This document shows, one piece after another, positions 1 through 64,000 of a stretch of DNA of 64,000 bases. Where the stretch lies: the NCBI RefSeq assembly GCF_001590685.1, contig NZ_CP014616.1, positions 667,501-731,500 on the forward strand, read 5' to 3'. Source of the stretch: Sporosarcina psychrophila. GTDB taxonomy: Bacteria > Bacillota > Bacilli > Bacillales_A > Planococcaceae. Position 1 is the first letter of the stretch. Each line of letters starts with the position of its first letter. A model generated the notes under the pieces. It ran no database searches, had not been told where the DNA came from, and was given only the letters and a program-made list of their open reading frames with translations. Both the position numbers and the translations under genes were made by a program.

Positions 1-1818
<1,818 letters not shown>

Positions 1819-1898
1819 TTTTGAAAAGGGCTTGATTACCCTGATTCGTGTAGCACAATGTCTGTTTTATTCAGTTTTGAGCGAACAAGCTCAAAGAG

Positions 1899-2014
<116 letters not shown>

Positions 2015-2016
2015 GC

Positions 2017-2050
2017 AAGGTCATTGCCAATAGGTAATGGCTTTTTTTGT
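2017..2050 (+). terminator. rrn operon terminator
   Basis: The hairpin CATTGCC-AATA-GGTAATG is followed by a run of T at 2042-2048, directly after 5S. A nearly identical copy lies at 2613-2645. Confidence 0.85.
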
Positions 2051-2289
2051 GTTTATTTTTAGAAATTTTTTTTAGATATATATATCAAATAAATGAGTAT
2101 CTATACGAACTAAGAGAATGCGCATTTAAATAGACAATCGAAGCTCTGAGAGTAGTGGAGCACCAACTAGGCCTAAGGAGGAAAATATCCCTAGCGCAAT
2201 AGGGAATTCAAATGGATTCTTTATTTTAACTTACATACGTTAATTTGTAATTATACAAAAAAAGTAAGGATAATCGTATATATATATAA

Positions 2290-2445
2290 ACTCAAGCGCC
2301 TTGGTGGAGCTGAAAAGGACGACAAGCGACAGAGGAAGGCAGCTTAGGATCAGCGCGACACAGATGACACAATGTCGCAACAGCTCTGCATGCCCCCCGT
2401 TGTGTAGGCTCGGGAGCTAGGCGCTGGAGTCTAGACGCTACTCTA
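2290..2445 (-). repeat. GCGCC-type dispersed repeat, inverted copy
   Basis: Read on the minus strand it begins GTCTAGACTCCAGCGCCTAG and ends with an AAGGCGCTTG-type terminus. The plus-strand copies at 34.6-34.7 kb open with GTCTAGACTCCAGGCGCC and close with GGCGCCTTTCGCTTTTC. The ends are therefore conserved while the middle has diverged. Confidence 0.65.
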
Positions 2446-2549
2446 GGTGAAAAAGTTTATAATTTCTTGTCTTTCGAAAAAAGGGTGGTCTCAATTAAAA
2501 AACGTCGCCTTTCCCCTTCCGTGTCTACATTACTAGGGACAGGGATAAT

Positions 2550-2612
2550 AAGTTCGCATGCTGATGATGGTTCGGAGCTCTTCCACGTGAGGAGTTGGAC
2601 ATCGCCGGTAGT
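2550..2612 (+). pseudogene. Degenerate 3' fragment of a 5S rRNA gene
   Basis: The sequence from GCTGATGATGG (2560) to ATCGCCGG (about 2608) can be aligned by eye with the 3' half of the 5S gene at 1960-2014 (GCGCCGATGG ... GGACGCCGCC). It is followed by the same terminator. The 5' part is barely recognisable. This looks like a decayed extra 5S copy, not a functional gene. Confidence 0.5.
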
Positions 2613-2645
2613 AAGGTCATTGCCAATAGGTAATGGCCTTTTTTG
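2613..2645 (+). terminator. Second copy of the rrn terminator
   Basis: Matches 2017-2049 over 33 bp with a single T-to-C difference in the stem tail. It follows the 5S remnant and has no gene of its own. Confidence 0.8.
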
Positions 2646-2901
2646 TCGTCCGGGAAATAATGAAATCTCGTACTTATGGAGAAATGCTATCTAAGTTAAA
2701 TTATTGAATATGTTATGAAAACAGAGCGCTAGCTTCTTACTGGGAAAGTCGGAGCCAAATGACTATAGGATAGGTGAAGCAGTTAGATTAATGGGGTTGG
2801 GCATACAAAATGCGATATTGAAGGGTTTATTTACTTCAATTTATATAATAACGAAATTCCGTAAATGTACAGGTCTTAATGTAAGTGAGTTATATATATA
2901 T

Positions 2902-3140
2902 GATCGGTTTACGTGTTGAAATGATCGGCTGTGCAGTGGTTATGATTGTTTAGGTGTTGATATGATCGGTTGTGCAATGGTTATGATTGTTTAGGAGTTG
3001 ATATGATCGGCTGTGCAGTGGTTATGATTGTTTACGTGTTGATATGATCGGTCGTGCATTGGTTATGATTGTTTAAATGTTGATATGATCGGTCGTGCAG
3101 TGGTTATGATTGTTTAGGTGTTGATATGATCGGTCGTGCT
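2902..3140 (+). repeat. 41-bp tandem repeat array 1 (GATCGG/ATGATTG type)
   Basis: The word GATCGG starts at 2923, 2964, 3005, 3046, 3087 and 3128, exactly 41 bp apart, with a partial unit at 2902. Midway in each unit lies ATGATTGT, so ATGATYGK-like words alternate every 20 or 21 bp. Because 41 is not a multiple of 3, no frame runs through. The array at 38.1-38.5 kb has the same words in inverted orientation. Confidence 0.92.
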
Positions 3141-3348
3141 CCTGATAAGCTCGCTCGCCTATAATTTTAGCCATTATGATTGAACAATTAGCGACATAAG
3201 AATTGGTGTTAGATTATGGAAGTGGCGATTAGAATACCTAAATTCATCTTCGGATTCGAGCTACTTGTCCGTCTATTCTTAATAGCTTGAAATCATAGCC
3301 TAACAGCGATACGATAAGGGTCAAGCAATATTGAAAGGGGTGGTTATT

Positions 3349-3876
3349 TTGCAAATGGTGCTCATTATATTCGCGATTAATATCGTGTATGTTACATTTT
3401 TTACAGTGCGCATGATTCTAACGTTAAAAGGCTATAGATACATCGCTGCCGGACTTAGTGTAGTAGAAATCGTTATCTATGTCATCGGCCTTGGTTTAGT
3501 GCTTGATAACCTGAATGAAATACAGAACTTAGTAGCCTATGCAATCGGTTATGGTTGTGGAGTTATTATTGGGTCGAAGATTGAAGAGAAGATGGCACTT
3601 GGCTATATTACAGTAAATGTAATTACGTCAGAGAAGAACTTGAAATTACCGAGTATACTGCGGGAAAAAGGTTACGGAGTCACAGATTGGTCAGCGAATG
3701 GTCTTGATGGGGATCGGTCTGCTATGCAGATTCTTACCCCGCGTAAATATGAATTGAAACTTTACGTTACTATTAAAGAAATAGACCCAAAAGCATTTAT
3801 TATTGCATACGAGGCGAAAATGATACATGGCGGTTTCTGGGTTAAGAGTGTGAGGAAAGGGAAGTTGTTCAAGTGA
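3349..3876 (+). CDS. yebE: YebE-like membrane protein (UPF0316, DUF2179)
   Basis: About 175 aa. Three hydrophobic segments fill roughly the first 90 residues, followed by a soluble C-terminal domain typical of the UPF0316/DUF2179 family; the biochemical role is unknown. The start is set at TTG 3349 because AAAGGGG sits 8 bp upstream, whereas an earlier TTG at 3331 would bury that site inside the gene. It overlaps the next gene by 4 bp. The yebE-yebG pair lies directly upstream of purE in Bacillus subtilis as well, which supports the assignment. Confidence 0.85.
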
Positions 3877-4073
3877 GTAAAAAGAAGACTATATGGTTTG
3901 ACGTGGAAACAGAAGAGACTATTGAGGATTGTTTGAAGCGAATGGCTGCAGAAGGTTATGCAGTTGCGGGACGAAAGGAAGAGCCGCTGTTTACTGAGGT
4001 GAATGGAGAATTTATTCCAGTACGGCAAGTTATCAAGTTCAAAGGTGTACTAAGAGAAGATGAAAATGCCTAA
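3873..4073 (+). CDS. yebG: YebG-like NETI-motif protein
   Basis: A 66-aa protein starting with GTG inside the 3' end of yebE, so probably translationally coupled. It has the compact form of the small family often annotated NETI motif-containing protein: an early [11 protein letters not shown] segment, a short helix and a basic C-terminus. No function is established. A terminator follows at once. Confidence 0.8.
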
Positions 4074-4118
4074 AAGGCGAACGTTATGGGATAGCGATAT
4101 GTAATTGTTCGCCTTTTC
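4073..4118 (+). terminator. Terminator after yebE-yebG
   Basis: AAAAGGCGAAC pairs with GTTCGCCTTTT across a ~20-nt loop and ends in T residues. It separates yebEG from the purine operon promoter. Confidence 0.75.
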
Positions 4119-4120
4119 TA

Positions 4121-4149
4121 TTGACGAATGCTCGCGGTCTTGTTAAAAT
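4121..4149 (+). promoter_or_regulatory. Sigma-A type promoter of the purine operon
   Basis: TTGACG (4121-4126) and TAAAAT (4144-4149) are separated by 17 bp, just upstream of the riboswitch. Confidence 0.75.
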
Positions 4150-4162
4150 ATAGAGAGTAAAT

Positions 4163-4367
4163 AGAATCCCCATATATGCTGTGGAATTGGCCGCAGTGTT
4201 TCTACCAGGACACCGTAATGTCCGGACTATGCGGGAAAGCGACTTTCAGGAATTGTAGCGAAAGGTGTGTGGGTACCTATGGGTGCAATCATCTTAACGC
4301 ATATTTCAACGTCCTCGAATGATCTGCTTTTCATGCATATGAAGAGTGGTTTGTTCGAGGACTTTTT
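4163..4367 (+). promoter_or_regulatory. Purine riboswitch (guanine/hypoxanthine class) with terminator
   Basis: The aptamer core GTTTCTACC (4198-4206), CCGTAAT (4213-4219) and GGACTATG (4224-4231) matches the purine riboswitch. The pyrimidine before TATG in GACTATG is C, as in guanine-binding members; adenine binders have U there. The P1 strands are near 4167 and 4236. The expression platform ends in GTCCTCGAA (4311-4319) pairing with TTCGAGGAC (4354-4362) plus five T. High guanine or hypoxanthine should stop transcription before purE. Confidence 0.93.
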
Positions 4368-4379
4368 AGTTTAGGAAAT

Positions 4380-4497
4380 GTTGGCTAGGCTTCAGGTGCC
4401 AGACGCTCGGGTCATAAGACGGCCTGTTGCCACAAAATGTGGCAAACTTATGCAACATTCATTTGTAGCGGCACCTAACGCTTTTCTTAAAAGGAGC
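4380..4497 (+). repeat. GCGCC-type dispersed repeat in the purE leader
   Basis: Opens with GGCTAGGCTTCAGGTGCC, has the family's CTCGGGTCATAAG block at about 4407 and closes with CGGCACCTAACGCTTTTCTT. It sits between the riboswitch terminator and the purE ribosome binding site, so it is transcribed in the operon leader. Confidence 0.7.
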
Positions 4498-4506
4498 GGA
4501 TTATAA

Positions 4507-4995
4507 GTGGAACCGAAAATCGGTGTCATTATGGGAAGTAAAAGTGATTGGGAAACAATGAAACATACGTGTGACATTTTGGACGAACTAGAAGTCCCTT
4601 ACGAGAAGAAAGTCGTCTCAGCACACCGTACACCTGATTTCATGTTTGAATATGCAGAACAAGCGCAAGATAAAGGTTTAGAAGTCATTATTGCAGGAGC
4701 TGGGGGAGCTGCACACCTTCCAGGGATGGTTGCAGCAAAAACATTGCTACCCGTTATTGGCATACCTGTTCAGTCAAAAGCGTTGAATGGAATGGATTCC
4801 TTATTGTCCATTGTTCAAATGCCTGGAGGTGTTCCAGTGGCGACTATGGCGATTGGGAAAGCAGGCGCTGTGAACGCAGGTCTTCTTGCAGCACAGATGT
4901 TAGGTGTCCATGACAAAGCTCTAATGAAACGTATTGAAGAGCGCCGTAATAACATGCGTGATGCGGCACTAGAAAGTAGCGGTGACTTACTATGA
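4507..4995 (+). CDS. purE: N5-carboxyaminoimidazole ribonucleotide mutase
   Basis: 162 aa, class I PurE, converting N5-CAIR to CAIR in de novo purine synthesis. [10 protein letters not shown], the SAHRTPD segment with the active-site His and the [11 protein letters not shown] loop are intact. The start is GTG 4507 behind AAAGGAGCGG. First gene of the operon, under the guanine-type riboswitch. The stop overlaps the purK start by 4 bp. All expected active-site residues are visible, unlike in PurQ downstream. Confidence 0.97.
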
Positions 4996-6113
4996 AAACA
5001 ATTTTACCTGGACAAACGATAGGGATCATTGGTGGGGGACAGCTTGGTCGGATGATGGGGCTTGCCGCGAAGGAAGCGGGATTCAAAATCGCGGTGCTAG
5101 ATCCTGTTATGGATTCACCGTGTGGTCAAATTGCTGATATACGGATTGTTGCACCTTACAACGATGAGATTGCACTCGAGGAACTAGGTGAAGTGAGTGA
5201 CGTCATCACATATGAATTCGAAAACATTGATTATGAGGGATTGAAAAGGCTCACTCAAATCGCACACGTACCGCAGGGCGCAGAACTTGTCCGGATCACA
5301 CAGAATCGTATCAATGAAAAAGCAGAAATTACAGCATCGGGTGCACCTGTTGCAAACTATGTAGCGGCACAGACGTTTGAAGAGCTAACGTTGAAAATTG
5401 GAGAAGTCGGCTACCCTTGTATCGTCAAGACTGCATTCGGTGGTTATGACGGCAAAGGGCAAGTGAAAATCGACTCTGAAAGTGATCTTCACGAAGCGGA
5501 ATCACTCTTTGTTCATTCGGCATGTATTGCAGAAGCGTTCGTTCCGTTTACAAAAGAAATATCAGTGATCATTCAACGGAATGATAAAGGACAATCTTAC
5601 TGTCTTCCAGTTGCTGAAAATATTCATAAACACCATATACTGCATGAATCAATCGTTCCAGCACGGGTCAATGAAAAAGTCTTAGCCCAAGCCGAAGATG
5701 CAGCGAAGAAAATCGCTGATCATCTCAATCTTGTCGGAACATTGGCGGTTGAAATGTTCGTCTTAGAAAATGATGAAATTATTATTAATGAATTAGCACC
5801 ACGTCCACATAACTCGGGTCATTATTCAATTGAGGCGTGTAACATTTCGCAGTTCCATCAGCATATCCGTGCTATTTGTGGCTGGCCACTTCGCAAGCCG
5901 ATATTATGGCAATCTTCGATTATGGTGAATGTGCTCGGCGAACATGTAGCGCCACTGACGAAGATTGTTACGGATTATCCCGATTGGTCAATCCATCTAT
6001 ATGGCAAAGCCGAAGCGAAATTAAAGCGAAAAATGGGACATGTCACAATCATGACGGACAACATTGAAAAGACATTGGAAGACATTAATTCAACGGGAAT
6101 TTGGTCTGAATAG
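4992..6113 (+). CDS. purK: 5-(carboxyamino)imidazole ribonucleotide synthase
   Basis: 373 aa, ATP-grasp enzyme making N5-CAIR from AIR, bicarbonate and ATP. The N-terminal [12 protein letters not shown] loop, the central FGGYDGKGQ glycine-rich loop and the C-terminal [14 protein letters not shown] metal/ATP-binding motif are present. A usually conserved TSQFEQH is ISQFHQH here, a mild change. It overlaps purE by 4 bp. In relatives purB follows directly; here only a remnant follows. Confidence 0.96.
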
Positions 6114-6125
6114 AGGGGGATACTT

Positions 6126-6218
6126 ATGATAAAGCGATACCCCAGTCCAGAAATGGACGCTGTACGGTTAGAACAAAATAAGTGTTATACGAATTTCAAG
6201 CAGCTCCGTCTTGACTGA
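6126..6218 (+). pseudogene. purB: purB 5' remnant (adenylosuccinate lyase start, rest deleted)
   Basis: A good ribosome binding site (GAGGGG, 6114-6119) and ATG 6126 open a 30-codon frame beginning MIKRYPSPEMDAVRLEQNK. From memory, family PurB proteins begin MIxRYxxPEMxAIWxxENK, so this matches the PurB N-terminus before running into unrelated sequence and a TGA. The rest of purB and all of purC, which normally lie between purK and purS, are absent. The scar keeps the expected position and strand. An independent short ORF of that sequence by chance is unlikely. Confidence 0.8.
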
Positions 6219-6236
6219 ATAATTGACGGCAGCTTT
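6202..6236 (+). terminator. Terminator-like hairpin at the purBC deletion junction
   Basis: AGCTCCGTC pairs with GACGGCAGCT (one bulge), followed by TTTT. It lies between purK and purS and could lower transcription of purSQLFMNHD. The T tract is short, so activity is uncertain. Confidence 0.4.
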
Positions 6237-6296
6237 TCAACATTTCAAAGTTTCAAAAAGAAACTTAATCTAATTCCATTTGGGAGGAAAAAAGAC

Positions 6297-6551
6297 ATGA
6301 CGAAAGTAAACGTATACGTAACACTCCGTGAAAGTGTTGTTGATCCACAAGGGGTAGCAACTAAAGAAGCGCTTCAAACGATGGGTTATAAAGAGGTCGA
6401 AAACGTACGCATTGGGAAATTGATTGAGCTAGAATTAGACGAATCAGTTACAAATATCGATGCACGTGTCAAAGAAATGTGCGAAAAGCTTTTAGTCAAT
6501 AAAGTTATTGAGGACTACCGATATGAAATCGGGGAGGTCGCGGGCAAATGA
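6297..6551 (+). CDS. purS: Phosphoribosylformylglycinamidine synthase subunit PurS
   Basis: 84 aa, a normal size. PurS bridges PurQ and PurL in the three-part FGAM synthetase of Gram-positives. The KVNVYVTLRESVVDPQG start and VRIGKLIEL strand are typical, as is the C-terminal YRYEIGEV. GGGAGG precedes ATG 6297. The stop overlaps the purQ start by 4 bp. No unusual change is seen here, in contrast to its two partners. Confidence 0.94.
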   Translation: MTKVNVYVTLRESVVDPQGVATKEALQTMGYKEVENVRIGKLIELELDESVTNIDARVKEMCEKLLVNKVIEDYRYEIGEVAGK

Positions 6552-7234
6552 AGTTCGCTATACTTGTTTTCCCAGGATCGGGTTGCGACATCGACATGTA
6601 TCATGCGGTAAATACCGTTCTGGGCAATAAAGCAGAATACATCTGGCATACAGAAGCGAATCTTGACGGTTATGACGCAGTACTTATTCCGAGTGGAGCA
6701 TCGTACGGGGATTATCTGCGTGCGGGTGCACTAGCGCAAAGCTCACCAGCAATCGAGAGCTTGAAAGCATTTGCTGCAACAGGGAAACCTGTTCTTGGTG
6801 TGGGTAACGGGTTCCAAATTCTCGCTGAAGCAGGCCTTTTACCAGGCGCTTTCTTGCGCAATAAAGGACTGAAATTCAGGTCTGGCAAAACGAACTTGAC
6901 TGTCTTGAATACAGATTCTATATTTACGGCAGATTACGACAACGGGCAAGAAATCACAATTCCGTTTGCTCATGAATTCGGCAACTATTATGTTGATGAA
7001 AAAACAGTAGCAGAATTGAAAAGTACTAACCGTATCGTATTTACATATGCGGACGGTAATGCAGATGGCAGCACAGCGGACATCGCGGGTGTTTTAAACG
7101 AAAAAGGCAATGTGCTCGGTATGATGCCCCTTCCTGAACGTGCAGTTGAGGAAATCATCGGAGGAACAGATGGATTGCCTCTATTCAATTCAATCTTGAA
7201 AAGGTGGAGTGAAAATAATGTCAGCCAAGCATGA
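6548..7234 (+). CDS. purQ: PurQ glutaminase subunit lacking its catalytic Cys and His
   Basis: 228 aa, full length, a class I glutamine amidotransferase fold that should supply ammonia to PurL. The nucleophile elbow, normally GVCNGFQIL, reads GVGNGFQIL (Gly86 in place of Cys), and the triad His in the HPERA motif is Leu195 (MMPLPERA); the Glu is kept. Other pocket motifs also differ from the form I recall: GGFSYGDYLRCG is [20 protein letters not shown] is AHEFGNYY, and the Arg after LKF is altered. The frame is open and the structural motifs at both ends are kept. Glutaminase activity is not expected. It may act as a scaffold with free ammonia, or be a decaying gene. Confidence 0.93.
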
Positions 7235-9437
7235 ACCGAACGCACAACAAATTAAAGATGAACAATTATACCGCCAAATGGGAATGACAGATGAGGAATT
7301 CGAACGTGCAACAGAGATGTTAGGACGCCTTCCAAACTATACGGAAACGGGTTTATTCTCTGCATTGTGGTCTGAACACTGCTCATATAAGAGCTCGAAA
7401 CCAGTACTGCGTAAATTCCCAACTGATGGGCCACGTGTTCTTCAAGGACCAGGAGAAGGAGCAGGAATCGTCGACATTGGCGACAATCAAGCAGCTGTTT
7501 TCAAAATGGAATCCCATAACTCTCCTTCTGCGATTGAACCGTTCATCGGGGCAGCAACTGGTGCTGGTGGGGTTCTGCGTGACGTATTTTCAATGGGTGC
7601 CCGCCCTGTAGCACTTGTAAACTCACTTCGTTTCGGCGATCTAACAGACGAACGTGACCGTTATTTATTCGAAGAAGCGGTTGCAGGGATTGCAAGTTAC
7701 GGAAATGCGATTGGTATACCTACTATTGCTGGCGAAGTTCAGTTCGATAATTGTTATTCTAAACGTCCACTCGTCAATGCGATGGCTGTTGGTTTGTTAA
7801 ATCATGAAGACATTCAAAAAGGGATCGCTTCCGGTATCGGTAATAGTGTGATGTATGCCGGTGCTACAACAGGACGTGACGGGATTCACGGTGCGACGAT
7901 GTCTTCATCCGAAGTAAAAGATGGAGAACTTCCAGTGATGCAAGCTGGTGACCCGTTCCTTGAAAAACTTGTGATGGAAGCATGCCTTGAGCTTGTAAAA
8001 TCAGATGCGTTAATTGGGATTCAAGATATGGGGGCAGCAGGACTTACTTCTTCTGCGGCTGAAATGGCATCAAAAGCAGGGTATGGTGTTGAGTTAAACC
8101 TTGACCTAGTACCACAACGTGAAGAAGGAATGACAGCATATGAAATGATGTTGTCAGAATCTCAAGAACGTATGCTAATCGTCGTGAAAAAAGGCCGTGA
8201 ACAGGAAGTAACGGATTTATTTGCGAAATATAATGTCGAAGCTGTAACGATTGGTAAAGTAACAGATGATAAAATGCTGCGCCTGCTTCATAAAGGTGAA
8301 GTTGTCGCTGAAGTATCAGCTGATGCACTTGCTGAAGACGCACCGGTTTACCATAAGAAATCCGAGGAACCTGCTTATTTCAGAGAATTCCAAGCGATGG
8401 AAATGACAGAACCTGTCGTGACAGATTTGAATGAAACACTTAAAGACCTCTTGCAACGTCCAACGATTGCATCGAAAGAATGGGTCTATAATCAGTTCGA
8501 TACACAAGCTAGGTCAAATACGGTCGTTGCACCAGGTTCATCTGCGGGTGTCATTCGTGTCACTGGAACGAATAAAGGACTTGCGATGACATCCGATTGT
8601 AACTCACGTTTCGTCTATCTTGACCCAGAAACAGGCGGGAAAATTGCCGTTGCTGAAGCAGCACGTAATCTCATTTGTTCAGGCGCGGAACCAATTGCAA
8701 TTACAGATTGCTTAAACTTTGGTAGTGCGGACAAGCCGGAAGTATTTTGGCAGCTTGAGAAATCAGCTGACGGAATTTCTGATGCATGCCGCAAGTTGAA
8801 TGCTCCTGTAATAAGCGGGAACGTTTCCTTATCTAATGAAGTGAATGGTGTTCCAATCTATCCGACACCAACGATTGGTATGGTCGGCCTTGTTCATGAT
8901 TTATCACAAGTAACGACTACTGAATTCAAAAATGCAGGCGATGTCATTTATGTCATCGGTGAAGCATCACTTGATTTCGGCGGTAGTGAATTGCAACAAA
9001 TGACGGAAGGGAAAATTTTCGGCCAAGCTCCGGCAATTGACCTTGAAGTTGAAGCAGCACGCCAGAAAGAACTTTTGACAGCGATCCAAGCGGGACTTGT
9101 TCAATCAGCAACAGATTTATCAGAAGGCGGATTTGCAGTAGCGCTTTGTGAAAAAGCATTCGGTACGGAAGGTCTTGGAGCAGGCGTTACAGTTTCAGGA
9201 TCTGCAGTAACAGCATTATTCAGTGAAACGCAATCACGTTTCCTTGTGACTGTAAAAGAAGAAAAAGCGTCAGATTTCGAAAAAGCTGTAGCAGATGCGA
9301 TTAAGATCGGTGTAGTTACGGATAGTAACCGTATCGTTATTAACGGTGAAGACGGTACGTTAATCGACGGGACGGTGGATGAACTCCGTTCTGCTTGGAA
9401 AGGGGCTATCCAATGCTTGCTGAACTCAGAGGCTTAA
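7218..9437 (+). CDS. purL: Phosphoribosylformylglycinamidine synthase subunit PurL
   Basis: 739 aa, the ATP-dependent FGAM synthetase subunit. ATG 7218 is chosen because AAGGTGG (7201-7207) lies 10 bp upstream; a GTG at 7209 is too close. [26 protein letters not shown] and AAGLTSS are present. Several motifs I recall as near-invariant differ: ESHNHPSA reads ESHNSPSA (Ser102), GGEVQFD reads AGEVQFD, and GGNVSxYNE reads SGNVSLSNE. Length and frame are intact. It overlaps purQ by 17 bp and purF by 25 bp. The changes may cripple the enzyme or reflect adaptation to the altered PurQ. Confidence 0.93.
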
Positions 9438-10834
9438 ACGAAGAGTGCGGTGTGTTTGGCATTTGGGGTCATGAAGACGCGGCGCAGATCAGTTATTATG
9501 GTCTGCACGCGTTACAACACCGGGGACAAGAAGGAGCCGGTATCGTTACGAAGGAAGGCAAAAAGTTTCATGTGATTAAAGGCGAAGGTCTTGTCAATGA
9601 AGTGTTTTCTGGTAATGAGATCAATGATTTAAAAGGAAATTCAGCAATTGGGCAAGTGCGTTATTCTACAGAGAACGGTCGCGGAATCGAAAATGTTCAG
9701 CCGCTCGTTTTCCGTTCAACAACTGGAAGTCTTTCGGTCGCTCACAATGGCAACATTGTGAATGCGGTCGAACTACGCGAGCATCTTGAACGTCAAGGTA
9801 GTATTTTTCAAACGAATTCTGATACAGAAGTGCTAGCGCATTTAATTAAGAAAAGTAGCGGTTCTTTAACACAGCGTGATCGTGTAAAAAAAGCATTGTC
9901 GATGTTAAAAGGTGCTTTTGCGTTTGTCATCTTGACGGATGACGGATTAATGGTTGCGCAGGATCCGAATGGTTTGCGTCCATTATCCCTTGGGAAACTG
10001 GGAGATGCTTGGGTCGTAGCATCTGAGACATGTGCGTTCGATCTTATTGGTGCAGAATGGGTTCGTTCGGTAGAGCCGGGAGAACTCATCATTATTAATG
10101 ATAAAGGTCTTCAGTCGGACCGTTTTGCGAAAGCTGCGGACTCGGCTATGTGCTCGATGGAATATGTCTATTTCGCACGCCCTGATTCGGATATTGATGG
10201 TATTAATATTCATTCAGCACGGAAGCGTTGCGGCAAACGACTTGCACGTGAAGTGCATATCGAAGCAGACGTCGTCACAGGTGTACCGGATTCAAGTATT
10301 TCAGCGGCTATTGGGTTTTCTGAGGAAAGTGGAATTCCATATGAGTTAGGGCTGATCAAAAGTCGTTATGTCGGGCGAACGTTCATTCAACCAACACAGG
10401 AGATGCGTGAAAGAGGCGTGAAGATGAAACTTTCTCCAGTGCGTCAAGTTGTGAACGGTAAAAGAGTCGTCATGGTGGATGATTCGATTGTTCGCGGCAC
10501 CACGTCTAAAAGGATTGTCAATCTGTTGAAAGAAGCCGGTGCGACAGAAGTTCACGTTGTGATTGCGTCTCCACCGCTTGTCAGTCCGTGTTTTTATGGT
10601 GTAGATATCAGTACGGATTCAGAATTGATAGCAACAAATAGGACTGTTGATGAAATCCGAGAGCTTATCGGTGCAGATTCACTGACATTCCTGTCTGCTG
10701 AGGGAATGGTCGAAGCCATTGGACGTCCCGATAAAACAAAGAACTGTGGACAATGCCTTGCATGCTTTACAGGAGAATATCCTACAGAAATCTATTCAGA
10801 TACAGTGTTGCCACATAAGAAAGAAATTGTTTGA
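9413..10834 (+). CDS. purF: Amidophosphoribosyltransferase
   Basis: 473 aa, first committed enzyme of purine synthesis (PRPP plus glutamine to phosphoribosylamine). ATG 9413 gives the usual short propeptide ending NEE, followed by the N-terminal nucleophile Cys (CGVFGI). [13 protein letters not shown] and the PRPP loop [14 protein letters not shown] are intact. The cysteines expected to ligate the Fe-S cluster are present ([20 protein letters not shown]). One oddity is IGQVRYST where IGHVRYxT is usual. Unlike PurQ, its glutaminase site looks functional. The start lies inside purL. Confidence 0.95.
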
Positions 10835-10849
10835 TAGGGGGACTTTTAC

Positions 10850-11908
10850 ATGTCGAAGGCTTATGAAAACGCAGGTGTAAATATCGAAGCTGGTTACGAG
10901 TCAGTTGAACGGATGAAGTCACATGTTGCGCGAACTGCGCGTAAAGGTGTTACAGGAACGTTCGGCGGTTTTGGTGGCATGTTCGATCTATCCGCACTTA
11001 ACTACAAAGAACCGGTACTTATTTCCGGTACAGACGGTGTTGGTACAAAGTTGAAACTGGCGTTCATGGCAGATAAGCATGACACGATTGGTATTGACTG
11101 TGTCGCTATGTGTGTTAACGATATTGTGGCGCAGGGCGCAGAACCTCTTTACTTCCTTGATTACATCGCACTTGGCAAAGCCGTTCCTGAAAAGGTAGAA
11201 GCGATTGTTAAAGGAATCGCAGATGGTTGTGTTCAATCTGGTGCAGCATTAATTGGTGGAGAAACGGCTGAGATGCCAGGACTTTACGAAGTCGATGAGT
11301 ATGACCTTGCAGGATTTGCAGTTGGAGCATGTGAAAAGAGTAAAGTTGTCACGGGTGAAAAAGTTGTTGCTGGAGACGTTCTTGTCGGTATCGCTTCAAG
11401 CGGTATTCATTCGAACGGTTATTCACTCGTCCGTAAAATTGTAATTGAAGATCAGGGCTGTGAAATTGACGGTTTGATTGCTGGATACGAAGATCTTGGA
11501 ACAGTTGGAAACGCACTTCTTACACCGACGAAAATTTATGCGAAACCTGTTCTTCAAATGCATAACGAACTCGACGTCCATTCAATGGGCCATATTACGG
11601 GCGGCGGCTTCTACGAAAACTTACCGCGTATGTTGGTAGATGGATTCGGAGCGGAAATTGACCTTGGTTCATGGCCAGTACTTCCAGTATTCAAAATGCT
11701 GAAAGAAAAAGGCGAACTGTTGGATAAAGATCTATACAGCGTATTTAACATGGGTATCGGTTTTGTAGTTGCGCTTCCTGAAGAACAAGCGAATGCTGCC
11801 CTTAAAATTGCAGCTGAGCACGGGGAAGAAGCATTCATTATTGGACGTGTAATTGAAGGCGATGGCGTCACATTTACAGGGACACATGACGGAAGTCTTG
11901 CCGAATGA
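10850..11908 (+). CDS. purM: Phosphoribosylformylglycinamidine cyclo-ligase (AIR synthetase)
   Basis: 352 aa, converts FGAM to AIR with ATP. The PurM/PurL fold signature [13 protein letters not shown], the [15 protein letters not shown] segment, [11 protein letters not shown] and [14 protein letters not shown] are all present and normal. ATG 10850 follows GATAGGGGGA by a proper spacing. The last 4 bp overlap the purN start, as in other pur operons. Confidence 0.96.
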
Positions 11909-12477
11909 ATCGAAAAGTGAAGATTGCCGTTTTCGCATCCGGAAGCGGCAGTAATTTTGCAGCAATTGAACAAGCATGTAGCGCAGATGAATTGAATGCT
12001 GAAATCGTCCTGATGGTGACAAATAAGCCGGAAGCATTTGTTGTTGAACGTGCTGACAAAGTGAGTATTCCAGTTGCAGCAATACGTCCAAAAGATTTCG
12101 AAACGAAAGATGCGTACGAAGAAGCAATTCTTCATGCACTTCGAGAATCCGGGGCGGAATGGCTAGTTCTTGCAGGTTATATGCGTCTTGTTGGGCCGGT
12201 CCTATTGATGGCTTATCCTTCTCGCATAGTCAATATTCATCCTTCACTACTGCCTTCGTTTCCTGGAAAAGATGCGATTGGACAAGCGGTTGCGCATGGC
12301 GTGAAGGTAACGGGTGTTACCGTTCATCTTGTGGATGAAGGAATGGATACAGGACAAATTCTTGCACAGTGTGCAGTCGATGTTGTCAGTGGAGATGAAG
12401 ATAAAACAGCCGAAGCGATTCATGCTGTTGAACACGGTTTATATAAAGATACGTTAAACGAACTTTTTAGCCGGTAA
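11905..12477 (+). CDS. purN: Phosphoribosylglycinamide formyltransferase
   Basis: 190 aa, folate-dependent formylation of [12 protein letters not shown] (phosphate loop), [22 protein letters not shown] (catalytic Asn and His) and [10 protein letters not shown] (catalytic Asp) are visible; family members usually read DTGPI. The start codon overlaps purM. A short gap of about 100 bp with no gene separates it from purH. Confidence 0.95.
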
Positions 12478-12580
12478 TGATCAAGGCTTGGGCCGGCAGA
12501 AAGCAGGTCATGCAGTCGTTGCGACAGGAAGTCGCGATTTTAGACTGCTATCCTAACATACTAATTGGAGGGTTTTATTC

Positions 12581-14116
12581 GTGAAAAAACGTGCATTGCT
12601 TAGCGTGTCAGACAAAAACGGTATTTTGGAATTTGCAAAAGAATTGGAAAGTCTCGGTTATGAACTGTTATCAACAGGCGGTACAATGAAACATCTTGCA
12701 GACAATGGCGTCGCAGTAACAGCAGTCGATGCAGTAACCGGATTCCCTGAAATTATGGAAGGCCGCGTTAAAACGCTCAACCCAATGATTCACGGAGGAC
12801 TTCTTGCGAAACAAGACAATCCCTCTCATATCTTACAAATGGAAGAGCATGGCATCCAGCCGATTGACGTTGTTTGTGTTAACTTGTATCCGTTTAAAGA
12901 AACGATTTCAAAGCCGGACGTAACCAATGATGATGCAATTGAAAATGTCGATATTGGTGGACCAGCGATGCTTCGTGCTTCAGCGAAAAACCATGCATAC
13001 GTCACAGTTATCGTAGATGCAACAGATTACGATCAAGTGCTTACCGAGATCAAAGCAGATGGCAAAACGACACTTGAAACGCGAAGACGTCTTGCAGCAA
13101 AAGTTTTCCGTCATACAGCAGCATACGATGCACTTATTGCCGGTTTCTTGACTGACCTTACAGGCGAAGAATTCCCTGAGCAGGTTACGTATACATATGA
13201 ATTAAAACAACCGCTTCGTTATGGAGAAAATCCACACCAAAAAGCAGCTTTCTACAGCCGTCCACTTGGTTCTGATTTCTCAATTGCGTACGCGAAACAA
13301 TTACATGGCAAAGAACTTTCGTATAACAATATCCAAGATGCGAATGCGGCTATCCAAATCATTAAAGAATTTGATAAAGCAGCTGCAGTAGCGGTAAAAC
13401 ATATGAATCCATGTGGTGTTGGAACAGGCAAAACAATTTTCGAAGCGTTCAATAAAGCATATGAAGCAGACTCGACGTCTATCTTTGGCGGTATAATTGC
13501 ATTGAACCGTGAAGTTGATGCTGCAACTGCTGAAAAGTTATCGGGTATCTTCCTAGAAATTATCATCGCACCTGCATTCACAGAAGAAGCAGTTGAAATC
13601 TTGACAAAGAAGAAAAATATTCGCTTGATGACAATTTCGTTTGATCAAAACAAAAAAGACAAATGGAATACAGTTTCTGTTGAAGGCGGATTGCTTATGC
13701 AAGAGCCGGATGCATACGGATTTGCGGATGCAGACATTCGTGTTGCGACTGACCGCCAGCCAACTGAAGCTGAATGGGAAGCGATGAAACTTGGTTGGGC
13801 TGTTGTAAAACATGTGAAGTCCAACGCAATTGTCGTGACTGATGACAATATGACACTCGGCGTTGGTGCGGGGCAGATGAACCGTGTTGGAGCAGCGAAT
13901 ATCGCGCTAACGCAAGCAGGCGAACGCGCTAAAGGTGCAGCGCTTGCATCTGATGCATTCTTCCCAATGGATGATACAGTCGAAGCTGCAGCGAAAGCGG
14001 GCATTACGGCAATTATTCAACCAGGCGGATCAGTGAAAGACGAAGATTCGATTAAGAAAGCTAATGAATACGGTATTACGATGGTATTTACAGGCGTACG
14101 TCATTTCAAACATTAA
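12581..14116 (+). CDS. purH: Bifunctional AICAR transformylase / IMP cyclohydrolase
   Basis: 511 aa. The N-terminal MGS-like IMP cyclohydrolase domain carries the SVSDK and STGGT motifs; the C-terminal AICAR transformylase domain has the catalytic [10 protein letters not shown]. The motif I recall as VKTLHPxIHGG reads [11 protein letters not shown], a His-to-Asn change beside the cyclohydrolase pocket. GTG 12581 start behind GGAGGG. C-terminus FTGVRHFKH is standard. Confidence 0.95.
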
Positions 14117-14129
14117 GGAGTAGATTGCA

Positions 14130-15389
14130 TTGAATATACTCGTTATCGGGAGCGGTGGCCGCGAGCATGCGATTGCCAGACAGTTCAATGTCTCCCCTTC
14201 AGTCAATAAAATTTTTGTCGCACCCGGCAATGATGGCATGAAAAATGATGCTGAATGTGTGCAAATCGATGCGTTGGATTTTGAGGCACTTGCTTCATTC
14301 GCACAAAAGAACCAAGTAGACCTGACATTTGTCGGCCCTGAACAACCGCTTGGGGAAGGAATTGTTGATTACTTTACTGAACGTGGATTAACAGCGTTCG
14401 GTCCGACGAAAGCGGCGGCGTTGATCGAAGGAAGTAAGTCATTCGCTAAAGAGCTGATGACAAAGTATGCTATTCCAACGGCTGCGTATGGAACATTTAC
14501 CGATGCAGAAGAAGCAAAAGCGTTTATCCGAGAAAATGGTGCCCCAATTGTCGTTAAAGCAGACGGACTTGCAGCTGGGAAAGGTGTTATCGTTGCGATG
14601 ACGCTGGAGGATGCGCTTGAAGCAGTCGACGATATGATTGGCAACCAGAAATTCGGCGAATCTTCATCACGTGTTGTTATCGAAGAGTTTTTGGACGGCG
14701 AAGAGTTCTCTTACATGTCGTTTGTCCATGACGGTCAAATTTACCCGATGGTTGTCGCGCAGGATCATAAGCGTGCTTATGACGGTGATAGAGGACCGAA
14801 TACGGGTGGTATGGGCGCTTATTCACCCGTTCCGCAAATTTCGGACGCAGTTGTGAAAGAAGCATACGATAAAGTCGTCGTTCCGACTGTTGAAGCAATG
14901 GCTGCAGAAGGGACTCCGTTTACTGGTATTTTATATGCCGGTCTCATTTTGACTGACAAGGGCCCGAAAGTGATTGAGTTCAACGCTCGTTTCGGCGATC
15001 CTGAAACGCAGGTCGTCCTTCCACGAATGGCGTCTGACTTTGGTGAATTCATGGCTGCACTTATGGCTGGTAAACCGTATGACTTGAAGTGGGATGACAA
15101 AGCGATGTTAGGCGTTGTCATTGCGGCAGATAGATATCCAGGAGATGTAGTAAAAGGGGCGGTATTACCTGATCTTGACGTTTTGTCAGCACGTGACTTA
15201 GAAGTCTTCCATGCAGGCACAAAATCAAATGGCGAAGGGTTTGTTGGTAATGGGGGACGTGTACTCCTCATTACAGCGAAAGCAGATTCATTGAAAGAAG
15301 CGCAGGTTGAGGTTTATAAAGGCTTGTCTCAATTAGAATGGAACGGATTCTTCTACAGGCAGGACATTGGCTGGCGTACGTTTGAATAA
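14130..15389 (+). CDS. purD: Phosphoribosylamine-glycine ligase (GAR synthetase)
   Basis: 419 aa, ATP-grasp ligase joining glycine to phosphoribosylamine. N-terminal GSGGREHA, ATP-grasp motifs VVKADGLAAGKGV, DHKRAYDGDRGPNTGGMGAYSP and the metal-binding EFNARFGDPETQ are intact. The start is TTG 14130 behind AAGGAG. Last gene of the operon, followed by a strong terminator. Confidence 0.96.
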   Translation: MNILVIGSGGREHAIARQFNVSPSVNKIFVAPGNDGMKNDAECVQIDALDFEALASFAQKNQVDLTFVGPEQPLGEGIVDYFTERGLTAFGPTKAAALIEGSKSFAKELMTKYAIPTAAYGTFTDAEEAKAFIRENGAPIVVKADGLAAGKGVIVAMTLEDALEAVDDMIGNQKFGESSSRVVIEEFLDGEEFSYMSFVHDGQIYPMVVAQDHKRAYDGDRGPNTGGMGAYSPVPQISDAVVKEAYDKVVVPTVEAMAAEGTPFTGILYAGLILTDKGPKVIEFNARFGDPETQVVLPRMASDFGEFMAALMAGKPYDLKWDDKAMLGVVIAADRYPGDVVKGAVLPDLDVLSARDLEVFHAGTKSNGEGFVGNGGRVLLITAKADSLKEAQVEVYKGLSQLEWNGFFYRQDIGWRTFE

Positions 15390-15390
15390 A

Positions 15391-15434
15391 TGAAAAGACC
15401 ACTAACTTAGTAATGAGTTAGTGGTCTTTTCACG
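15391..15434 (+). terminator. Purine operon terminator
   Basis: GAAAAGACCACTAAC pairs with GTTAGTGGTCTTTTC around a short loop. The T tail is part of the stem. Confidence 0.88.
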
Positions 15435-15814
15435 TTTACGAAACATCCAATCCGATAATAAAGAAAAGGAGGATCGGTAGAATACGTATATAGTCAGCAC
15501 TTAACGAATGGAATGTTCTTCCTGTATCGCTTAGTCGCTTGGTGATGGCCTTACACAATAAGCCCGCCAGAAGAACACTGTCAGTCTTATTGATCCGGCG
15601 CCTGCAGGATGCGGGTGTGCAGCCAAATATTGCCGCAGGACGCGGCAATATTTGGCTGCCTTTCATTAGTGTCGCTTCTTCGCTAGATTTGTTCGTTATA
15701 CGGGTGAAGTATAGCACTTAGTTAATTCCAAATAAGTAGTGCTGAATATATAGTTGAAAAATTTACCAAATTATTTATACTTAAGGTGATGCTTTCCAGA
15801 AAGGTGAAGAGACA
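15435..15814. other. Gene-free spacer with a large perfect hairpin
   Basis: No convincing gene; open frames on both strands look like chance products of GC-rich palindromic sequence. The main element is the 18-bp-arm hairpin at 15619-15659. The sequences CAGCACTTAACG (about 15497) and TAGCACTTAGTTAA (about 15713) near the edges resemble each other loosely. Confidence 0.5.
15619..15659. repeat. Perfect 18-bp inverted repeat (5-nt loop)
   Basis: GCAGCCAAATATTGCCGC, loop AGGAC, then its exact reverse complement. There is no T run on either side, so it is not a standard terminator. It may be the core of a small mobile or REP-like element. Confidence 0.8.
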
Positions 15815-16852
15815 ATGGGTTTGCAATTTACTGGCGTGGAGAAAAGATTAAATGATTCACTCATTTTTCCCGAATTTAACTTACATAGTGGTAGCAATCA
15901 AGTAACGGCAATTTACTCCAGTCTTAATGTACGTAACACGCTTTTACAGATGCTTACAAAGGAGATACCCATTTTAAACGGCGAAATATACATAAATGAT
16001 GTCGAGATTTCAAAGGTGACTCTTTCAGACATCGGTTTTTCATTTCTGAATGAAGGGCTATATGAGCGTTTAACGGTTGCTGAACAGATCAATTTTTACC
16101 GTAAACTTTATAGCGCAGATATATCTACTGCAACGATTTTACGAAAAGTTCACCTTGAAGAGAAGCGAAATGTAAGGATAAAGAAATTATCTTACTCGGA
16201 GCAAAGACGGATCCAATTTGCGAAGCTCCTCATTCAAAATCCTGAGCAGTTCATATTTGAAGAACCCGACCAAAACATCGATATCGAAACACAGCGCGTA
16301 TTAATTATTATGCTGGAAGAGCTACGTGATAAAGGGAAAAGTGTACTAATATTAACGGGGAATATGGAGAGCGCAGTCAATTTAGCGGATAAGGTTTTTA
16401 AGTTGGATGAAAACGGTTTGCATGAAATTCAAATAGCTAGGGAACTTGAAGAGGACATTCCTTCAATTTTGGAAGCGAGCGCTGAAATAGATAAAACAGA
16501 AATACAACCAGTCCGATTTGAAAAAATACCTACGAAGGTAAATGAGAAAATTGTTCTCTTTGATCCACCTGAAATTGATTATATTGAAAGTAACGATGGA
16601 CAGTCTTCACTCCATATTAACGGGGAAGCATTTCCAACTATGTTCACGATGAATGAGCTTGAAGAACGATTGCAGCATTTCGGATTTTTCCGTTGCCATC
16701 GTTCCTATATCGTAAACCTTCAAAAAGTTCGCGAGGTAATTACATGGACACGGAACAGTTACAGTCTCATTCTAGATGATGAAAAAAAGTCGAATATCCC
16801 ACTGTCAAAAACAAAAATGGCTGAATTGAAAGTGATGTTGGTCCTGAAATAA
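15815..16852 (+). CDS. LytTR regulator fused to a degenerate ABC ATPase-like domain
   Basis: 345 aa. Residues ~1-210 follow the ABC ATPase layout but every catalytic motif is eroded: no GxxGxGKST Walker A (SSLNVRNTLL instead), LSYSEQRR in place of LSGGQ, FEEPDQNID in place of LLDEPTSxLD, and Asn where the switch His should be. Residues ~250-345 form a LytTR DNA-binding domain (FDPPEIDYIES, FFRCHRSYIVNL, LSKTKMAELK). It therefore likely binds DNA, perhaps sensing through the dead ATPase-like fold. It stands directly upstream of an ABC ATPase and permease, which it probably regulates. Confidence 0.82.
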   Translation: MGLQFTGVEKRLNDSLIFPEFNLHSGSNQVTAIYSSLNVRNTLLQMLTKEIPILNGEIYINDVEISKVTLSDIGFSFLNEGLYERLTVAEQINFYRKLYSADISTATILRKVHLEEKRNVRIKKLSYSEQRRIQFAKLLIQNPEQFIFEEPDQNIDIETQRVLIIMLEELRDKGKSVLILTGNMESAVNLADKVFKLDENGLHEIQIARELEEDIPSILEASAEIDKTEIQPVRFEKIPTKVNEKIVLFDPPEIDYIESNDGQSSLHINGEAFPTMFTMNELEERLQHFGFFRCHRSYIVNLQKVREVITWTRNSYSLILDDEKKSNIPLSKTKMAELKVMLVLK

Positions 16853-16971
16853 GCTCCATTCACCCCCAAAAAAGCTCTTTTCAATGGAAATATGCTGTCT
16901 TTGCGTTGAAAACGACTTAATCTGAAGGTGCAACAACAAAACAACGACTTGTACATTTCAGGGGGAGAACA

Positions 16972-17820
16972 ATGGAAAACATCATCGAAGTTCAATCGTT
17001 GGAGAAAGTGTTCGCGAATCAGACGGCACTTGAAGACGTCAATTTCCACGTTAAAAAGGGAGAGATTTTTGGATTTCTCGGTCCGAGTGGTTCGGGGAAA
17101 ACGACAACGATTAAAATATTGACGGGTCAATTAAACCAGACGAGTGGAAAAGCGACCGTCTTTGGAGAACCGGTTTCAGGGATGAAAAAAGGTGAATCGA
17201 GAAAGAAAATCGGAGTACTGACGGACAACAGTGGATTGTATAGTCGGTTATCCATTTACGATAACTTGAAGCTTTATTGCGTGCTGTATGAAGTACCGGA
17301 ATAACGAATTGCGGAGGTGTTAGTGCTTGTTAATCTAACAGAAGAAAAGAAAAAAGTTGTTTCGAAGTTGTCGAAAGGGATGCTTCAGCGTGTGATACTT
17401 GCCCGAACACTTTTACACGAACCTGAGCTACTATTTCTTGATGAACCGACGTCTGCGCTGGATCCAATGAATTCGCAACATATTCATGAAGGACTACGGG
17501 AATTGCAAGCCCGCGGGACAACAATTTTCCTTACCACTCATGATATGAACGAAGCGGAATTGCTCTGTAATCGAGTCGCATTTCTAAACAAAGGACAGAT
17601 CAGACTAATGGATGAGCCAGGGGCGTTAAGAAAGCGCTATTCAGATGCAATGATGACTGTAGAGTTGAAAAACAATGAAAAAGTCGTGTTGAAGAGTACA
17701 GCTGAGGATGCCCAAAAGATGTTCGACTATATGTCGTCAAATCAAGTGGTCGCCATTCATTCAAATGAACCGACGTTAGGCGATATTTTTGTCGAAGTGA
17801 CAGGGAGGAAATTATCATGA
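16972..17820 (+). pseudogene. ABC transporter ATP-binding protein split by an in-frame TAA
   Basis: Two open frames, 16972-17304 and 17317-17820, are in the same register and separated only by TAA at 17302-17304. The N-part has Walker A (GPSGSGKTTT) and the Q-loop region. The C-part has the signature LSKGMLQRV, Walker [13 protein letters not shown] and the switch TTHDM. Joined, they make a normal ~282-aa ABC-2 type exporter ATPase. GCGGAGG at 17311-17317 precedes GTG 17323, so reinitiation could yield a separate C-terminal half. Probably inactive unless the halves reassemble or the stop is read through. Confidence 0.85.
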
Positions 17821-18527
17821 CTTTTTCAATGAAACGCGTAAATGCTATCTTTCAGAAAGACTTCAAGGATATTTCAAGAAATTCATCTGTCTCGGTTACG
17901 GTGCCTATACCGCTTGTTCTAGCATTTTTTTTGGGCGAGATGAGTGATGATATTTCGATTGTTGCACATTATATGATCATCAATTTCTCAATGGTCATTG
18001 TTGGGGCGTTTGTTCAGTGTTGTTTAATAGCTGAAGAGAAAGAGAAGAATACGCTGCGCGGGTTAATGTTGTCACCTGCTTCGACATTGGAAATACTCAG
18101 TGGGAAAAGTTTGTTAAGCTTGATAGCGACGATGATGATTATAATAATTGGGGCTATGCTGTCCGGCTATAAATCGGATAATGTAGTCATCATAGCAAGT
18201 GCAATCCTATTAACCAGTTTGTTTTTCATCGGTTTGGGGACACTTCTCGGCCTACTTGCTAAATCAGTTATGGAAGCTTCTGTGATTATTCTGCCCTTTA
18301 TGCTTGTATTCGGATTTGGATCAATGGCTACGATGTTTGCAGACAAATACCCTATATTGAAAGCGATGGGTTATACGCCGAATGCACAACTTACGGACAT
18401 TGCAGTCAAGGTTGAAAGTGGAATTGGATTTGGCGGAGTTTGGTTGAATTTTGGCATCATTGCACTTTGGATTCTCGGTATTTTTGTTTTAACAATTATT
18501 GTGTTCAAGAAAAAAAGAATAGATTGA
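17817..18527 (+). CDS. ABC-2 type transporter permease
   Basis: 236 aa with about six hydrophobic segments, the layout of ABC-2 permeases (antibiotic or lipid export). A cytoplasmic AEEKEKNTLRGLMLSPAS segment between the second and third helices matches the family's conserved EKExGTLExLLxxP region. The start overlaps the ATPase stop by 4 bp, so the pair formed one exporter, now with a broken ATPase. The substrate is unknown. Confidence 0.85.
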   Translation: MTFSMKRVNAIFQKDFKDISRNSSVSVTVPIPLVLAFFLGEMSDDISIVAHYMIINFSMVIVGAFVQCCLIAEEKEKNTLRGLMLSPASTLEILSGKSLLSLIATMMIIIIGAMLSGYKSDNVVIIASAILLTSLFFIGLGTLLGLLAKSVMEASVIILPFMLVFGFGSMATMFADKYPILKAMGYTPNAQLTDIAVKVESGIGFGGVWLNFGIIALWILGIFVLTIIVFKKKRID

Positions 18528-18534
18528 TCCTATC

Positions 18535-18650
18535 CACTCTCCAGCGAAGGCGCCTTACTGGGGTAGCCGAAGCGATAAGACTGATAGTGATTTTCTATCA
18601 GGCTTATCGTGGGAGGCATCCCCAAGCGCCACAGCGGATTCAATGGAGTT
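18535..18650 (-). repeat. GCGCC-type dispersed repeat after the ABC permease
   Basis: Termini CCAGCGAAGGCGCC and CCCCAAGCGCC flank an internal hairpin (CTGATAGTGATTTTCTATCAG). Reverse complemented, it has the family's CTTATCGCTTCGG and GGCGCCTTCGC blocks. It separates two convergent genes. Confidence 0.6.
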
Positions 18651-18662
18651 TTTATTGACCAT

Positions 18663-19355
18663 CTACTCCGCCTTACAAATCCACCCACCAAACATATTCG
18701 TCGTGAAGAACTTAGCGATGTTCCCAAATCCAGCTTCCCTTAGCAAAAGTACAATCTCCTCTTCAGGAATAAAGGAAAGCTTCCTTACTGTTTTCTCCAT
18801 TTCATTTACCTCTGTTTCAGTTAAATTTGTTGAATCCAACCAGTACGCTTTCCATAGAGCGAATAGCTCATTAAATGAGGGGTCGCTCGGGTTCCCGTAC
18901 ATGGACGCCATAACGAATGGAGCACCAGGTGATAGATGATGTCGGATCTTTTTCAATAGGATCCTTTTTTCATCGATATCTTCAATGAAATGGAGGACGA
19001 GCATACAGGTTGCAGCCCCGAACAGTTTCTCTTCTGTTACATCATCGACAGTTCCTTCGATGAATTCCACACGGTCATCTATCTTCAAGTCAATTGCTTT
19101 CATTCGCGCGAAATCAAGCATTGGTGGTGCGGGATCTACTGCTGTAAATGTCCACGCGGGATTAGTTGGTCCTAACGTAGCAAGTTCATTGCCGCCACCC
19201 GCTCCAATTATCAATACACTTTCTTGTTGTGTTATGTTTGCTCGAAGATAAGCCTGTACAAGTTTGAACATCGAATCGTAGGTAGGCAACGTTCGGCGCA
19301 CTCCTCTGTCATATTCTGCGGCCATCTCTTTATCAAACTGCATCTTGTCGGTCAT
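18663..19355 (-). CDS. Class I SAM-dependent methyltransferase
   Basis: 230 aa. Motif I VLIIGAGGGNELATL near residue 45 and the acidic motif II in AVDPAPPMLDFAR mark a Rossmann-fold methyltransferase, similar to small-molecule methyltransferases of Bacilli. The substrate is unknown. It is transcribed away from ade across an unusual repeat-filled divergent intergenic region. Confidence 0.85.
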   Translation of the reverse strand: MTDKMQFDKEMAAEYDRGVRRTLPTYDSMFKLVQAYLRANITQQESVLIIGAGGGNELATLGPTNPAWTFTAVDPAPPMLDFARMKAIDLKIDDRVEFIEGTVDDVTEEKLFGAATCMLVLHFIEDIDEKRILLKKIRHHLSPGAPFVMASMYGNPSDPSFNELFALWKAYWLDSTNLTETEVNEMEKTVRKLSFIPEEEIVLLLREAGFGNIAKFFTTNMFGGWICKAE

Positions 19356-19792
19356 TTTATCAAATCCAATCGATTGTAATACTATACTATTTCGTCAAAA
19401 GGTGTCGGAACCCTTTTACTGAGGAAAGGTTCGCAACGTATCTCTGAAAGTAAACAACGCGCTACGTAAACTAAACAACAAAGTTGAGAAAGTATGCAAC
19501 GTATCAAGAATTATGCAACGTATCTCCAGAAGTAAACAACACACCGCGTAAACTAAACAACAAAGTTGAGAAAGCATGCAACGTATCAAGAAGTTCGCAA
19601 CGTTACCTCAAAAGTAGACAACAGAATATCAAAAGTTAACAACGTTCAGTGTAAACTTCACAACGCCCGCCTCAATATGAACTCCTCGTTTGTCCGAAAT
19701 AACAAAAAATGTCTACCGAACTCCCTATTTATTTCCTCAATGCTATGCTACGATAAATAGTATGAATAGTTCAGTTAAAGGGAGAGTGTATC
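19356..19792. other. Divergent intergenic region filled by a phased repeat array
   Basis: 437 bp between the methyltransferase and ade. About 19430-19670 is the CAAC array. About 19680-19780 holds the ade promoter region and the GGGAGAG ribosome binding site. No gene. Confidence 0.7.
19430..19668 (+). repeat. Phased repeat array 3 (CAAC word every ~20.6 bp)
   Basis: The word CAAC starts at 19434, 19455, 19476, 19497, 19516, 19537, 19558, 19579, 19598, 19619, 19640 and 19661. The spacings are 21, 21, 21, 19 repeated, so an 82-bp higher-order unit (twice 41) recurs. Recurrent flanks are TATGCAACGTATC and GTAAACAAC. The sequence is unrelated to arrays 1 and 2 but the period is the same. Confidence 0.9.
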
Positions 19793-21511
19793 ATGTGGGA
19801 GCCTAAAGAAATAAAAGACCAACTACATATGATCGACGGCAAGAAGGCGCCGGACCTCATTATTACTAATGCAGAATATTTACATTCAATCTATAAAAAA
19901 TGGGTGACAGGCAACATTTGGATTGCTGGCGATCGGATTGTGTACGCCGGGAAGGAAATGCCGGTAATGACAGAAGGCGCCGAAATCTTCGATGCTACAG
20001 GGAAGAAAATTGTTCCTGGTTATATTGAACCGCATGTTCATCCGTTTCAATTGTACAACCCGCGGACGTTTGCAGATTATGCATCGCGGCTTGGGACAAC
20101 GACATTCATTTCGGATAATCTTATATTATTCATGTCTCTTGATAACGAAACATCGTTTGGGCTGCTTGATGAGTTAAATAAATTACCGTTTTCATTTTAC
20201 TGGTGGGCACGGTTTGATTCACAGACGATTCTACAGAAGGAGGCTGAATTGTTTAATCTAGCTTCTATTAAAGAGTGGATTGAACGTCCAGAAGTATTGG
20301 TGGGCGGAGAGTTGACGGGTTGGCCACGGCTCATGACAGGGGAACCCAATATGGTCGCCTCTGTAAATGCTGCAAAAATAGGGGGCAAGAAAATAGAAGG
20401 GCATTTCCCTGGTGCCTCTGAGCGGACGTTGGCACGGATGCGTCTTCTTGGAACAGACGGTGATCATGAAGCGATGACGATAGAAGAGGTAGAGGCACGG
20501 CTACTGCACGGGTATGGAGTGACCCTACGCTATTCATCCATTCGTCCGGATCTTCCACATTTATTAAAAGACATTGTTGCCAAAGAATTAAATGTGTTTG
20601 ATCACTTGATGATGACGACGGACGGATCGACGCCTTCATTTCACCTCGATGGCGTAATGGATAAATGTATCCGTGCTGCGCTTGAAGCGGGGGTTCCGCC
20701 AATTGATGCATACCAGATGGCATCTTATAACGTTGCGCGCTATTATGATATGACCGATTTACACGGATTCATTGCGACAGGTCGTTTTGCAACGCTAAAT
20801 ATTCTGGAGGATGAGTACAATCCAGTGCCGACGGATGTTTTATCCAAAGGAAAATGGTTGAAACGTGAAAATGAATCGACGGAACCTTTCCCAACCATTG
20901 ATTGGTCGTTTGTTGAAGCGTTCGCACCGAATTTCGAACTTGATGAATCGGATTTCATATTTGACAATCCGGTTGGTATCGAAATGCTTAACGATGTCAT
21001 TACAAAACCGTATAATGTGACGATTGACACAAAGGTCGATAAACTTGCGGATGATCACGATGAAAGTTTCCTTATGCTTCTCGATAGAAATGGAAAATGG
21101 CATGTCAATACAATTATTAAAGGGTTCGCAACAGGAATTCAAGGCTTTGCGTCTTCGTATTCAAATACAGGGGATATTATCTTAATCGGCAAAGATAAAA
21201 AAGAAATGCACAATGCCTTTAAGGAAATTAAACGAATCGGTGGCGGTATGGTGCTCTCGGAAAACGGTGGTATCGTCGCGACTCTTCCACTGGCAATCGG
21301 TGGCGGTTTATCGGCAGAACCGGTTCAAAAATTGATTGAGCAGGAGATAGAATTGAAAAAGGCACTGGCAGATCGTGGTTACACGAAAGGCGATGCAGTC
21401 TATACGTTGCTTTTCTTGCAATCAACACATTTACCGTACATACGCATCACACAGATGGGGCTGTACGATGTTATGAAAAAAGAAATGATTGTTCCGGTAA
21501 CCGGAAGATAG
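19793..21511 (+). CDS. yerA: Adenine deaminase-like amidohydrolase (YerA family)
   Basis: 572 aa. Amidohydrolase layout: an N-terminal DLIITNAEY sheet, metal site EPHVHPF near residue 80, a central TIM barrel with MTTDG (metal Asp) and a C-terminal adenine-deaminase domain (GGGMVLSENG, LPLAIGGGLS). YerA of Bacillus is annotated as a putative adenine deaminase and holds the same place after the purine genes. If active it converts adenine to hypoxanthine for salvage, which matters here because purB, needed for adenylate synthesis, is missing locally. Confidence 0.88.
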   Translation: MWEPKEIKDQLHMIDGKKAPDLIITNAEYLHSIYKKWVTGNIWIAGDRIVYAGKEMPVMTEGAEIFDATGKKIVPGYIEPHVHPFQLYNPRTFADYASRLGTTTFISDNLILFMSLDNETSFGLLDELNKLPFSFYWWARFDSQTILQKEAELFNLASIKEWIERPEVLVGGELTGWPRLMTGEPNMVASVNAAKIGGKKIEGHFPGASERTLARMRLLGTDGDHEAMTIEEVEARLLHGYGVTLRYSSIRPDLPHLLKDIVAKELNVFDHLMMTTDGSTPSFHLDGVMDKCIRAALEAGVPPIDAYQMASYNVARYYDMTDLHGFIATGRFATLNILEDEYNPVPTDVLSKGKWLKRENESTEPFPTIDWSFVEAFAPNFELDESDFIFDNPVGIEMLNDVITKPYNVTIDTKVDKLADDHDESFLMLLDRNGKWHVNTIIKGFATGIQGFASSYSNTGDIILIGKDKKEMHNAFKEIKRIGGGMVLSENGGIVATLPLAIGGGLSAEPVQKLIEQEIELKKALADRGYTKGDAVYTLLFLQSTHLPYIRITQMGLYDVMKKEMIVPVTGR

Positions 21512-21520
21512 GAGGCGTAA

Positions 21521-22585
21521 ATGGAGAAGAAAATGAGAGGGTGGCTATTGTACATAGCTATCTTAATGTTGCTGTTAGCGGCGTGTTCAAAAGAAGAGAA
21601 GGCGGAGGACGTTGTACCCGAGCCGATAGAGGAAGAGGAAGAAGTAATCGTTGAAGAAGAACCTGTACAGGGGCCAACCTTGTATAAAGAACCGTTCACT
21701 GGTGTTCTATCAGAAGAGGAAAGTACCCGTCGCGCAGTTCTGATGACGATTAACAATCATCCGCTTGCAAGACCACAATCAGGCATTAGTGATGCAGATA
21801 TTGTCTATGAACTTGCAGCAGAAGGCAACATTACAAGGCTTTTGGCATTATTTCAAAGTGAGCTACCTGAAGAAATCGGTCCTATCCGCAGTGCGAGGGA
21901 TTACTTTGTCCAAATCTCAAAAGGACTTGACGCATTTTACGTGGCGCACGGATATAGCCCAGATGCCAAACAAATGCTGCAAAATCGTTTCGTGGATAAT
22001 ATAAACGGTATGCAATATGATGGAACGCTTTTCAATCGCTCCAAAGAACGAAGAGCTCCGCATAATTCGTATATAACGAAAGATAATGTGCTAGCAGGTA
22101 TGGAGAAAACCAATTCGTCGATAGAATTGTCCGTAATACCGGCATTTTCTTTCCTAGATTCGATAGAAGGTGCTAAAATAGGGGATATCGCATCGATGCT
22201 TGTTGTTCGTTATGGCACAGACCCGGACTTTACAAGCACGTATTCCTACGATGCCGAAAAAGGAACGTACAATAGAATGGTAAAAGGGATCCTAACAGTC
22301 GATAAATCCAACGAAAAGCCAGTGGAACTGTCTAATATACTTATATTCGAAACAGCCCATCGTACAATTGATAACGTCGGCAGACAGTCAGTCGATATTG
22401 AATCGGGCGGTAGAGGTATGATGTTCCATGCAGGTATTGAAAAGGAAATCGAATGGGAAAATATTGACGGAATCCTAACACCGATGGAAAATGGTGTTCC
22501 TGCGAAACTTGTTCCGGGTAAAACGTGGATTCACATCGTTTCGACTCAACCTGGAATGGAAACGTCTGTCACATATACCCCTTAA
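21521..22585 (+). CDS. yerB: DUF3048 lipoprotein (YerB)
   Basis: 354 aa. Signal peptide with lipobox LLLAACSKEE, so anchored to the outer face of the membrane. A very acidic linker (residues ~25-50) precedes the DUF3048 domain, with SGISDADIVYELAAEG and the GPIRSARDYF segment. The function is unknown. It lies 9 bp after yerA with ribosome binding site AGGAGG, in the Bacillus gene order. Confidence 0.9.
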   Translation: MEKKMRGWLLYIAILMLLLAACSKEEKAEDVVPEPIEEEEEVIVEEEPVQGPTLYKEPFTGVLSEEESTRRAVLMTINNHPLARPQSGISDADIVYELAAEGNITRLLALFQSELPEEIGPIRSARDYFVQISKGLDAFYVAHGYSPDAKQMLQNRFVDNINGMQYDGTLFNRSKERRAPHNSYITKDNVLAGMEKTNSSIELSVIPAFSFLDSIEGAKIGDIASMLVVRYGTDPDFTSTYSYDAEKGTYNRMVKGILTVDKSNEKPVELSNILIFETAHRTIDNVGRQSVDIESGGRGMMFHAGIEKEIEWENIDGILTPMENGVPAKLVPGKTWIHIVSTQPGMETSVTYTP

Positions 22586-22612
22586 GAAATTCATTCAGAG
22601 AGAGGGAGACAT

Positions 22613-22933
22613 ATGCAAATCGACAAAATCCGTGGTCATCAGACGGACCAACTATTTAAAGCAATGCTCGAATTAAAAGACCTCGATGAATGTTATGAAT
22701 TCTTTGATGATCTCGTCACGATAAGTGAATTGCAGTCACTCGCCCAACGCTTGGAAGTGGCGCAAATGCTTATGATGAAGAAGACGTACGATAAGATACA
22801 AGGTGAGACAGGTGCCAGTACTGCAACTATCTCAAGAGTACGACGCTGTGTGGATTACGGCTCTGGCGGGTATGGAAAAGTACTTGGACGCCTCTATCCG
22901 CAAGTGAATGAAGAGGAAGCGGAGACTAAATAA
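22613..22933 (+). CDS. yerC: TrpR-like DNA-binding protein YerC
   Basis: 106 aa of the YerC/YecD family, TrpR superfamily. The helix-turn-helix lies at about 55-85 (LAQRLEVAQMLMMKKTYDKI, GASTATISRVRRC). The target is unknown. Ribosome binding site GAGGGAG precedes ATG 22613. A GCGCC-repeat remnant and a terminator follow. Confidence 0.9.
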   Translation: MQIDKIRGHQTDQLFKAMLELKDLDECYEFFDDLVTISELQSLAQRLEVAQMLMMKKTYDKIQGETGASTATISRVRRCVDYGSGGYGKVLGRLYPQVNEEEAETK

Positions 22934-22935
22934 GC

Positions 22936-22999
22936 ACTTCAGGTGCCTTACGCTTTTAGTTAGAACCGGACAGGGAAAGAATCTGTCCGGTTTTTTTGG
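22936..22999 (+). terminator. Terminator after yerC, with a GCGCC-repeat remnant
   Basis: AACCGGACAG pairs with CTGTCCGGTT, followed by TTTTTT (22966-22999). Just upstream, TTCAGGTGCCTTACGCTTTTA (22939-22959) looks like the fused two ends of the dispersed repeat. Confidence 0.8.
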
Positions 23000-23040
23000 T
23001 ATACTAGAGAAACGTACATTATAAGATTGGGTGGTCAAAC

Positions 23041-23733
23041 ATGGATTTCACTACATGGCGTCATGCCTTTAAATTAGATCCTGAAAAAACAGTGACAGAC
23101 GAACAATTGGAACTGCTTGCAGAGTCAGGAACAGATGGAATTATTGTTGGTGGAACAGATGGAGTGACGCTCGATAACGTACTCGATTTGCTCGTCCGAA
23201 TTAGAAGGTATTCCGTTTCAGTTGCACTTGAGATATCGACAGTTGACTCAGTGACACCGGGTTTTGATTATTATTTCATCCCAACGGTGCTTAACTCAAC
23301 GAAAGTCGAATGGATTAATGGACTTCATCATTCCGCGCTTCGTGAATATGGGCATATGATGGACTGGGATGAAATTCAACCGGAAGGGTATTGCATTATG
23401 AACCCCGATTGTAAAGCGGCGAAATTGACTGGAGTGACAGAAGTTCCGAACGAAGAGGATGTCGTCGCTTATGCTCGCATGGCAGAACATCTTTTCAAAT
23501 TACCCATTTTTTATCTGGAGTACAGCGGTATGTATGGTGATCCTAAAATAGTAGAAGCAGCATCACGCGTGCTCGAAAAAACTCGCCTATTTTATGGAGG
23601 CGGCATTAGGAATGGTGAAGATGCTAAAAAGATGGCTGAAATTGCGGATACAATTATCGTTGGTAACGTCATCTATGAAGATTTCAAGGCGGCATTGGGA
23701 ACAGTAGACGCGGTGAAATCGGTTTCCCGTTAA
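23041..23733 (+). CDS. pcrB: Heptaprenylglyceryl phosphate synthase
   Basis: 230 aa TIM-barrel prenyltransferase of the PcrB/GGGPS family, joining heptaprenyl diphosphate to glycerol-1-phosphate. The phosphate-binding segments IIVGGTDG (residue ~38), YLEYSGMYG and YGGGIRN are seen. It precedes pcrA as in other Bacillales. Confidence 0.93.
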
Positions 23734-23785
23734 GGCCAAATCAGTGTATAATAAAAGAACAAATGTTCCGAGAGGGCGATAATAG

Positions 23786-28059
<4,274 letters not shown>

Positions 28060-28063
28060 TTAT

Positions 28064-29194
28064 ATGATGAGAAAAATAGGTATACTACCTGGACTTGCAG
28101 CCATTCTTCTACTTGGAGGGTGTCTTCCTTCATTCGGAACGGAGAAAGAGGAAGCCGTCCAGGAGAACGACGAAAGCATTGAAGAGACTGTCATGATACC
28201 GGATGTCCAATTAAAAGAAGAGTTTTACAAGACACCTATCTCTTTCAAGAAAAGTGCGAGTCGTGGTCTAATCGTAAACAATATCTATACAAAATACGAT
28301 ATGCAGGAAGCAGAGGAAGGGCTCTTACGTCTTTCCAATCAGCATTTTAATCCGAAAAACCATTACTTTCAGGAAGGGCAACATATCGACAAGGAGACTG
28401 CCCAGGCCTGGCTGTCAAGAAGTTCAGCGAATAAAGCTGGTTTGAATCCACCCATCGAGGAAGGCATGAGCGAAGAGACAGCCTCGGAAGTGGCGCCGAA
28501 TTATCTGGCCCATATCGTCGAACAGAACTACCTCGTAATGACGGATGACAAGAAACTCCATCTTGCCGGGATTTCCGTCGGTCTAGCACTTAATTCAACC
28601 AGCTATTCGAGAAGTGGAAAAGAGACCAAAATAACGGATAAGGTACTTGAGAAGCAAGGTATGAAAATGGCTGAAGAAGTTGTAAAGCGGCTGCGTACAC
28701 AGGAAGGGCTATCAGATATCCCGATTGTTGTCGGACTGTTTAAGCAAGAGAGCCGCAACTCCATTGTCCCGGGCACTTATTTTGCAACAGCCATCGCTGG
28801 AAAAGGGCAATCGGCACCGACAGGTTGGAAAGTAGTTAACGAGAAGTATGTTGTTTTCCCAGCGTCTTCTGCGAATGGCGAATATAGGGAAATGAATACT
28901 ACATTTGATAGCTTTAAACAGGATATCGATGCGTATTTCCCGAGTTTCGTCAACGTCATAGGCACCGGATTTTATAAAGACAACAACTTAAAGTCGCTTG
29001 AAATAAAAGTACCAATCCAATTCTTTGGTACAAGTGAAACGATCGGTTTCACGCAATATATGACGTCACTCGTTAATCAACATTTCCCGAATGTGCATAC
29101 AGAAGTAAGTATAACGTCCGTCAATGGACCGGAAGCATTAATCGTGAAAGAGGCAGATAATGATAAGCCATTCGTTCATATTTACGGCTATTGA
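28064..29194 (+). CDS. yerH: CamS family lipoprotein (YerH)
   Basis: About 376 aa. Signal peptide with lipobox LLLGGCLPS; acidic segment after the Cys; then a CamS-type domain (sex-pheromone precursor family of staphylococci, function unclear in Bacilli). AAGGAG at 28051-28056 sets ATG 28064 as the start; longer frames overlap ligA. Same position as yerH in Bacillus. Confidence 0.88.
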   Translation: MMRKIGILPGLAAILLLGGCLPSFGTEKEEAVQENDESIEETVMIPDVQLKEEFYKTPISFKKSASRGLIVNNIYTKYDMQEAEEGLLRLSNQHFNPKNHYFQEGQHIDKETAQAWLSRSSANKAGLNPPIEEGMSEETASEVAPNYLAHIVEQNYLVMTDDKKLHLAGISVGLALNSTSYSRSGKETKITDKVLEKQGMKMAEEVVKRLRTQEGLSDIPIVVGLFKQESRNSIVPGTYFATAIAGKGQSAPTGWKVVNEKYVVFPASSANGEYREMNTTFDSFKQDIDAYFPSFVNVIGTGFYKDNNLKSLEIKVPIQFFGTSETIGFTQYMTSLVNQHFPNVHTEVSITSVNGPEALIVKEADNDKPFVHIYGY

Positions 29195-29267
29195 TCAACA
29201 TAACTTTTCATCATAATAGGAAGATGATATGATTAACCGTACAATTCAAAGAGGAGGAGGAGAAACA

Positions 29268-29555
29268 ATGACACAATTGACGATAGATGAAGTGAAACGT
29301 CACGCAGGTCTTGCAAGGATTGCTATGACAGACGCTGAGGCAGAAATGTTTGCTGAGCAACTCGAAGATATGATTGGATTTTCCATTAAACTAGAAGAAG
29401 TGGACACTGAGCAGATTGCTCCAATGACACATCCACTACCGCTTTTCAATGTATTACGTAAGGATATTCCGACAGACGCACTTGACAGGGAAGAGATGCT
29501 GAAGAGCGTGAAAGAGCATGAAGACGGACAAATCAAAGTGCCGACTATCATTTGA
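29268..29555 (+). CDS. gatC: Asp/Glu-tRNA amidotransferase subunit C
   Basis: 95 aa, the small subunit that stabilises the GatA-GatB complex. Start ATG 29268 behind GGAGGAGG; the longer frame from 29229 would include that site. ARIAMTDAE and HPLPLFNVLRKD are typical. First gene of gatCAB. Confidence 0.94.
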   Translation: MTQLTIDEVKRHAGLARIAMTDAEAEMFAEQLEDMIGFSIKLEEVDTEQIAPMTHPLPLFNVLRKDIPTDALDREEMLKSVKEHEDGQIKVPTII

Positions 29556-29580
29556 TGAATGGATTTAAGGAGGAAGAAAA

Positions 29581-31044
29581 ATGACGTTATTTGAAAAGAC
29601 GGCAACAGAACTTCAGTCGCTATTACATAATCGGGAAGTATCTGTCAAAGAACTGACGGAGGAGTCACTAGCCCGTATTGAAAAGATGGATGGAAAAGTA
29701 CAAGCTTTCCTCTCAACAAATGGCGAACAGGCACTCGCTAAAGCGGAAGAATTGGACAACCAGCCATTAGAAGGACGGGGACCTCTATTCGGGTTACCGA
29801 TCGGTCTGAAAGATAATATCGTTACAAAAGGCATTGTTACAACTGCTGCTAGTAAGATGCTTGAAGGCTTCGTACCAGTTTACGATGCGACAGTGGTTGA
29901 TAAAATCAATGAAGCAGGAATGGTAACAATCGGGAAACTGAATATGGATGAATTTGCGATGGGATCGACGACAGAAAGATCTGCATTCCAAACGACACAT
30001 AATCCATGGAATCTTGATTACGTTCCCGGAGGTTCATCAGGCGGTTCGGCGGCGGCAGTTGCAGCCGGCGAAGTAGCATTCGCACTTGGTTCAGATACAG
30101 GCGGCTCTGTCCGTCAACCCGCTGCATTCTGTGGCGTTGTCGGCATGAAGCCAACATACGGTCGCGTGTCTCGTTCAGGTCTTGTTGCTTTCGCATCATC
30201 ACTAGACCAAATTGGTCCGATTACGCGCAACGTTGAAGACAATGCATTGCTACTAAGTGCAATTGCAGGCTTAGATGCAAAAGATTCATCTACATCTCCG
30301 CAGGCTGTTCCTGATTTCCGTGCTGCACTAACCGGCGACATCAAAGGCTTAAAAATCGGCGTTCCAGCCGAGTATTTAGGTGAAGGTGTATCTGAAGAAG
30401 CGAAAAATGCAGTATTGGAAGCGCTCAAAGTACTCGAATCACTTGGTGCCGAGTGGGAAGAAGTTTCACTTCCACATTCGAAGTATGCATCTGAAGTCTA
30501 CTATGTCATATCATCTTCTGAAGCATCATCGAATCTTGCTCGTTTTGACGGGATTCGTTACGGTTATCGTGCTGAAGGCGTCAAGGATCTTGAAGAATTA
30601 TACGCGCGTACACGTTCTGAAGCTTTTGGCAATGAAGTGAAAAAACGTATTTTATTCGGTATGTATTCATTAGGTGCAGCTCAACACGGTGGTTTATATG
30701 TGAAATCGCAAAAAGTACGTACACTCATTGCACAAGACTTTGCTACTCTTTTCGAAAAATACGATGTAATCATCGGACCTTCATCTGCGACAACGGCTTA
30801 TAAAATTGGTGAAAAACTAGAAGATCCGTTGACGCTGTATGCAAACGACATTTTAACAGTTCCGATTAACCTTGCGGGTGTACCGGCAATTTCGGTTCCA
30901 TGCGGATTTTCGAATGGACTTCCACTTGGTCTTCAAATTATCGGGAAACATTACGATGAAGCGACACTCTACAAAGTTGCACATGCTTACGAACAAGCGA
31001 CTGATTTCCATACACAAACTCCAGTCATATGGGAGGGGAAATAA
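29581..31044 (+). CDS. gatA: Asp/Glu-tRNA amidotransferase subunit A
   Basis: 487 aa, amidase-signature enzyme that releases ammonia from glutamine for tRNA-dependent transamidation. The catalytic Lys of LPIGLKDNI, the cis-Ser of [10 protein letters not shown] and the nucleophile Ser of [14 protein letters not shown] are all present. Complete and normal, which contrasts with the dead PurQ glutaminase in the same window. Spaced 25 bp from gatC and 2 bp from gatB. Confidence 0.97.
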
Positions 31045-31046
31045 TA

Positions 31047-32477
31047 ATGAACTTTGAAACAGTAGTAGGACTTGAAGTCCACGTAGAACTTAAAACAAAT
31101 TCGAAAATCATGTCCCCAGCTCATGCACATTTTGGTGCGGAACCAAACATGAACATTCATGTGATTGACTTGGCTTATCCAGGTGTATTACCGGTGATGA
31201 ACGAACAAGCAGTTGATTTCGGTATGAAAGCTGCAATGGCACTTAACTGTGAAATTGCGCCTATTACTAATTTCGACCGTAAGCATTACTTCTATCCCGA
31301 TAATCCGAAAGCTTACCAAATCTCTCAAGATGACCGTCCAATTGGTGCAAACGGTTGGGTAGAAATCGAAGTTGATGGTAAAAAGAAAAAGATTCGTATT
31401 GAACGCGTTCACCTTGAAGAAGATGCAGGGAAATTAACACATACCGATGAAGGTCACTCGCTTGTTGACTTAAACAGGCAAGGTGTACCATTAATTGAAA
31501 TTGTAACTGAAGCTGATGTACGGTCTCCTGAAGAAGCGTATGCTTTCCTTGAAAAATTGAAAGCTATCATTCAATACACAGGTGTTTCCGATGTCCGTAT
31601 GGAAGAAGGATCACTCCGTTGTGACGCCAACATTTCTATCCGTCCGTTTGGACAAGAGGAATTTGGAACGAAAACGGAATTGAAAAACTTGAACTCATTC
31701 AACTTCGTTCGTAGAGGAATCGCATATGAAGTGGATCGTCAAGAAGAAGTTTTATTATCCGGTGGTAAAATCGAACAGCAAACACGCCGTTACGATGAAG
31801 CAACAGGTAAAACAATTCTTATGCGCGTCAAAGGTCCAGCGAATGATTATCGCTTTATTCCTGAACCTGATTTGACAGATATTCATATCGATGAGGCATG
31901 GATGGCACGTGTTCGTGCTGAAATTCCAGAACTTCCGGACGCTCGTAAGGACCGTTATATCAACGACCTTGACTTACCTGCTTACGATGCGATGGTATTG
32001 ACACTGACAAAAGATATGTCTGATTTCTTCGAAGCAACTGTTTCGGCGGGAGCGGATGCGAAGCTTGCATCTAACTGGCTTATGGGTGAAGTTTCAGCTT
32101 ATCTAAATGCAGAGGCAAAAGAACTTGATGCTACGGCATTAACGCCTGAAGGACTTGCCAGTATGATTAAGCTGATTACAGATGGTACAATTTCATCTAA
32201 AATCGCGAAAAAAGTGTTCAAGGAATTGATTGATAACGGCGGAAATGCAGCAGACATCGTCAAAGAAAAAGGGCTTGTCCAAATTTCTGATGAAGGCACG
32301 CTTCGAACAATCGTCACTGAAACATTAGATGCAAATGAACAATCGATTGAAGACTATAAAAACGGGAAAGAGCGCGCAGTAGGCTTCCTCGTTGGTCAAA
32401 TTATGAAAGCGACGAAAGGGCAGGCAAACCCGCCACTCGTTAATAAAATTCTTCTTGAGGAAATTGCGAAGAGGTAA
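31047..32477 (+). CDS. gatB: Asp/Glu-tRNA amidotransferase subunit B
   Basis: 476 aa, the kinase/tRNA-binding subunit that activates the misacylated Asp or Glu. Starts [15 protein letters not shown] at ATG 31047 behind [21 protein letters not shown], the SLRCDANIS segment and the C-terminal GatB/YqeY tail ([14 protein letters not shown]) are intact. Confidence 0.97.
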
Positions 32478-32539
32478 CTAGAAAAGCGTAAGGCGCCTTG
32501 ACACCATTTTTAGGCGAAAACTTATTATTTCCTATTTTT

Positions 32540-32602
32540 AATTGAGACGTTCTGCATAAGACTTTTCCAAGTCCCTGTACAGAGCGTCTTTTTTTAATCT
32601 CG
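32540..32602 (+). terminator. Terminator after gatCAB, with an upstream GCGCC-repeat fragment
   Basis: AGACGTTCTG pairs imperfectly with CAGAGCGTCT, followed by seven T. At 32481-32500, AAAAGCGTAAGGCGCCTTG is a fragment of the dispersed repeat. Confidence 0.65.
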
Positions 32603-32660
32603 TAATTTGATTCGCGGGAAGGGACGACGTACAATTAAAGAAAAGGAGTGTGGATGATTG

Positions 32661-33230
32661 ATGAAAACTGAACAACAATACTTTGATGAAGCCATTTCAC
32701 TCGAACAGTATATGAATAAGATGGAAAAACATAAAGAAGAAAGTTTTCGCATTTATGAACAATTCGAAGTGCCGGCAGATGATGAATTCATCGAGCTATT
32801 AAAAGCAAAGAAACCGAATATCTTAGTCATTACGGAAGATTGGTGCGGAGACGCTATGATGAATAATCCGGTTCTTCGAAGAATAGCGGAAGCCGCGGGT
32901 CTTGACGTACGTACGGCATACCGTGATGCAGATACGGACTTAATCGACAAACATCTGACAAATGGAGGTAGGTCGATTCCTGTATACTTATTGCTTGATG
33001 AAGACGGGGAAGTCGAGGCGAAATGGGGACCGCGAGCAGCTGCCATTCAAGAATATGTTTTAGAATTGCGCAAAGACTTACCTGCAGCTGATTCACCAGT
33101 TTATAAAGAAAAACAACAGGCATTCATCGAGCGGATTACTGCCGAATATACATCCAAGCCAGAGCTGTGGTTGACAGTATACGATGACATTCGTAAAACA
33201 TTCTTACCGGTATTGCAGAAACAATCTTAA
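32661..33230 (+). CDS. Thioredoxin-family protein with a single active-site Cys
   Basis: About 189 aa. A thioredoxin-like fold is suggested by NILVITEDWCGDAMMN (residues ~53-68) and the cis-Pro segment GGRSIPVYLLLDEDG. The motif is WCGDA, with only one Cys, so not a classical dithiol oxidoreductase; relatives are annotated thioredoxin family protein. ATG 32661 or a TTG 3 bp earlier could start it; AAGGAG is at 32643. Confidence 0.8.
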   Translation: MKTEQQYFDEAISLEQYMNKMEKHKEESFRIYEQFEVPADDEFIELLKAKKPNILVITEDWCGDAMMNNPVLRRIAEAAGLDVRTAYRDADTDLIDKHLTNGGRSIPVYLLLDEDGEVEAKWGPRAAAIQEYVLELRKDLPAADSPVYKEKQQAFIERITAEYTSKPELWLTVYDDIRKTFLPVLQKQS

Positions 33231-33311
33231 GTGCCAAGTGGCATGTCTTATTAATCGAGCATTTTAGCTGATTCTTTTAAAAAACATATGTACGAATAGA
33301 GGGAATTACGG

Positions 33312-34250
33312 ATGAAACGAGCAAGAATTATTTATAATCCGACGTCGGGACGCGAAGCATTCCGCAAACACCTGGGTGAGGTACTCGAGAAGCTTGAAAA
33401 GGCCGGTTATGAAACATCTTGTCATGCGACAACGTGTGAAGGAGATGCAACAGAAGCAGCTAAACATGCTGTAGAAGCTGGTTTTGACCTTGTAATTGCT
33501 TCAGGTGGGGATGGCACATTGAACGAAGTCATCGCGGGCGTGAGTCCATTTGACAATCGTCCCAAAGTTGGACTTATTCCTACTGGAACGACGAACGACT
33601 TTGCGCGCGCGTTACGTATTCCTCGTGATATTAACGAAGCGGTAGATATTATCATTCGTGGAGAAACGATACCTGTCGATGTTGGTTTAATGAACGATCG
33701 CCACTTTATTAACATTGCAGGTGGCGGCAGATTGACCGAATTGACATATGATGTCCCAAGCAGATTGAAGACAGTACTTGGGCAGCTTGCTTATTATTTA
33801 AAAGGTATTGAGATGTTGCCGTCGATCCACTCTACTCACGTCAAGATTGAATACGATGGTGAAGTGTTTGAGGATGAAGCAATGATGTTTCTCGTCGGCT
33901 TAACGAATTCAGTCGGCGGCTTTGAAAAACTTGCCCCTGGTTCAAGCATTAATGACGGGAAATTCACTTTGCTCATCCTGAAAAAGTGTAATATCGCTGA
34001 ATTCATACGTGTTGTTTCGCTTGCTCTCAGAGGTGAGCATCTAGATGATCCGCTTGTTATTTCAACTAAAGCAGAAAAGATTACAGTGACATCTACTGAA
34101 AAGGTTCTCCTAAATCTGGATGGAGAATACGGTGGAGTATTACCGGCAAGGTTTGAAAATCTTTACAGGCATATTGAGATGTTTGTTCCTATGAGTGAAT
34201 TACGGAATGAGGATCGAGTAGACCTACCGGATTCTTCTGTAGAGTCGTAA
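33312..34250 (+). CDS. dgkB: Diacylglycerol kinase
   Basis: 312 aa, soluble lipid kinase of the DagK family, returning diacylglycerol to phospholipid synthesis via phosphatidic acid. IIYNPTSG at the N-terminus, SGGDGTLNEVIAGV, PTGTTNDFARAL and the C-terminal NLDGEYGG motif are intact. It lies between gatB and rlmCD as in Bacillus, though here other genes intervene. Confidence 0.94.
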   Translation: MKRARIIYNPTSGREAFRKHLGEVLEKLEKAGYETSCHATTCEGDATEAAKHAVEAGFDLVIASGGDGTLNEVIAGVSPFDNRPKVGLIPTGTTNDFARALRIPRDINEAVDIIIRGETIPVDVGLMNDRHFINIAGGGRLTELTYDVPSRLKTVLGQLAYYLKGIEMLPSIHSTHVKIEYDGEVFEDEAMMFLVGLTNSVGGFEKLAPGSSINDGKFTLLILKKCNIAEFIRVVSLALRGEHLDDPLVISTKAEKITVTSTEKVLLNLDGEYGGVLPARFENLYRHIEMFVPMSELRNEDRVDLPDSSVES

Positions 34251-34285
34251 ATTGCAGTCAGGATTAGGTAGTTAGTGGATTGGAC

Positions 34286-34336
34286 AAAATGAGCTGTAAG
34301 GATGCCGAAAGTGGGCATTCCTACAGCTCATTTTCT
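34286..34336 (+). terminator. Strong hairpin terminator after dgkB
   Basis: AATGAGCTGTAAGGATGCC pairs with GGGCATTCCTACAGCTCATT around GAAAGT, with one mismatch. The T tail is short. Confidence 0.8.
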
Positions 34337-34377
34337 AAAAGATAAGAAACGATAAGAATTTCACTTTGGAGCAGTGT

Positions 34378-34739
34378 CTAGGCTAGGTGCCTTTAAAGTA
34401 CAGTACAGCTCTGGGGCTTGAAGTAGGCCCTGCAAGGATGCAGGTATGAGTGGGGGGAGATTTGAATTACATTCCTCCTTGTTGTGACAGGACGGCGCCT
34501 TGCTCTTTACTTATGTCTAGCCGCTCGGGTCATAAACAATCCAGCTATATGGCAAAGAGCGCCAAGCCGCTAGATTGATTTATGCCTGTCGCGTCTTGCG
34601 GGCGCCTTTCGCTTTTCAATGTCTAGACTCCAGGCGCCAGTCCCTCGGGTTATAAGTCGTTTTGCTGTGGGGCTGAAGTACACCTCCTCACAAACCGTCT
34701 TATACCTGTCAGGGCTGGACGGCGCCTTTCGCTTTTCTT
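34378..34739 (+). repeat. Cluster of three GCGCC-type dispersed repeats
   Basis: Three head-to-tail copies: about 34378-34505, 34513-34618 and 34619-34739. Each opens with a GTCTAG block plus a CTCGGG(T)(C/T)ATAA block, has a variable middle, and ends TACCTGTC...GGCGCCTTTCGCTTTTC (less exact in the first). In the third, CCAGTCCCTCGGGTTATAAG pairs with CTTATACCTGTCAGGGCTGG, so the whole unit can fold into one long hairpin. The only content between dgkB and the NUDIX gene. Confidence 0.85.
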
Positions 34740-35175
34740 AAATAAATTCTATTGCCTGATCTTGATTGGCGGCTAGTTCGGGCAACTTGTTGATGGGTAC
34801 CCAGCGATGGCAAAATATCATACCGTCGTCTTCGCCACCTCCATATACACGGTGTTCCCACCCATCATGTTCTTTACCGATAAACGTGAGGTGAAAAATA
34901 TTCCTTTCATAGATAACATTCTTATGTTCAGGGAAGTAATTCGATTTAATAACTTTCCCTTTCAACTCTAAATCTTCTCTATTAATACCTGTTTCTTCTT
35001 CGATTTCCCGATATAATGCGTCTATCAGAAGCTCGTCAACTTCAATTGTTCCTCCGGGGACCTGTAAGCCGGCGTTAGGATTATCTTTATGCTCGAACAC
35101 CAGAATTTCCCGCTTGGTACCCTCACCTTTTGTAATATAAGCTAATACTTTTCTTTTTAGTTCCACTGTGTTCAC
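34738..35175 (-). CDS. NUDIX hydrolase
   Basis: 145 aa. The complete NUDIX box (G-x5-E-x7-REUxEExGU) is seen in GGTIEVDELLIDALYREIEEETGI, near residues 41-64. The substrate cannot be told from sequence. Encoded against its neighbours, its 3' end touching the repeat cluster. Confidence 0.88.
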   Translation of the reverse strand: MNTVELKRKVLAYITKGEGTKREILVFEHKDNPNAGLQVPGGTIEVDELLIDALYREIEEETGINREDLELKGKVIKSNYFPEHKNVIYERNIFHLTFIGKEHDGWEHRVYGGGEDDGMIFCHRWVPINKLPELAANQDQAIEFI

Positions 35176-35438
35176 CCCGCTTTAGTTTATTAAATATACA
35201 CAATATTCCGTCCTCCGGCAAGCAGGTACTTTGCTACATATTTGTTGAAATAAAGAATTTCATTGAATTCATTAAAGCTATTCATTGTTGAACGCCTTCG
35301 TTCACTTTTTATATTGGTATTCACTTGTTCAACATGTCTAGTCACAAATAGTTCATGTAAATCGTTTTAAACGTAACTACTGGGTGGTATAGAGGGTATA
35401 CAATAGAATCATGATGTATTTGAAAGGACATGGTGCAA

Positions 35439-35534
35439 GTGTACAAAATACATGAAAAAAGACTTATATGGCTTGCATTTATTATTGCAGGAATTATGCT
35501 GTTATCAATTTTCGGTAAAATCTTCGGGAGCTAA
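35439..35534 (+). CDS. 31-aa membrane peptide upstream of cydA
   Basis: GTG start behind AAAGGA (35422-35427). The peptide begins MYKIHEKRLIW, has one transmembrane helix (LAFIIAGIMLLSIFG) and ends KIFGS with TAA, 14 bp before cydA. The positive-inside charge pattern and the close spacing support a real gene. I do not recognise it; it may be an extra small subunit or assembly peptide of the bd oxidase. Confidence 0.6.
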   Translation: MYKIHEKRLIWLAFIIAGIMLLSIFGKIFGS

Positions 35535-35548
35535 AGGGGGATACGCAG

Positions 35549-36895
35549 ATGGGAAATGAAGAAGCAGTCTTTTTTTCAAGGGTCTTAACCGAAACAACTT
35601 TATCATTCCATATTATTTATGCAACAATTGGCGTCGGAGTACCGTTGATGATTATGATCGCACAATGGGTTGGCATAAAGAAAAACGATGATCACTATAT
35701 TTTACTTGCACGACGTTGGGCAAGAGGTTTTATCATTACAGTTGCCGTTGGTGTCGTAACAGGAACCGCAATCGGTTTACAATTATCCTTGTTATGGCCT
35801 AATTTCATGGAACTTGCAGGGAACGTCATTGCACTTCCGTTATTTATGGAGACGTTTGCATTCTTTTTTGAAGCAATTTTCCTTGGTATTTACTTATATA
35901 CATGGGATCGTTTTGAAAACCAAAAGAAACATTTTCTATTACTTATTCCGGTTGCCATCGGAGCATCCTTTTCTGCGGTGTTCATCACAATCGTTAACGC
36001 ATTCATGAATGCACCAAGAGGGTTTGATATCGTTAATGGTGAATTCGTTAACGTCAATCCGCTACTTGCGATGTTCAATCCAGCGATGCCGACGAAAGTG
36101 GCACACGTTGTTGCGACTTCTTATATGACAGCTGCTTTTGTGCTTGCAGCGATTGCAGCGTTCCGCCTGTTAAAAGGTTCGAATCATGAATACCACAAAA
36201 AAGCACTTTATCTAACGATGAAAGTTGGGCTTGTCTTTGCAATTGCATCAGCAATTATCGGTGACTTCTCAGGAAAATATTTAGCGGAGTATCAACCTGA
36301 AAAATTGGCTGCCGCAGAATGGCATCTTGAAACAAGTGAAAATGCGCCGCTGATAATGTACGGCATTCTCAAAGATGGAGAAGTTAAATATGCCATCGAA
36401 ATACCATATGCATTATCATTCCTTGCACACGGTAGTTTTACTCAAGAGGTAGCTGGTCTGGATCAATTCCCTGAAGATGAAGTTCCGCCACTTTACATCC
36501 ATTACTTATTCGACATAATGGTGTCAATTGGTATTTGGATGACCCTTCTATCGGGCGTATTTTGGTTAGGGGTTCAACGAGGTTGGAAAATGGTTGCTAC
36601 GAAATGGTTCCGCTGGCTTATCGTACTCGGTGGCCCTCTAACACTAGTAGCGATTGAAGCCGGTTGGTGGCTTGCTGAAGTTGGTAGACAGCCATGGATT
36701 CTAAGAGGTATTATGCGAACGCAGGACGCTGCTACGACGAGCGGACATGTTGACTCCATGCTTATCTTGTTCTGCTTGCTTTATCTTGTCCTAGGAGTCG
36801 GTAGTATAGTCGTACTGAGAAAAATGTTCCGAAACAATCCAGTTGAACGCGAAATTGAAGATCGTGATACGGAGAAAGGCGGCGACGTGCTATGA
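35549..36895 (+). CDS. cydA: Cytochrome bd-type quinol oxidase subunit I
   Basis: 448 aa, about nine transmembrane helices. It oxidises quinol and reduces oxygen to water. Likely haem ligands: His in TLSFHIIY (near residue 20), His in KVAHVVATSY and Met in LFDIMVSIG. The GRQPW segment is conserved. The Q-loop is short, as in the bd/CIO type of Bacilli. AAGGGGG precedes ATG 35549. It overlaps cydB by 4 bp. Confidence 0.95.
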   Translation: MGNEEAVFFSRVLTETTLSFHIIYATIGVGVPLMIMIAQWVGIKKNDDHYILLARRWARGFIITVAVGVVTGTAIGLQLSLLWPNFMELAGNVIALPLFMETFAFFFEAIFLGIYLYTWDRFENQKKHFLLLIPVAIGASFSAVFITIVNAFMNAPRGFDIVNGEFVNVNPLLAMFNPAMPTKVAHVVATSYMTAAFVLAAIAAFRLLKGSNHEYHKKALYLTMKVGLVFAIASAIIGDFSGKYLAEYQPEKLAAAEWHLETSENAPLIMYGILKDGEVKYAIEIPYALSFLAHGSFTQEVAGLDQFPEDEVPPLYIHYLFDIMVSIGIWMTLLSGVFWLGVQRGWKMVATKWFRWLIVLGGPLTLVAIEAGWWLAEVGRQPWILRGIMRTQDAATTSGHVDSMLILFCLLYLVLGVGSIVVLRKMFRNNPVEREIEDRDTEKGGDVL

Positions 36896-37917
36896 CACTC
36901 GAGATACTAGGCATATCCGTTCTATGGACTTTCCTGTTCGGTTATATACTGATTGGTGCCATTGATTTTGGAGCAGGTTTTTTCAATGCCTACAGCACGC
37001 TCACTGGCCGTCAGCATATTTTGACCAACATTATTCAGCGCTATTTATCGCCTGTTTGGGAAGTGACCAACGTTTTCTTAGTGTTCTTCTTTGTTGGGAT
37101 TATTGGGTTTTTCCCGAAAACAGCGTTTTATTATGGAACGACGTTATTAATCCCCGTCAGCATTGGGATTATCCTACTGGCCATCCGTGGTTCCTATTAT
37201 GCATTTGAGACATATGGGGCGCGTGGACACAAAGGGTATTCGTTCATGTACGGCCTTGCCGGAATACTTATTCCAGCATCGCTGTCCATCGTACTTACCA
37301 TTTCTGAAGGTGGATTTATCGACATGGTAAACGGCAATCCCGTACTCGATTATTGGAGGCTGTTCTCCAGTCCGTTGACCTGGTCGATCGTTGTGTTAAG
37401 CATCGCCGCAACGCTTTATATATCGGCGGTATTCCTGACTTGGTATGCGAATAAAGCACGTGATGTTGCAGCGACGAATATGATTCGGAAATATGCGCTC
37501 ATCTGGGCATTGCCGACTATTATCACAGCAGGGGGCATTATATTCGAACTAAGAAATCACAATCCGGAACATTACACTAACATCCAAAACTTCTGGCCCA
37601 TGTTCCTTATCTCGTTTATCATGTTCATCGGAACGGTTTGGCTAATCTGGAAGCGCCGTAATTACGGTCTCGCGTTCCTATTGCTAGTGGGCCAGTTTGC
37701 CTTCGCCTTCTTTGGCTATGGTGCGTCCCATTATCCATACTTGTTGTACCCGTACTTAACGATTTACGACAGTTTCACGAACCCGGCCATGGCCATCTCG
37801 CTTATCGTGGTGTTCATCATGGGACTTGGGCTGCTGATTCCGTCATTGTACTTGCTCATGCGTCTATTCCTATTCGATAAAGACTACGTCCGCGGAAAAG
37901 GCGACTACCACGCATAA
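36892..37917 (+). CDS. cydB: Cytochrome bd-type quinol oxidase subunit II
   Basis: 341 aa with about eight transmembrane helices, the structural partner of CydA. The N-terminal GAIDFGAGFFNAY segment is the family hallmark (DFGxG). Translationally coupled to cydA, followed 13 bp later by a short membrane ORF. Confidence 0.94.
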   Translation: MTLEILGISVLWTFLFGYILIGAIDFGAGFFNAYSTLTGRQHILTNIIQRYLSPVWEVTNVFLVFFFVGIIGFFPKTAFYYGTTLLIPVSIGIILLAIRGSYYAFETYGARGHKGYSFMYGLAGILIPASLSIVLTISEGGFIDMVNGNPVLDYWRLFSSPLTWSIVVLSIAATLYISAVFLTWYANKARDVAATNMIRKYALIWALPTIITAGGIIFELRNHNPEHYTNIQNFWPMFLISFIMFIGTVWLIWKRRNYGLAFLLLVGQFAFAFFGYGASHYPYLLYPYLTIYDSFTNPAMAISLIVVFIMGLGLLIPSLYLLMRLFLFDKDYVRGKGDYHA

Positions 37918-37930
37918 GGAGGAATGGTCC

Positions 37931-38050
37931 ATGAATCACTTTTTAATGTTTTACGCACCTTTCATCGTCCTCATCGGGGGACTCGTCGTTGCGTTCGTTA
38001 TTGCACCAATGGACGGAGCCATAAAGAAGCAGATTGAAAAAGAAAAGTAA
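37931..38050 (+). CDS. cydS: CydS-type small subunit of the bd oxidase
   Basis: 39 aa: MNHFLMFYAPFIVLIGG, one transmembrane helix, then a charged tail IKKQIEKEK. Ribosome binding site AAGGAGG lies 8-14 bp upstream. A ~33-aa single-helix subunit (CydS) encoded after cydB is known from the Geobacillus bd oxidase structure, and the MYAP-like start matches what I recall of it. Assigned by position and size. Confidence 0.75.
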   Translation: MNHFLMFYAPFIVLIGGLVVAFVIAPMDGAIKKQIEKEK

Positions 38051-38598
38051 AAGAGAGCAGACGTCGATTGTGGCGTCTGTTTTTTGTTGGTGATCGGTAG
38101 GCGGGCGTATGTGGGTGCGAACCGATCATATAAGAAGGCAATCAGTCATAAGCGTGTGCGAACCGATCATAAAAAAGTAGGCAACCGATCGTAAGCGTGT
38201 GCTGACCGATCATAAAAGTTGGTAGCCAATCATAAGTGCGTGCGAACCGATCATAAAAGTAGGCAACCGATCGTAAGCGTGTGCTGACCGATCATAAAAG
38301 TTGGTAGCCAATCATAAGTGCGTGCTGACCGATCATATATGTAGGCAATCGATCATAAGTGTGTGCTAACCGATTATAAAAGTAGGCAACCGATCATAAG
38401 TGTACACTGACCGATCATATAGGTTAGTTTACCGATTATATGGGTGGACCAACCGAGCATATACAAGTGCCGACTAGCCAAACAAAATCTACTCCCGCAG
38501 TAAAGTACATGTTTTGTCTAATAGATGCCCACGCGACATCTGTTTTTTCACCCTCAGCATGGTAAACTAAAGACATCTGAAATTTGGAGGAAAATATA
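38051..38598. other. Intergenic region dominated by repeat array 2
   Basis: 548 bp without a gene. A short hairpin (CAGACGTCGATTGTGGCGTCTGTTTTTT, 38058-38086) terminates cydABS; the repeat array follows to about 38465. About 38470-38598 holds the leader and GGAGG site of rlmCD. Confidence 0.75.
38092..38465 (-). repeat. 41-bp tandem repeat array 2 (CCGATCAT/CAATCAT type)
   Basis: About 17 copies of a CCGATCATA-like word spaced alternately 20 and 21 bp (for example at about 38251, 38271, 38292, 38312, 38333, 38353, 38374, 38394, 38415), so the full unit is 41 bp. Spacers such as AAGTAGGCAA and AGCGTGTGCTGA alternate. Reverse complemented, the words are those of array 1 at 2.9 kb. Confidence 0.92.
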
Positions 38599-39960
38599 AT
38601 GTCATATAGTGTAAATAGAAACGATCGTCTCAGCGTCTACGTAGAAGATTTAACGCACGATGGTTCGGGCGTAGCAAAAGTGGACGGCTATCCGCTTTTC
38701 ATCCCCGGTGTACTTCCAGGCGAAGAGGTTGATATACAAGTAGGTAAAACATTGAAAAAATACGGCTTTGGCAGGCTGTTAAATATAACGAAAGCATCCC
38801 CTGATCGTGTAAAACCGCCTTGTCATGTATTCTCAGAATGCGGTGGATGTCAGATGCAACACTTGTCTTACGAAGGTCAACTTGTGCAAAAGCGTAAAAC
38901 AGTACGTGATGTAATGGACCGTGTCGCAAAACTCCCCCATGTGCCAGTGCACCCAGTAAAAGGGATGGACGACCCTTGGCGCTACCGCAATAAATCACAA
39001 ATCCCTTTCAGTGAGCGGGATGGAAAAGTTGTTTCTGGATTTTATAAATCGCGTACACATCACATCGTTGACACAGATATCTGTCTCATCCAAAGTCATG
39101 AAGCAGATGACCTAATGGCTATGTTGAAATATGAGCTACATGCAATCGGCGTTGATGCCTATGATGAAAAGACTCACTTAGGTTTGCTTCGTCACTTAAT
39201 TGTCCGGAAAGGACGTACCTCAGGCGAAGTAATGGTTGTTTTAGTAACGCGCAAAAAGAAATTTACGCAGAAAGATGCAGCCATAGAACTTATTAAACGT
39301 GTCGTTCCAAATGTAACGTCAATTATGCAAAACTTTAACACCGAGAGAACGAACGTTATTTTCGGTGATGAAACAGTTTTGTTATACGGGGAACCGGTTA
39401 TTGTCGATTCAATCGGCAACATCGATTTCGAAATATCTGCACGCTCTTTCTACCAAGTGAACCCTGTACAGACGGAAGTCCTTTACGGACAGGCACTAGA
39501 GTACGCACAGCTAACAGGAAATGAATCTGTCATCGATGCGTATTGCGGTATTGGTACAATTTCGTTGTTCATCGCACAAAAAGCAAAAGAAGTTTATGGC
39601 GTTGAAATCGTTCCCGAAGCAATCGAAGACGCTAAACGCAACGCGGAATTGAATGGCATAAATAACGCGCATTTCGAAGCAGGCCCTGCTGAAGTCGTCA
39701 TTCCGAAATGGTATGCAGATGGCAAACGATTCGACGTGCTGGTTGTTGATCCACCGCGTAAAGGCTGCGACGAAGAACTTTTGAAAACAATTTTGGAGTA
39801 TAAGCCAAAACGTGTTGTTTACGTATCATGTAATCCAGGTACACTTGCACGGGATTTACGCATACTTGAAGATGGCGGTTATCGCACGCAGGAAGTACAG
39901 CCGGTTGATATGTTCCCTCATTCGAGTCATGTGGAGTGTGTGGCTTGGTTGGAGATTTGA
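38599..39960 (+). CDS. rlmCD: 23S rRNA (uracil-5-)-methyltransferase RlmCD
   Basis: 453 aa, TrmA/RumA family, methylating U747 and U1939 of 23S rRNA in Bacillus. N-terminal TRAM domain (residues ~3-60), Fe-S cysteines in [19 protein letters not shown]-binding [12 protein letters not shown] and the nucleophile Cys in [16 protein letters not shown] 38599 follows GGAGG. Its last codons ([10 protein letters not shown], stop) recur four times downstream, marking this 3' end as an insertion site. Confidence 0.96.
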
Positions 39961-39964
39961 TTTG
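39928..39964 (+). repeat. rlmCD 3'-end repeat, copy 1 (putative attachment site, native gene end)
   Basis: A 37-bp segment covering [10 protein letters not shown], the stop and 4 bp beyond. It recurs without mismatch at 42869-42905. Confidence 0.85.
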
Positions 39965-40649
39965 TAGCTCAATAATAAATATTACCGAATTCCATATCTA
40001 ACTCAATATTATCCCGGTTTTCCTAATAGGATTCCGGGGTTTTTTCTTATCTAAACCATCATAATCCCTAAATTCCCCAATAATACTCTCTTTCTTAACT
40101 CCACTATCCCTTGGGGTTCCTGACTTTATTCGATATACTATCCGAAACAGTTCGCCGATTTGCCCAGAATCATTCCAGTTGTATTTCTAATCGTTTATTC
40201 TTCTTTCCAATATTTTTTCTTCAATTTCTTCTCTCTCTTATTTCGGAGAACTATATTCCAACTCTGAAAAAACGTGTGAAAAACAGACGAAGAAGCGGCG
40301 TTTTTGGGGTTGAAAAGTGCGGGAATCGGAGTTCGGTCGGAGAACTTTATTAAATTGGAAACGAAGGAATGCGGGTTTGAGGCGGGATTTTCAGGTGAAT
40401 AAAATTATCGTTACACGCCGAACTCATTATGATAATGTGGTTACGCAGGTCATTATACAGGAATAACTGGGTGGTCAGTACCAACCTTCAAAGATTCCTA
40501 ATTATAACCAACATAGAGCCTAAATTATGACAATTAAATAACAAAAGCTCCGTAGAAAAAGTACAGGATAAGAAATAATTTGTACTGATTTCTTTGAGAT
40601 ATATACTTGTGACAAGTATAATCAAATAAAAGGCTGGAAGTGGGAATAA
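39965..40649. other. AT-rich spacer at the left end of the first cassette
   Basis: A hairpin with T tail (CCCGG...CCGGGG, 40011-40047) ends rlmCD. The rest, to the HEPN gene, has no credible gene; an 80-codon frame at 40111-40353 has no ribosome binding site and low-complexity composition. A leader with GGAAGTGGG precedes the next gene. Confidence 0.6.
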
Positions 40650-42101
40650 ATGCAAGCGAGTGATTATATTAATTGGTGGGAAGCGAATAAAGAAACAGGA
40701 TTGGAAGATGTAAAGGCAACTTTTATAGCCCTCTTTTCTAAAGAAGAATTTTTACCATCAATCTATCACCCAATTTTATATAAGTATCTTAAAAATCACC
40801 AAATGAAACATTGGGACGAAGAGATATTTTCTTTTTCTAAGGATAAAATTCGAGAAATTGAGGATAAAGTAGGAAAGGAAGTCATGTCTTCGACTCTACT
40901 ATCAAATTTCCATCTCTTATTATATGCTTATCAAAGCATATTAGATTTAGAGGAAAGAATAATGATGATGAATAGATTTAAAGGTAATGAAGAACTTAAA
41001 GCAAATATTTTCAGCATTAATATCTATAATGACCTACTGAATACAGCGTTCAGTAACACATTGAAACTATTTATTGAATTTCAAAGTGTTACCGAGGGGA
41101 GTAATCTATTTCAAAAAAATTTAACCGCACAAATTGAATGTTTAGCCAGTTCAAAAAGAGGATACAAAAAAATTACGGATTTAGCAGATTCAAATGTCCG
41201 TAATGCAATATCTCACGGTGGTGTAAAAGTAATTGGCACAAAGATGGTGTTTTCTTATAGAAAAGGAGCACAACACTTGCAACAAGAATCCACGGTATAT
41301 GACTTCAAAGACTCTATTTTGCAACTATACGACGGAGTAACTGCTATTATACTAGCTTGGTTTGGCTACCTATGTGAAGAAAATGTTTCCTATAATGAAG
41401 TATATGGAAATGATTCTGTCCACGAGGATACCTCACTTTTTTTTGAGAGGCTATCTATATCAACGTTGCTAACGACCTGCGATAAAATATTTCAACTAGA
41501 AGTTAACAATAAAGAAGAAAAAAGAGAACATGTAAATGTTGAATTTACAGGCATAGATTTAGATATTGATTCAAGAGTTTTTCTTGGTTTGTGTACTGCG
41601 GAAAGGATATTTCATCTAAGAAAGTTATCTACAAAAGATACTATAATGGTTTCTTTTCATTCTTCTAAAGTTACGAGCTCTTTTTTCACAATCGATTGTT
41701 CTGTAATTAGTGACTTAACAAAAGGCACAATCGATATGGGAGGAGCATGGCAACATGTAGTAGACAGCAAAAATGTATTGATGTTTCCAATCAATGACGA
41801 AGATAGAAATGAATTTGAGGATTCTTTTCGTTATTACCCAGATATAGAAACTGACGACTATCATTTAACGGAAGTGGAAGATATTAGCTTAGAAGATAAG
41901 AAAAGGTTTAAAGCTGTTGCATATCTTAAAAGAGCAACAAGATCTCGTCATGTACGAGAAGCGGTTGAGGAAATAATCAGCCGAATAAAGGTTTTAGAAA
42001 ATCATGGTTTTTCATCTCACAAAGTAAAAAATGGGAGAATGCAAGCAGATATAATTTACTTGGTTCTATACAAAAAAGAAGTTCGTAGAGGAAAAGACTG
42101 A
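40650..42101 (+). CDS. Hypothetical protein with a HEPN-type RNAISH motif
   Basis: 483 aa, not recognised as a named family. Residues ~85-240 are helical and contain SNVRNAISHGG (Arg184, Asn185, His189), an R-x4-H motif of the form RNxxxH typical of HEPN ribonuclease domains. A C-terminal half (residues ~290-480) mixes strands and helices, with a basic end. Base composition is more AT-rich than the core genes. It is the only gene between two perfect 37-bp rlmCD tails. HEPN proteins act as toxin or anti-phage ribonucleases, or in RNA metabolism, so a defence role is plausible but unproven. Confidence 0.75.
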   Translation: MQASDYINWWEANKETGLEDVKATFIALFSKEEFLPSIYHPILYKYLKNHQMKHWDEEIFSFSKDKIREIEDKVGKEVMSSTLLSNFHLLLYAYQSILDLEERIMMMNRFKGNEELKANIFSINIYNDLLNTAFSNTLKLFIEFQSVTEGSNLFQKNLTAQIECLASSKRGYKKITDLADSNVRNAISHGGVKVIGTKMVFSYRKGAQHLQQESTVYDFKDSILQLYDGVTAIILAWFGYLCEENVSYNEVYGNDSVHEDTSLFFERLSISTLLTTCDKIFQLEVNNKEEKREHVNVEFTGIDLDIDSRVFLGLCTAERIFHLRKLSTKDTIMVSFHSSKVTSSFFTIDCSVISDLTKGTIDMGGAWQHVVDSKNVLMFPINDEDRNEFEDSFRYYPDIETDDYHLTEVEDISLEDKKRFKAVAYLKRATRSRHVREAVEEIISRIKVLENHGFSSHKVKNGRMQADIIYLVLYKKEVRRGKD

Positions 42102-42343
42102 TCCTTATTTCCAAACAACAATAATTTCGTTGCTCAAATTCAATATGACATTGATATGAAATTTCCAATTCGCAATGGGTTCGTAGACCCTCATCTAAAA
42201 CGCAGACGTGAAGAAACATTAGAATATAATTGGAATCCTAATTTCTAGGAGGTGGTAATATGGCAATGTATGTCTACGAAGATAAAGGAAGAACAATAGA
42301 ACTCCATGCTAAAGACGCTTTAAAGGAGGATAAGATTTAATGT
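42102..42343 (+). pseudogene. Short coding remnants after the HEPN gene
   Basis: In frame from 42102 to the TAG at 42246, a coding-like stretch ends FVDPHLKRRREETLEYNWNPNF but has no own start until ATG 42156. After AGGAGGTGG, ATG 42260 opens a 27-codon frame (MAMYVYEDKGRTIELHAKD...) that also stops early. They look like ends of decayed genes carried with the cassette. Neither is recognised. Confidence 0.4.
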
Positions 42344-42868
42344 GTTCTGCATGGAAGTTATTAGTGAAAATCAAATAGTAGTAATACCTAAATAGTTTTT
42401 TGACAAGCTGTTAGTAATAAAGGTTGACTGCTTTTTTCATATCTGGAAAGGAGGAAATGAAATCTTTAAATACAATGGAAAATGAATCCGAGCCAGTGAC
42501 AAAAGCCTAGTCCAGCATTCTGTCTTAGCAGGATTTGGTATCATTTTCCTACTTGTGAAGATAGCATTTTACATAGCATCAATCATGCAAGTGGATTGGC
42601 AGACTGTCACGGTGTCTTCTAATCCAACAACTTCATAGACCGTACTTCTTTGTGAGTGTAGGAGGAGTTGTAGAAGACAGTATGATCTATCCATACGAAC
42701 TAGTTTTTATTAATAAAACAGGTATAAAGAATTAGTTGAATCGCAATAAATTCAAACTTAAACGAAAGAATGCGAAGCAGTCTGACGATTTTTTTGAATC
42801 GTCTCCAAATTTGTGTTCACAAGCGAGTGACGAGGTAAATCCTTTGTATCCACATACTTGTGAGGACA
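42344..42868. other. Gene-free remnant DNA in the first cassette
   Basis: A stretch near 42508-42640 translates to a hydrophobic segment (VLAGFGIIFLLVKIAFYIAS) without a start and with an early stop, probably a membrane-protein fragment. Nothing else is recognised. Confidence 0.4.
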
Positions 42869-42905
42869 CATGTGGAGTGTGTGGCTTGGTTGGAGATTTG
42901 ATTTG
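42869..42905 (+). repeat. rlmCD 3'-end repeat, copy 2
   Basis: Perfect 37-bp match to 39928-39964, followed by its own terminator. No rlmCD coding sequence precedes it. Confidence 0.9.
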
Positions 42906-42914
42906 AGGATAAGG

Positions 42915-42947
42915 AAAACGGGAAAAGGTGAATCTTTTCCCGTTTTT
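42915..42947. terminator. Terminator behind rlmCD tail 2 (also serves the reductase gene)
   Basis: AAAACGGGAAAAGG pairs with CTTTTCCCGTTTT. It works in both directions and lies 5 bp from the stop of the minus-strand gene. Confidence 0.8.
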
Positions 42948-42951
42948 AAAA

Positions 42952-43650
42952 TCATAAAAACTCAGACAGTTGCTGTTGACGTTTATCGAGCATAATTTGT
43001 TCGGGTTTGATCCCTTGTTCACGCAGCAATTCAATATTCTGCATGAGGAATTCGTCACTGCCAACTATATAGAACTGTCCGTCTTTATCGGCAGTTAGAT
43101 TTTTCACTTCTTCATAGTAGTCTTTCCGATTATCGACGAACCGTGATATGAATTTCTTATCAGGTGCAGATTCAAAAATAGTAGAGAATAGGAAATCCTT
43201 TGACGAATCGATGTTTAAGGAATGAACTTGATTGACGTTTTCCGCACGTTCAAAGTAATCAAGTACAAGTGGTCTGAAAGTTGCCAGGCCAACGCCTGAT
43301 GACAATAGATAAACATTTTTGTTTTCTCTTTTAAGTGGTATATTCGAATGAGTTTTAAATATTGCAACTTCATTGCCAACTTCAAGATTTCTTAAGGTCG
43401 CTTTAAACTCGGAGCAATGTTCTCTGATACGTGTTGTAATGCCAATTGAATTTTCATGAGGTAAAGTGGATATTGACATGTGGCGAATTAAGCTACGGTT
43501 CGGCTTATCTCCAGCGTTAAAACCTTTAAGTGCGAAATGAGTGTGGGAACCTTCCTCCCATGAAAAGTCCTTCGGACGATCGAGCAAGTATGTTTTCACT
43601 TCAGGAGTTTCTTCAATAATTTTATTTATTTTAGTCCAGTATATTTGCAT
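42952..43650 (-). CDS. FAD/NAD(P)-binding reductase (ferredoxin-NADP reductase fold), iron-regulated
   Basis: 232 aa. The FNR-like layout is seen: an N-terminal beta barrel with the flavin motif IRHMSIST (RxxS-like), a VYLLSSGVGLATFRP nucleotide-binding glycine motif near residue 115, and a C-terminal GQFYIVGSDEFL. Small reductases of this type often serve siderophore or haem iron release. A clear Fur box lies about 60 bp upstream, so induction by iron starvation is expected. Ribosome binding site AAGGGAG. The physiological partner is unknown. Confidence 0.8.
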   Translation of the reverse strand: MQIYWTKINKIIEETPEVKTYLLDRPKDFSWEEGSHTHFALKGFNAGDKPNRSLIRHMSISTLPHENSIGITTRIREHCSEFKATLRNLEVGNEVAIFKTHSNIPLKRENKNVYLLSSGVGLATFRPLVLDYFERAENVNQVHSLNIDSSKDFLFSTIFESAPDKKFISRFVDNRKDYYEEVKNLTADKDGQFYIVGSDEFLMQNIELLREQGIKPEQIMLDKRQQQLSEFL

Positions 43651-43700
43651 TATACTCTCCCTTTACATTTATATTTTCTGTCACTATTAAATATATAGTA

Positions 43701-43720
43701 GTTGATAACGATTATCAATT
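43701..43720 (-). promoter_or_regulatory. Fur box
   Basis: TTGATAACGATTATCAA is a perfect 7-3-7 palindrome and fits the Bacillus 7-1-7 Fur motif with one mismatch. It lies in the promoter region of the reductase gene. Confidence 0.85.
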
Positions 43721-43949
43721 AAATGGTTTTTTATTTCAAGTCTTGCAAAAAAACTTTAATTAAATCAGGTTAGCTAGAATACTTAATAAAAAGTTCCTAT
43801 GTAACATTGAACTATGAATCCAATGTTGCATGCGAAAATTAATTTCTTCATACTCACTTCTTGTTAGTTAAAGTATTTGATGACAAACAACTATTTAAAA
43901 GGGAAGCAACTGAAATATATACATGAATGATGGTGTAGGTGAATACACA

Positions 43950-43982
43950 TATGTCGAATGCGTTGCATGGTTGGAGATTTGA
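43950..43982 (+). repeat. rlmCD 3'-end repeat, copy 3 (diverged at synonymous sites)
   Basis: Reads TAT GTC GAA TGC GTT GCA TGG TTG GAG ATT TGA, that is [10 protein letters not shown] and stop. The protein end is kept but the codons differ from copy 1, as expected if it came from another strain's rlmCD. Confidence 0.75.
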
Positions 43983-43998
43983 AACGAGATATTGAATG

Positions 43999-44040
43999 AA
44001 AGGTGAAGAATCATTTTTAACTTGATTCTTCACCTTTTAT
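43999..44040 (+). terminator. Terminator behind rlmCD tail 3
   Basis: AAAGGTGAAGAATCA pairs with TGATTCTTCACCTTTT. Confidence 0.8.
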
Positions 44041-44322
44041 GTTGAGTAATATATGCCAATCACCATGTAATTGGCTCTTATACAGACATAGTCAAACGAT
44101 AAATAGGCAGGGTAATTGTGAAATGGTATGGGGAATTTCATCGGTAAACTGGTTAGATAGGATAAATAGAGAGGTGTAGCCAAAGTATATAGTGCCATCT
44201 TTTATCCAATTAGAGATTTTCATATAATTTCTTTGATGCAATTCGAAACGAACAGTTTTATATTGTTCCTAAAAAGCTTTATTTGAAGAGTTGGCATGGT
44301 TAGACTTACATACTATATAAAT

Positions 44323-44366
44323 GTAAAAAGCTTGAGGATTCAAATTCGAATCCTCAAGCTTTTTAC
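44323..44366. terminator. Perfect 19-bp-arm bidirectional terminator hairpin
   Basis: GTAAAAAGCTTGAGGATTC and its exact reverse complement flank a 6-nt loop. A/T runs on both sides allow termination in either direction. No adjacent gene is evident. Confidence 0.8.
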
Positions 44367-44779
44367 AATTCCGGTGTTTAATATATCGATTTTAAAAATT
44401 AATAAGCAACTAAATAAACAACATAGTTGATTTAAAGATTTTAAGCTCTTCCTAGCGGGTATAGAGATAACCAATAGGGCGTCCAAAATCAATTAGATTG
44501 CTCAAATAATCGGTCATCATCCCTTTACAGTTAATAGTTATAGGTCTGCTTACAAAGAAGGGAATATCACTCGGTAAACCTTCAAAACCATCAGTGGGAC
44601 AAAAGGCGGTTCTTTTGGAAACTGTATTCTATGACATGACGAGATGATTACACAGCTTTGTTTGAGACTATAAAATTGAAATCATGTATTCAATCTACTT
44701 AGAATGACTGTGAAATAAATGGAAGGTATTTAAGTTTTAATTTCAACTCATCCTAAGTTATCTTGTCGAGTATTAATTC

Positions 44780-44858
44780 TTAACAATTTTTAACATAAAG
44801 TATCTTGCTTTTAATGAAATTTACAAAAGCTTTACAAAATACCTGTTGAAAATTTACA
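44780..44858 (+). promoter_or_regulatory. PhoP-binding repeats (Pho box) upstream of pst
   Basis: TTAACA at 44780 and 44790 and TTTACA at 44820, 44831 and 44853, most at 11-bp multiples, match the TT(A/T)ACA direct repeats bound by PhoP. Induction of pst by phosphate starvation is expected. Confidence 0.8.
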
Positions 44859-44930
44859 CTAGGCGATTATTCTAGTATTAGACAAGATACGACATAAAAA
44901 AGTTCCTAACCTATTTCTAGGAGGTCACAA

Positions 44931-45773
44931 ATGACTAGGTTGAAAAGAGTGAAAATGGGATTATTAACGCTGTCTCTAATTACTATACTATCCGCATGTA
45001 CAAGCAATGATGAACCTAACGGACAAGCGTCAAAAGGTAGTAACGCAACAGTGTCTATTTCAGGATCAACATCTGTAGGGCCGCTTGCTGAAAAACTAGC
45101 CCACAAATATTCAGAGCAAGACAAAACGAATATTGAAATAAACCAAATTGGTTCATCTGCGGGTATTACCAACGCAATCAGTGGCGTGTCTGAAATCGGT
45201 ATGTCTTCACGAGATTTAAAGGATGAAGAAATAGCGAGTGGATTGAATGAGGTCGTTATTGCTTATGATGGAATTGTAGTAGTGACTCATCCAACTAACA
45301 AAATAAAAGATCTTACGATGGAGCAAGTAAAGAAGATTTTTACTGGAGTTGTGACGAACTGGAAAGAACTTGGTGGAGATGATATGGAAATCGTTGTTGT
45401 CTCTCGCGAGGATGGTTCAGGTTCACGTGATGCTTTCCAAGAAATTGTCGATTACAGCTCTGGCGAATTAATAAGAAATGCAATTATTGCAAGTGGTAAC
45501 GGTAATATTAAAACAACAGTAGGGAACAATAAACATGCAGTGGGCTTTATTTCATTTGAATATATAGATGACTCCATTTCGACAATCGACATTAATGGCG
45601 TAGCAGCAAATGCAGAAAATGTTCTAAAAGAACAATACAGTTTGTCTAGACCATTCTTATTTCTATATAAAGAAGGTCAATTAACAGAGGATGGCCAACG
45701 ATTTATAGATTTCATCTTAAGTGAAGATGGACAACTCATTGCAGCTGAAGCAGGAGCTATTCCTATAAAATAA
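44931..45773 (+). CDS. pstS: Phosphate ABC transporter substrate-binding lipoprotein
   Basis: 280 aa. Signal peptide with lipobox ITILSACTSN. SISGSTSVGPLAEKLA forms the phosphate-binding loop and SREDGSGSRDAF the second binding segment. AGGAGG precedes ATG 44931. First gene of pstSCAB-phoU, behind Pho boxes. Confidence 0.95.
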   Translation: MTRLKRVKMGLLTLSLITILSACTSNDEPNGQASKGSNATVSISGSTSVGPLAEKLAHKYSEQDKTNIEINQIGSSAGITNAISGVSEIGMSSRDLKDEEIASGLNEVVIAYDGIVVVTHPTNKIKDLTMEQVKKIFTGVVTNWKELGGDDMEIVVVSREDGSGSRDAFQEIVDYSSGELIRNAIIASGNGNIKTTVGNNKHAVGFISFEYIDDSISTIDINGVAANAENVLKEQYSLSRPFLFLYKEGQLTEDGQRFIDFILSEDGQLIAAEAGAIPIK

Positions 45774-45831
45774 AAGATTCTTAAAGAAAAACAGAACCAT
45801 AATTTTGAGTGTGATTTTGGAGGAATAAAGT

Positions 45832-46746
45832 GTGTCTATCCCAACAACTAACGAGCAGGCCGTAGCAATCGGTAAAGCAAATAAAAGGAAGTATTTGTTA
45901 GAGAAGGTGTCTTCAAGAATTTTCTTGATTTGCGCACTTCTTTCAGTTATCACTTTATTGTTAATCATTGGATTTGTATTTTATAAAGGAGCTCATCCCT
46001 TTGTAGCAGGTGGTTATAGCTTTATAGATTTTATTTTTGGCACTGATTGGGTACCGAGTGAAGATAAATTCGGTATCTTCCCAATGATTGTTGCATCAAT
46101 TTATGCAACAATTGGAGCATTAATTATTGGGGTTCCTATTGGCTTATTTACAGCGATTTTCTTGGCGGAAATTGCCTCTAAAAGAGTAGCTAAAATTATT
46201 TCACCAGCCATTCAGTTGCTAGCTGGTATCCCATCTGTATTATACGGTGTATTTGGACTTGCAATCATTGTTCCATTTTTACAAGATACGTTCGGTTTAG
46301 TGAAAGGACAAAGTTTACTAGCTGTTATTCTTGTGCTAGCAATCATGATGTTACCCACAATTGTGACTGTAGCAGAGACGGCGATTCGTGCGGTCCCTCA
46401 TACATATCGTGAAGGATCATTAGCACTTGGCGTATCTCATATTGGGACAATTTTTAAAGTCATTGTACCAGCAGCTAAGTCAGGAATTATGACGGCAATC
46501 GTATTAGGTTTAGGTAGAGCAATCGGAGAAACGATGGCAGTTATCTTAGTAGCTGGTAATAGTTTAATCGTCCCTACGAGCCTTACAGATAGTGTTCGTC
46601 CACTGACGACAAATGTTGCTTTAGAAATGGGTTATGCATTCGGTACACATCAAGAAATGTTGTTTGCAACGGGAATTGTTTTATTCTCATTTATATTAAT
46701 TTTGAATTTTGTATTAGCCAGAATCAGTGCGAAGGGTGGCAACTAA
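45832..46746 (+). CDS. pstC: Phosphate ABC transporter permease PstC
   Basis: 304 aa, six transmembrane helices. The EAA loop is [24 protein letters not shown] 45832 start behind GGAGG. It feeds directly into pstA. Confidence 0.94.
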   Translation: MSIPTTNEQAVAIGKANKRKYLLEKVSSRIFLICALLSVITLLLIIGFVFYKGAHPFVAGGYSFIDFIFGTDWVPSEDKFGIFPMIVASIYATIGALIIGVPIGLFTAIFLAEIASKRVAKIISPAIQLLAGIPSVLYGVFGLAIIVPFLQDTFGLVKGQSLLAVILVLAIMMLPTIVTVAETAIRAVPHTYREGSLALGVSHIGTIFKVIVPAAKSGIMTAIVLGLGRAIGETMAVILVAGNSLIVPTSLTDSVRPLTTNVALEMGYAFGTHQEMLFATGIVLFSFILILNFVLARISAKGGN

Positions 46747-46747
46747 G

Positions 46748-47575
46748 ATGAGGCAATTTAAAGATAACTTGTTACGTGGACTTTTATGGTTCTCGGCTTT
46801 CTTATCGGTTGCTGTCCTCGTTATGATTGTGGGGTTCATCTTTTATAAAGGATTTCGTTTAATCAGCTTCGATTTCATCTTTGGCGATTATTCACCAACT
46901 GGAGGCGGCGGTATTTGGCCAATGATTGTAACAACGGTCTACACAATTGTTATTTCATTGATCATCGCAACACCCATTGGGATATTAGCGGCCGTTTACT
47001 TGCAAGAATACGCGAAACAAGGGCGTTTGGTAAGAATCATACGTTTTGCAACAGAAAGTTTGACAGGAATCCCCTCGATTATTTACGGTTTGTTTGGGGC
47101 AGTATTCTTTGTAACAACCTTAAAGTTAGGTATGTCCATTATTGCTGCTTCATTAACATTAACGATTATTGTTTTGCCTGTCATCATCCGAACAACAGAA
47201 GAAGCATTGAAAACAGTACCGGCTTCCTATCGTGAAGGTTCGTTAGCACTTGGGACAACGAAGCTACAAACCTTATATAAGGTGATTTTACCTAATGCCA
47301 TGCCGGGGATTTTATCGGGTATCATCCTCTCTGTTGGACGAATTGTTGGCGAGTCAGCTGCTATTTTCTTAACAGCCGGAACTGTTGCTGCCATGCCAAA
47401 TGGAATCTTTTCATCGGCTCGAACGTTAACGGTTCATTCCTATTTAGTCACACAAGAATCGGGAGACATTGAACTTGCTGCAGCAGTGGGGATCGTCTTA
47501 ATCGTTCTCATTTTGATCATCAACCTTTCAGCAACCTACATATCAAAAAAGTTAAACAAAGGAACCAACAAATAA
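46748..47575 (+). CDS. pstA: Phosphate ABC transporter permease PstA
   Basis: 275 aa, six transmembrane helices; EAA loop [24 protein letters not shown] 46748 (MRQFKDNLL) follows AAGGGTGG; the longer frame would overlap pstC more and include that site. Confidence 0.93.
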
Positions 47576-47588
47576 GGAGTGCTTATCA

Positions 47589-48422
47589 ATGAGTACAGCA
47601 GTAATGGAACCAGCAATCACACAAAATCAAGTAGGAAAGGTATTTGCGCATATGGAGCAACATAAAGTAGGTACATCAAAAATTAATGTAACGGATTTGA
47701 ATTTATTCTATGGTGAGAAACAAGCGCTGTTCGGCGTCGATCTTGCTATTCGTGCAAATGAGGTTACTGCTTTAATCGGTCCTTCAGGTTGTGGCAAATC
47801 CACTTTTTTACGAACATTAAACCGAATGAATGATTTAATTGATGGTGTGAAAATTACAGGTGAAGTTGTCATTGATCATGAAAAAATTTATAATTCAAGT
47901 GATGTAATTAAATTACGCACAAAAGTGGGAATGGTATTTCAAAAACCAAATTTATTCCCAATGAGCATTTACGATAATGTTGCCTATGGTCCAAAGGGGC
48001 AAGGCATAAAAAATAAAAAAGAATTAAATCGAATTGTGGAAGAAAGTTTACGCGGAGCCGCGATTTGGGAAGAGGTAAAAGACCGTCTTAAAACATCAGC
48101 ACTAGGTTTGTCTGGTGGTCAGCAACAACGTGTTTGCATTGCACGTGCCATTGCGATGAAACCAGATGTTATATTAATGGATGAGCCTACTTCCGCACTA
48201 GATCCAATTTCTACGTTAAAAGTCGAAGAACTAATCACGAAATTGAAAAAAGATTATACGATTGTTATTGTTACTCATAACATGCAACAAGCTGCACGAA
48301 TCTCTGATAAAACAGCATTTTTCTTAAATGGAGAAGTTGTTGAATACGATGATACAGATAATATTTTCTCTACGCCAAAAGATCAAAGAACCGAAGATTA
48401 TGTCACAGGTCGATTCGGATAA
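47589..48422 (+). CDS. pstB: Phosphate ABC transporter ATP-binding protein
   Basis: 277 aa. Walker [10 protein letters not shown], signature LSGGQQQRV, Walker [13 protein letters not shown] and H-switch THNM are complete. The ~35-residue N-terminal extension before the ABC domain is a little long but common in Bacilli. Confidence 0.96.
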
Positions 48423-48441
48423 CAGGGGGTAACAAAGGATC

Positions 48442-49095
48442 ATGCGTGAAAACTTCGAGAAAAATTTAGAGGAATTAAAAAGTAAAATCACCGAAATGGG
48501 TGAACTATCAATTATTGCCTTAGAAAAATCAGTTAAAGCCTTGAAAACACAAGATGTTGAAATTGCTATAAAAACCATGGAGGGAGATACAGCAATAGAT
48601 AAACTTGAAGTGGAAATTAACCAGTTTGCAATCTGGATTATGGCAAAAGAAGCGCCTATTTCAAGGGATTTACGCGAAATTATTGGTGTACTTAAAATTT
48701 CGTCTGAAATTGAACGGATTGCGGATTTTGCCGTAAATATTGCAAAATCAACCATTAAGATTGGTCAAACAACATCTTTACTGGAAATCACACATGTAGA
48801 AAAGATGAAAGACATATCAATTGAAATGCTCCGAAAAGCACTCCAATCTTTTTTAGAGGAAAATATGGTACTTGCTAAAGAAGTTGGCGACTTAGAGGAT
48901 GAAGTGGATCAATGCAGTCGTGAAAACTATAAAAAACTGACTACGTATCTAAGTGAACATCCAGAAGAAACAAATCAGCTTGTCCAATTATTATTTGTAA
49001 ATCGTTATCTTGAAAGAACAGCAGACCATATCACAAATATCGCTGAAAGCGCAGCATATTTGATTAAAGGTCAAATATATGATTTCAATTCATAA
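48442..49095 (+). CDS. phoU: Phosphate uptake regulator PhoU
   Basis: 217 aa, two three-helix PhoU repeats with the metal-binding E(x)3D patterns (SEIERIADFA, RYLERTADHITN). It restrains PhoR signalling and Pst transport. 20 bp after pstB, last gene of the operon. Confidence 0.93.
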   Translation: MRENFEKNLEELKSKITEMGELSIIALEKSVKALKTQDVEIAIKTMEGDTAIDKLEVEINQFAIWIMAKEAPISRDLREIIGVLKISSEIERIADFAVNIAKSTIKIGQTTSLLEITHVEKMKDISIEMLRKALQSFLEENMVLAKEVGDLEDEVDQCSRENYKKLTTYLSEHPEETNQLVQLLFVNRYLERTADHITNIAESAAYLIKGQIYDFNS

Positions 49096-49098
49096 AAT

Positions 49099-49143
49099 AA
49101 AAACGGAGGAGAAAAATGAAAAATTTTCTCCTCCGTTTTTATT
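49099..49143 (+). terminator. pst-phoU operon terminator
   Basis: AAAACGGAGGAGAAAA pairs with TTTTCTCCTCCGTTTTT. Confidence 0.88.
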
Positions 49144-49210
49144 TAAGGTAGCTCGTAATAAAAATTAAGAGTATTCTATACATAATAAAAAAATAGGGGA
49201 GGAAACTAGT

Positions 49211-49777
49211 ATGACAAAGAGAAACAAGGAGTTGTCACTAGAACAACGTGAAGAATTACTCGAAATATTGAAAGCTCGTTTTGAGAAAAACATGAATCGC
49301 CATAAAGAACTTTAATGGAGTAAAGTCCAAGCGAAGTTGGAAGCGAATACTGAAAAACTATGGTCGCTTAATGAGATGGAAATAACCGGTGGTGAACCGG
49401 ATGTTGTTGGTCATGATAAAAAGTCGGGCGAATATATTTTTTATGACTGTTCAATAGAAAGCCCTAAAGGCCGTAGAAGTGTTTGTTACGACCTAGAAGC
49501 GTTGGAGTCAAGAAAAAAGCATAAACCAGAAAATAATGCTCTTGATATGGCTTCCGACATGGGCATTGAGCTTTTAACGGAAGAACAATACCGGGAGTTG
49601 CAGGAACTTGGAAAGTTCGATATGAAAACATCGAGCTGGGTGCAAACACCTGCCAATATTAGAAAACTCGGAGGGGCTATCTTTTGTGATTGGCGCTACG
49701 ACACTGTCTTTGTGTATCACAATGGAGCAGAATCCTACTATGCTGCCAGGGGGTTCCGTGGCTCGCTGAGGGTCTAA
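49211..49777 (+). pseudogene. DUF4256 protein gene broken by an in-frame TAA
   Basis: ATG 49211 behind GGGGAGG opens a frame (MTKRNKELSLEQREELLEIL...) that meets TAA at 49313-49315 after 34 codons. The same frame then runs open (WSKVQAKLEANTEKL...) to the natural C-terminus AARGFRGSLRV. The two parts together match the usual ~188-aa DUF4256 family; from memory the lost codon is Glu (KxLEWxKVQAKL). One substitution explains it. The function of the family is unknown. Confidence 0.85.
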
Positions 49778-49882
49778 ATTTTGCACCCACTAAGCTTATA
49801 GACGATGAGATAGAGTGATGGGTGCCAGGTTCTTATTGATTTGTGAATTGTTTTAGAACCTGGTACCTGTCACAATGGTTTA

Positions 49883-50767
49883 TTAAGAAGTTACTTTTTC
49901 ATGGATATCTAGTGCTCGTTGTAGTGAACTTAGTTGTTCATCGCTTAAAGGAATCATAGGTAAGCGGACACCACCGACAGGGATTCCTTTTAAATTCAAA
50001 GCTGCTTTTACAGGTGATGGATTTGGAGCAGCAAAAAGTGCTTTCATTATTGGTAGTAGTCTACGATGATCCTTAGCTGCCTCTTGAATATTGCCGCTTT
50101 TGAAATGTTCAATCATCGTTTGCATTTCATTTCCTATAACATGGGATGCTACAGAAATAACACCTGTTCCACCAATTGATAACACTGGAATTGTTAAACC
50201 ATCATCACCGCTATACAATGAAAAATCTTCAGGTGTATGAGTAATAATTTCGACCATCGCATCTAAATCACCGCTTGCCTCTTTAATAGAAACGATATTA
50301 GGTATTTTTGAAAGGCGAATGACTGTTTCAGCAGATATGTTGACAACACTGCGTCCGGGAACATTATAAAGTATAATCGGTAAAGATGTGACCTCCGAAA
50401 TTGTCTTAAAGTGTTGATATAATCCTTCTTGAGATGGGTTGTTATAGTATGGCGCAACGAGCATAATACCATCGACACCTACATCTTCTGCAAGTATTGT
50501 TAGTTCAATTGATCCTTTTGTGTTGTTCGAGCCTGTACCAGCAATCACCGGAACTCTGCCATTCACAACGTCCACTGTAAACTTGAATAATTTGACCTTT
50601 TCTTCTTCTGTTAACGTCGGAGACTCTCCTGTTGTACCAGATACCACTAAGCCATCTGTTCCATTAGCAATTAAATAATTAATTAAGTTTTTTGTAGCTT
50701 GAAAATCAATTTCACCATTTTCATCAAAAGGAGTCACCATAGCAGTTAATACTTGTCCGAAATTCAT
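49883..50767 (-). CDS. dapA: 4-hydroxy-tetrahydrodipicolinate synthase
   Basis: 294 aa, condensing pyruvate and aspartate semialdehyde on the way to lysine, diaminopimelate and dipicolinate. Class I aldolase: GTTGESPTL phosphate-loop equivalent, YNVPGRS with catalytic Tyr, Schiff-base Lys in IVSIKEASGD, and SGDDGLTIPVLSIGG. It stands alone, under a lysine riboswitch, and so is regulated by end product. Confidence 0.96.
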   Translation of the reverse strand: MNFGQVLTAMVTPFDENGEIDFQATKNLINYLIANGTDGLVVSGTTGESPTLTEEEKVKLFKFTVDVVNGRVPVIAGTGSNNTKGSIELTILAEDVGVDGIMLVAPYYNNPSQEGLYQHFKTISEVTSLPIILYNVPGRSVVNISAETVIRLSKIPNIVSIKEASGDLDAMVEIITHTPEDFSLYSGDDGLTIPVLSIGGTGVISVASHVIGNEMQTMIEHFKSGNIQEAAKDHRRLLPIMKALFAAPNPSPVKAALNLKGIPVGGVRLPMIPLSDEQLSSLQRALDIHEKVTS

Positions 50768-50829
50768 TATTTCTCCACATCCTATAATTTATTTTAAAAA
50801 AATAGAGGAAGAAGGGCAGTTAGTGAATG

Positions 50830-51085
50830 AACGCAAAAAAGCAACAACAAGGGCTCGTTGTTGCAGTAGAAATAATAAATTATTTCTTTGCATAAGATAG
50901 CCCTCCATATAGTTTCCTATATGACAATTCTGTGTTTATTCAACACAGAACCAGCTTCAAGAAAATGAGATTCTCTCCACTTCGGCAAATTCCCCTTTCC
51001 ACAAATGTCACAGGATCTCATCATCCTCCACGTGTGTACTGATGGTCTTTGCGCCTCTATCCTTACTTCAAAATTTTTGAAATAA
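50830..51085 (-). promoter_or_regulatory. Lysine riboswitch (L box) with terminator, controlling dapA
   Basis: On the minus strand the core AGAGGCGCAAAGACCATCAG, then GGAGGATGATGAGATCC and GAAAGGGGAATTTGCCGAAG match the L-box consensus. The platform ends in GCAACAACGAGCCCTTGTTG with TTGC and a T run (50866 down to 50833). Lysine should terminate transcription before dapA. Confidence 0.92.
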
Positions 51086-51853
51086 GTGAATTTCTAATTA
51101 GACAAACCTTACCTCTATTCTAACGCAATTGCAAGGGAAAGGTGCCGAGTTCTAGAAAGGTTCTGAATTTAATGGGGACTTGATATTCTTTTAAATGTTA
51201 TTTCGTCTGTTGATGACCCATTTATTTGAATAAAATACTAGTGAGAAGGGCTTGATGACCTTCATTTTCACTGGACTATTTCCGGCCCGCCTCCGGCTAA
51301 CTATTCATGACAGATTTACTGAGGGGTACTAGCCATACATTTTTTAGTAATCCTGTTGTGGATAGTAGCCTGTCGCGTTCCTGCATTGTTCAAGTGGAAA
51401 ATGCAGCTGTTTTGGAAGAAATGAATAGATGACTTTCTATAGAGAGTGTAAGTGCCCGAAGATACAATTTCGGGCACTCTTGAACGTTGTATAATGTGCT
51501 TCTTGCTTACTTTTAAGAAAGACTATGCATCTAATCATGTGATGCCTAATAGAAAGTGACACTTCTTTACTATTAAAAAAGAGAAAATCATAAAGAAAGT
51601 TTCAGCCGCCAAAATTGTATCTTTGGCGGATTATATCCAGATAAGAAGAACCGCTGTTCTTTCGTCCCAAAAAGTAGTTGTACACGTAGCGCCTGAATTA
51701 CTCTACGGAGCGTTTGTTGCCAGAATGGTTAATACACACTAAGATGAATGTATCAGGAAGCGAATCGATGGATTGTGGCTAAGAATAGAAAGAAAACAGC
51801 GGATTAGTTAATAAACAAGAGTTAGGAATAAATGTATAAAGGTGATGTTAGTT
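51086..51853. other. Gene-free region with two short hairpins
   Basis: About 770 bp between the divergent dapA leader and the peptidase gene. Hairpins AGTGCCCGAA/TTCGGGCACT (51451-51478) and CCGCCAAA/TTTGGCGG (51606-51629) are visible. No gene is recognised. Confidence 0.6.
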
Positions 51854-52507
51854 ATGAAAGTTGAAATTGAAAATGAAATTATAGAATTTAATGTTCAGTA
51901 TGGAAATAGGAAGAAGCTAGCGATTCAGATAGATTCGTTTGGTTTCATAACTGTTAAAGCTCCAAATGACACAAGTAAAGAAATGATTGTCAGTGCCATT
52001 GAGAGCAAAGGGAAAAGGATACTAGAGAAAATACATGAAATTGAAGTAGCTCGAGAAGCCCCTAAGGCAAGAGAGTATCACGCTCAAGGGAAGTTTTTAT
52101 ACCTTGGGAAAGACCGTTTTCTTCATGAGTTAATAGATAGTAGTGAGTTAAATGAAGAGGTACTTAAAAGAAATCTCAAGAAGTTCTATATCGCCAGCTG
52201 TAGGACGATTATAGAAGAACGGATAAAAATATATCAAAAACAACTAAAAGTAAAGCCTAAAATCATCGAAATAGTAGAGTCTAAAGCCAAGTGGGGTAGT
52301 TGTAGTTCGGATAAAAAGCTAACTTTTAATTATCGTCTAGCTATGGCCCCGGTTGAAGTCATCGATTATGTGATAATCCATGAACTTTGTCATATACTTC
52401 ATATGAATCATGATCGCTCATTTTGGAGACGTGTCGGAAGTATTATGCCGGATTATATAGAGAAGGAAGAGTATTTGGCGAGGCATGGGTATTCAATGTC
52501 ACTTTAA
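51854..52507 (+). CDS. YgjP-like zinc metallopeptidase (DUF45)
   Basis: 217 aa. The gluzincin-like HELCHILHMNHDRSFW (HExxH plus third ligand His) at residues ~177-192 and the conserved KAKWGSCSSDKKLTFNYRLAMAP strand identify the YgjP/M48-like DUF45 family. The substrate is unknown; relatives often sit near restriction systems. ATG 51854 is chosen with AAAGGTG 9 bp upstream; an ATG at 51845 is also possible. Confidence 0.87.
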   Translation: MKVEIENEIIEFNVQYGNRKKLAIQIDSFGFITVKAPNDTSKEMIVSAIESKGKRILEKIHEIEVAREAPKAREYHAQGKFLYLGKDRFLHELIDSSELNEEVLKRNLKKFYIASCRTIIEERIKIYQKQLKVKPKIIEIVESKAKWGSCSSDKKLTFNYRLAMAPVEVIDYVIIHELCHILHMNHDRSFWRRVGSIMPDYIEKEEYLARHGYSMSL

Positions 52508-52509
52508 TA

Positions 52510-52544
52510 AAAACGATCACATTTAGAAATGTGATCGTTTTTAT
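52510..52544 (+). terminator. Terminator after the metallopeptidase
   Basis: AAACGATCACATTT pairs with AAATGTGATCGTTT, followed by T residues. Confidence 0.88.
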
Positions 52545-52755
52545 TTGTGTTCGAAAACGTATTCTCTATTGTTCTTGGTGATGTTTTACTTGTAGGTCCC
52601 CGATGGTTGAGGTCACAACTTACTTCAATTTGGTTAAATTGGAAGAGGTGAATGGATCCAGGGGATTTTAACCAATTTATCAAATTTGCATTGTTTTCTG
52701 CAAAATTTAAATTAGTTTATGGTATTATTTACCTTGTATGGAAAGGTGGGAAGAA

Positions 52756-53709
52756 ATGAAAACTGAAAAAATCATTAAGACCACATTAGAGATAGTAGGT
52801 TTTCCGTTTGTAATGGCAAACATGTATTTTGATAAGAAGAATAGGGTAAGAGAAATAGGTGATTTAGTAAATATAAAAGATAGGGTAGTTCATACTGTTG
52901 TTTCTGAATGTGAAGAGACTAAATGTACTGTAATATTAGACGCGGGGTTAAGTTGCTGTTCAATTGATTGGTATTATATTCAGCCTCAATTGTCTAAGTT
53001 TTGTAGGGTAATCTCATTTGATAGAGCAGGATATGGTTGGAGCACTGCAATAGAGAAAGCATACACAAGCGAAGATGTTGTTAGTGATTTATCGGAGATT
53101 TTAGAGAAACTTCAAATAAATCCACCATATATCTTAGTAGGACATTCCTTTGGGGGTTTAAATATGCGATTATTTGCTAGTAAATATCCAAATAAGGTAG
53201 CATCTTTAATCTTAATTGATTCTGTTCATGAAAATAGATATTTGAGTGCTGAATGGGACACTGTTCGAAGGAAAATGCATAAGAAAAATCTCAAGTTATT
53301 CAAGTTCGGTTATCTCACCAGTGGTTTAGGGCTTCCGAAACTATTAAAACTTCCTGTTGGAAGAAAACAACTTCCAGAACCATATCAGAAGTATATTAAG
53401 TATATAGGATACCGTTCAAAATCTTATGAAGCTGTTTTTAAGGAATTTCTATATAGCGAAAAATCTGCTATGCAACTTAAAAAGTCCGAACCACTGAATT
53501 TAAACTTATCCGTAACAATTTTAAGTTCTAATAATATAGACCCAATTTGGATTAACCAACAAAAACTTCTTAGTAATTTGACAAATAATACTGTGCAAAT
53601 TAAAACTAACAACAATCATTCAATACATTTAGAAAACCCAGAATTAGTTATAGATACTATAAGCAGAGCTGTAAAACAGTTAGATGACAATATATCTTTG
53701 TTGTGCTAA
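52756..53709 (+). CDS. Alpha/beta hydrolase
   Basis: 317 aa. The nucleophile elbow GHSFGG with catalytic Ser (residue ~134), the preceding LDAGLS oxyanion segment and a late His (NNHSIHLENP) fit the alpha/beta-hydrolase fold. N-terminal residues 1-25 are hydrophobic, so it may be membrane-associated. ATG 52756 follows GAAAGGTGGG. AT-rich, accessory in style. Confidence 0.83.
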   Translation: MKTEKIIKTTLEIVGFPFVMANMYFDKKNRVREIGDLVNIKDRVVHTVVSECEETKCTVILDAGLSCCSIDWYYIQPQLSKFCRVISFDRAGYGWSTAIEKAYTSEDVVSDLSEILEKLQINPPYILVGHSFGGLNMRLFASKYPNKVASLILIDSVHENRYLSAEWDTVRRKMHKKNLKLFKFGYLTSGLGLPKLLKLPVGRKQLPEPYQKYIKYIGYRSKSYEAVFKEFLYSEKSAMQLKKSEPLNLNLSVTILSSNNIDPIWINQQKLLSNLTNNTVQIKTNNNHSIHLENPELVIDTISRAVKQLDDNISLLC

Positions 53710-53862
53710 GGGATATTTAATCGCGTTATTGACTGGTGTCACGTAGTTGTGAATAGGAGAAAAAAGATGTAGTAAATTGAAATATAGTGCTTGTGAAAAT
53801 GTAAAAAGGTATTTCGAGTTGTTTGGGCAGTTTGTATCTTTCACTAAGGAGATGGAATATTA

Positions 53863-54729
53863 TTGGGAAACCCTTTAGGTATCGTGGATTGGGTAGAACA
53901 AAATGAAGTTATAGATGATCTATTAATTCAAGGAGACACCTTAACCATGCACCCAATGGAACATGGATTTGAAGCTGAAGTCATGAAGATATGTTCAGGT
54001 AAAGATAGCTTTGTATTGAAAGTATGGAGTAAGAGTTCCAAACCCGATATTAGTTTTCAATATCGATTATTGAATGTCCTATTGGAACGAGGATTATCAG
54101 TCTCTAAACCATTAGGCTGGGGGATAAATCTAAACGGAGATAAGGTGTTGTTAACAACATTTGACGGAATACCTGTGCTTAAAGCAAACGAAAAGAAAAT
54201 GACAAAGATTGCAAACATCTTATCAAAAATACATCAAATTCCCGTTAAAGAGATTGGAAATATAAAACTTCCAAAGTACGATTTCATTGACTATTTTTTT
54301 CCTGGAGTAAGAGAACACTCTGACATATATAAAGCATTGATTTCTCTTGTACAAATAACCCAAATAAAGCAAGAACATATTATTCATGGCGATTTTCATG
54401 TGAATAACATTATGGAGGAAAATGACCAGTATACTGTAATCGATTGGACGAATGGGCAATTAGGGGACCCGAGATATGATTTTGCGTGGTCACTTACTTT
54501 ACTGAAAATATATGTCTCAGAGCGATATGCTTATGTGTTTCGTTCTGCTTATCTTTTAGAAAAGGATATTCAGCAGAAGGAACTTGAAGTTTTTGAAGCC
54601 TTGGCTTGTCTCAGGTGGCTCGTGCTTAATAGAAGTGGTGGGGTACCCAAAGATTCTAATACAATAGAAAGAGTAAAAGGTTTAGTGACAAATAATCCTT
54701 CTTTAAAAGAATTTGAGTTTACTATATAA
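53863..54729 (+). CDS. Aminoglycoside phosphotransferase-family kinase
   Basis: 288 aa. APH/choline-kinase fold: ATP-binding Lys in SFVLKVWSK, catalytic loop IIHGDFHVNNIM (HGDxxxxN), and metal-binding VIDWTNGQLGDPRYDFA. The substrate may be an antibiotic or a small metabolite; sequence alone does not say. The start is TTG 53863, 8 bp after AAGGAGATGG; no ATG fits. Confidence 0.85.
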   Translation: MGNPLGIVDWVEQNEVIDDLLIQGDTLTMHPMEHGFEAEVMKICSGKDSFVLKVWSKSSKPDISFQYRLLNVLLERGLSVSKPLGWGINLNGDKVLLTTFDGIPVLKANEKKMTKIANILSKIHQIPVKEIGNIKLPKYDFIDYFFPGVREHSDIYKALISLVQITQIKQEHIIHGDFHVNNIMEENDQYTVIDWTNGQLGDPRYDFAWSLTLLKIYVSERYAYVFRSAYLLEKDIQQKELEVFEALACLRWLVLNRSGGVPKDSNTIERVKGLVTNNPSLKEFEFTI

Positions 54730-54768
54730 AAGGAAGGGGATGATTATTTCCCCTTCCTTTTATTATGT
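54729..54768 (+). terminator. Terminator after the APH-like gene
   Basis: AAAAGGAAGGGGA pairs with TCCCCTTCCTTTT. Confidence 0.88.
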
Positions 54769-54854
54769 CATACGCAACGAATGTCAATTTAGATATGTAG
54801 CTCTAGAAATGAATACAGTTACATCTTAATTTATTCTACCGTCAGCACCCAGCG

Positions 54855-54887
54855 CACGTTGAATGCGTTACATGGTTGGAGATTTAA
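54855..54887 (+). repeat. rlmCD 3'-end repeat, copy 4
   Basis: CAC GTT GAA TGC GTT ACA TGG TTG GAG ATT TAA encodes HVECVTWLEI and stop. Codons just upstream (CAC CCA GCG) give HPA, close to the PHTAH-type sequence expected before this motif in RlmCD proteins. Confidence 0.78.
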
Positions 54888-54973
54888 TTATAGATTAATA
54901 AGGAATCAAACCCATTAAAAATAAACTCTTTACTATAACTGGGGTAAAGGTTTATTGGGTATTCATGTATTGC

Positions 54974-55030
54974 AAAAGGTATTAGGTTAAAAACAATTCC
55001 CAATTGTTTTTACCTAGTACCTTTTTTGTG
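54974..55030 (+). terminator. Long hairpin terminator behind rlmCD tail 4
   Basis: AAAGGTATTAGGTTAAAAAC and AATT pair with AATTGTTTTTACCTAGTACC and TTTTTT around CCC, with one mismatch. Confidence 0.8.
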
Positions 55031-55545
55031 TCCAGTATTCGACTCAATAACAAATCATTTAATCCTCTCGGTACTCAAATTATTATTAATTGATTTGATG
55101 TTTGGCATGTTATTAATAATGTGAAACGAAAATGCATTCTAGAAAGAAGTGTTTTTTGTGTGGTAACGAGTAATTGAATACGAATGTAATTGATTCCAAT
55201 ACGGGTTTTAATTAAATTATTTCTTTCAGGATTTGTGAGGTGAGAAAAGCCTGAATTAATAAGGGGTGAATAACATATTTTTTCAGTAATCAGACTATAA
55301 AACATTTAATAATAATAAGGTATTCATTATTTTTATATAAACGAAAAGTGAACTTGTTGAACGTTTTGTGACGTAATTACTAGCCTTTCGGTGAAGAATT
55401 GATGAAGTTTTGATGAAGTTCACTTTAGGTAATTGTTTTTAGTATTTCATTATAATAAGATGAAAATATGTTGTGAGAGTAACCGACTAATATGTTTTTT
55501 TATTATGCTACTAAAGCTTATAGAGTAAAAGAAAGGGGTACCTTC

Positions 55546-56472
55546 ATGAGAATGAAATGGACTTTTTTAGGTTTGGTTATCAGTATTATCGCAGTGTTAG
55601 CTGGCTGTGAACCAGTAATGGTTATGGATCCAAAAGGGCCGCAAGCTGAAACGATTTCTAATGTTATTTGGATTTCGATTGCTACCATGGCGTTGGTTGT
55701 GGTCGTGGTTTTCGGTATGTTGGCATACATCGTAATAAAATATCGTGCGTCGAAACAGAGTGCAGATTATGAGCCCCCACATATCGAAGGTAATCCGGTG
55801 GTTGAAGCGATTATTGTTGGTATTCCGGTTCTGATTATCATTTTCCTTTCAATCATCACTGTCAAATCCACTTATGAAGTTGAGGCGACACCAAAGGGTT
55901 ATGAAGGTCAAAAGCCATTGGTTGTTTATGCATCTTCCTCTGACTGGAAATGGCATTTCAGTTATCCAGAAGAAAATATCGAAACTGTTAACTATTTGTA
56001 TATCCCAACAGATCGACCGTTGGAATTTAGACTTTACTCATACGGACCCATCACGAGTTTTTGGATTCCACAACTTGGCGGACAAAAATATGCAATGTCG
56101 GACATGGTGACCACGTTACATTTGGCAGCTAGCGTTCCGGGAGAATACATGGGGAGAAATGCAAACTTTAGCGGTAAAGGGTTCGCTGAGAATATATTCC
56201 ATGTGGAAGCGATGCCTGAATCGGAATTCGATAAATGGGTAGAAGAAGTGAAAGCGACTGCGGATACTCTTACTGAGGAGAGATTTGAAGAGTTATTAGA
56301 ACCGGGTCATCTTGGCCAATTAACGTTTAATAAAACTCACTTGGAATTCTCACCGGCTCCAGAAGGAGAGCATGGGGGACATCAACATGGATCAAGTAAT
56401 TCCGATGATAAAGCAAAAAAAGACGAATCTACCGATGTTGATGGTGGATCAGACATGGAACATCAACATTAA
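55546..56472 (+). CDS. qoxA: Cytochrome aa3 quinol oxidase subunit II
   Basis: 308 aa. Lipoprotein signal with lipobox VLAGCEP, two transmembrane helices, then the periplasmic-facing cupredoxin domain lacking the CuA ligands, as expected for a quinol oxidase. A His-rich, acidic C-terminal tail (residues ~280-308) is notable. ATG 55546 follows GAAAGGGG; the longer frame adds 18 unlikely residues. Confidence 0.93.
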   Translation: MRMKWTFLGLVISIIAVLAGCEPVMVMDPKGPQAETISNVIWISIATMALVVVVVFGMLAYIVIKYRASKQSADYEPPHIEGNPVVEAIIVGIPVLIIIFLSIITVKSTYEVEATPKGYEGQKPLVVYASSSDWKWHFSYPEENIETVNYLYIPTDRPLEFRLYSYGPITSFWIPQLGGQKYAMSDMVTTLHLAASVPGEYMGRNANFSGKGFAENIFHVEAMPESEFDKWVEEVKATADTLTEERFEELLEPGHLGQLTFNKTHLEFSPAPEGEHGGHQHGSSNSDDKAKKDESTDVDGGSDMEHQH

Positions 56473-56531
56473 AATTTCCAAACAAATCACTTTGCATATA
56501 GAGTCTAATTTTCGAAAGGAGTCATAAAAGT

Positions 56532-58490
56532 ATGGAGTACTTTGATCGTTTTGCGATTCCACATCCAAGTCCTGCGATTTACGCATCAATGGTTGCCATT
56601 GGCCTAACCATGATTGCGATTCTCTTCGGATTAACATATTTTAAAAAATGGGGTTATTTATGGCGTGAATGGCTGACAACCGTAGACCATAAGAAAATCG
56701 GTATTATGTACCTGATTGCTGCTTTGATAATGCTATTCCGTGGTGGAGTAGACGCAATTATGATGCGGGCACAAACTGCTGTACCTGACAACAAGCTGTT
56801 AGATGCTCAGCATTACAATGAGGTTTTCACCACACATGGGGTTGTTATGATCATTTTCATGGCTATGCCATTTATCTATGCATTAATGAACTTCGTTGTT
56901 CCATTGCAAATTGGAGCGCGCGATGTAGCATTCCCTCGTTTGAATGCACTTAGTTTCTGGTTGTTCTTTATGGGGGCGATGTTATTCAATATTTCATTCG
57001 TAGTTGGTGGCTCTCCTGATGCCGGCTGGACTTCGTATTTCCCACTTGCAGGGAATGACTTCAGTCAATCTGTAGGAACCAATTATTACATGCTGGCGAT
57101 TCAGATTGCCGGTATTGGTACATTAATATCAGGCATTAACTTCACGACTACGATACTCAAAATGAGAGTACCTGGAATGAAATTGATGAAAATGCCAATG
57201 TTCACATGGACTGCTTTAATCACGAATGCAATTGTCGTTTTCGCATTTCCTGTACTGACAATTGCGCTTCTATTGGGAACGATGGATCGGCTATTCGGTA
57301 CAAATATCTTTACGATGACAAATGGCGGGATGGATATGCTCTGGGCGAACCTGTTCTGGATTTGGGGACATCCGGAAGTTTACATTCTGATTTTGCCGGC
57401 ATTCGGTATTTATAGTGAGATCATTTCTACTTTTTCCCGTCGTAACCTTTATGGGTATAAATCAATGGTTGCATCAATCGTAATCATTTCGTTTTTCTCA
57501 TTCTTGGTTTGGACTCATCATTTCTTTACAATGGGACAAGGTCCACTGACAAACAGTATTTTCTCAATCACGACAATGGCGATTGCCGTTCCGACTGGGA
57601 TTAAGATATTTAACTGGCTGCTTACGATGCGTAAAGGGAAAATTGAATTTACTGTTCCGATGCTTTATACAATAGGATTCATTCCGATTTTTACAATCGG
57701 TGGAGTGACCGGGGTAATGCTTGGTATGGCCAGTGCCGACTATCAATACCATAATACGATGTTCTTGGTTGCGCATTTCCACTACACAATTATTCCTGGT
57801 GTTGTCTTCGCGATGATAGCTGGTCTCACGTATTGGTGGCCGAAAATGTTTGGCTTCATGTTAAGTGAAAGAATTGGGAAATGGGCATTTTGGTTTATCG
57901 CGATTGGCTTTAACGTAACATTCTTCCCAATGTTCTTCACTGGATTGGATGGACAAGCACGTCGGATGTACACGTACTCTGAAGCATCGGGGTATGGAGC
58001 GCTTAATTTACTGTCCTTTGCTGGAGCAATTGTACTGGCGATAGGCTTTGCTTTAATTGTCTATAACATCTATCACAGCATTCGCTATGCATCAAGAAAT
58101 ATCAGTTCAGATCCGTGGGATGCACGTACGTTGGAATGGGCCACTCACAGTCCGGTGCCATCGTATAACTTTGCGAAGACACCTCAAGTTAATTCAATTG
58201 AAGCGTTCTGGGATCATAAGAAAAAAGGACAACCATTATTCAAAGATGAAATTGAAAAGATTCATATGCCGAATAACAGCGGTATGCCGTTCATCATGAG
58301 TTGTATTTTCTTCGTATGGGGCTTCTCGCTCATATTCAACATGTGGCTTCCTGCAATTCTTGCGACAATTGGAATCTTTGCGTGTTTGGCTTACCGTTCA
58401 TTCGAGAAAGACCACGGGCATTACATTTCCGTTCAAGAAGTAGAAGACACTGAAAAAGATTGCGAGGTGCGGGCTGATGAAAACAGATAA
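56532..58490 (+). CDS. qoxB: Cytochrome aa3 quinol oxidase subunit I
   Basis: 652 aa, haem-copper oxidase with ~14 helices. Low-spin haem His in FTTHGVVMI, WGHPEVYI (CuB His and crosslinked Tyr), the CuB His pair in VWTHHFFTMG, and AHFHYTI with the haem a3 and a His ligands are intact. Pumps protons while reducing oxygen with menaquinol. Confidence 0.96.
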   Translation: MEYFDRFAIPHPSPAIYASMVAIGLTMIAILFGLTYFKKWGYLWREWLTTVDHKKIGIMYLIAALIMLFRGGVDAIMMRAQTAVPDNKLLDAQHYNEVFTTHGVVMIIFMAMPFIYALMNFVVPLQIGARDVAFPRLNALSFWLFFMGAMLFNISFVVGGSPDAGWTSYFPLAGNDFSQSVGTNYYMLAIQIAGIGTLISGINFTTTILKMRVPGMKLMKMPMFTWTALITNAIVVFAFPVLTIALLLGTMDRLFGTNIFTMTNGGMDMLWANLFWIWGHPEVYILILPAFGIYSEIISTFSRRNLYGYKSMVASIVIISFFSFLVWTHHFFTMGQGPLTNSIFSITTMAIAVPTGIKIFNWLLTMRKGKIEFTVPMLYTIGFIPIFTIGGVTGVMLGMASADYQYHNTMFLVAHFHYTIIPGVVFAMIAGLTYWWPKMFGFMLSERIGKWAFWFIAIGFNVTFFPMFFTGLDGQARRMYTYSEASGYGALNLLSFAGAIVLAIGFALIVYNIYHSIRYASRNISSDPWDARTLEWATHSPVPSYNFAKTPQVNSIEAFWDHKKKGQPLFKDEIEKIHMPNNSGMPFIMSCIFFVWGFSLIFNMWLPAILATIGIFACLAYRSFEKDHGHYISVQEVEDTEKDCEVRADENR

Positions 58491-59073
58491 CTCGCTTCCA
58501 CTTGAATATGGTACAGAACAAAATAAATTGAATATTTTAGGTTTCTGGATTTTCCTTGGAGCCGAAGTAATGCTGTTTGCAACACTTTTCGCAACCTACT
58601 TCATTTTAGAGCATCGTACGGGCAACGGACCGTCCGGAGCTGAGATTTTTGAACTCACTCCAGTGCTCTTTGAAACGATTTTACTGTTAACAAGTAGTTT
58701 TATGATTGGTCTTGGTGTTCATGCAATGCGTCTAGGTAAAAAAAATGCAATGATGACATTCTTTGCGATTACCTTGCTACTTGGTCTTGCATTCATAGGC
58801 GTAGAAATTTATGAGTTTACGCATTATGTCCATGTTGGAGCTGGCCTTCAAACGAGTGCATTCACAGCTATCCTATTAACTACATTAGGGACACATGGAG
58901 CTCACGTTACACTTGGTTTCTTTTGGGGATTATTCATCATCCTTCAAGTGAAAAAGCGCGGTTTGACGCCTGAGACAGCCAATAAATCATTTATCTTTTC
59001 ACTTTACTGGCATTTCTTAGATGTTGTCTGGATCTTTATTTTCAGCTTCATCTACTTGAAAGGAATGATGTAA
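58477..59073 (+). CDS. qoxC: Cytochrome aa3 quinol oxidase subunit III
   Basis: 198 aa, five transmembrane helices (LNILGFWIFLGAEVMLFATL at the start). Overlaps qoxB by 14 bp, with GCGAGG upstream of ATG 58477. Confidence 0.94.
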   Translation: MKTDNSLPLEYGTEQNKLNILGFWIFLGAEVMLFATLFATYFILEHRTGNGPSGAEIFELTPVLFETILLLTSSFMIGLGVHAMRLGKKNAMMTFFAITLLLGLAFIGVEIYEFTHYVHVGAGLQTSAFTAILLTTLGTHGAHVTLGFFWGLFIILQVKKRGLTPETANKSFIFSLYWHFLDVVWIFIFSFIYLKGMM

Positions 59074-59074
59074 C

Positions 59075-59356
59075 ATGAGCGAATTATTCCCGCGCAAACA
59101 AGTAATGGGCTTTATCTTTTCGTTAGTTCTTACTGCAGCTGCACTGACTGTCTATTTCTTAGATTTTTCATTTGCAGTGGGGATGACAATTCTTTTAGTC
59201 ACAGCATTCGTACAAGCAGCAGTCCAACTCGTTGTCTTTATGCATGCTGGTGAAACTGAAGATAAAAAGGCGATTTATATGAATATCTATTATGCAGTTG
59301 CCATAGCGCTTGTTACCATCTTGGGTTCATTACTAATTTTGGCTTGGGATATGTAA
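59075..59356 (+). CDS. qoxD: Cytochrome aa3 quinol oxidase subunit IV
   Basis: 93 aa, three transmembrane helices, prokaryotic COX4-type (FPRKQVMGFIFSLVLTAAAL, QLVVFMHAGE). One base after the qoxC stop. Last gene of the operon. Confidence 0.93.
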   Translation: MSELFPRKQVMGFIFSLVLTAAALTVYFLDFSFAVGMTILLVTAFVQAAVQLVVFMHAGETEDKKAIYMNIYYAVAIALVTILGSLLILAWDM

Positions 59357-59368
59357 CAGAATATATCA

Positions 59369-59399
59369 AAAAGGAGCGCCTAAAATGGCGCTCCTTTAT
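59369..59399 (+). terminator. qox terminator overlapping the next gene's RBS and start codon
   Basis: AAAGGAGCGCC pairs with GGCGCTCCTTT across TAAAAT. The stem holds GGAG and the ATG at 59385, so the hairpin would hide that start when formed. Confidence 0.75.
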
Positions 59400-59792
59400 A
59401 AAAACACAGAATATGGGTTTGATTTTACATTACCCGCAACTTGGAAGGATTATTCGATTGTAACGGACGAGTGGGAGGGCTTGGCGGTTTCACAGGCTCA
59501 AACGGAAGAGGTAATTGAAAATGGTCCAATGAATTCTATTCGACATCCTCAGTGGACTTCGGAAAATCCGCGTCAAGATATACCGATTATGATTTTCACA
59601 ATAGAGCAATGGGATTTATTACAGCAGGAGAAGTTCCATATAGGGGCAGCACCTATCGGACCAAAAGAATTAAATCGTAGTGAAAAATAAGTTTTTGCAA
59701 TACCCGCACGTTACAACTTCGCATTTTTAACTGGTGACGAAGAAGTCGAGCAGATTTTAGAAGGTAAACCGTTAGAGATTAGTGAAGAGTGA
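59385..59792 (+). pseudogene. Uncharacterised protein gene broken by an in-frame TAA
   Basis: The frame MALLYKNTEYGFDFTLP... ends at TAA 59688-59690 after 101 codons. The same frame then continues VFAIPARYNFAFLTGDEEVEQILEG... to TGA 59790-59792. The downstream part reads as a natural ending of the same protein (about 135 aa in all), and from memory relatives have an aromatic residue at the stop. I do not recognise a named family. Its RBS lies inside the qox terminator, so expression may be low anyway. Confidence 0.75.
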
Positions 59793-59875
59793 AGGGTTGA
59801 TAATATAATGAAAGAATAAAAGGTACCCACCAGCTTTGTGTAGTAGTAAAGAATTATGAAATAATCGATAGTGTA

Positions 59876-59932
59876 AGATACCTGGTTCTGATACAATTGC
59901 GACTTGTGTTAGGACCGGGTATCTTTTTTATT
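59876..59932 (+). terminator. Hairpin terminator before the acetyltransferase
   Basis: AAGATACCTGGTTCTGATAC pairs imperfectly with GTGTTAGGACCGGGTATCTT, followed by five T. Confidence 0.75.
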
Positions 59933-60102
59933 TCATCATATATAGGTGAATTAGCTTTAATAGGTAAAATACTAAATATTGCATCTTTTAATAATTGCTG
60001 TATAGTATTCTTTAGAATGCTTGGAGGTCATATTTTTGGTACTTTACTTTTGAGATATATCATCTATCTAATAAATAACTATAAATTAGGAGCTGATATA
60101 TT

Positions 60103-60516
60103 ATGATATACAAGAACACACTCGATGGTATTTCTTCTGATATGTTAAAGGGCTTTTTTGTAGATTGGCCAAAGCCACCAAATCCGCAAACTCACTTACT
60201 ACTATTAAAGAAAAGCAGTAAAGTGATTATTGCTATTGATGATCAAACTAATCAAGTAGTTGGATTTATTACAGCGATAAGTGATGGAGTTCTATCTGCC
60301 TACATTCCATTTCTTGAGGTTTTACCGGAATACAAAAATAAAGGTATAGGTAAGGAATTAGTAGATCGGATGCTAAAAGAACTCGATGGCATCTATATGA
60401 TTGACCTATGCTGTGATGACGATTTAATTCCTTATTATGATAAGTTCGGTATGACGCAGACAAATGGTATGGTTTTTAGGAATTATAAAATGCAATCTGG
60501 GAGTTTGAAAATATAA
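60103..60516 (+). CDS. GNAT family N-acetyltransferase
   Basis: 137 aa. The acetyl-CoA loop is EYKNKGIGKELVDRML (R/Q-x-x-G-x-G/A type, residues ~79-94), preceded by the beta strand AYIPFLEVLPEY. The C-terminal PYYDKFGMTQTNGM matches the GNAT beta-6/7 region. Ribosome binding site TTAGGAG before ATG 60103. The substrate is unknown. Confidence 0.87.
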   Translation: MIYKNTLDGISSDMLKGFFVDWPKPPNPQTHLLLLKKSSKVIIAIDDQTNQVVGFITAISDGVLSAYIPFLEVLPEYKNKGIGKELVDRMLKELDGIYMIDLCCDDDLIPYYDKFGMTQTNGMVFRNYKMQSGSLKI

Positions 60517-60604
60517 GCCAATAACGCTTGGGAATTTGTCCAATCTCAACGGAATTGTTAAAAGATGCACCACTACACCTTATTTTCATTGTTCACTACT
60601 GCGA

Positions 60605-60697
60605 GCATGTTGCCTGGTTGGAGTTACCCCAAAGTAAATTTGAACAGCCCAGATACCTGGTAATAATCCCATTTGGGTTTATTACCAGGTATTTTTC
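60605..60697 (+). repeat. Weak rlmCD tail-like copy 5 with terminator
   Basis: CATGTTGCCTGGTTGGAG (60606-60623) encodes HVAWLE, close to the rlmCD C-terminus, though the bases before it do not fit well. As with the other tails a terminator follows: GATACCTGGTAATAA pairs with TTATTACCAGGTATTTTT (60652-60697). Confidence 0.45.
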
Positions 60698-60808
60698 ATT
60701 ATCTCAAAGAAGAGCGCTATAATTGCATCTAATGAGGATTTAAAATACATGCATAGTAAATAAAGTTAGTAAAAGTGAATCGGAAAAGGCTTGGGGTGCG
60801 TCAGTAGG

Positions 60809-61345
60809 ATGAAGGTAGGTGAGGTTGTGACGGAAATTGAAGAAATTATTGCCGAACATGGTGATTATTTATTGCGTGTCGCCTATTTGTACGTGAAAAA
60901 TAATGCAACCGCTGAGGATATTGTACAAGACGTGTTCATTGCCTTCTATGAGAAACAGGATCAGTACAGGGGGGAGGCATCGCTGAGGACCTACTTGGTG
61001 AAAATGACGGTTAATCGCAGCCATGATTATTTACGAAGTTGGAAGAACAAGCGAACCATGCTGTTTGAAAAAATTAAAGGGAGAGGCACTACTCATACGC
61101 CTGAACGTGCAATGATTGAGAAAGTGGAAAAGCAGGAATTAGTGGATGCCTTGTTTACATTATCAATCACCTATCGTGAAGTGCTCATTCTTTATTATTT
61201 TCAGGAGATGACGACGGTAGAAATCGCGGAATTATTGGAGCGTCCGGAAGCTACGGTAAGAACTAGATTACAGCGTGCGCGAAAGCAACTGGGAAATCGG
61301 ATAATTGATTATGAATGGGAGGAACAAGGCCGTGAATCAATTTAA
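60809..61345 (+). CDS. ECF-type RNA polymerase sigma factor
   Basis: About 178 aa. Region 2 lies near residues 15-80 (HGDYLLRVAYLYVKN, AEDIVQDVFIAFYE) and region 4 near 110-165 (TYREVLILYYFQEMTTVEIAEL, ATVRTRLQRARKQL). ATG 60809 is given; GTG 60827 and TTG 60791 are alternatives with comparable sites. It overlaps the next gene by 14 bp, probably its anti-sigma partner. Confidence 0.88.
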   Translation: MKVGEVVTEIEEIIAEHGDYLLRVAYLYVKNNATAEDIVQDVFIAFYEKQDQYRGEASLRTYLVKMTVNRSHDYLRSWKNKRTMLFEKIKGRGTTHTPERAMIEKVEKQELVDALFTLSITYREVLILYYFQEMTTVEIAELLERPEATVRTRLQRARKQLGNRIIDYEWEEQGRESI

Positions 61346-61997
61346 GGAAGATTTAAATCGTGAGCTTCAGTCTGTGTCATTGTCCAAAGAGAAGAAGCAG
61401 CTAATTGCAACGAAGGCAAAAGCAAAATTACACAACCACAAGAGACGCATCAACTTACAATATCGATTTGTGCTCGCGATTTTCACGATATTCGCAATAG
61501 GCTTCAGTTATTTACTATGGCAACAGGAGGGACCTGCAAGTAAGGCGCAAGGTGCAGCACCGATTGAACCTATAACGACTACGACTTGGTCAATGCTTAC
61601 TAATGATTTTTCAAAAGCGGTACTCTACATAAGCTTCTTTATTATTCTGCGGGACTTGTTAAAGAGACGCTTGCAAAAAAGTGGAAAAGGCTTACCGATT
61701 TGTGTGGAATGTGGTGAAGAATGGTCCTATCGAGAGGCCTTGAAACAAAGCATGAAAAACACAAAAATGACATGTCCTTACTGTGGTCAAATACAGTACC
61801 GAACGAAAAAATCAAGATTAAAAGGTGGTATGTTAAATATATTTATACCTTTTATGATTATCGCCCCTCAGCTATTTGATAATATATTGCTAGGTATTGT
61901 TGTGCATGTCTCATGTGCTGCGTATATCATGTTTAGCCTAGGTCCATATTATTTGGAACTCCAGAAGAAAGATCCTATCAATGATCCTTTATGGTGA
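61332..61997 (+). CDS. Membrane protein with CxxC-x20-CxxC zinc-ribbon (probable anti-sigma partner)
   Basis: 221 aa from GTG 61332, 8 bp after GGGAGGA. A cytoplasmic N-terminal ~45 residues of anti-sigma style precede a helix (FVLAIFTIFAIGFSYLL). A second membrane segment is followed by a zinc ribbon CVECGEEWSYREAL...CPYCGQ, the CxxC-20-CxxC arrangement known as a small family in Bacilli. Two C-terminal helices finish the protein. Coupling to the sigma gene suggests it regulates it. Confidence 0.8.
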   Translation: MNQFKEDLNRELQSVSLSKEKKQLIATKAKAKLHNHKRRINLQYRFVLAIFTIFAIGFSYLLWQQEGPASKAQGAAPIEPITTTTWSMLTNDFSKAVLYISFFIILRDLLKRRLQKSGKGLPICVECGEEWSYREALKQSMKNTKMTCPYCGQIQYRTKKSRLKGGMLNIFIPFMIIAPQLFDNILLGIVVHVSCAAYIMFSLGPYYLELQKKDPINDPLW

Positions 61998-62201
61998 TAA
62001 ATTACTGTCACCAGGACAATTCAGCTGCAAATTCGGGTTTTGAAGTGTCAGCGTACCGGAACAATTGCAAACGCCCAATTTGACCAAGTCCATTGCAACG
62101 TCAAGATTGTCTTCAGCCAGGTTGGTGGTGCAAATGAAGTTTGCATAAGTGCTAGGAACATTTAGGGATGGAATTCCTTTCAGATATAGGATGTGTAAAT
62201 A
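61989..62201 (-). pseudogene. Coding-like minus-strand remnant
   Basis: A 71-codon frame without a credible start. It contains NFICTTNLAEDNLDVAMDL, a CNCSG motif and ends LQLNCPGDSNLSP. Composition is protein-like, with several Cys, but no family is recognised. It overlaps the last codons of the upstream gene. Probably a gene fragment. Confidence 0.35.
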
Positions 62202-62388
62202 TTAAGTTGAGTAATACTAGCAACCTGTAAAAGTTCTATCTGCTTCATCATTTTCACTTATTTTTCTAGTTTTTTTAATGCTAACTGTACCATATGAGTT
62301 TATTGGTAATTAAAAGATCGGAAAAAACATGATTTAAAGCACCTAGTTCTAACATACGCTGAATTACTTTAGTACCAAGCGCCTTTCA

Positions 62389-62676
62389 TTATCTATAAAA
62401 GTTGCAAGTGAAAATCTTTTGTAGTTTCATATAATTATAAAGCATACGGGCGTGTCTTCCTTTTTTAGTACATGGATCTATTTTAGATCGTAGCCGATTA
62501 AGAAATTCGCGGTCACATTCACATGGGTTTCTACCCCTGCGATAACAATCATCATGTGCTTTACAAGCTGCATCTAAATCATTAATAGGTGCGCCGGGCC
62601 CATTACAGCCAGGTCCACACCAATTATAGCCTGGTAGAATACAAAAACGAAATCTTCCATTTCTCCTCCGTGACAA
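62389..62676 (-). CDS. Small phospholipase A2-like protein
   Basis: 95 aa, basic. It contains a secreted-PLA2/parvovirus-VP1-like core: a glycine-rich calcium loop (YNWCGPGCNGPG), then LDAACKAHDDCYRRG with the catalytic His-Asp pair and disulphide cysteines, then CDREFLNRL. No signal peptide is evident. Start TTG 62676 behind GAGGAGG. Such proteins occur in Bacillales with unclear roles, possibly in spores. Confidence 0.8.
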   Translation of the reverse strand: MSRRRNGRFRFCILPGYNWCGPGCNGPGAPINDLDAACKAHDDCYRRGRNPCECDREFLNRLRSKIDPCTKKGRHARMLYNYMKLQKIFTCNFYR

Positions 62677-63084
62677 TATAAAAACCTCCTCTGATGGCTA
62701 AGTCACTACTTACTATAGATTATTCATTGGTACGAAATAATGTATAAGCTGTTACCTACGGACTTCGCAATAATTTTATCAAAAGAGGAAAGAGTGATTG
62801 AGGTATAATGAAGACATCCCTAAACTTTAATAATCAAACATTGACAACGGGTTTCAATTCAACCAGCATAATGTCGAAGTATATTGAACATATGAATACA
62901 TATAAAAAACTGAGCGAAGGCGCCTAAGAGGGTGGATCGAAGCGGTTTTGAAGGGAATCATTATGACCTTTATGACTTTGGAGATTGTTTGCTGCGTTTT
63001 TTCTCCATGTTGCTAGTGATTACTTCATCTATATAAAAAGGTTATAGAACCTCCATATTAAACTTTCGAAAGGATGTCTTTATT
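62677..63084. other. Gene-free divergent region with a dispersed-repeat fragment
   Basis: 408 bp between divergent genes. GAGCGAAGGCGCCTAAGAGGG at 62913-62933 is a fragment of the GCGCC repeat. The remainder shows no recognisable element; GAAAGGATG at about 63068 is the ynfA ribosome binding site. Confidence 0.55.
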
Positions 63085-63411
63085 TTGATTACAGTAATAC
63101 TGCTTTTTTTATTTGCGGGTCTAGCGGAAATCGGTGGAGGTTATCTTATTTGGCAGTGGTTAAGAGAGGGTAAACCGGCTTACTTGGGTCTTATAGGCGG
63201 GCTTGTTTTAGCGATGTACGGAGTGATTGCCACTTTCCAGCACTTCCCGACTTTTGGCAGGGTGTATGCTGCATATGGAGGGGTATTCATTGTGCTATCT
63301 GTACTGTGGGGATGGGGCGTCGATAAAAAGATGCCGGATACATACGATTGGATTGGTGCTGCAATTTGTATAGTTGGTGTATCCGTTATGTTATGGGCCC
63401 CTAGAAGTTAA
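63085..63411 (+). CDS. YnfA/UPF0060 family membrane protein
   Basis: 108 aa, four transmembrane helices, a small-multidrug-resistance-like fold. [18 protein letters not shown] and [12 protein letters not shown] are characteristic. Start TTG 63085 behind GAAAGGATG. Its transport role is not established. Confidence 0.9.
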
Positions 63412-63425
63412 TGTATAGCGAATAG

Positions 63426-63476
63426 CACCTGGTATCCAAATGGTTATGGAATGTTTGGATGCCAGGTGCTTTTTAT
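63426..63476 (+). terminator. Terminator after the YnfA-like gene
   Basis: AGCACCTGGTATCCAAA pairs with TTTGGATGCCAGGTGCT, followed by TTTT. Confidence 0.85.
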
Positions 63477-63533
63477 TGAGGACGAAGAAATAGCAATTTA
63501 TTTGTTGGTATTATTAATTTATGATTAAGCCCA

Positions 63534-63562
63534 AAACACCCGTGACTTCAGTCGCGGGAGAT
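63534..63562. mobile_element. IS200/IS605-like end hairpin remnant
   Basis: CCCGTGACTTCAGTCGCGGG forms the short CCC-x-GAC-loop-GTC-x-GGG hairpin seen at the right ends of many IS200/IS605 elements. No transposase is nearby. It abuts the stop of the next gene. Confidence 0.35.
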
Positions 63563-64000
63563 TCATTCAGGCTCTACATGGACATGAACATCGTATACAC
63601 CATGATCATTTATCAAGACTTTTTCAACATGGCTGGCTATATCATGAGAGTCTTTAATATTTAACGAGGAATCAACTAAAATTACAATATCTATTACTTC
63701 ATTATTTCCGTAATACCTCCCTTTAATTGTTTCTATACCTATAACTCCATCCACTTTCTTGACTATATCCTGATAGAGTTTAATTTTATCTACATCAAAT
63801 CCATCCGAAAGTTCGTGTGAAGCTAGTTTGAAGATATCCCAAGCTGTTTTACATATTAATAGTCCAACAGTAATGGCAGTTAGCGTATCCAACCATGGCA
63901 TATTTAATTGTGAACCGAATATACCAATAGCCGTTCCTATACTTACCCAGGCATCTGAAATGTTATCTTTTGCGGCGGCCATAACCGCTTTGCTATTAAT
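63563..64000 (-). CDS. Cation diffusion facilitator transporter, C-terminal part (truncated by window end)
   Basis: At least 139 residues of a CDF exporter continue off the right edge. DNISDAWVS holds the metal-site Asp pattern of helix V (HxxxD type, with Asn/Asp here), followed by the last helix and a soluble domain ending VYDVHVHVEPE with the usual metal-binding His. Probably exports Fe, Mn or Zn. The true start is outside the window. Confidence 0.85.
   Translation of the reverse strand: MNSKAVMAAAKDNISDAWVSIGTAIGIFGSQLNMPWLDTLTAITVGLLICKTAWDIFKLASHELSDGFDVDKIKLYQDIVKKVDGVIGIETIKGRYYGNNEVIDIVILVDSSLNIKDSHDIASHVEKVLINDHGVYDVHVHVEPE

Follow-up and report, generated by a model that had tools for sequence, protein, structure and literature searches.

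Helix-phased direct-repeat arrays dispersed over gene ends of Sporosarcina psychrophila look like a docking track for a candidate DNA-binding protein

The 41-bp repeat found twice in the window (the whole 64-kb stretch analysed, bases 667501-731500 of a genome that forms one 4.67-Mb contig) belongs to a far larger family, with about 40 arrays on the chromosome. The arrays look like a docking track for a candidate DNA-binding protein. If a protein does read them, they would represent an undescribed way to mark operon ends or to organise the bacterial chromosome. Even without a function, they show that a helix-locked period can be maintained by bacterial satellites over many loci and words, and this calls for a mechanistic explanation. 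Clear handles for testing come from the well-defined word and step and from species whose arrays use another word in the same slot.

Two arrays in the window and their family in the genome

Array 1 lies at 2898-3139 on the + strand and consists of 11-12 half-units, WTATGATYGGT plus spacer, in 20/21-bp steps that form a 41-bp dimer (Tandem Repeats Finder, word positions, and weight-matrix scan). GATCGG occurs on the + strand at 2902, 2923, 2964, 3005, 3046, 3087, and 3128, with one 21-bp step followed by 41-bp steps, and ATGATTG stands midway at 2942, 2983, 3024, 3065, and 3106. The units are TATGATCGG and TATGATTG, and 20- and 21-bp steps alternate. Tandem Repeats Finder placed the repeat at 2899-3139 with period 41, 5.9 copies, and 90% matches. 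Array 2, at 38111-38463, has about 16 half-units with the motif on the - strand (Tandem Repeats Finder, weight-matrix scan, and slot comparison). Here Tandem Repeats Finder reported 38111-38419, period 41, 7.5 copies, and 78% matches, and in both arrays it gave sub-periods of 20 and 21. The 41-bp repeat of two half-units described in the original prediction was therefore confirmed by word positions and by Tandem Repeats Finder. The positions of its word pair, GATCGG and ATGATTG, were also confirmed, but ATGATTG is the Y=T variant of a single core, ATGATYG. The prediction had further described an inverted copy 35 kb away. The complement of GATCGG does occur at 38122...38411, so the core word of array 1 is on the - strand of array 2; however, the two are no special pair but two of about 40 arrays, and they have only the core word in common, their spacers being unrelated apart from composition.

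Array 1 is flanked by an rRNA operon, with a 23S rRNA gene that is partial at the window start (1-1818, +; Rfam) and a 5S rRNA gene (1899-2014, +; Rfam) as the last known gene before the array, and on the other side by a gene for a DUF5698/DUF2179 protein (3331-3876, +; Pfam). No tRNA was found in window 1800-4000. Array 2 lies between the terminator of the cydAB operon and rlmD. The cydA and cydB genes, for cytochrome bd oxidase subunits I and II, lie at 35549-37917 (+; Pfam). The intrinsic terminator GCAGACGTCGATTGTGGCGTCTG with its T-run (38051-38088, +; sequence and terminator scan) ends this operon about 22 bp before the array, and rlmD, for a 23S rRNA uracil-C5-methyltransferase, follows at 38584-39960 (+; NCBIfam TIGR00479). 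A decayed look-alike of a TAGGCTCCAGGCGC-like dispersed repeat was seen at window 2400-2440, upstream of array 1, and a repeat of this kind (L112:6090-6300) adjoins the array at 370.9 kb. Two Bacillaceae-1 RNA matches (Rfam) were seen at window 12493-12559 and 15601-15670 (-).

The word pair was counted genome-wide at the 20/21-bp spacing. ATGATYG N13-14 ATGATYG occurred 183 times on the + and 110 times on the - strand, 293 in total in 4.67 Mb, compared to 0/0 for the reversed pattern, so its abundance is not due to chance. Similarly, TATGATCGG occurred 331 times compared to 12 for its control. A weight-matrix scan of 510 kb, namely the stretches around word matches, outside which about 13 of the 293 word pairs fall, gave 39 arrays with 669 words (units). 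Arrays 1 and 2 thus belong to a family that is dispersed over the Sporosarcina genome. The unit is WTATGMTYGGT followed by about 10 bp of free spacer. Arrays had 7-36 units, all of one orientation within any one array, and the core WTATGMTYGG is not palindromic. When array columns were compared within the genome, the core barely varied and the spacer approached composition.

Among the unit steps of the 39 arrays, 316 were of 20 bp, 247 of 21 bp, and 46 of 40-41 bp, and about 22 had other lengths, some of them further multiples. The longer steps were multiples (40/41/60/81/82), and only about 17 intervals were otherwise. The mean period was between 20.09 and 21.00 bp in all 39 arrays. The original prediction placed the words on a single helical face at two-turn intervals, which is a fair geometric reading. 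Pure-20, alternating 20/21, and pure-21 arrays coexist, which indicates that steps of plus or minus 1 bp often happened. No 19- or 22-bp array was present among the 39, though single units of 19, 22, 23, 27, and 28 bp arise. A coding repeat was rejected because of the alternating 20/21 steps and the intergenic location. Phage or plasmid cargo was also rejected, with one word-pair match in the viral contig collection and none in plasmids.

Position relative to genes and replication

The usual site of an array was just past the 3' end of a gene, and many arrays began a few tens of bases 3' of an intrinsic terminator. By simple gene calls, 36 arrays were assigned to 24 tandem and 12 convergent gaps. 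None was in a divergent gap, compared to 40 of 187 background gaps (Fisher p=0.0006). The neighbours were ordinary, unrelated core genes, such as floT, metE, argH, ftsZ, pyrG, and pgi, and no DNA-binding gene recurred among the genes flanking the arrays. A tie of array 1 to the ribosomal operon was not general, since the other arrays follow ordinary genes.

A location past transcription units and a helix-related period would also be expected of a topological element, read by DNA gyrase or by a nucleoid protein that wraps DNA, that relieves positive supercoils downstream of transcription units, similar to E. coli BIME-2, and BIME-2 repeats of enterobacteria bind gyrase (PMC2817692). We regard such an element as improbable. 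The GC rhythm of the gyrase motif is 10.75 bp (PMC6379681), whereas A/T autocorrelation in the arrays was 0.01 at lag 10 and -0.03 at lag 11 and rose above zero only at 20-21 and multiples thereof. This speaks against a gyrase-type wrapping or bending signal, and by this measure the arrays showed no phased rhythm of about 10.5 bp such as a gyrase-motif element would have. Unlike a bending signal, the repeats also have polarity and a specific word, and the operons next to them do not clearly stand out as the most highly expressed.

The place of most arrays after gene ends or terminators is also consistent with a role at the RNA level, in which a read-through transcript would carry repeated RNA sites, such as a Rho-utilisation-like C-rich tract, an sRNA sponge, or a guide array. 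The motif strand of the spacers is rich in G, so the antisense RNA would be C-rich and G-poor, which counts for such a role. Nevertheless, it appears very unlikely. On neither strand was there structure beyond that of shuffles (fold z-scores -1.7 to +1.5), no Rfam match was found at the arrays, their strand relative to the upstream gene was mixed, and Rho does not need a strict 20/21 step. The fold scores and the Rfam result led us to reject an RNA element.

The word was opposite to the leading strand in 30 of 39 arrays (p=0.001), and in 10 of the 12 between convergent genes. The origin half of the chromosome (dnaA at 30.7 kb) held 29 arrays and the other half 10. These results would suit a replication-polar element, such as a fork barrier or KOPS-like guide, with the motif strand set against replication. 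Against this, nine of the 39 arrays are exceptions, and in tandem gaps orientation is confounded with gene direction (16 arrays antisense and 8 sense to the gene, p=0.15). Known polar replication guides are scattered single words, unlike the present core word, which is nearly confined to arrays with few copies elsewhere. We therefore give a replication-polar element little credence. The 16 versus 8 split was not significant, and a strict gene-antisense rule was rejected. Replication orientation, raised in the original prediction, is thus present as a strand bias of the word, but gene and replication direction are entangled and not cleanly separable here.

Persistence of slots and other words with the same step

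Array loci of Sporosarcina E16_8, psychrophila CHK171-7178, JAI121, and BP05 mapped to slots that carry arrays in the present genome. In 17 orthologous array pairs, with flanks 81-91% identical, mismatch was 37% in the spacer and 5.7% in the core, the latter a lower bound because the units were located by the core matrix; phase played no part in locating them. In Sporosarcina sp. BP05, about 2 kb of extra DNA lies beside an array (L094:1402-3490), whose slot corresponds to 3346796 in the present genome. Arrays of the present word are few or absent in many congeneric species, which indicates that the genus can do without the system.

The slot between cydAB and rlmD was surveyed in 30 Sporosarcina genomes. 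It held arrays with periods of 20-21/40-42, and several species were without any. The words in this slot were ATGATCGG, ATGGTCGGTC, ATGAGCGGTC, TTGGTCGCTT, GATTGATCGCTT, RTGAYCGATAA, TTTGCGYG, CGGTAGTAAAT, TTTRGGCGC, and TTCTGGCGTTCA. Arrays of other words, both here and in relatives, showed autocorrelation peaks at lags 20-21/40-42/60-63. The present genome holds further families B (GTTGGACAC), C (RTGACAGTT), and D, all with a 20-21-bp step. Family B, with a step of 21 bp, was seen directly 3' of terminators (L122:1784-1957 and L107:3064-3195), and family C, at L125:9674-10146 and L122:11663-11857, had 61- and 82-bp higher-order units. The family D array is in the window at 19430-19660 (+), with a step of about 21 bp, the words GCAACGTATC / AAACAAC, and autocorrelation peaks at lags 21, 42, and 61 (Tandem Repeats Finder, autocorrelation, and sequence). 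It sits between two divergent genes, one for a methyltransferase and one for an adenine deaminase, and has partial relatives at genome positions 532904 and 4282270.

Related arrays were found at Planococcus, Planomicrobium, and Siminovitchia loci. Across the class, a strict triple-word pattern found almost only the present genome because words differ between species. With a looser pattern, rich genomes were mostly in the same family, with a few beyond (e.g., G447 and G237), and counts were near zero in most Bacilli. As a control, tandem repeats of a small set of unrelated loci had scattered periods of 6-36 bp, and most of the 20-21-bp repeats in that set were the pattern matches themselves. 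Short TATGATCGG tandem arrays of 20-21 bp were also seen in contigs from Rhodobacteraceae and Okeania (L096:3989-4071 and L064:6953-7115), probably by chance convergence. Since relatives and the present genome have different words with the same period, the two-turn phase is the invariant. The original prediction would have been refuted had the copies proved to be ordinary minisatellites whose phase differs among loci or strains. Instead, the phase was kept across loci, species slots, and unrelated words, and both core and phase, which an ordinary minisatellite would not conserve from locus to locus, are kept over 39 loci and between species.

The strongest rival to a docking function is a functionless or selfish satellite, in which an ancestral repeat of about 20.5 bp spread to gene-end gaps and was locally homogenised by slippage and unequal exchange, with an inherited period, a drifting word, and no reader. 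Homogenisation within arrays is indeed strong, with higher-order units. Spacers of different arrays were also more alike than the column-composition null (6.42 vs 5.77 of 9), a hint of common descent. Unit number changed from about 16 here to 3-4 in E16_8 at the slot of array 2, and no places are more permissive than gene 3' ends. However, drift predicts that the core diverges like the spacer, in conflict with the orthologous arrays, and the period was held to 20-21 although units of other lengths arise, and is common to unrelated words. The satellite reading accounts for homogenisation and location, but not for core constancy or the bounded period; we consider it a serious possibility, if a somewhat unlikely one.

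Docking-array model and known systems

Given the observed word, phase, dispersion, 3'-end position, persistence in orthologous slots, and slower core, we propose, with confidence evenly poised between acceptance and doubt, that the arrays are direct-repeat docking arrays at operon ends for a candidate sequence-specific protein on one face of B-DNA. A conserved word with a free spacer, a bounded two-turn step, and polar orientation fit such a protein. Each unit of about 20.5 bp would offer one recognition word of about 10 bp, and the candidate protein would occupy the same face every two turns, giving a polar multi-protein assembly over 7-36 units. Judging from position, assemblies on the silent DNA that follows gene 3' ends may act as an operon-end boundary, either as a block to read-through and/or as a nucleoid anchor or supercoil barrier. 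Unequal exchange would grow and shrink the arrays and give rise to higher-order units of 41, 82, and ~123 bp. Word and phase would be held by selection for binding, with the spacers free to drift, and on longer time scales the word and its putative reader may change together. Several points weigh against docking arrays. The 3'-end location could merely be where insertions are tolerated, the period could descend from one ancestral satellite, and the low core mismatch is helped by finding units with the core matrix. In addition, family D occupies a divergent gap, the array neighbours include no recurrent DNA-binding gene, and arrays of the word are dispensable in the genus.

In agreement with the original prediction, which knew of no described Bacillota element of this kind, we found no published description of these arrays in the open-access literature. 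The closest kinds are REP/BIME by distribution and iteron or centromere arrays by geometry, and the feature set matches neither. Like the 39 arrays, REP/BIME of enterobacteria and pseudomonads are dispersed, extragenic, and clustered, typically past gene 3' ends; they are also species-specific, hypervariable between strains, and protein-binding in E. coli, which we count as likeness. However, BIME have palindromic units in alternating orientation and are tied to RAYT transposases, whereas the present arrays are same-direction repeats of a non-palindromic word that recurs at a constant two-turn interval. Plasmid iterons and type II/III partition centromeres, such as the 20-bp ParR repeats of pSK41, are direct repeats with cooperative one-face binding, and share with the arrays the polar repetition at about two helical turns. 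They form one locus per plasmid beside a rep or par gene, whereas here about 40 chromosomal arrays of up to 36 units lie by unrelated core genes, with no cognate binding-protein gene among those flanking them.

TIGR-Tas arrays resemble those described here in their conserved words of ~10 nt, variable spacers of ~10 nt, and double unit of ~41 nt. They consist of two alternating repeats with diverse 9-nt guide spacers (PMC12045711) and have a Nop-domain Tas gene alongside, whereas the ~40 loci here are without a tas gene. The Nop domain PF01798 had no match in the present genome. Among 67 other Sporosarcina genomes, six had weak matches, some multicopy, in ORFs of ~310-437 aa, and these are probably IS110-type transposases. 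The lack of RNA structure and of Nop proteins speaks against RNA-guided readings, and CRISPR/TIGR was rejected because there is no Nop protein, only one word, and spacers recur within an array, where those of the same half differed by a mismatch of 0.32-0.49.

Alpha satellite with CENP-B and PRDM9 sites combine a fixed period with word turnover, concerted change, and species-specific words. The present arrays differ from such eukaryotic satellites in being bacterial, short, and dispersed over gene ends, and their reader is hypothetical. They are similar to a eukaryotic satellite with a co-evolving reader in their fixed period and changing, species-specific words. We tentatively extend this likeness to a Planococcaceae satellite-and-reader system, a doubtful but possible reading, in which arrays would mark gene ends with the two-turn step as their sole fixed property, a species-specific, genome-wide word would track its putative reader, and one genome may hold several word-reader pairs.

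Follow-up and report, generated by a model that had tools for sequence, protein, structure and literature searches.

Short-word intergenic repeat arrays with a two-turn step, mostly oriented with replication, in a Sporosarcina chromosome

Introduction

Interspersed direct repeats are known from the intergenic regions of Firmicutes. STAR elements of Staphylococcus (PMC3532100) consist of a 14-bp GC-rich word, T(G/A/T)TGTTG(G/T)GGCCC(C/A), separated by locus- and lineage-specific spacers of about 40–44 bp; their loci expand and contract, the last 'anchor' spacer is distinct and conserved, and they had no assigned function when reviewed in that paper, the main text of which never uses the word 'orientation'. 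Plasmid iterons (PMC4980987) are direct repeats of 17–22 bp, present in 3–7 copies at one plasmid origin, and bound cooperatively by a replicon-specific protein; separation by half a turn abolishes cooperativity and each replicon has its own word. RemA of Bacillus (PMC8481266) is a ring-forming, DNA-wrapping protein which binds poorly conserved repetitive DNA with a period of about 10 bp at a few matrix promoters. Finally, LytTR-domain regulators bind 9-bp direct repeats 12 bp apart, i.e. with a period of about 21 bp, and their operators usually contain two sites.

The region analysed here (the window) is a 64 000-nucleotide stretch, bases 667501–731500 of the single-contig 4,674,191-bp genome of Sporosarcina psychrophila (NZ_CP014616.1). 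A previous sequence-only reading had described in it twelve CAAC sites with a repeated 21, 21, 21, 19 spacing, filling a divergent promoter region, and had proposed that these, together with two other arrays, suggest a class of phased intergenic arrays, to be tested for a common DNA-binding protein or for curvature. As in STAR elements, a conserved word is separated here by locus-specific spacers and the end unit is conserved, but the word (8–9 bp) and the step (20–21 bp) differ from those of STAR, several words occur per genome, units alternate in dyads, orientation follows replication, and several locations are shared between species whereas STAR locations differ. As in iterons, the repeats are in helical register (460 of 469 steps are 20 or 21 bp in one word family), but they form tens of scattered chromosomal arrays of up to about 28 units, with no initiator gene among the neighbours scanned and no match in plasmid records. 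Our literature searches, in a partial library, found no description of this class other than the STAR and iteron parallels.

Results

The CAAC array

The described array was confirmed. The main features of the window are as follows:
19434–19681 (+), array C: 12 units, word roughly AAAGTNNRCAAC, step 21,21,21,19 (82-bp super-unit), CAAC on the leading strand of this replichore
2898–3139 (−), array A: word ATGATCGG, reverse complement CCGATCAT, the latter word being on the minus strand, 41-bp dyads, just downstream of an rRNA operon (5S at 1899–2014)
38111–38462 (+), array B: word CGATCATA, 20/21-bp steps, after a cytochrome bd subunit II gene and before an RNA methyltransferase gene
18663–19355 (−), gene flanking array C: SAM-dependent methyltransferase (Methyltransf_12/25), divergent from the next gene
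19793–21511 (+), gene flanking array C: adenine deaminase-like amidohydrolase
19723–19765 (+), block upstream of the deaminase gene (CTATTTATTTCCTCAATGCTATGCTACGATAAATAG), conserved in all six species aligned; inferred promoter role

CAAC occurs at 19434, 19455, 19476, 19497, 19516, 19537, 19558, 19579, 19598, 19619, 19640 and 19661, with spacings of 21,21,21,19,21,21,21,19,21,21,21, and the 82-bp super-unit was also found by TRF. The pattern CAAC-N15-17-CAAC-N15-17-CAAC is found 10 times, whereas 100 dinucleotide shuffles gave a mean of 0.10 and a maximum of 2.

A genome-wide class of arrays

We expected that, if the arrays form a class, further examples with the same period would be found in the genome or in its relatives, and this was the case. 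Pattern searches of the window genome found 147 CGATC triples (none with the reversed-pattern control) and 159 CAAC triples (for which the control is uninformative since CAAC read backwards is CAAC); reversed controls were also zero for CGATCATA, TATTTGCG and CGCTCAAGA. Chance is rejected by the shuffles and by these zero controls. From these searches and from 20-kb samples, 51 arrays were catalogued, a lower bound since the catalogue is not exhaustive, in three main word families: CGATCATA (35 arrays), CAAC with NAA after and AAGTGT before (11) and CAACTT..TTCTAAT (5). A fourth word (ACAGTTTG; CCCTNACAGTTTG at 3,541,783) recurs in genome G014. A CAA-rich stretch at 1253042–1253225, probably a glutamine-rich coding repeat, mimics CAAC periodicity by chance and was excluded. 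A word-blind autocorrelation of a 464-kb sample showed a repeated excess only at lags 20/21, 40–42, 61/62, 82, 103 and 123, the rest being one masked N-run and isolated hits at lags such as 24 and 66; five of the arrays it found are in the 400 kb sampled without regard to arrays.

A related array pattern occurs only in Sporosarcina records among about 85 000 genomes. The strict CGATCATA triple is present in 5 of 37 genomes of the genus (89, 72, 13, 10 and 1 hits) and in none of 24 genomes of other families. Samples of other congeners (designated by G numbers) nevertheless contain arrays of the same step with other words: AATCGGTGGTAA, GAGTTCTC, GGTCCATT, ATNATCGATAA and CGCTCAAGA in G063; TTGCTTGCACTC in G005; GGTCATAA and GATCGATAA in G064; AAGTGCTCATAA in G007 and G020; GAGTTTACA in G015; and GCGACYAATC (core GCGACYAAT) in G006, upstream of the same gene as array C. 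G063, although small (3.25 Mb), is array-dense, with about seven arrays of several different words in one 20-kb stretch and 334 CGCTCAAGA triples genome-wide. A second genus (g42) has TATTTGCG arrays in all five species examined (7 to 34 matches each), with 170 triples in one of its genomes, G081 (control 0). No such peak was seen in a 400-kb sample of eight other families, although genera other than g42 were sampled with at most 20 kb per genome, so that absence there is not established. Similarly, the G006 word GCGACNAAT was absent from 151 family genomes, but G006 itself was not in that draw, so this says little. The word families may be drifted forms of one motif (leading-strand CGATCATA, CGCTCAAGA, CGCAAATA, CCAACGAA), but this is suggestive only.

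Step, spacers and turnover

In the CGATCATA family, 460 of 469 single steps are 20 or 21 bp and longer gaps mostly stay in register (41, 62, 82, 123, 205). The mean step is 20.43 bp for CGATCATA, 20.64 for CAAC, 19.93 for the TTCTAAT family, 20.0–20.2 for CGCTCAAGA and 21.0 for arrays of G027. The earlier proposal that the loss of 2 bp every fourth site restores helical phase near 10.3 bp per turn is not a general rule, since sister arrays run at exactly 20, exactly 21, alternating 20/21 or 21-21-21-19 bp; the step is two helical turns with tolerance, and strict rephasing at 10.3 bp per turn is not supported.

Across 34 CGATCATA arrays the word is 91–100% conserved at its eight positions while the positions outside it are weakly conserved (units were picked by part of the word, so its inner positions are high by construction). 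Adjacent spacers are unrelated (identity 0.35) but alternate ones match (0.71), which indicates growth by two-site modules; the same dyad appears in g42 and G006, though not in the CGCTCAAGA arrays of G063. The words of 8–9 bp and the spacers of 11–13 bp, which repeat within an array, do not fit a CRISPR array (repeats of about 24–40 bp with unique spacers of similar length).

The C locus was read in relatives using the deaminase gene, which had matches in all 41 genus genomes searched. The six-species alignment shows an empty site in G064 (which retains the conserved block), a decayed remnant in G031, four to six units in G002, G009 and G027, and twelve in the window genome after duplication of an 82-bp block. 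At three other orthologous loci (3743992 against E16_8/G002; 4185968, near pyrG, against G027; 3346765 against G009) word, step and terminal unit are kept and internal spacers replaced, so arrays may grow from one side. A conserved word under spacer turnover is what recognition by a protein predicts.

Orientation relative to replication

GC skew places the origin of the window genome near 0 and the terminus near 2.4 Mb. Array orientation matches the replichore in 43/51 cases (binomial P = 7e-7), in 15/16 arrays between convergent genes and in 4/4 where both flanking genes oppose the fork; array A is one of the eight exceptions. It should be noted that the sign of orientation was set per family and that, tested family by family (Fisher tests), significance was reached for CGATCATA (P = 0.0019) but not for CAAC (P = 0.054) or TTCTAAT (P = 0.2). 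In G081, where skew gives an independent origin near 1.0 Mb and a terminus near 3.0 Mb, all 16 loci in one half carry TATTTGCG on the plus strand and all 4 in the other half on the minus strand (20/20 loci; 1/4845 by our count). G063 agrees at the places checked, CGCTCAAGA being on the plus strand at 1.5 Mb (skew +) and on the minus strand at 2.7 Mb (skew −).

Genomic context

The arrays are almost all intergenic. Of 50 arrays with both flanks called (genes were called by a simple ORF rule), 28 lie between co-directional, 16 between convergent and 6 between divergent genes, a modest enrichment in convergent gaps (16/50 against 27/164 gaps, P = 0.025); the divergent position of array C is therefore not typical of the class. 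The 30 neighbours scanned are varied housekeeping or metabolic genes, such as those for CTP synthase (pyrG), methionine synthase (metE), an RNase HII-family protein, a DEAD helicase, a class A PBP, mscL and murJ, and no common function was seen. Searches for a plasmid or phage origin returned no match.

Discussion

The sequence-only reading was correct as to the array itself: number of sites, spacing and 82-bp super-unit are exactly as it described. Its interpretation is partly supported: a class of phased intergenic arrays is strongly supported, in two genera, but a common binding protein was not found, strict helical rephasing at 10.3 bp per turn is not supported and a promoter role is not supported for the class, most arrays lying between co-directional or convergent genes. 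Replication polarity and spacer turnover were beyond its reach.

The explanation we favour, with moderate confidence, is that each array is a polar row of direct-repeat binding words, one per two helical turns, on which copies of an unidentified sequence-specific DNA-binding protein would sit side by side on one DNA face as a directional nucleoprotein rod of 100–1000 bp. In this view the word is what is recognised and the 11–13 bp between words are free to change; arrays would appear in intergenic DNA, grow by duplication of two-site (40–42 bp) or four-site (82 bp) modules, and be kept in a fixed orientation relative to the passing fork. The most likely job would then depend on replication direction, for example a one-way roadblock or insulator between fork and transcription, or a directional chromosome mark, rather than control of the neighbouring gene. 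The arrays, their step, word conservation with spacer turnover, their polarity and their recurrence with other words rest on the analysis, whereas the protein and its binding, the filament and the fork-related role are inferred. Several points weigh against this view: no binding protein was identified, eight of 51 arrays point the other way, long arrays cannot all keep one strict helical phase since steps of exactly 20 and exactly 21 bp both occur, and orientation-dependent stability of the repeats could give polarity without function. A bolder and more tentative possibility is that bacteria of the Sporosarcina family carry a chromosome-wide, fork-oriented marking system, in which lineage-specific proteins form polar rods on the arrays and the protein–word pair has been swapped repeatedly while step and replication polarity stayed fixed.

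What is added to the known kinds of interspersed intergenic direct repeats is a set of measurable constraints: a two-turn step independent of the word, a two-site growth module, spacer turnover under a conserved word, and orientation tied to replication even between convergent genes. These point to a DNA-bound polar protein structure and make function testable. If fork polarity reflects function, it would be a sequence-directed link between replication direction and chromosome layout that is not KOPS, Chi or Ter.

Among the alternatives, the one which survives best, though we consider it unlikely, is that the arrays are functionless minisatellites: short seeds would spread into single-stranded lagging-strand gaps and grow by slippage, one orientation being more stable. 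The clear growth by duplication of 40/41/82-bp modules, the variable array size between species at one locus and the orientation with the fork are in agreement with it. However, neutral growth does not explain why the 8–9-bp word stays near-invariant across more than 30 loci and several species while the rest of the unit randomises, nor why the step is always 20–21 bp whatever the word.

Less likely still is that each array is an upstream operator cluster for its neighbours, as the divergent position of array C suggests. Array C does lie upstream of the methyltransferase gene and of the conserved, promoter-like block before the deaminase gene, but only 6 of 50 arrays lie in divergent gaps, the neighbours are unrelated, and polarity follows the fork even between convergent genes.

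Binding by LytTR regulators is similarly doubtful and a lead for one word only. The ACAGTT word, CCCTNACAGTTTG, found at steps of about 20–21 bp in the window genome and in G014, resembles LytTR sites, and LytTR genes are present in 55 of 61 genomes searched (5 in the window genome, 8 in G014). One of them (15815–16852, +) lies 2.6 kb from array C, and LytTR matches also sit about 3 kb upstream of the deaminase gene in G002 and G031. However, most words (CGATCATA, CGCTCAAGA, TATTTGCG) do not look like LytTR sites, gene counts (mostly 1–8) do not track the number of words or arrays, and arrays of 10–28 sites are far longer than LytTR operators. RemA is excluded, since no PF04025 match was found in the window genome or in G002, G005, G006, G007, G014, G063, G064, G081, G099 or G115, i.e. 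in any array-bearing Sporosarcina or g42 genome tested, whereas the Bacillus subtilis control was positive; RemA is present in several other Bacilli checked, but G018, G073, G078 and G037 lack it too.

A role as transcribed RNA elements is very unlikely although many arrays lie just downstream of genes, since both strands of array C fold worse than shuffles (z +2.1 and +2.3), as expected of non-palindromic repeats, no Rfam family matches any of the three arrays of the window, and polarity follows the fork, not the genes, in convergent and head-on settings. Rfam matches elsewhere in the window are a purine riboswitch (4150–4249, +) and a lysine riboswitch (50890–51067, −), and two Bacillaceae-1 sRNA family matches lie 3 kb apart (12493–12559 and 15601–15670, −).
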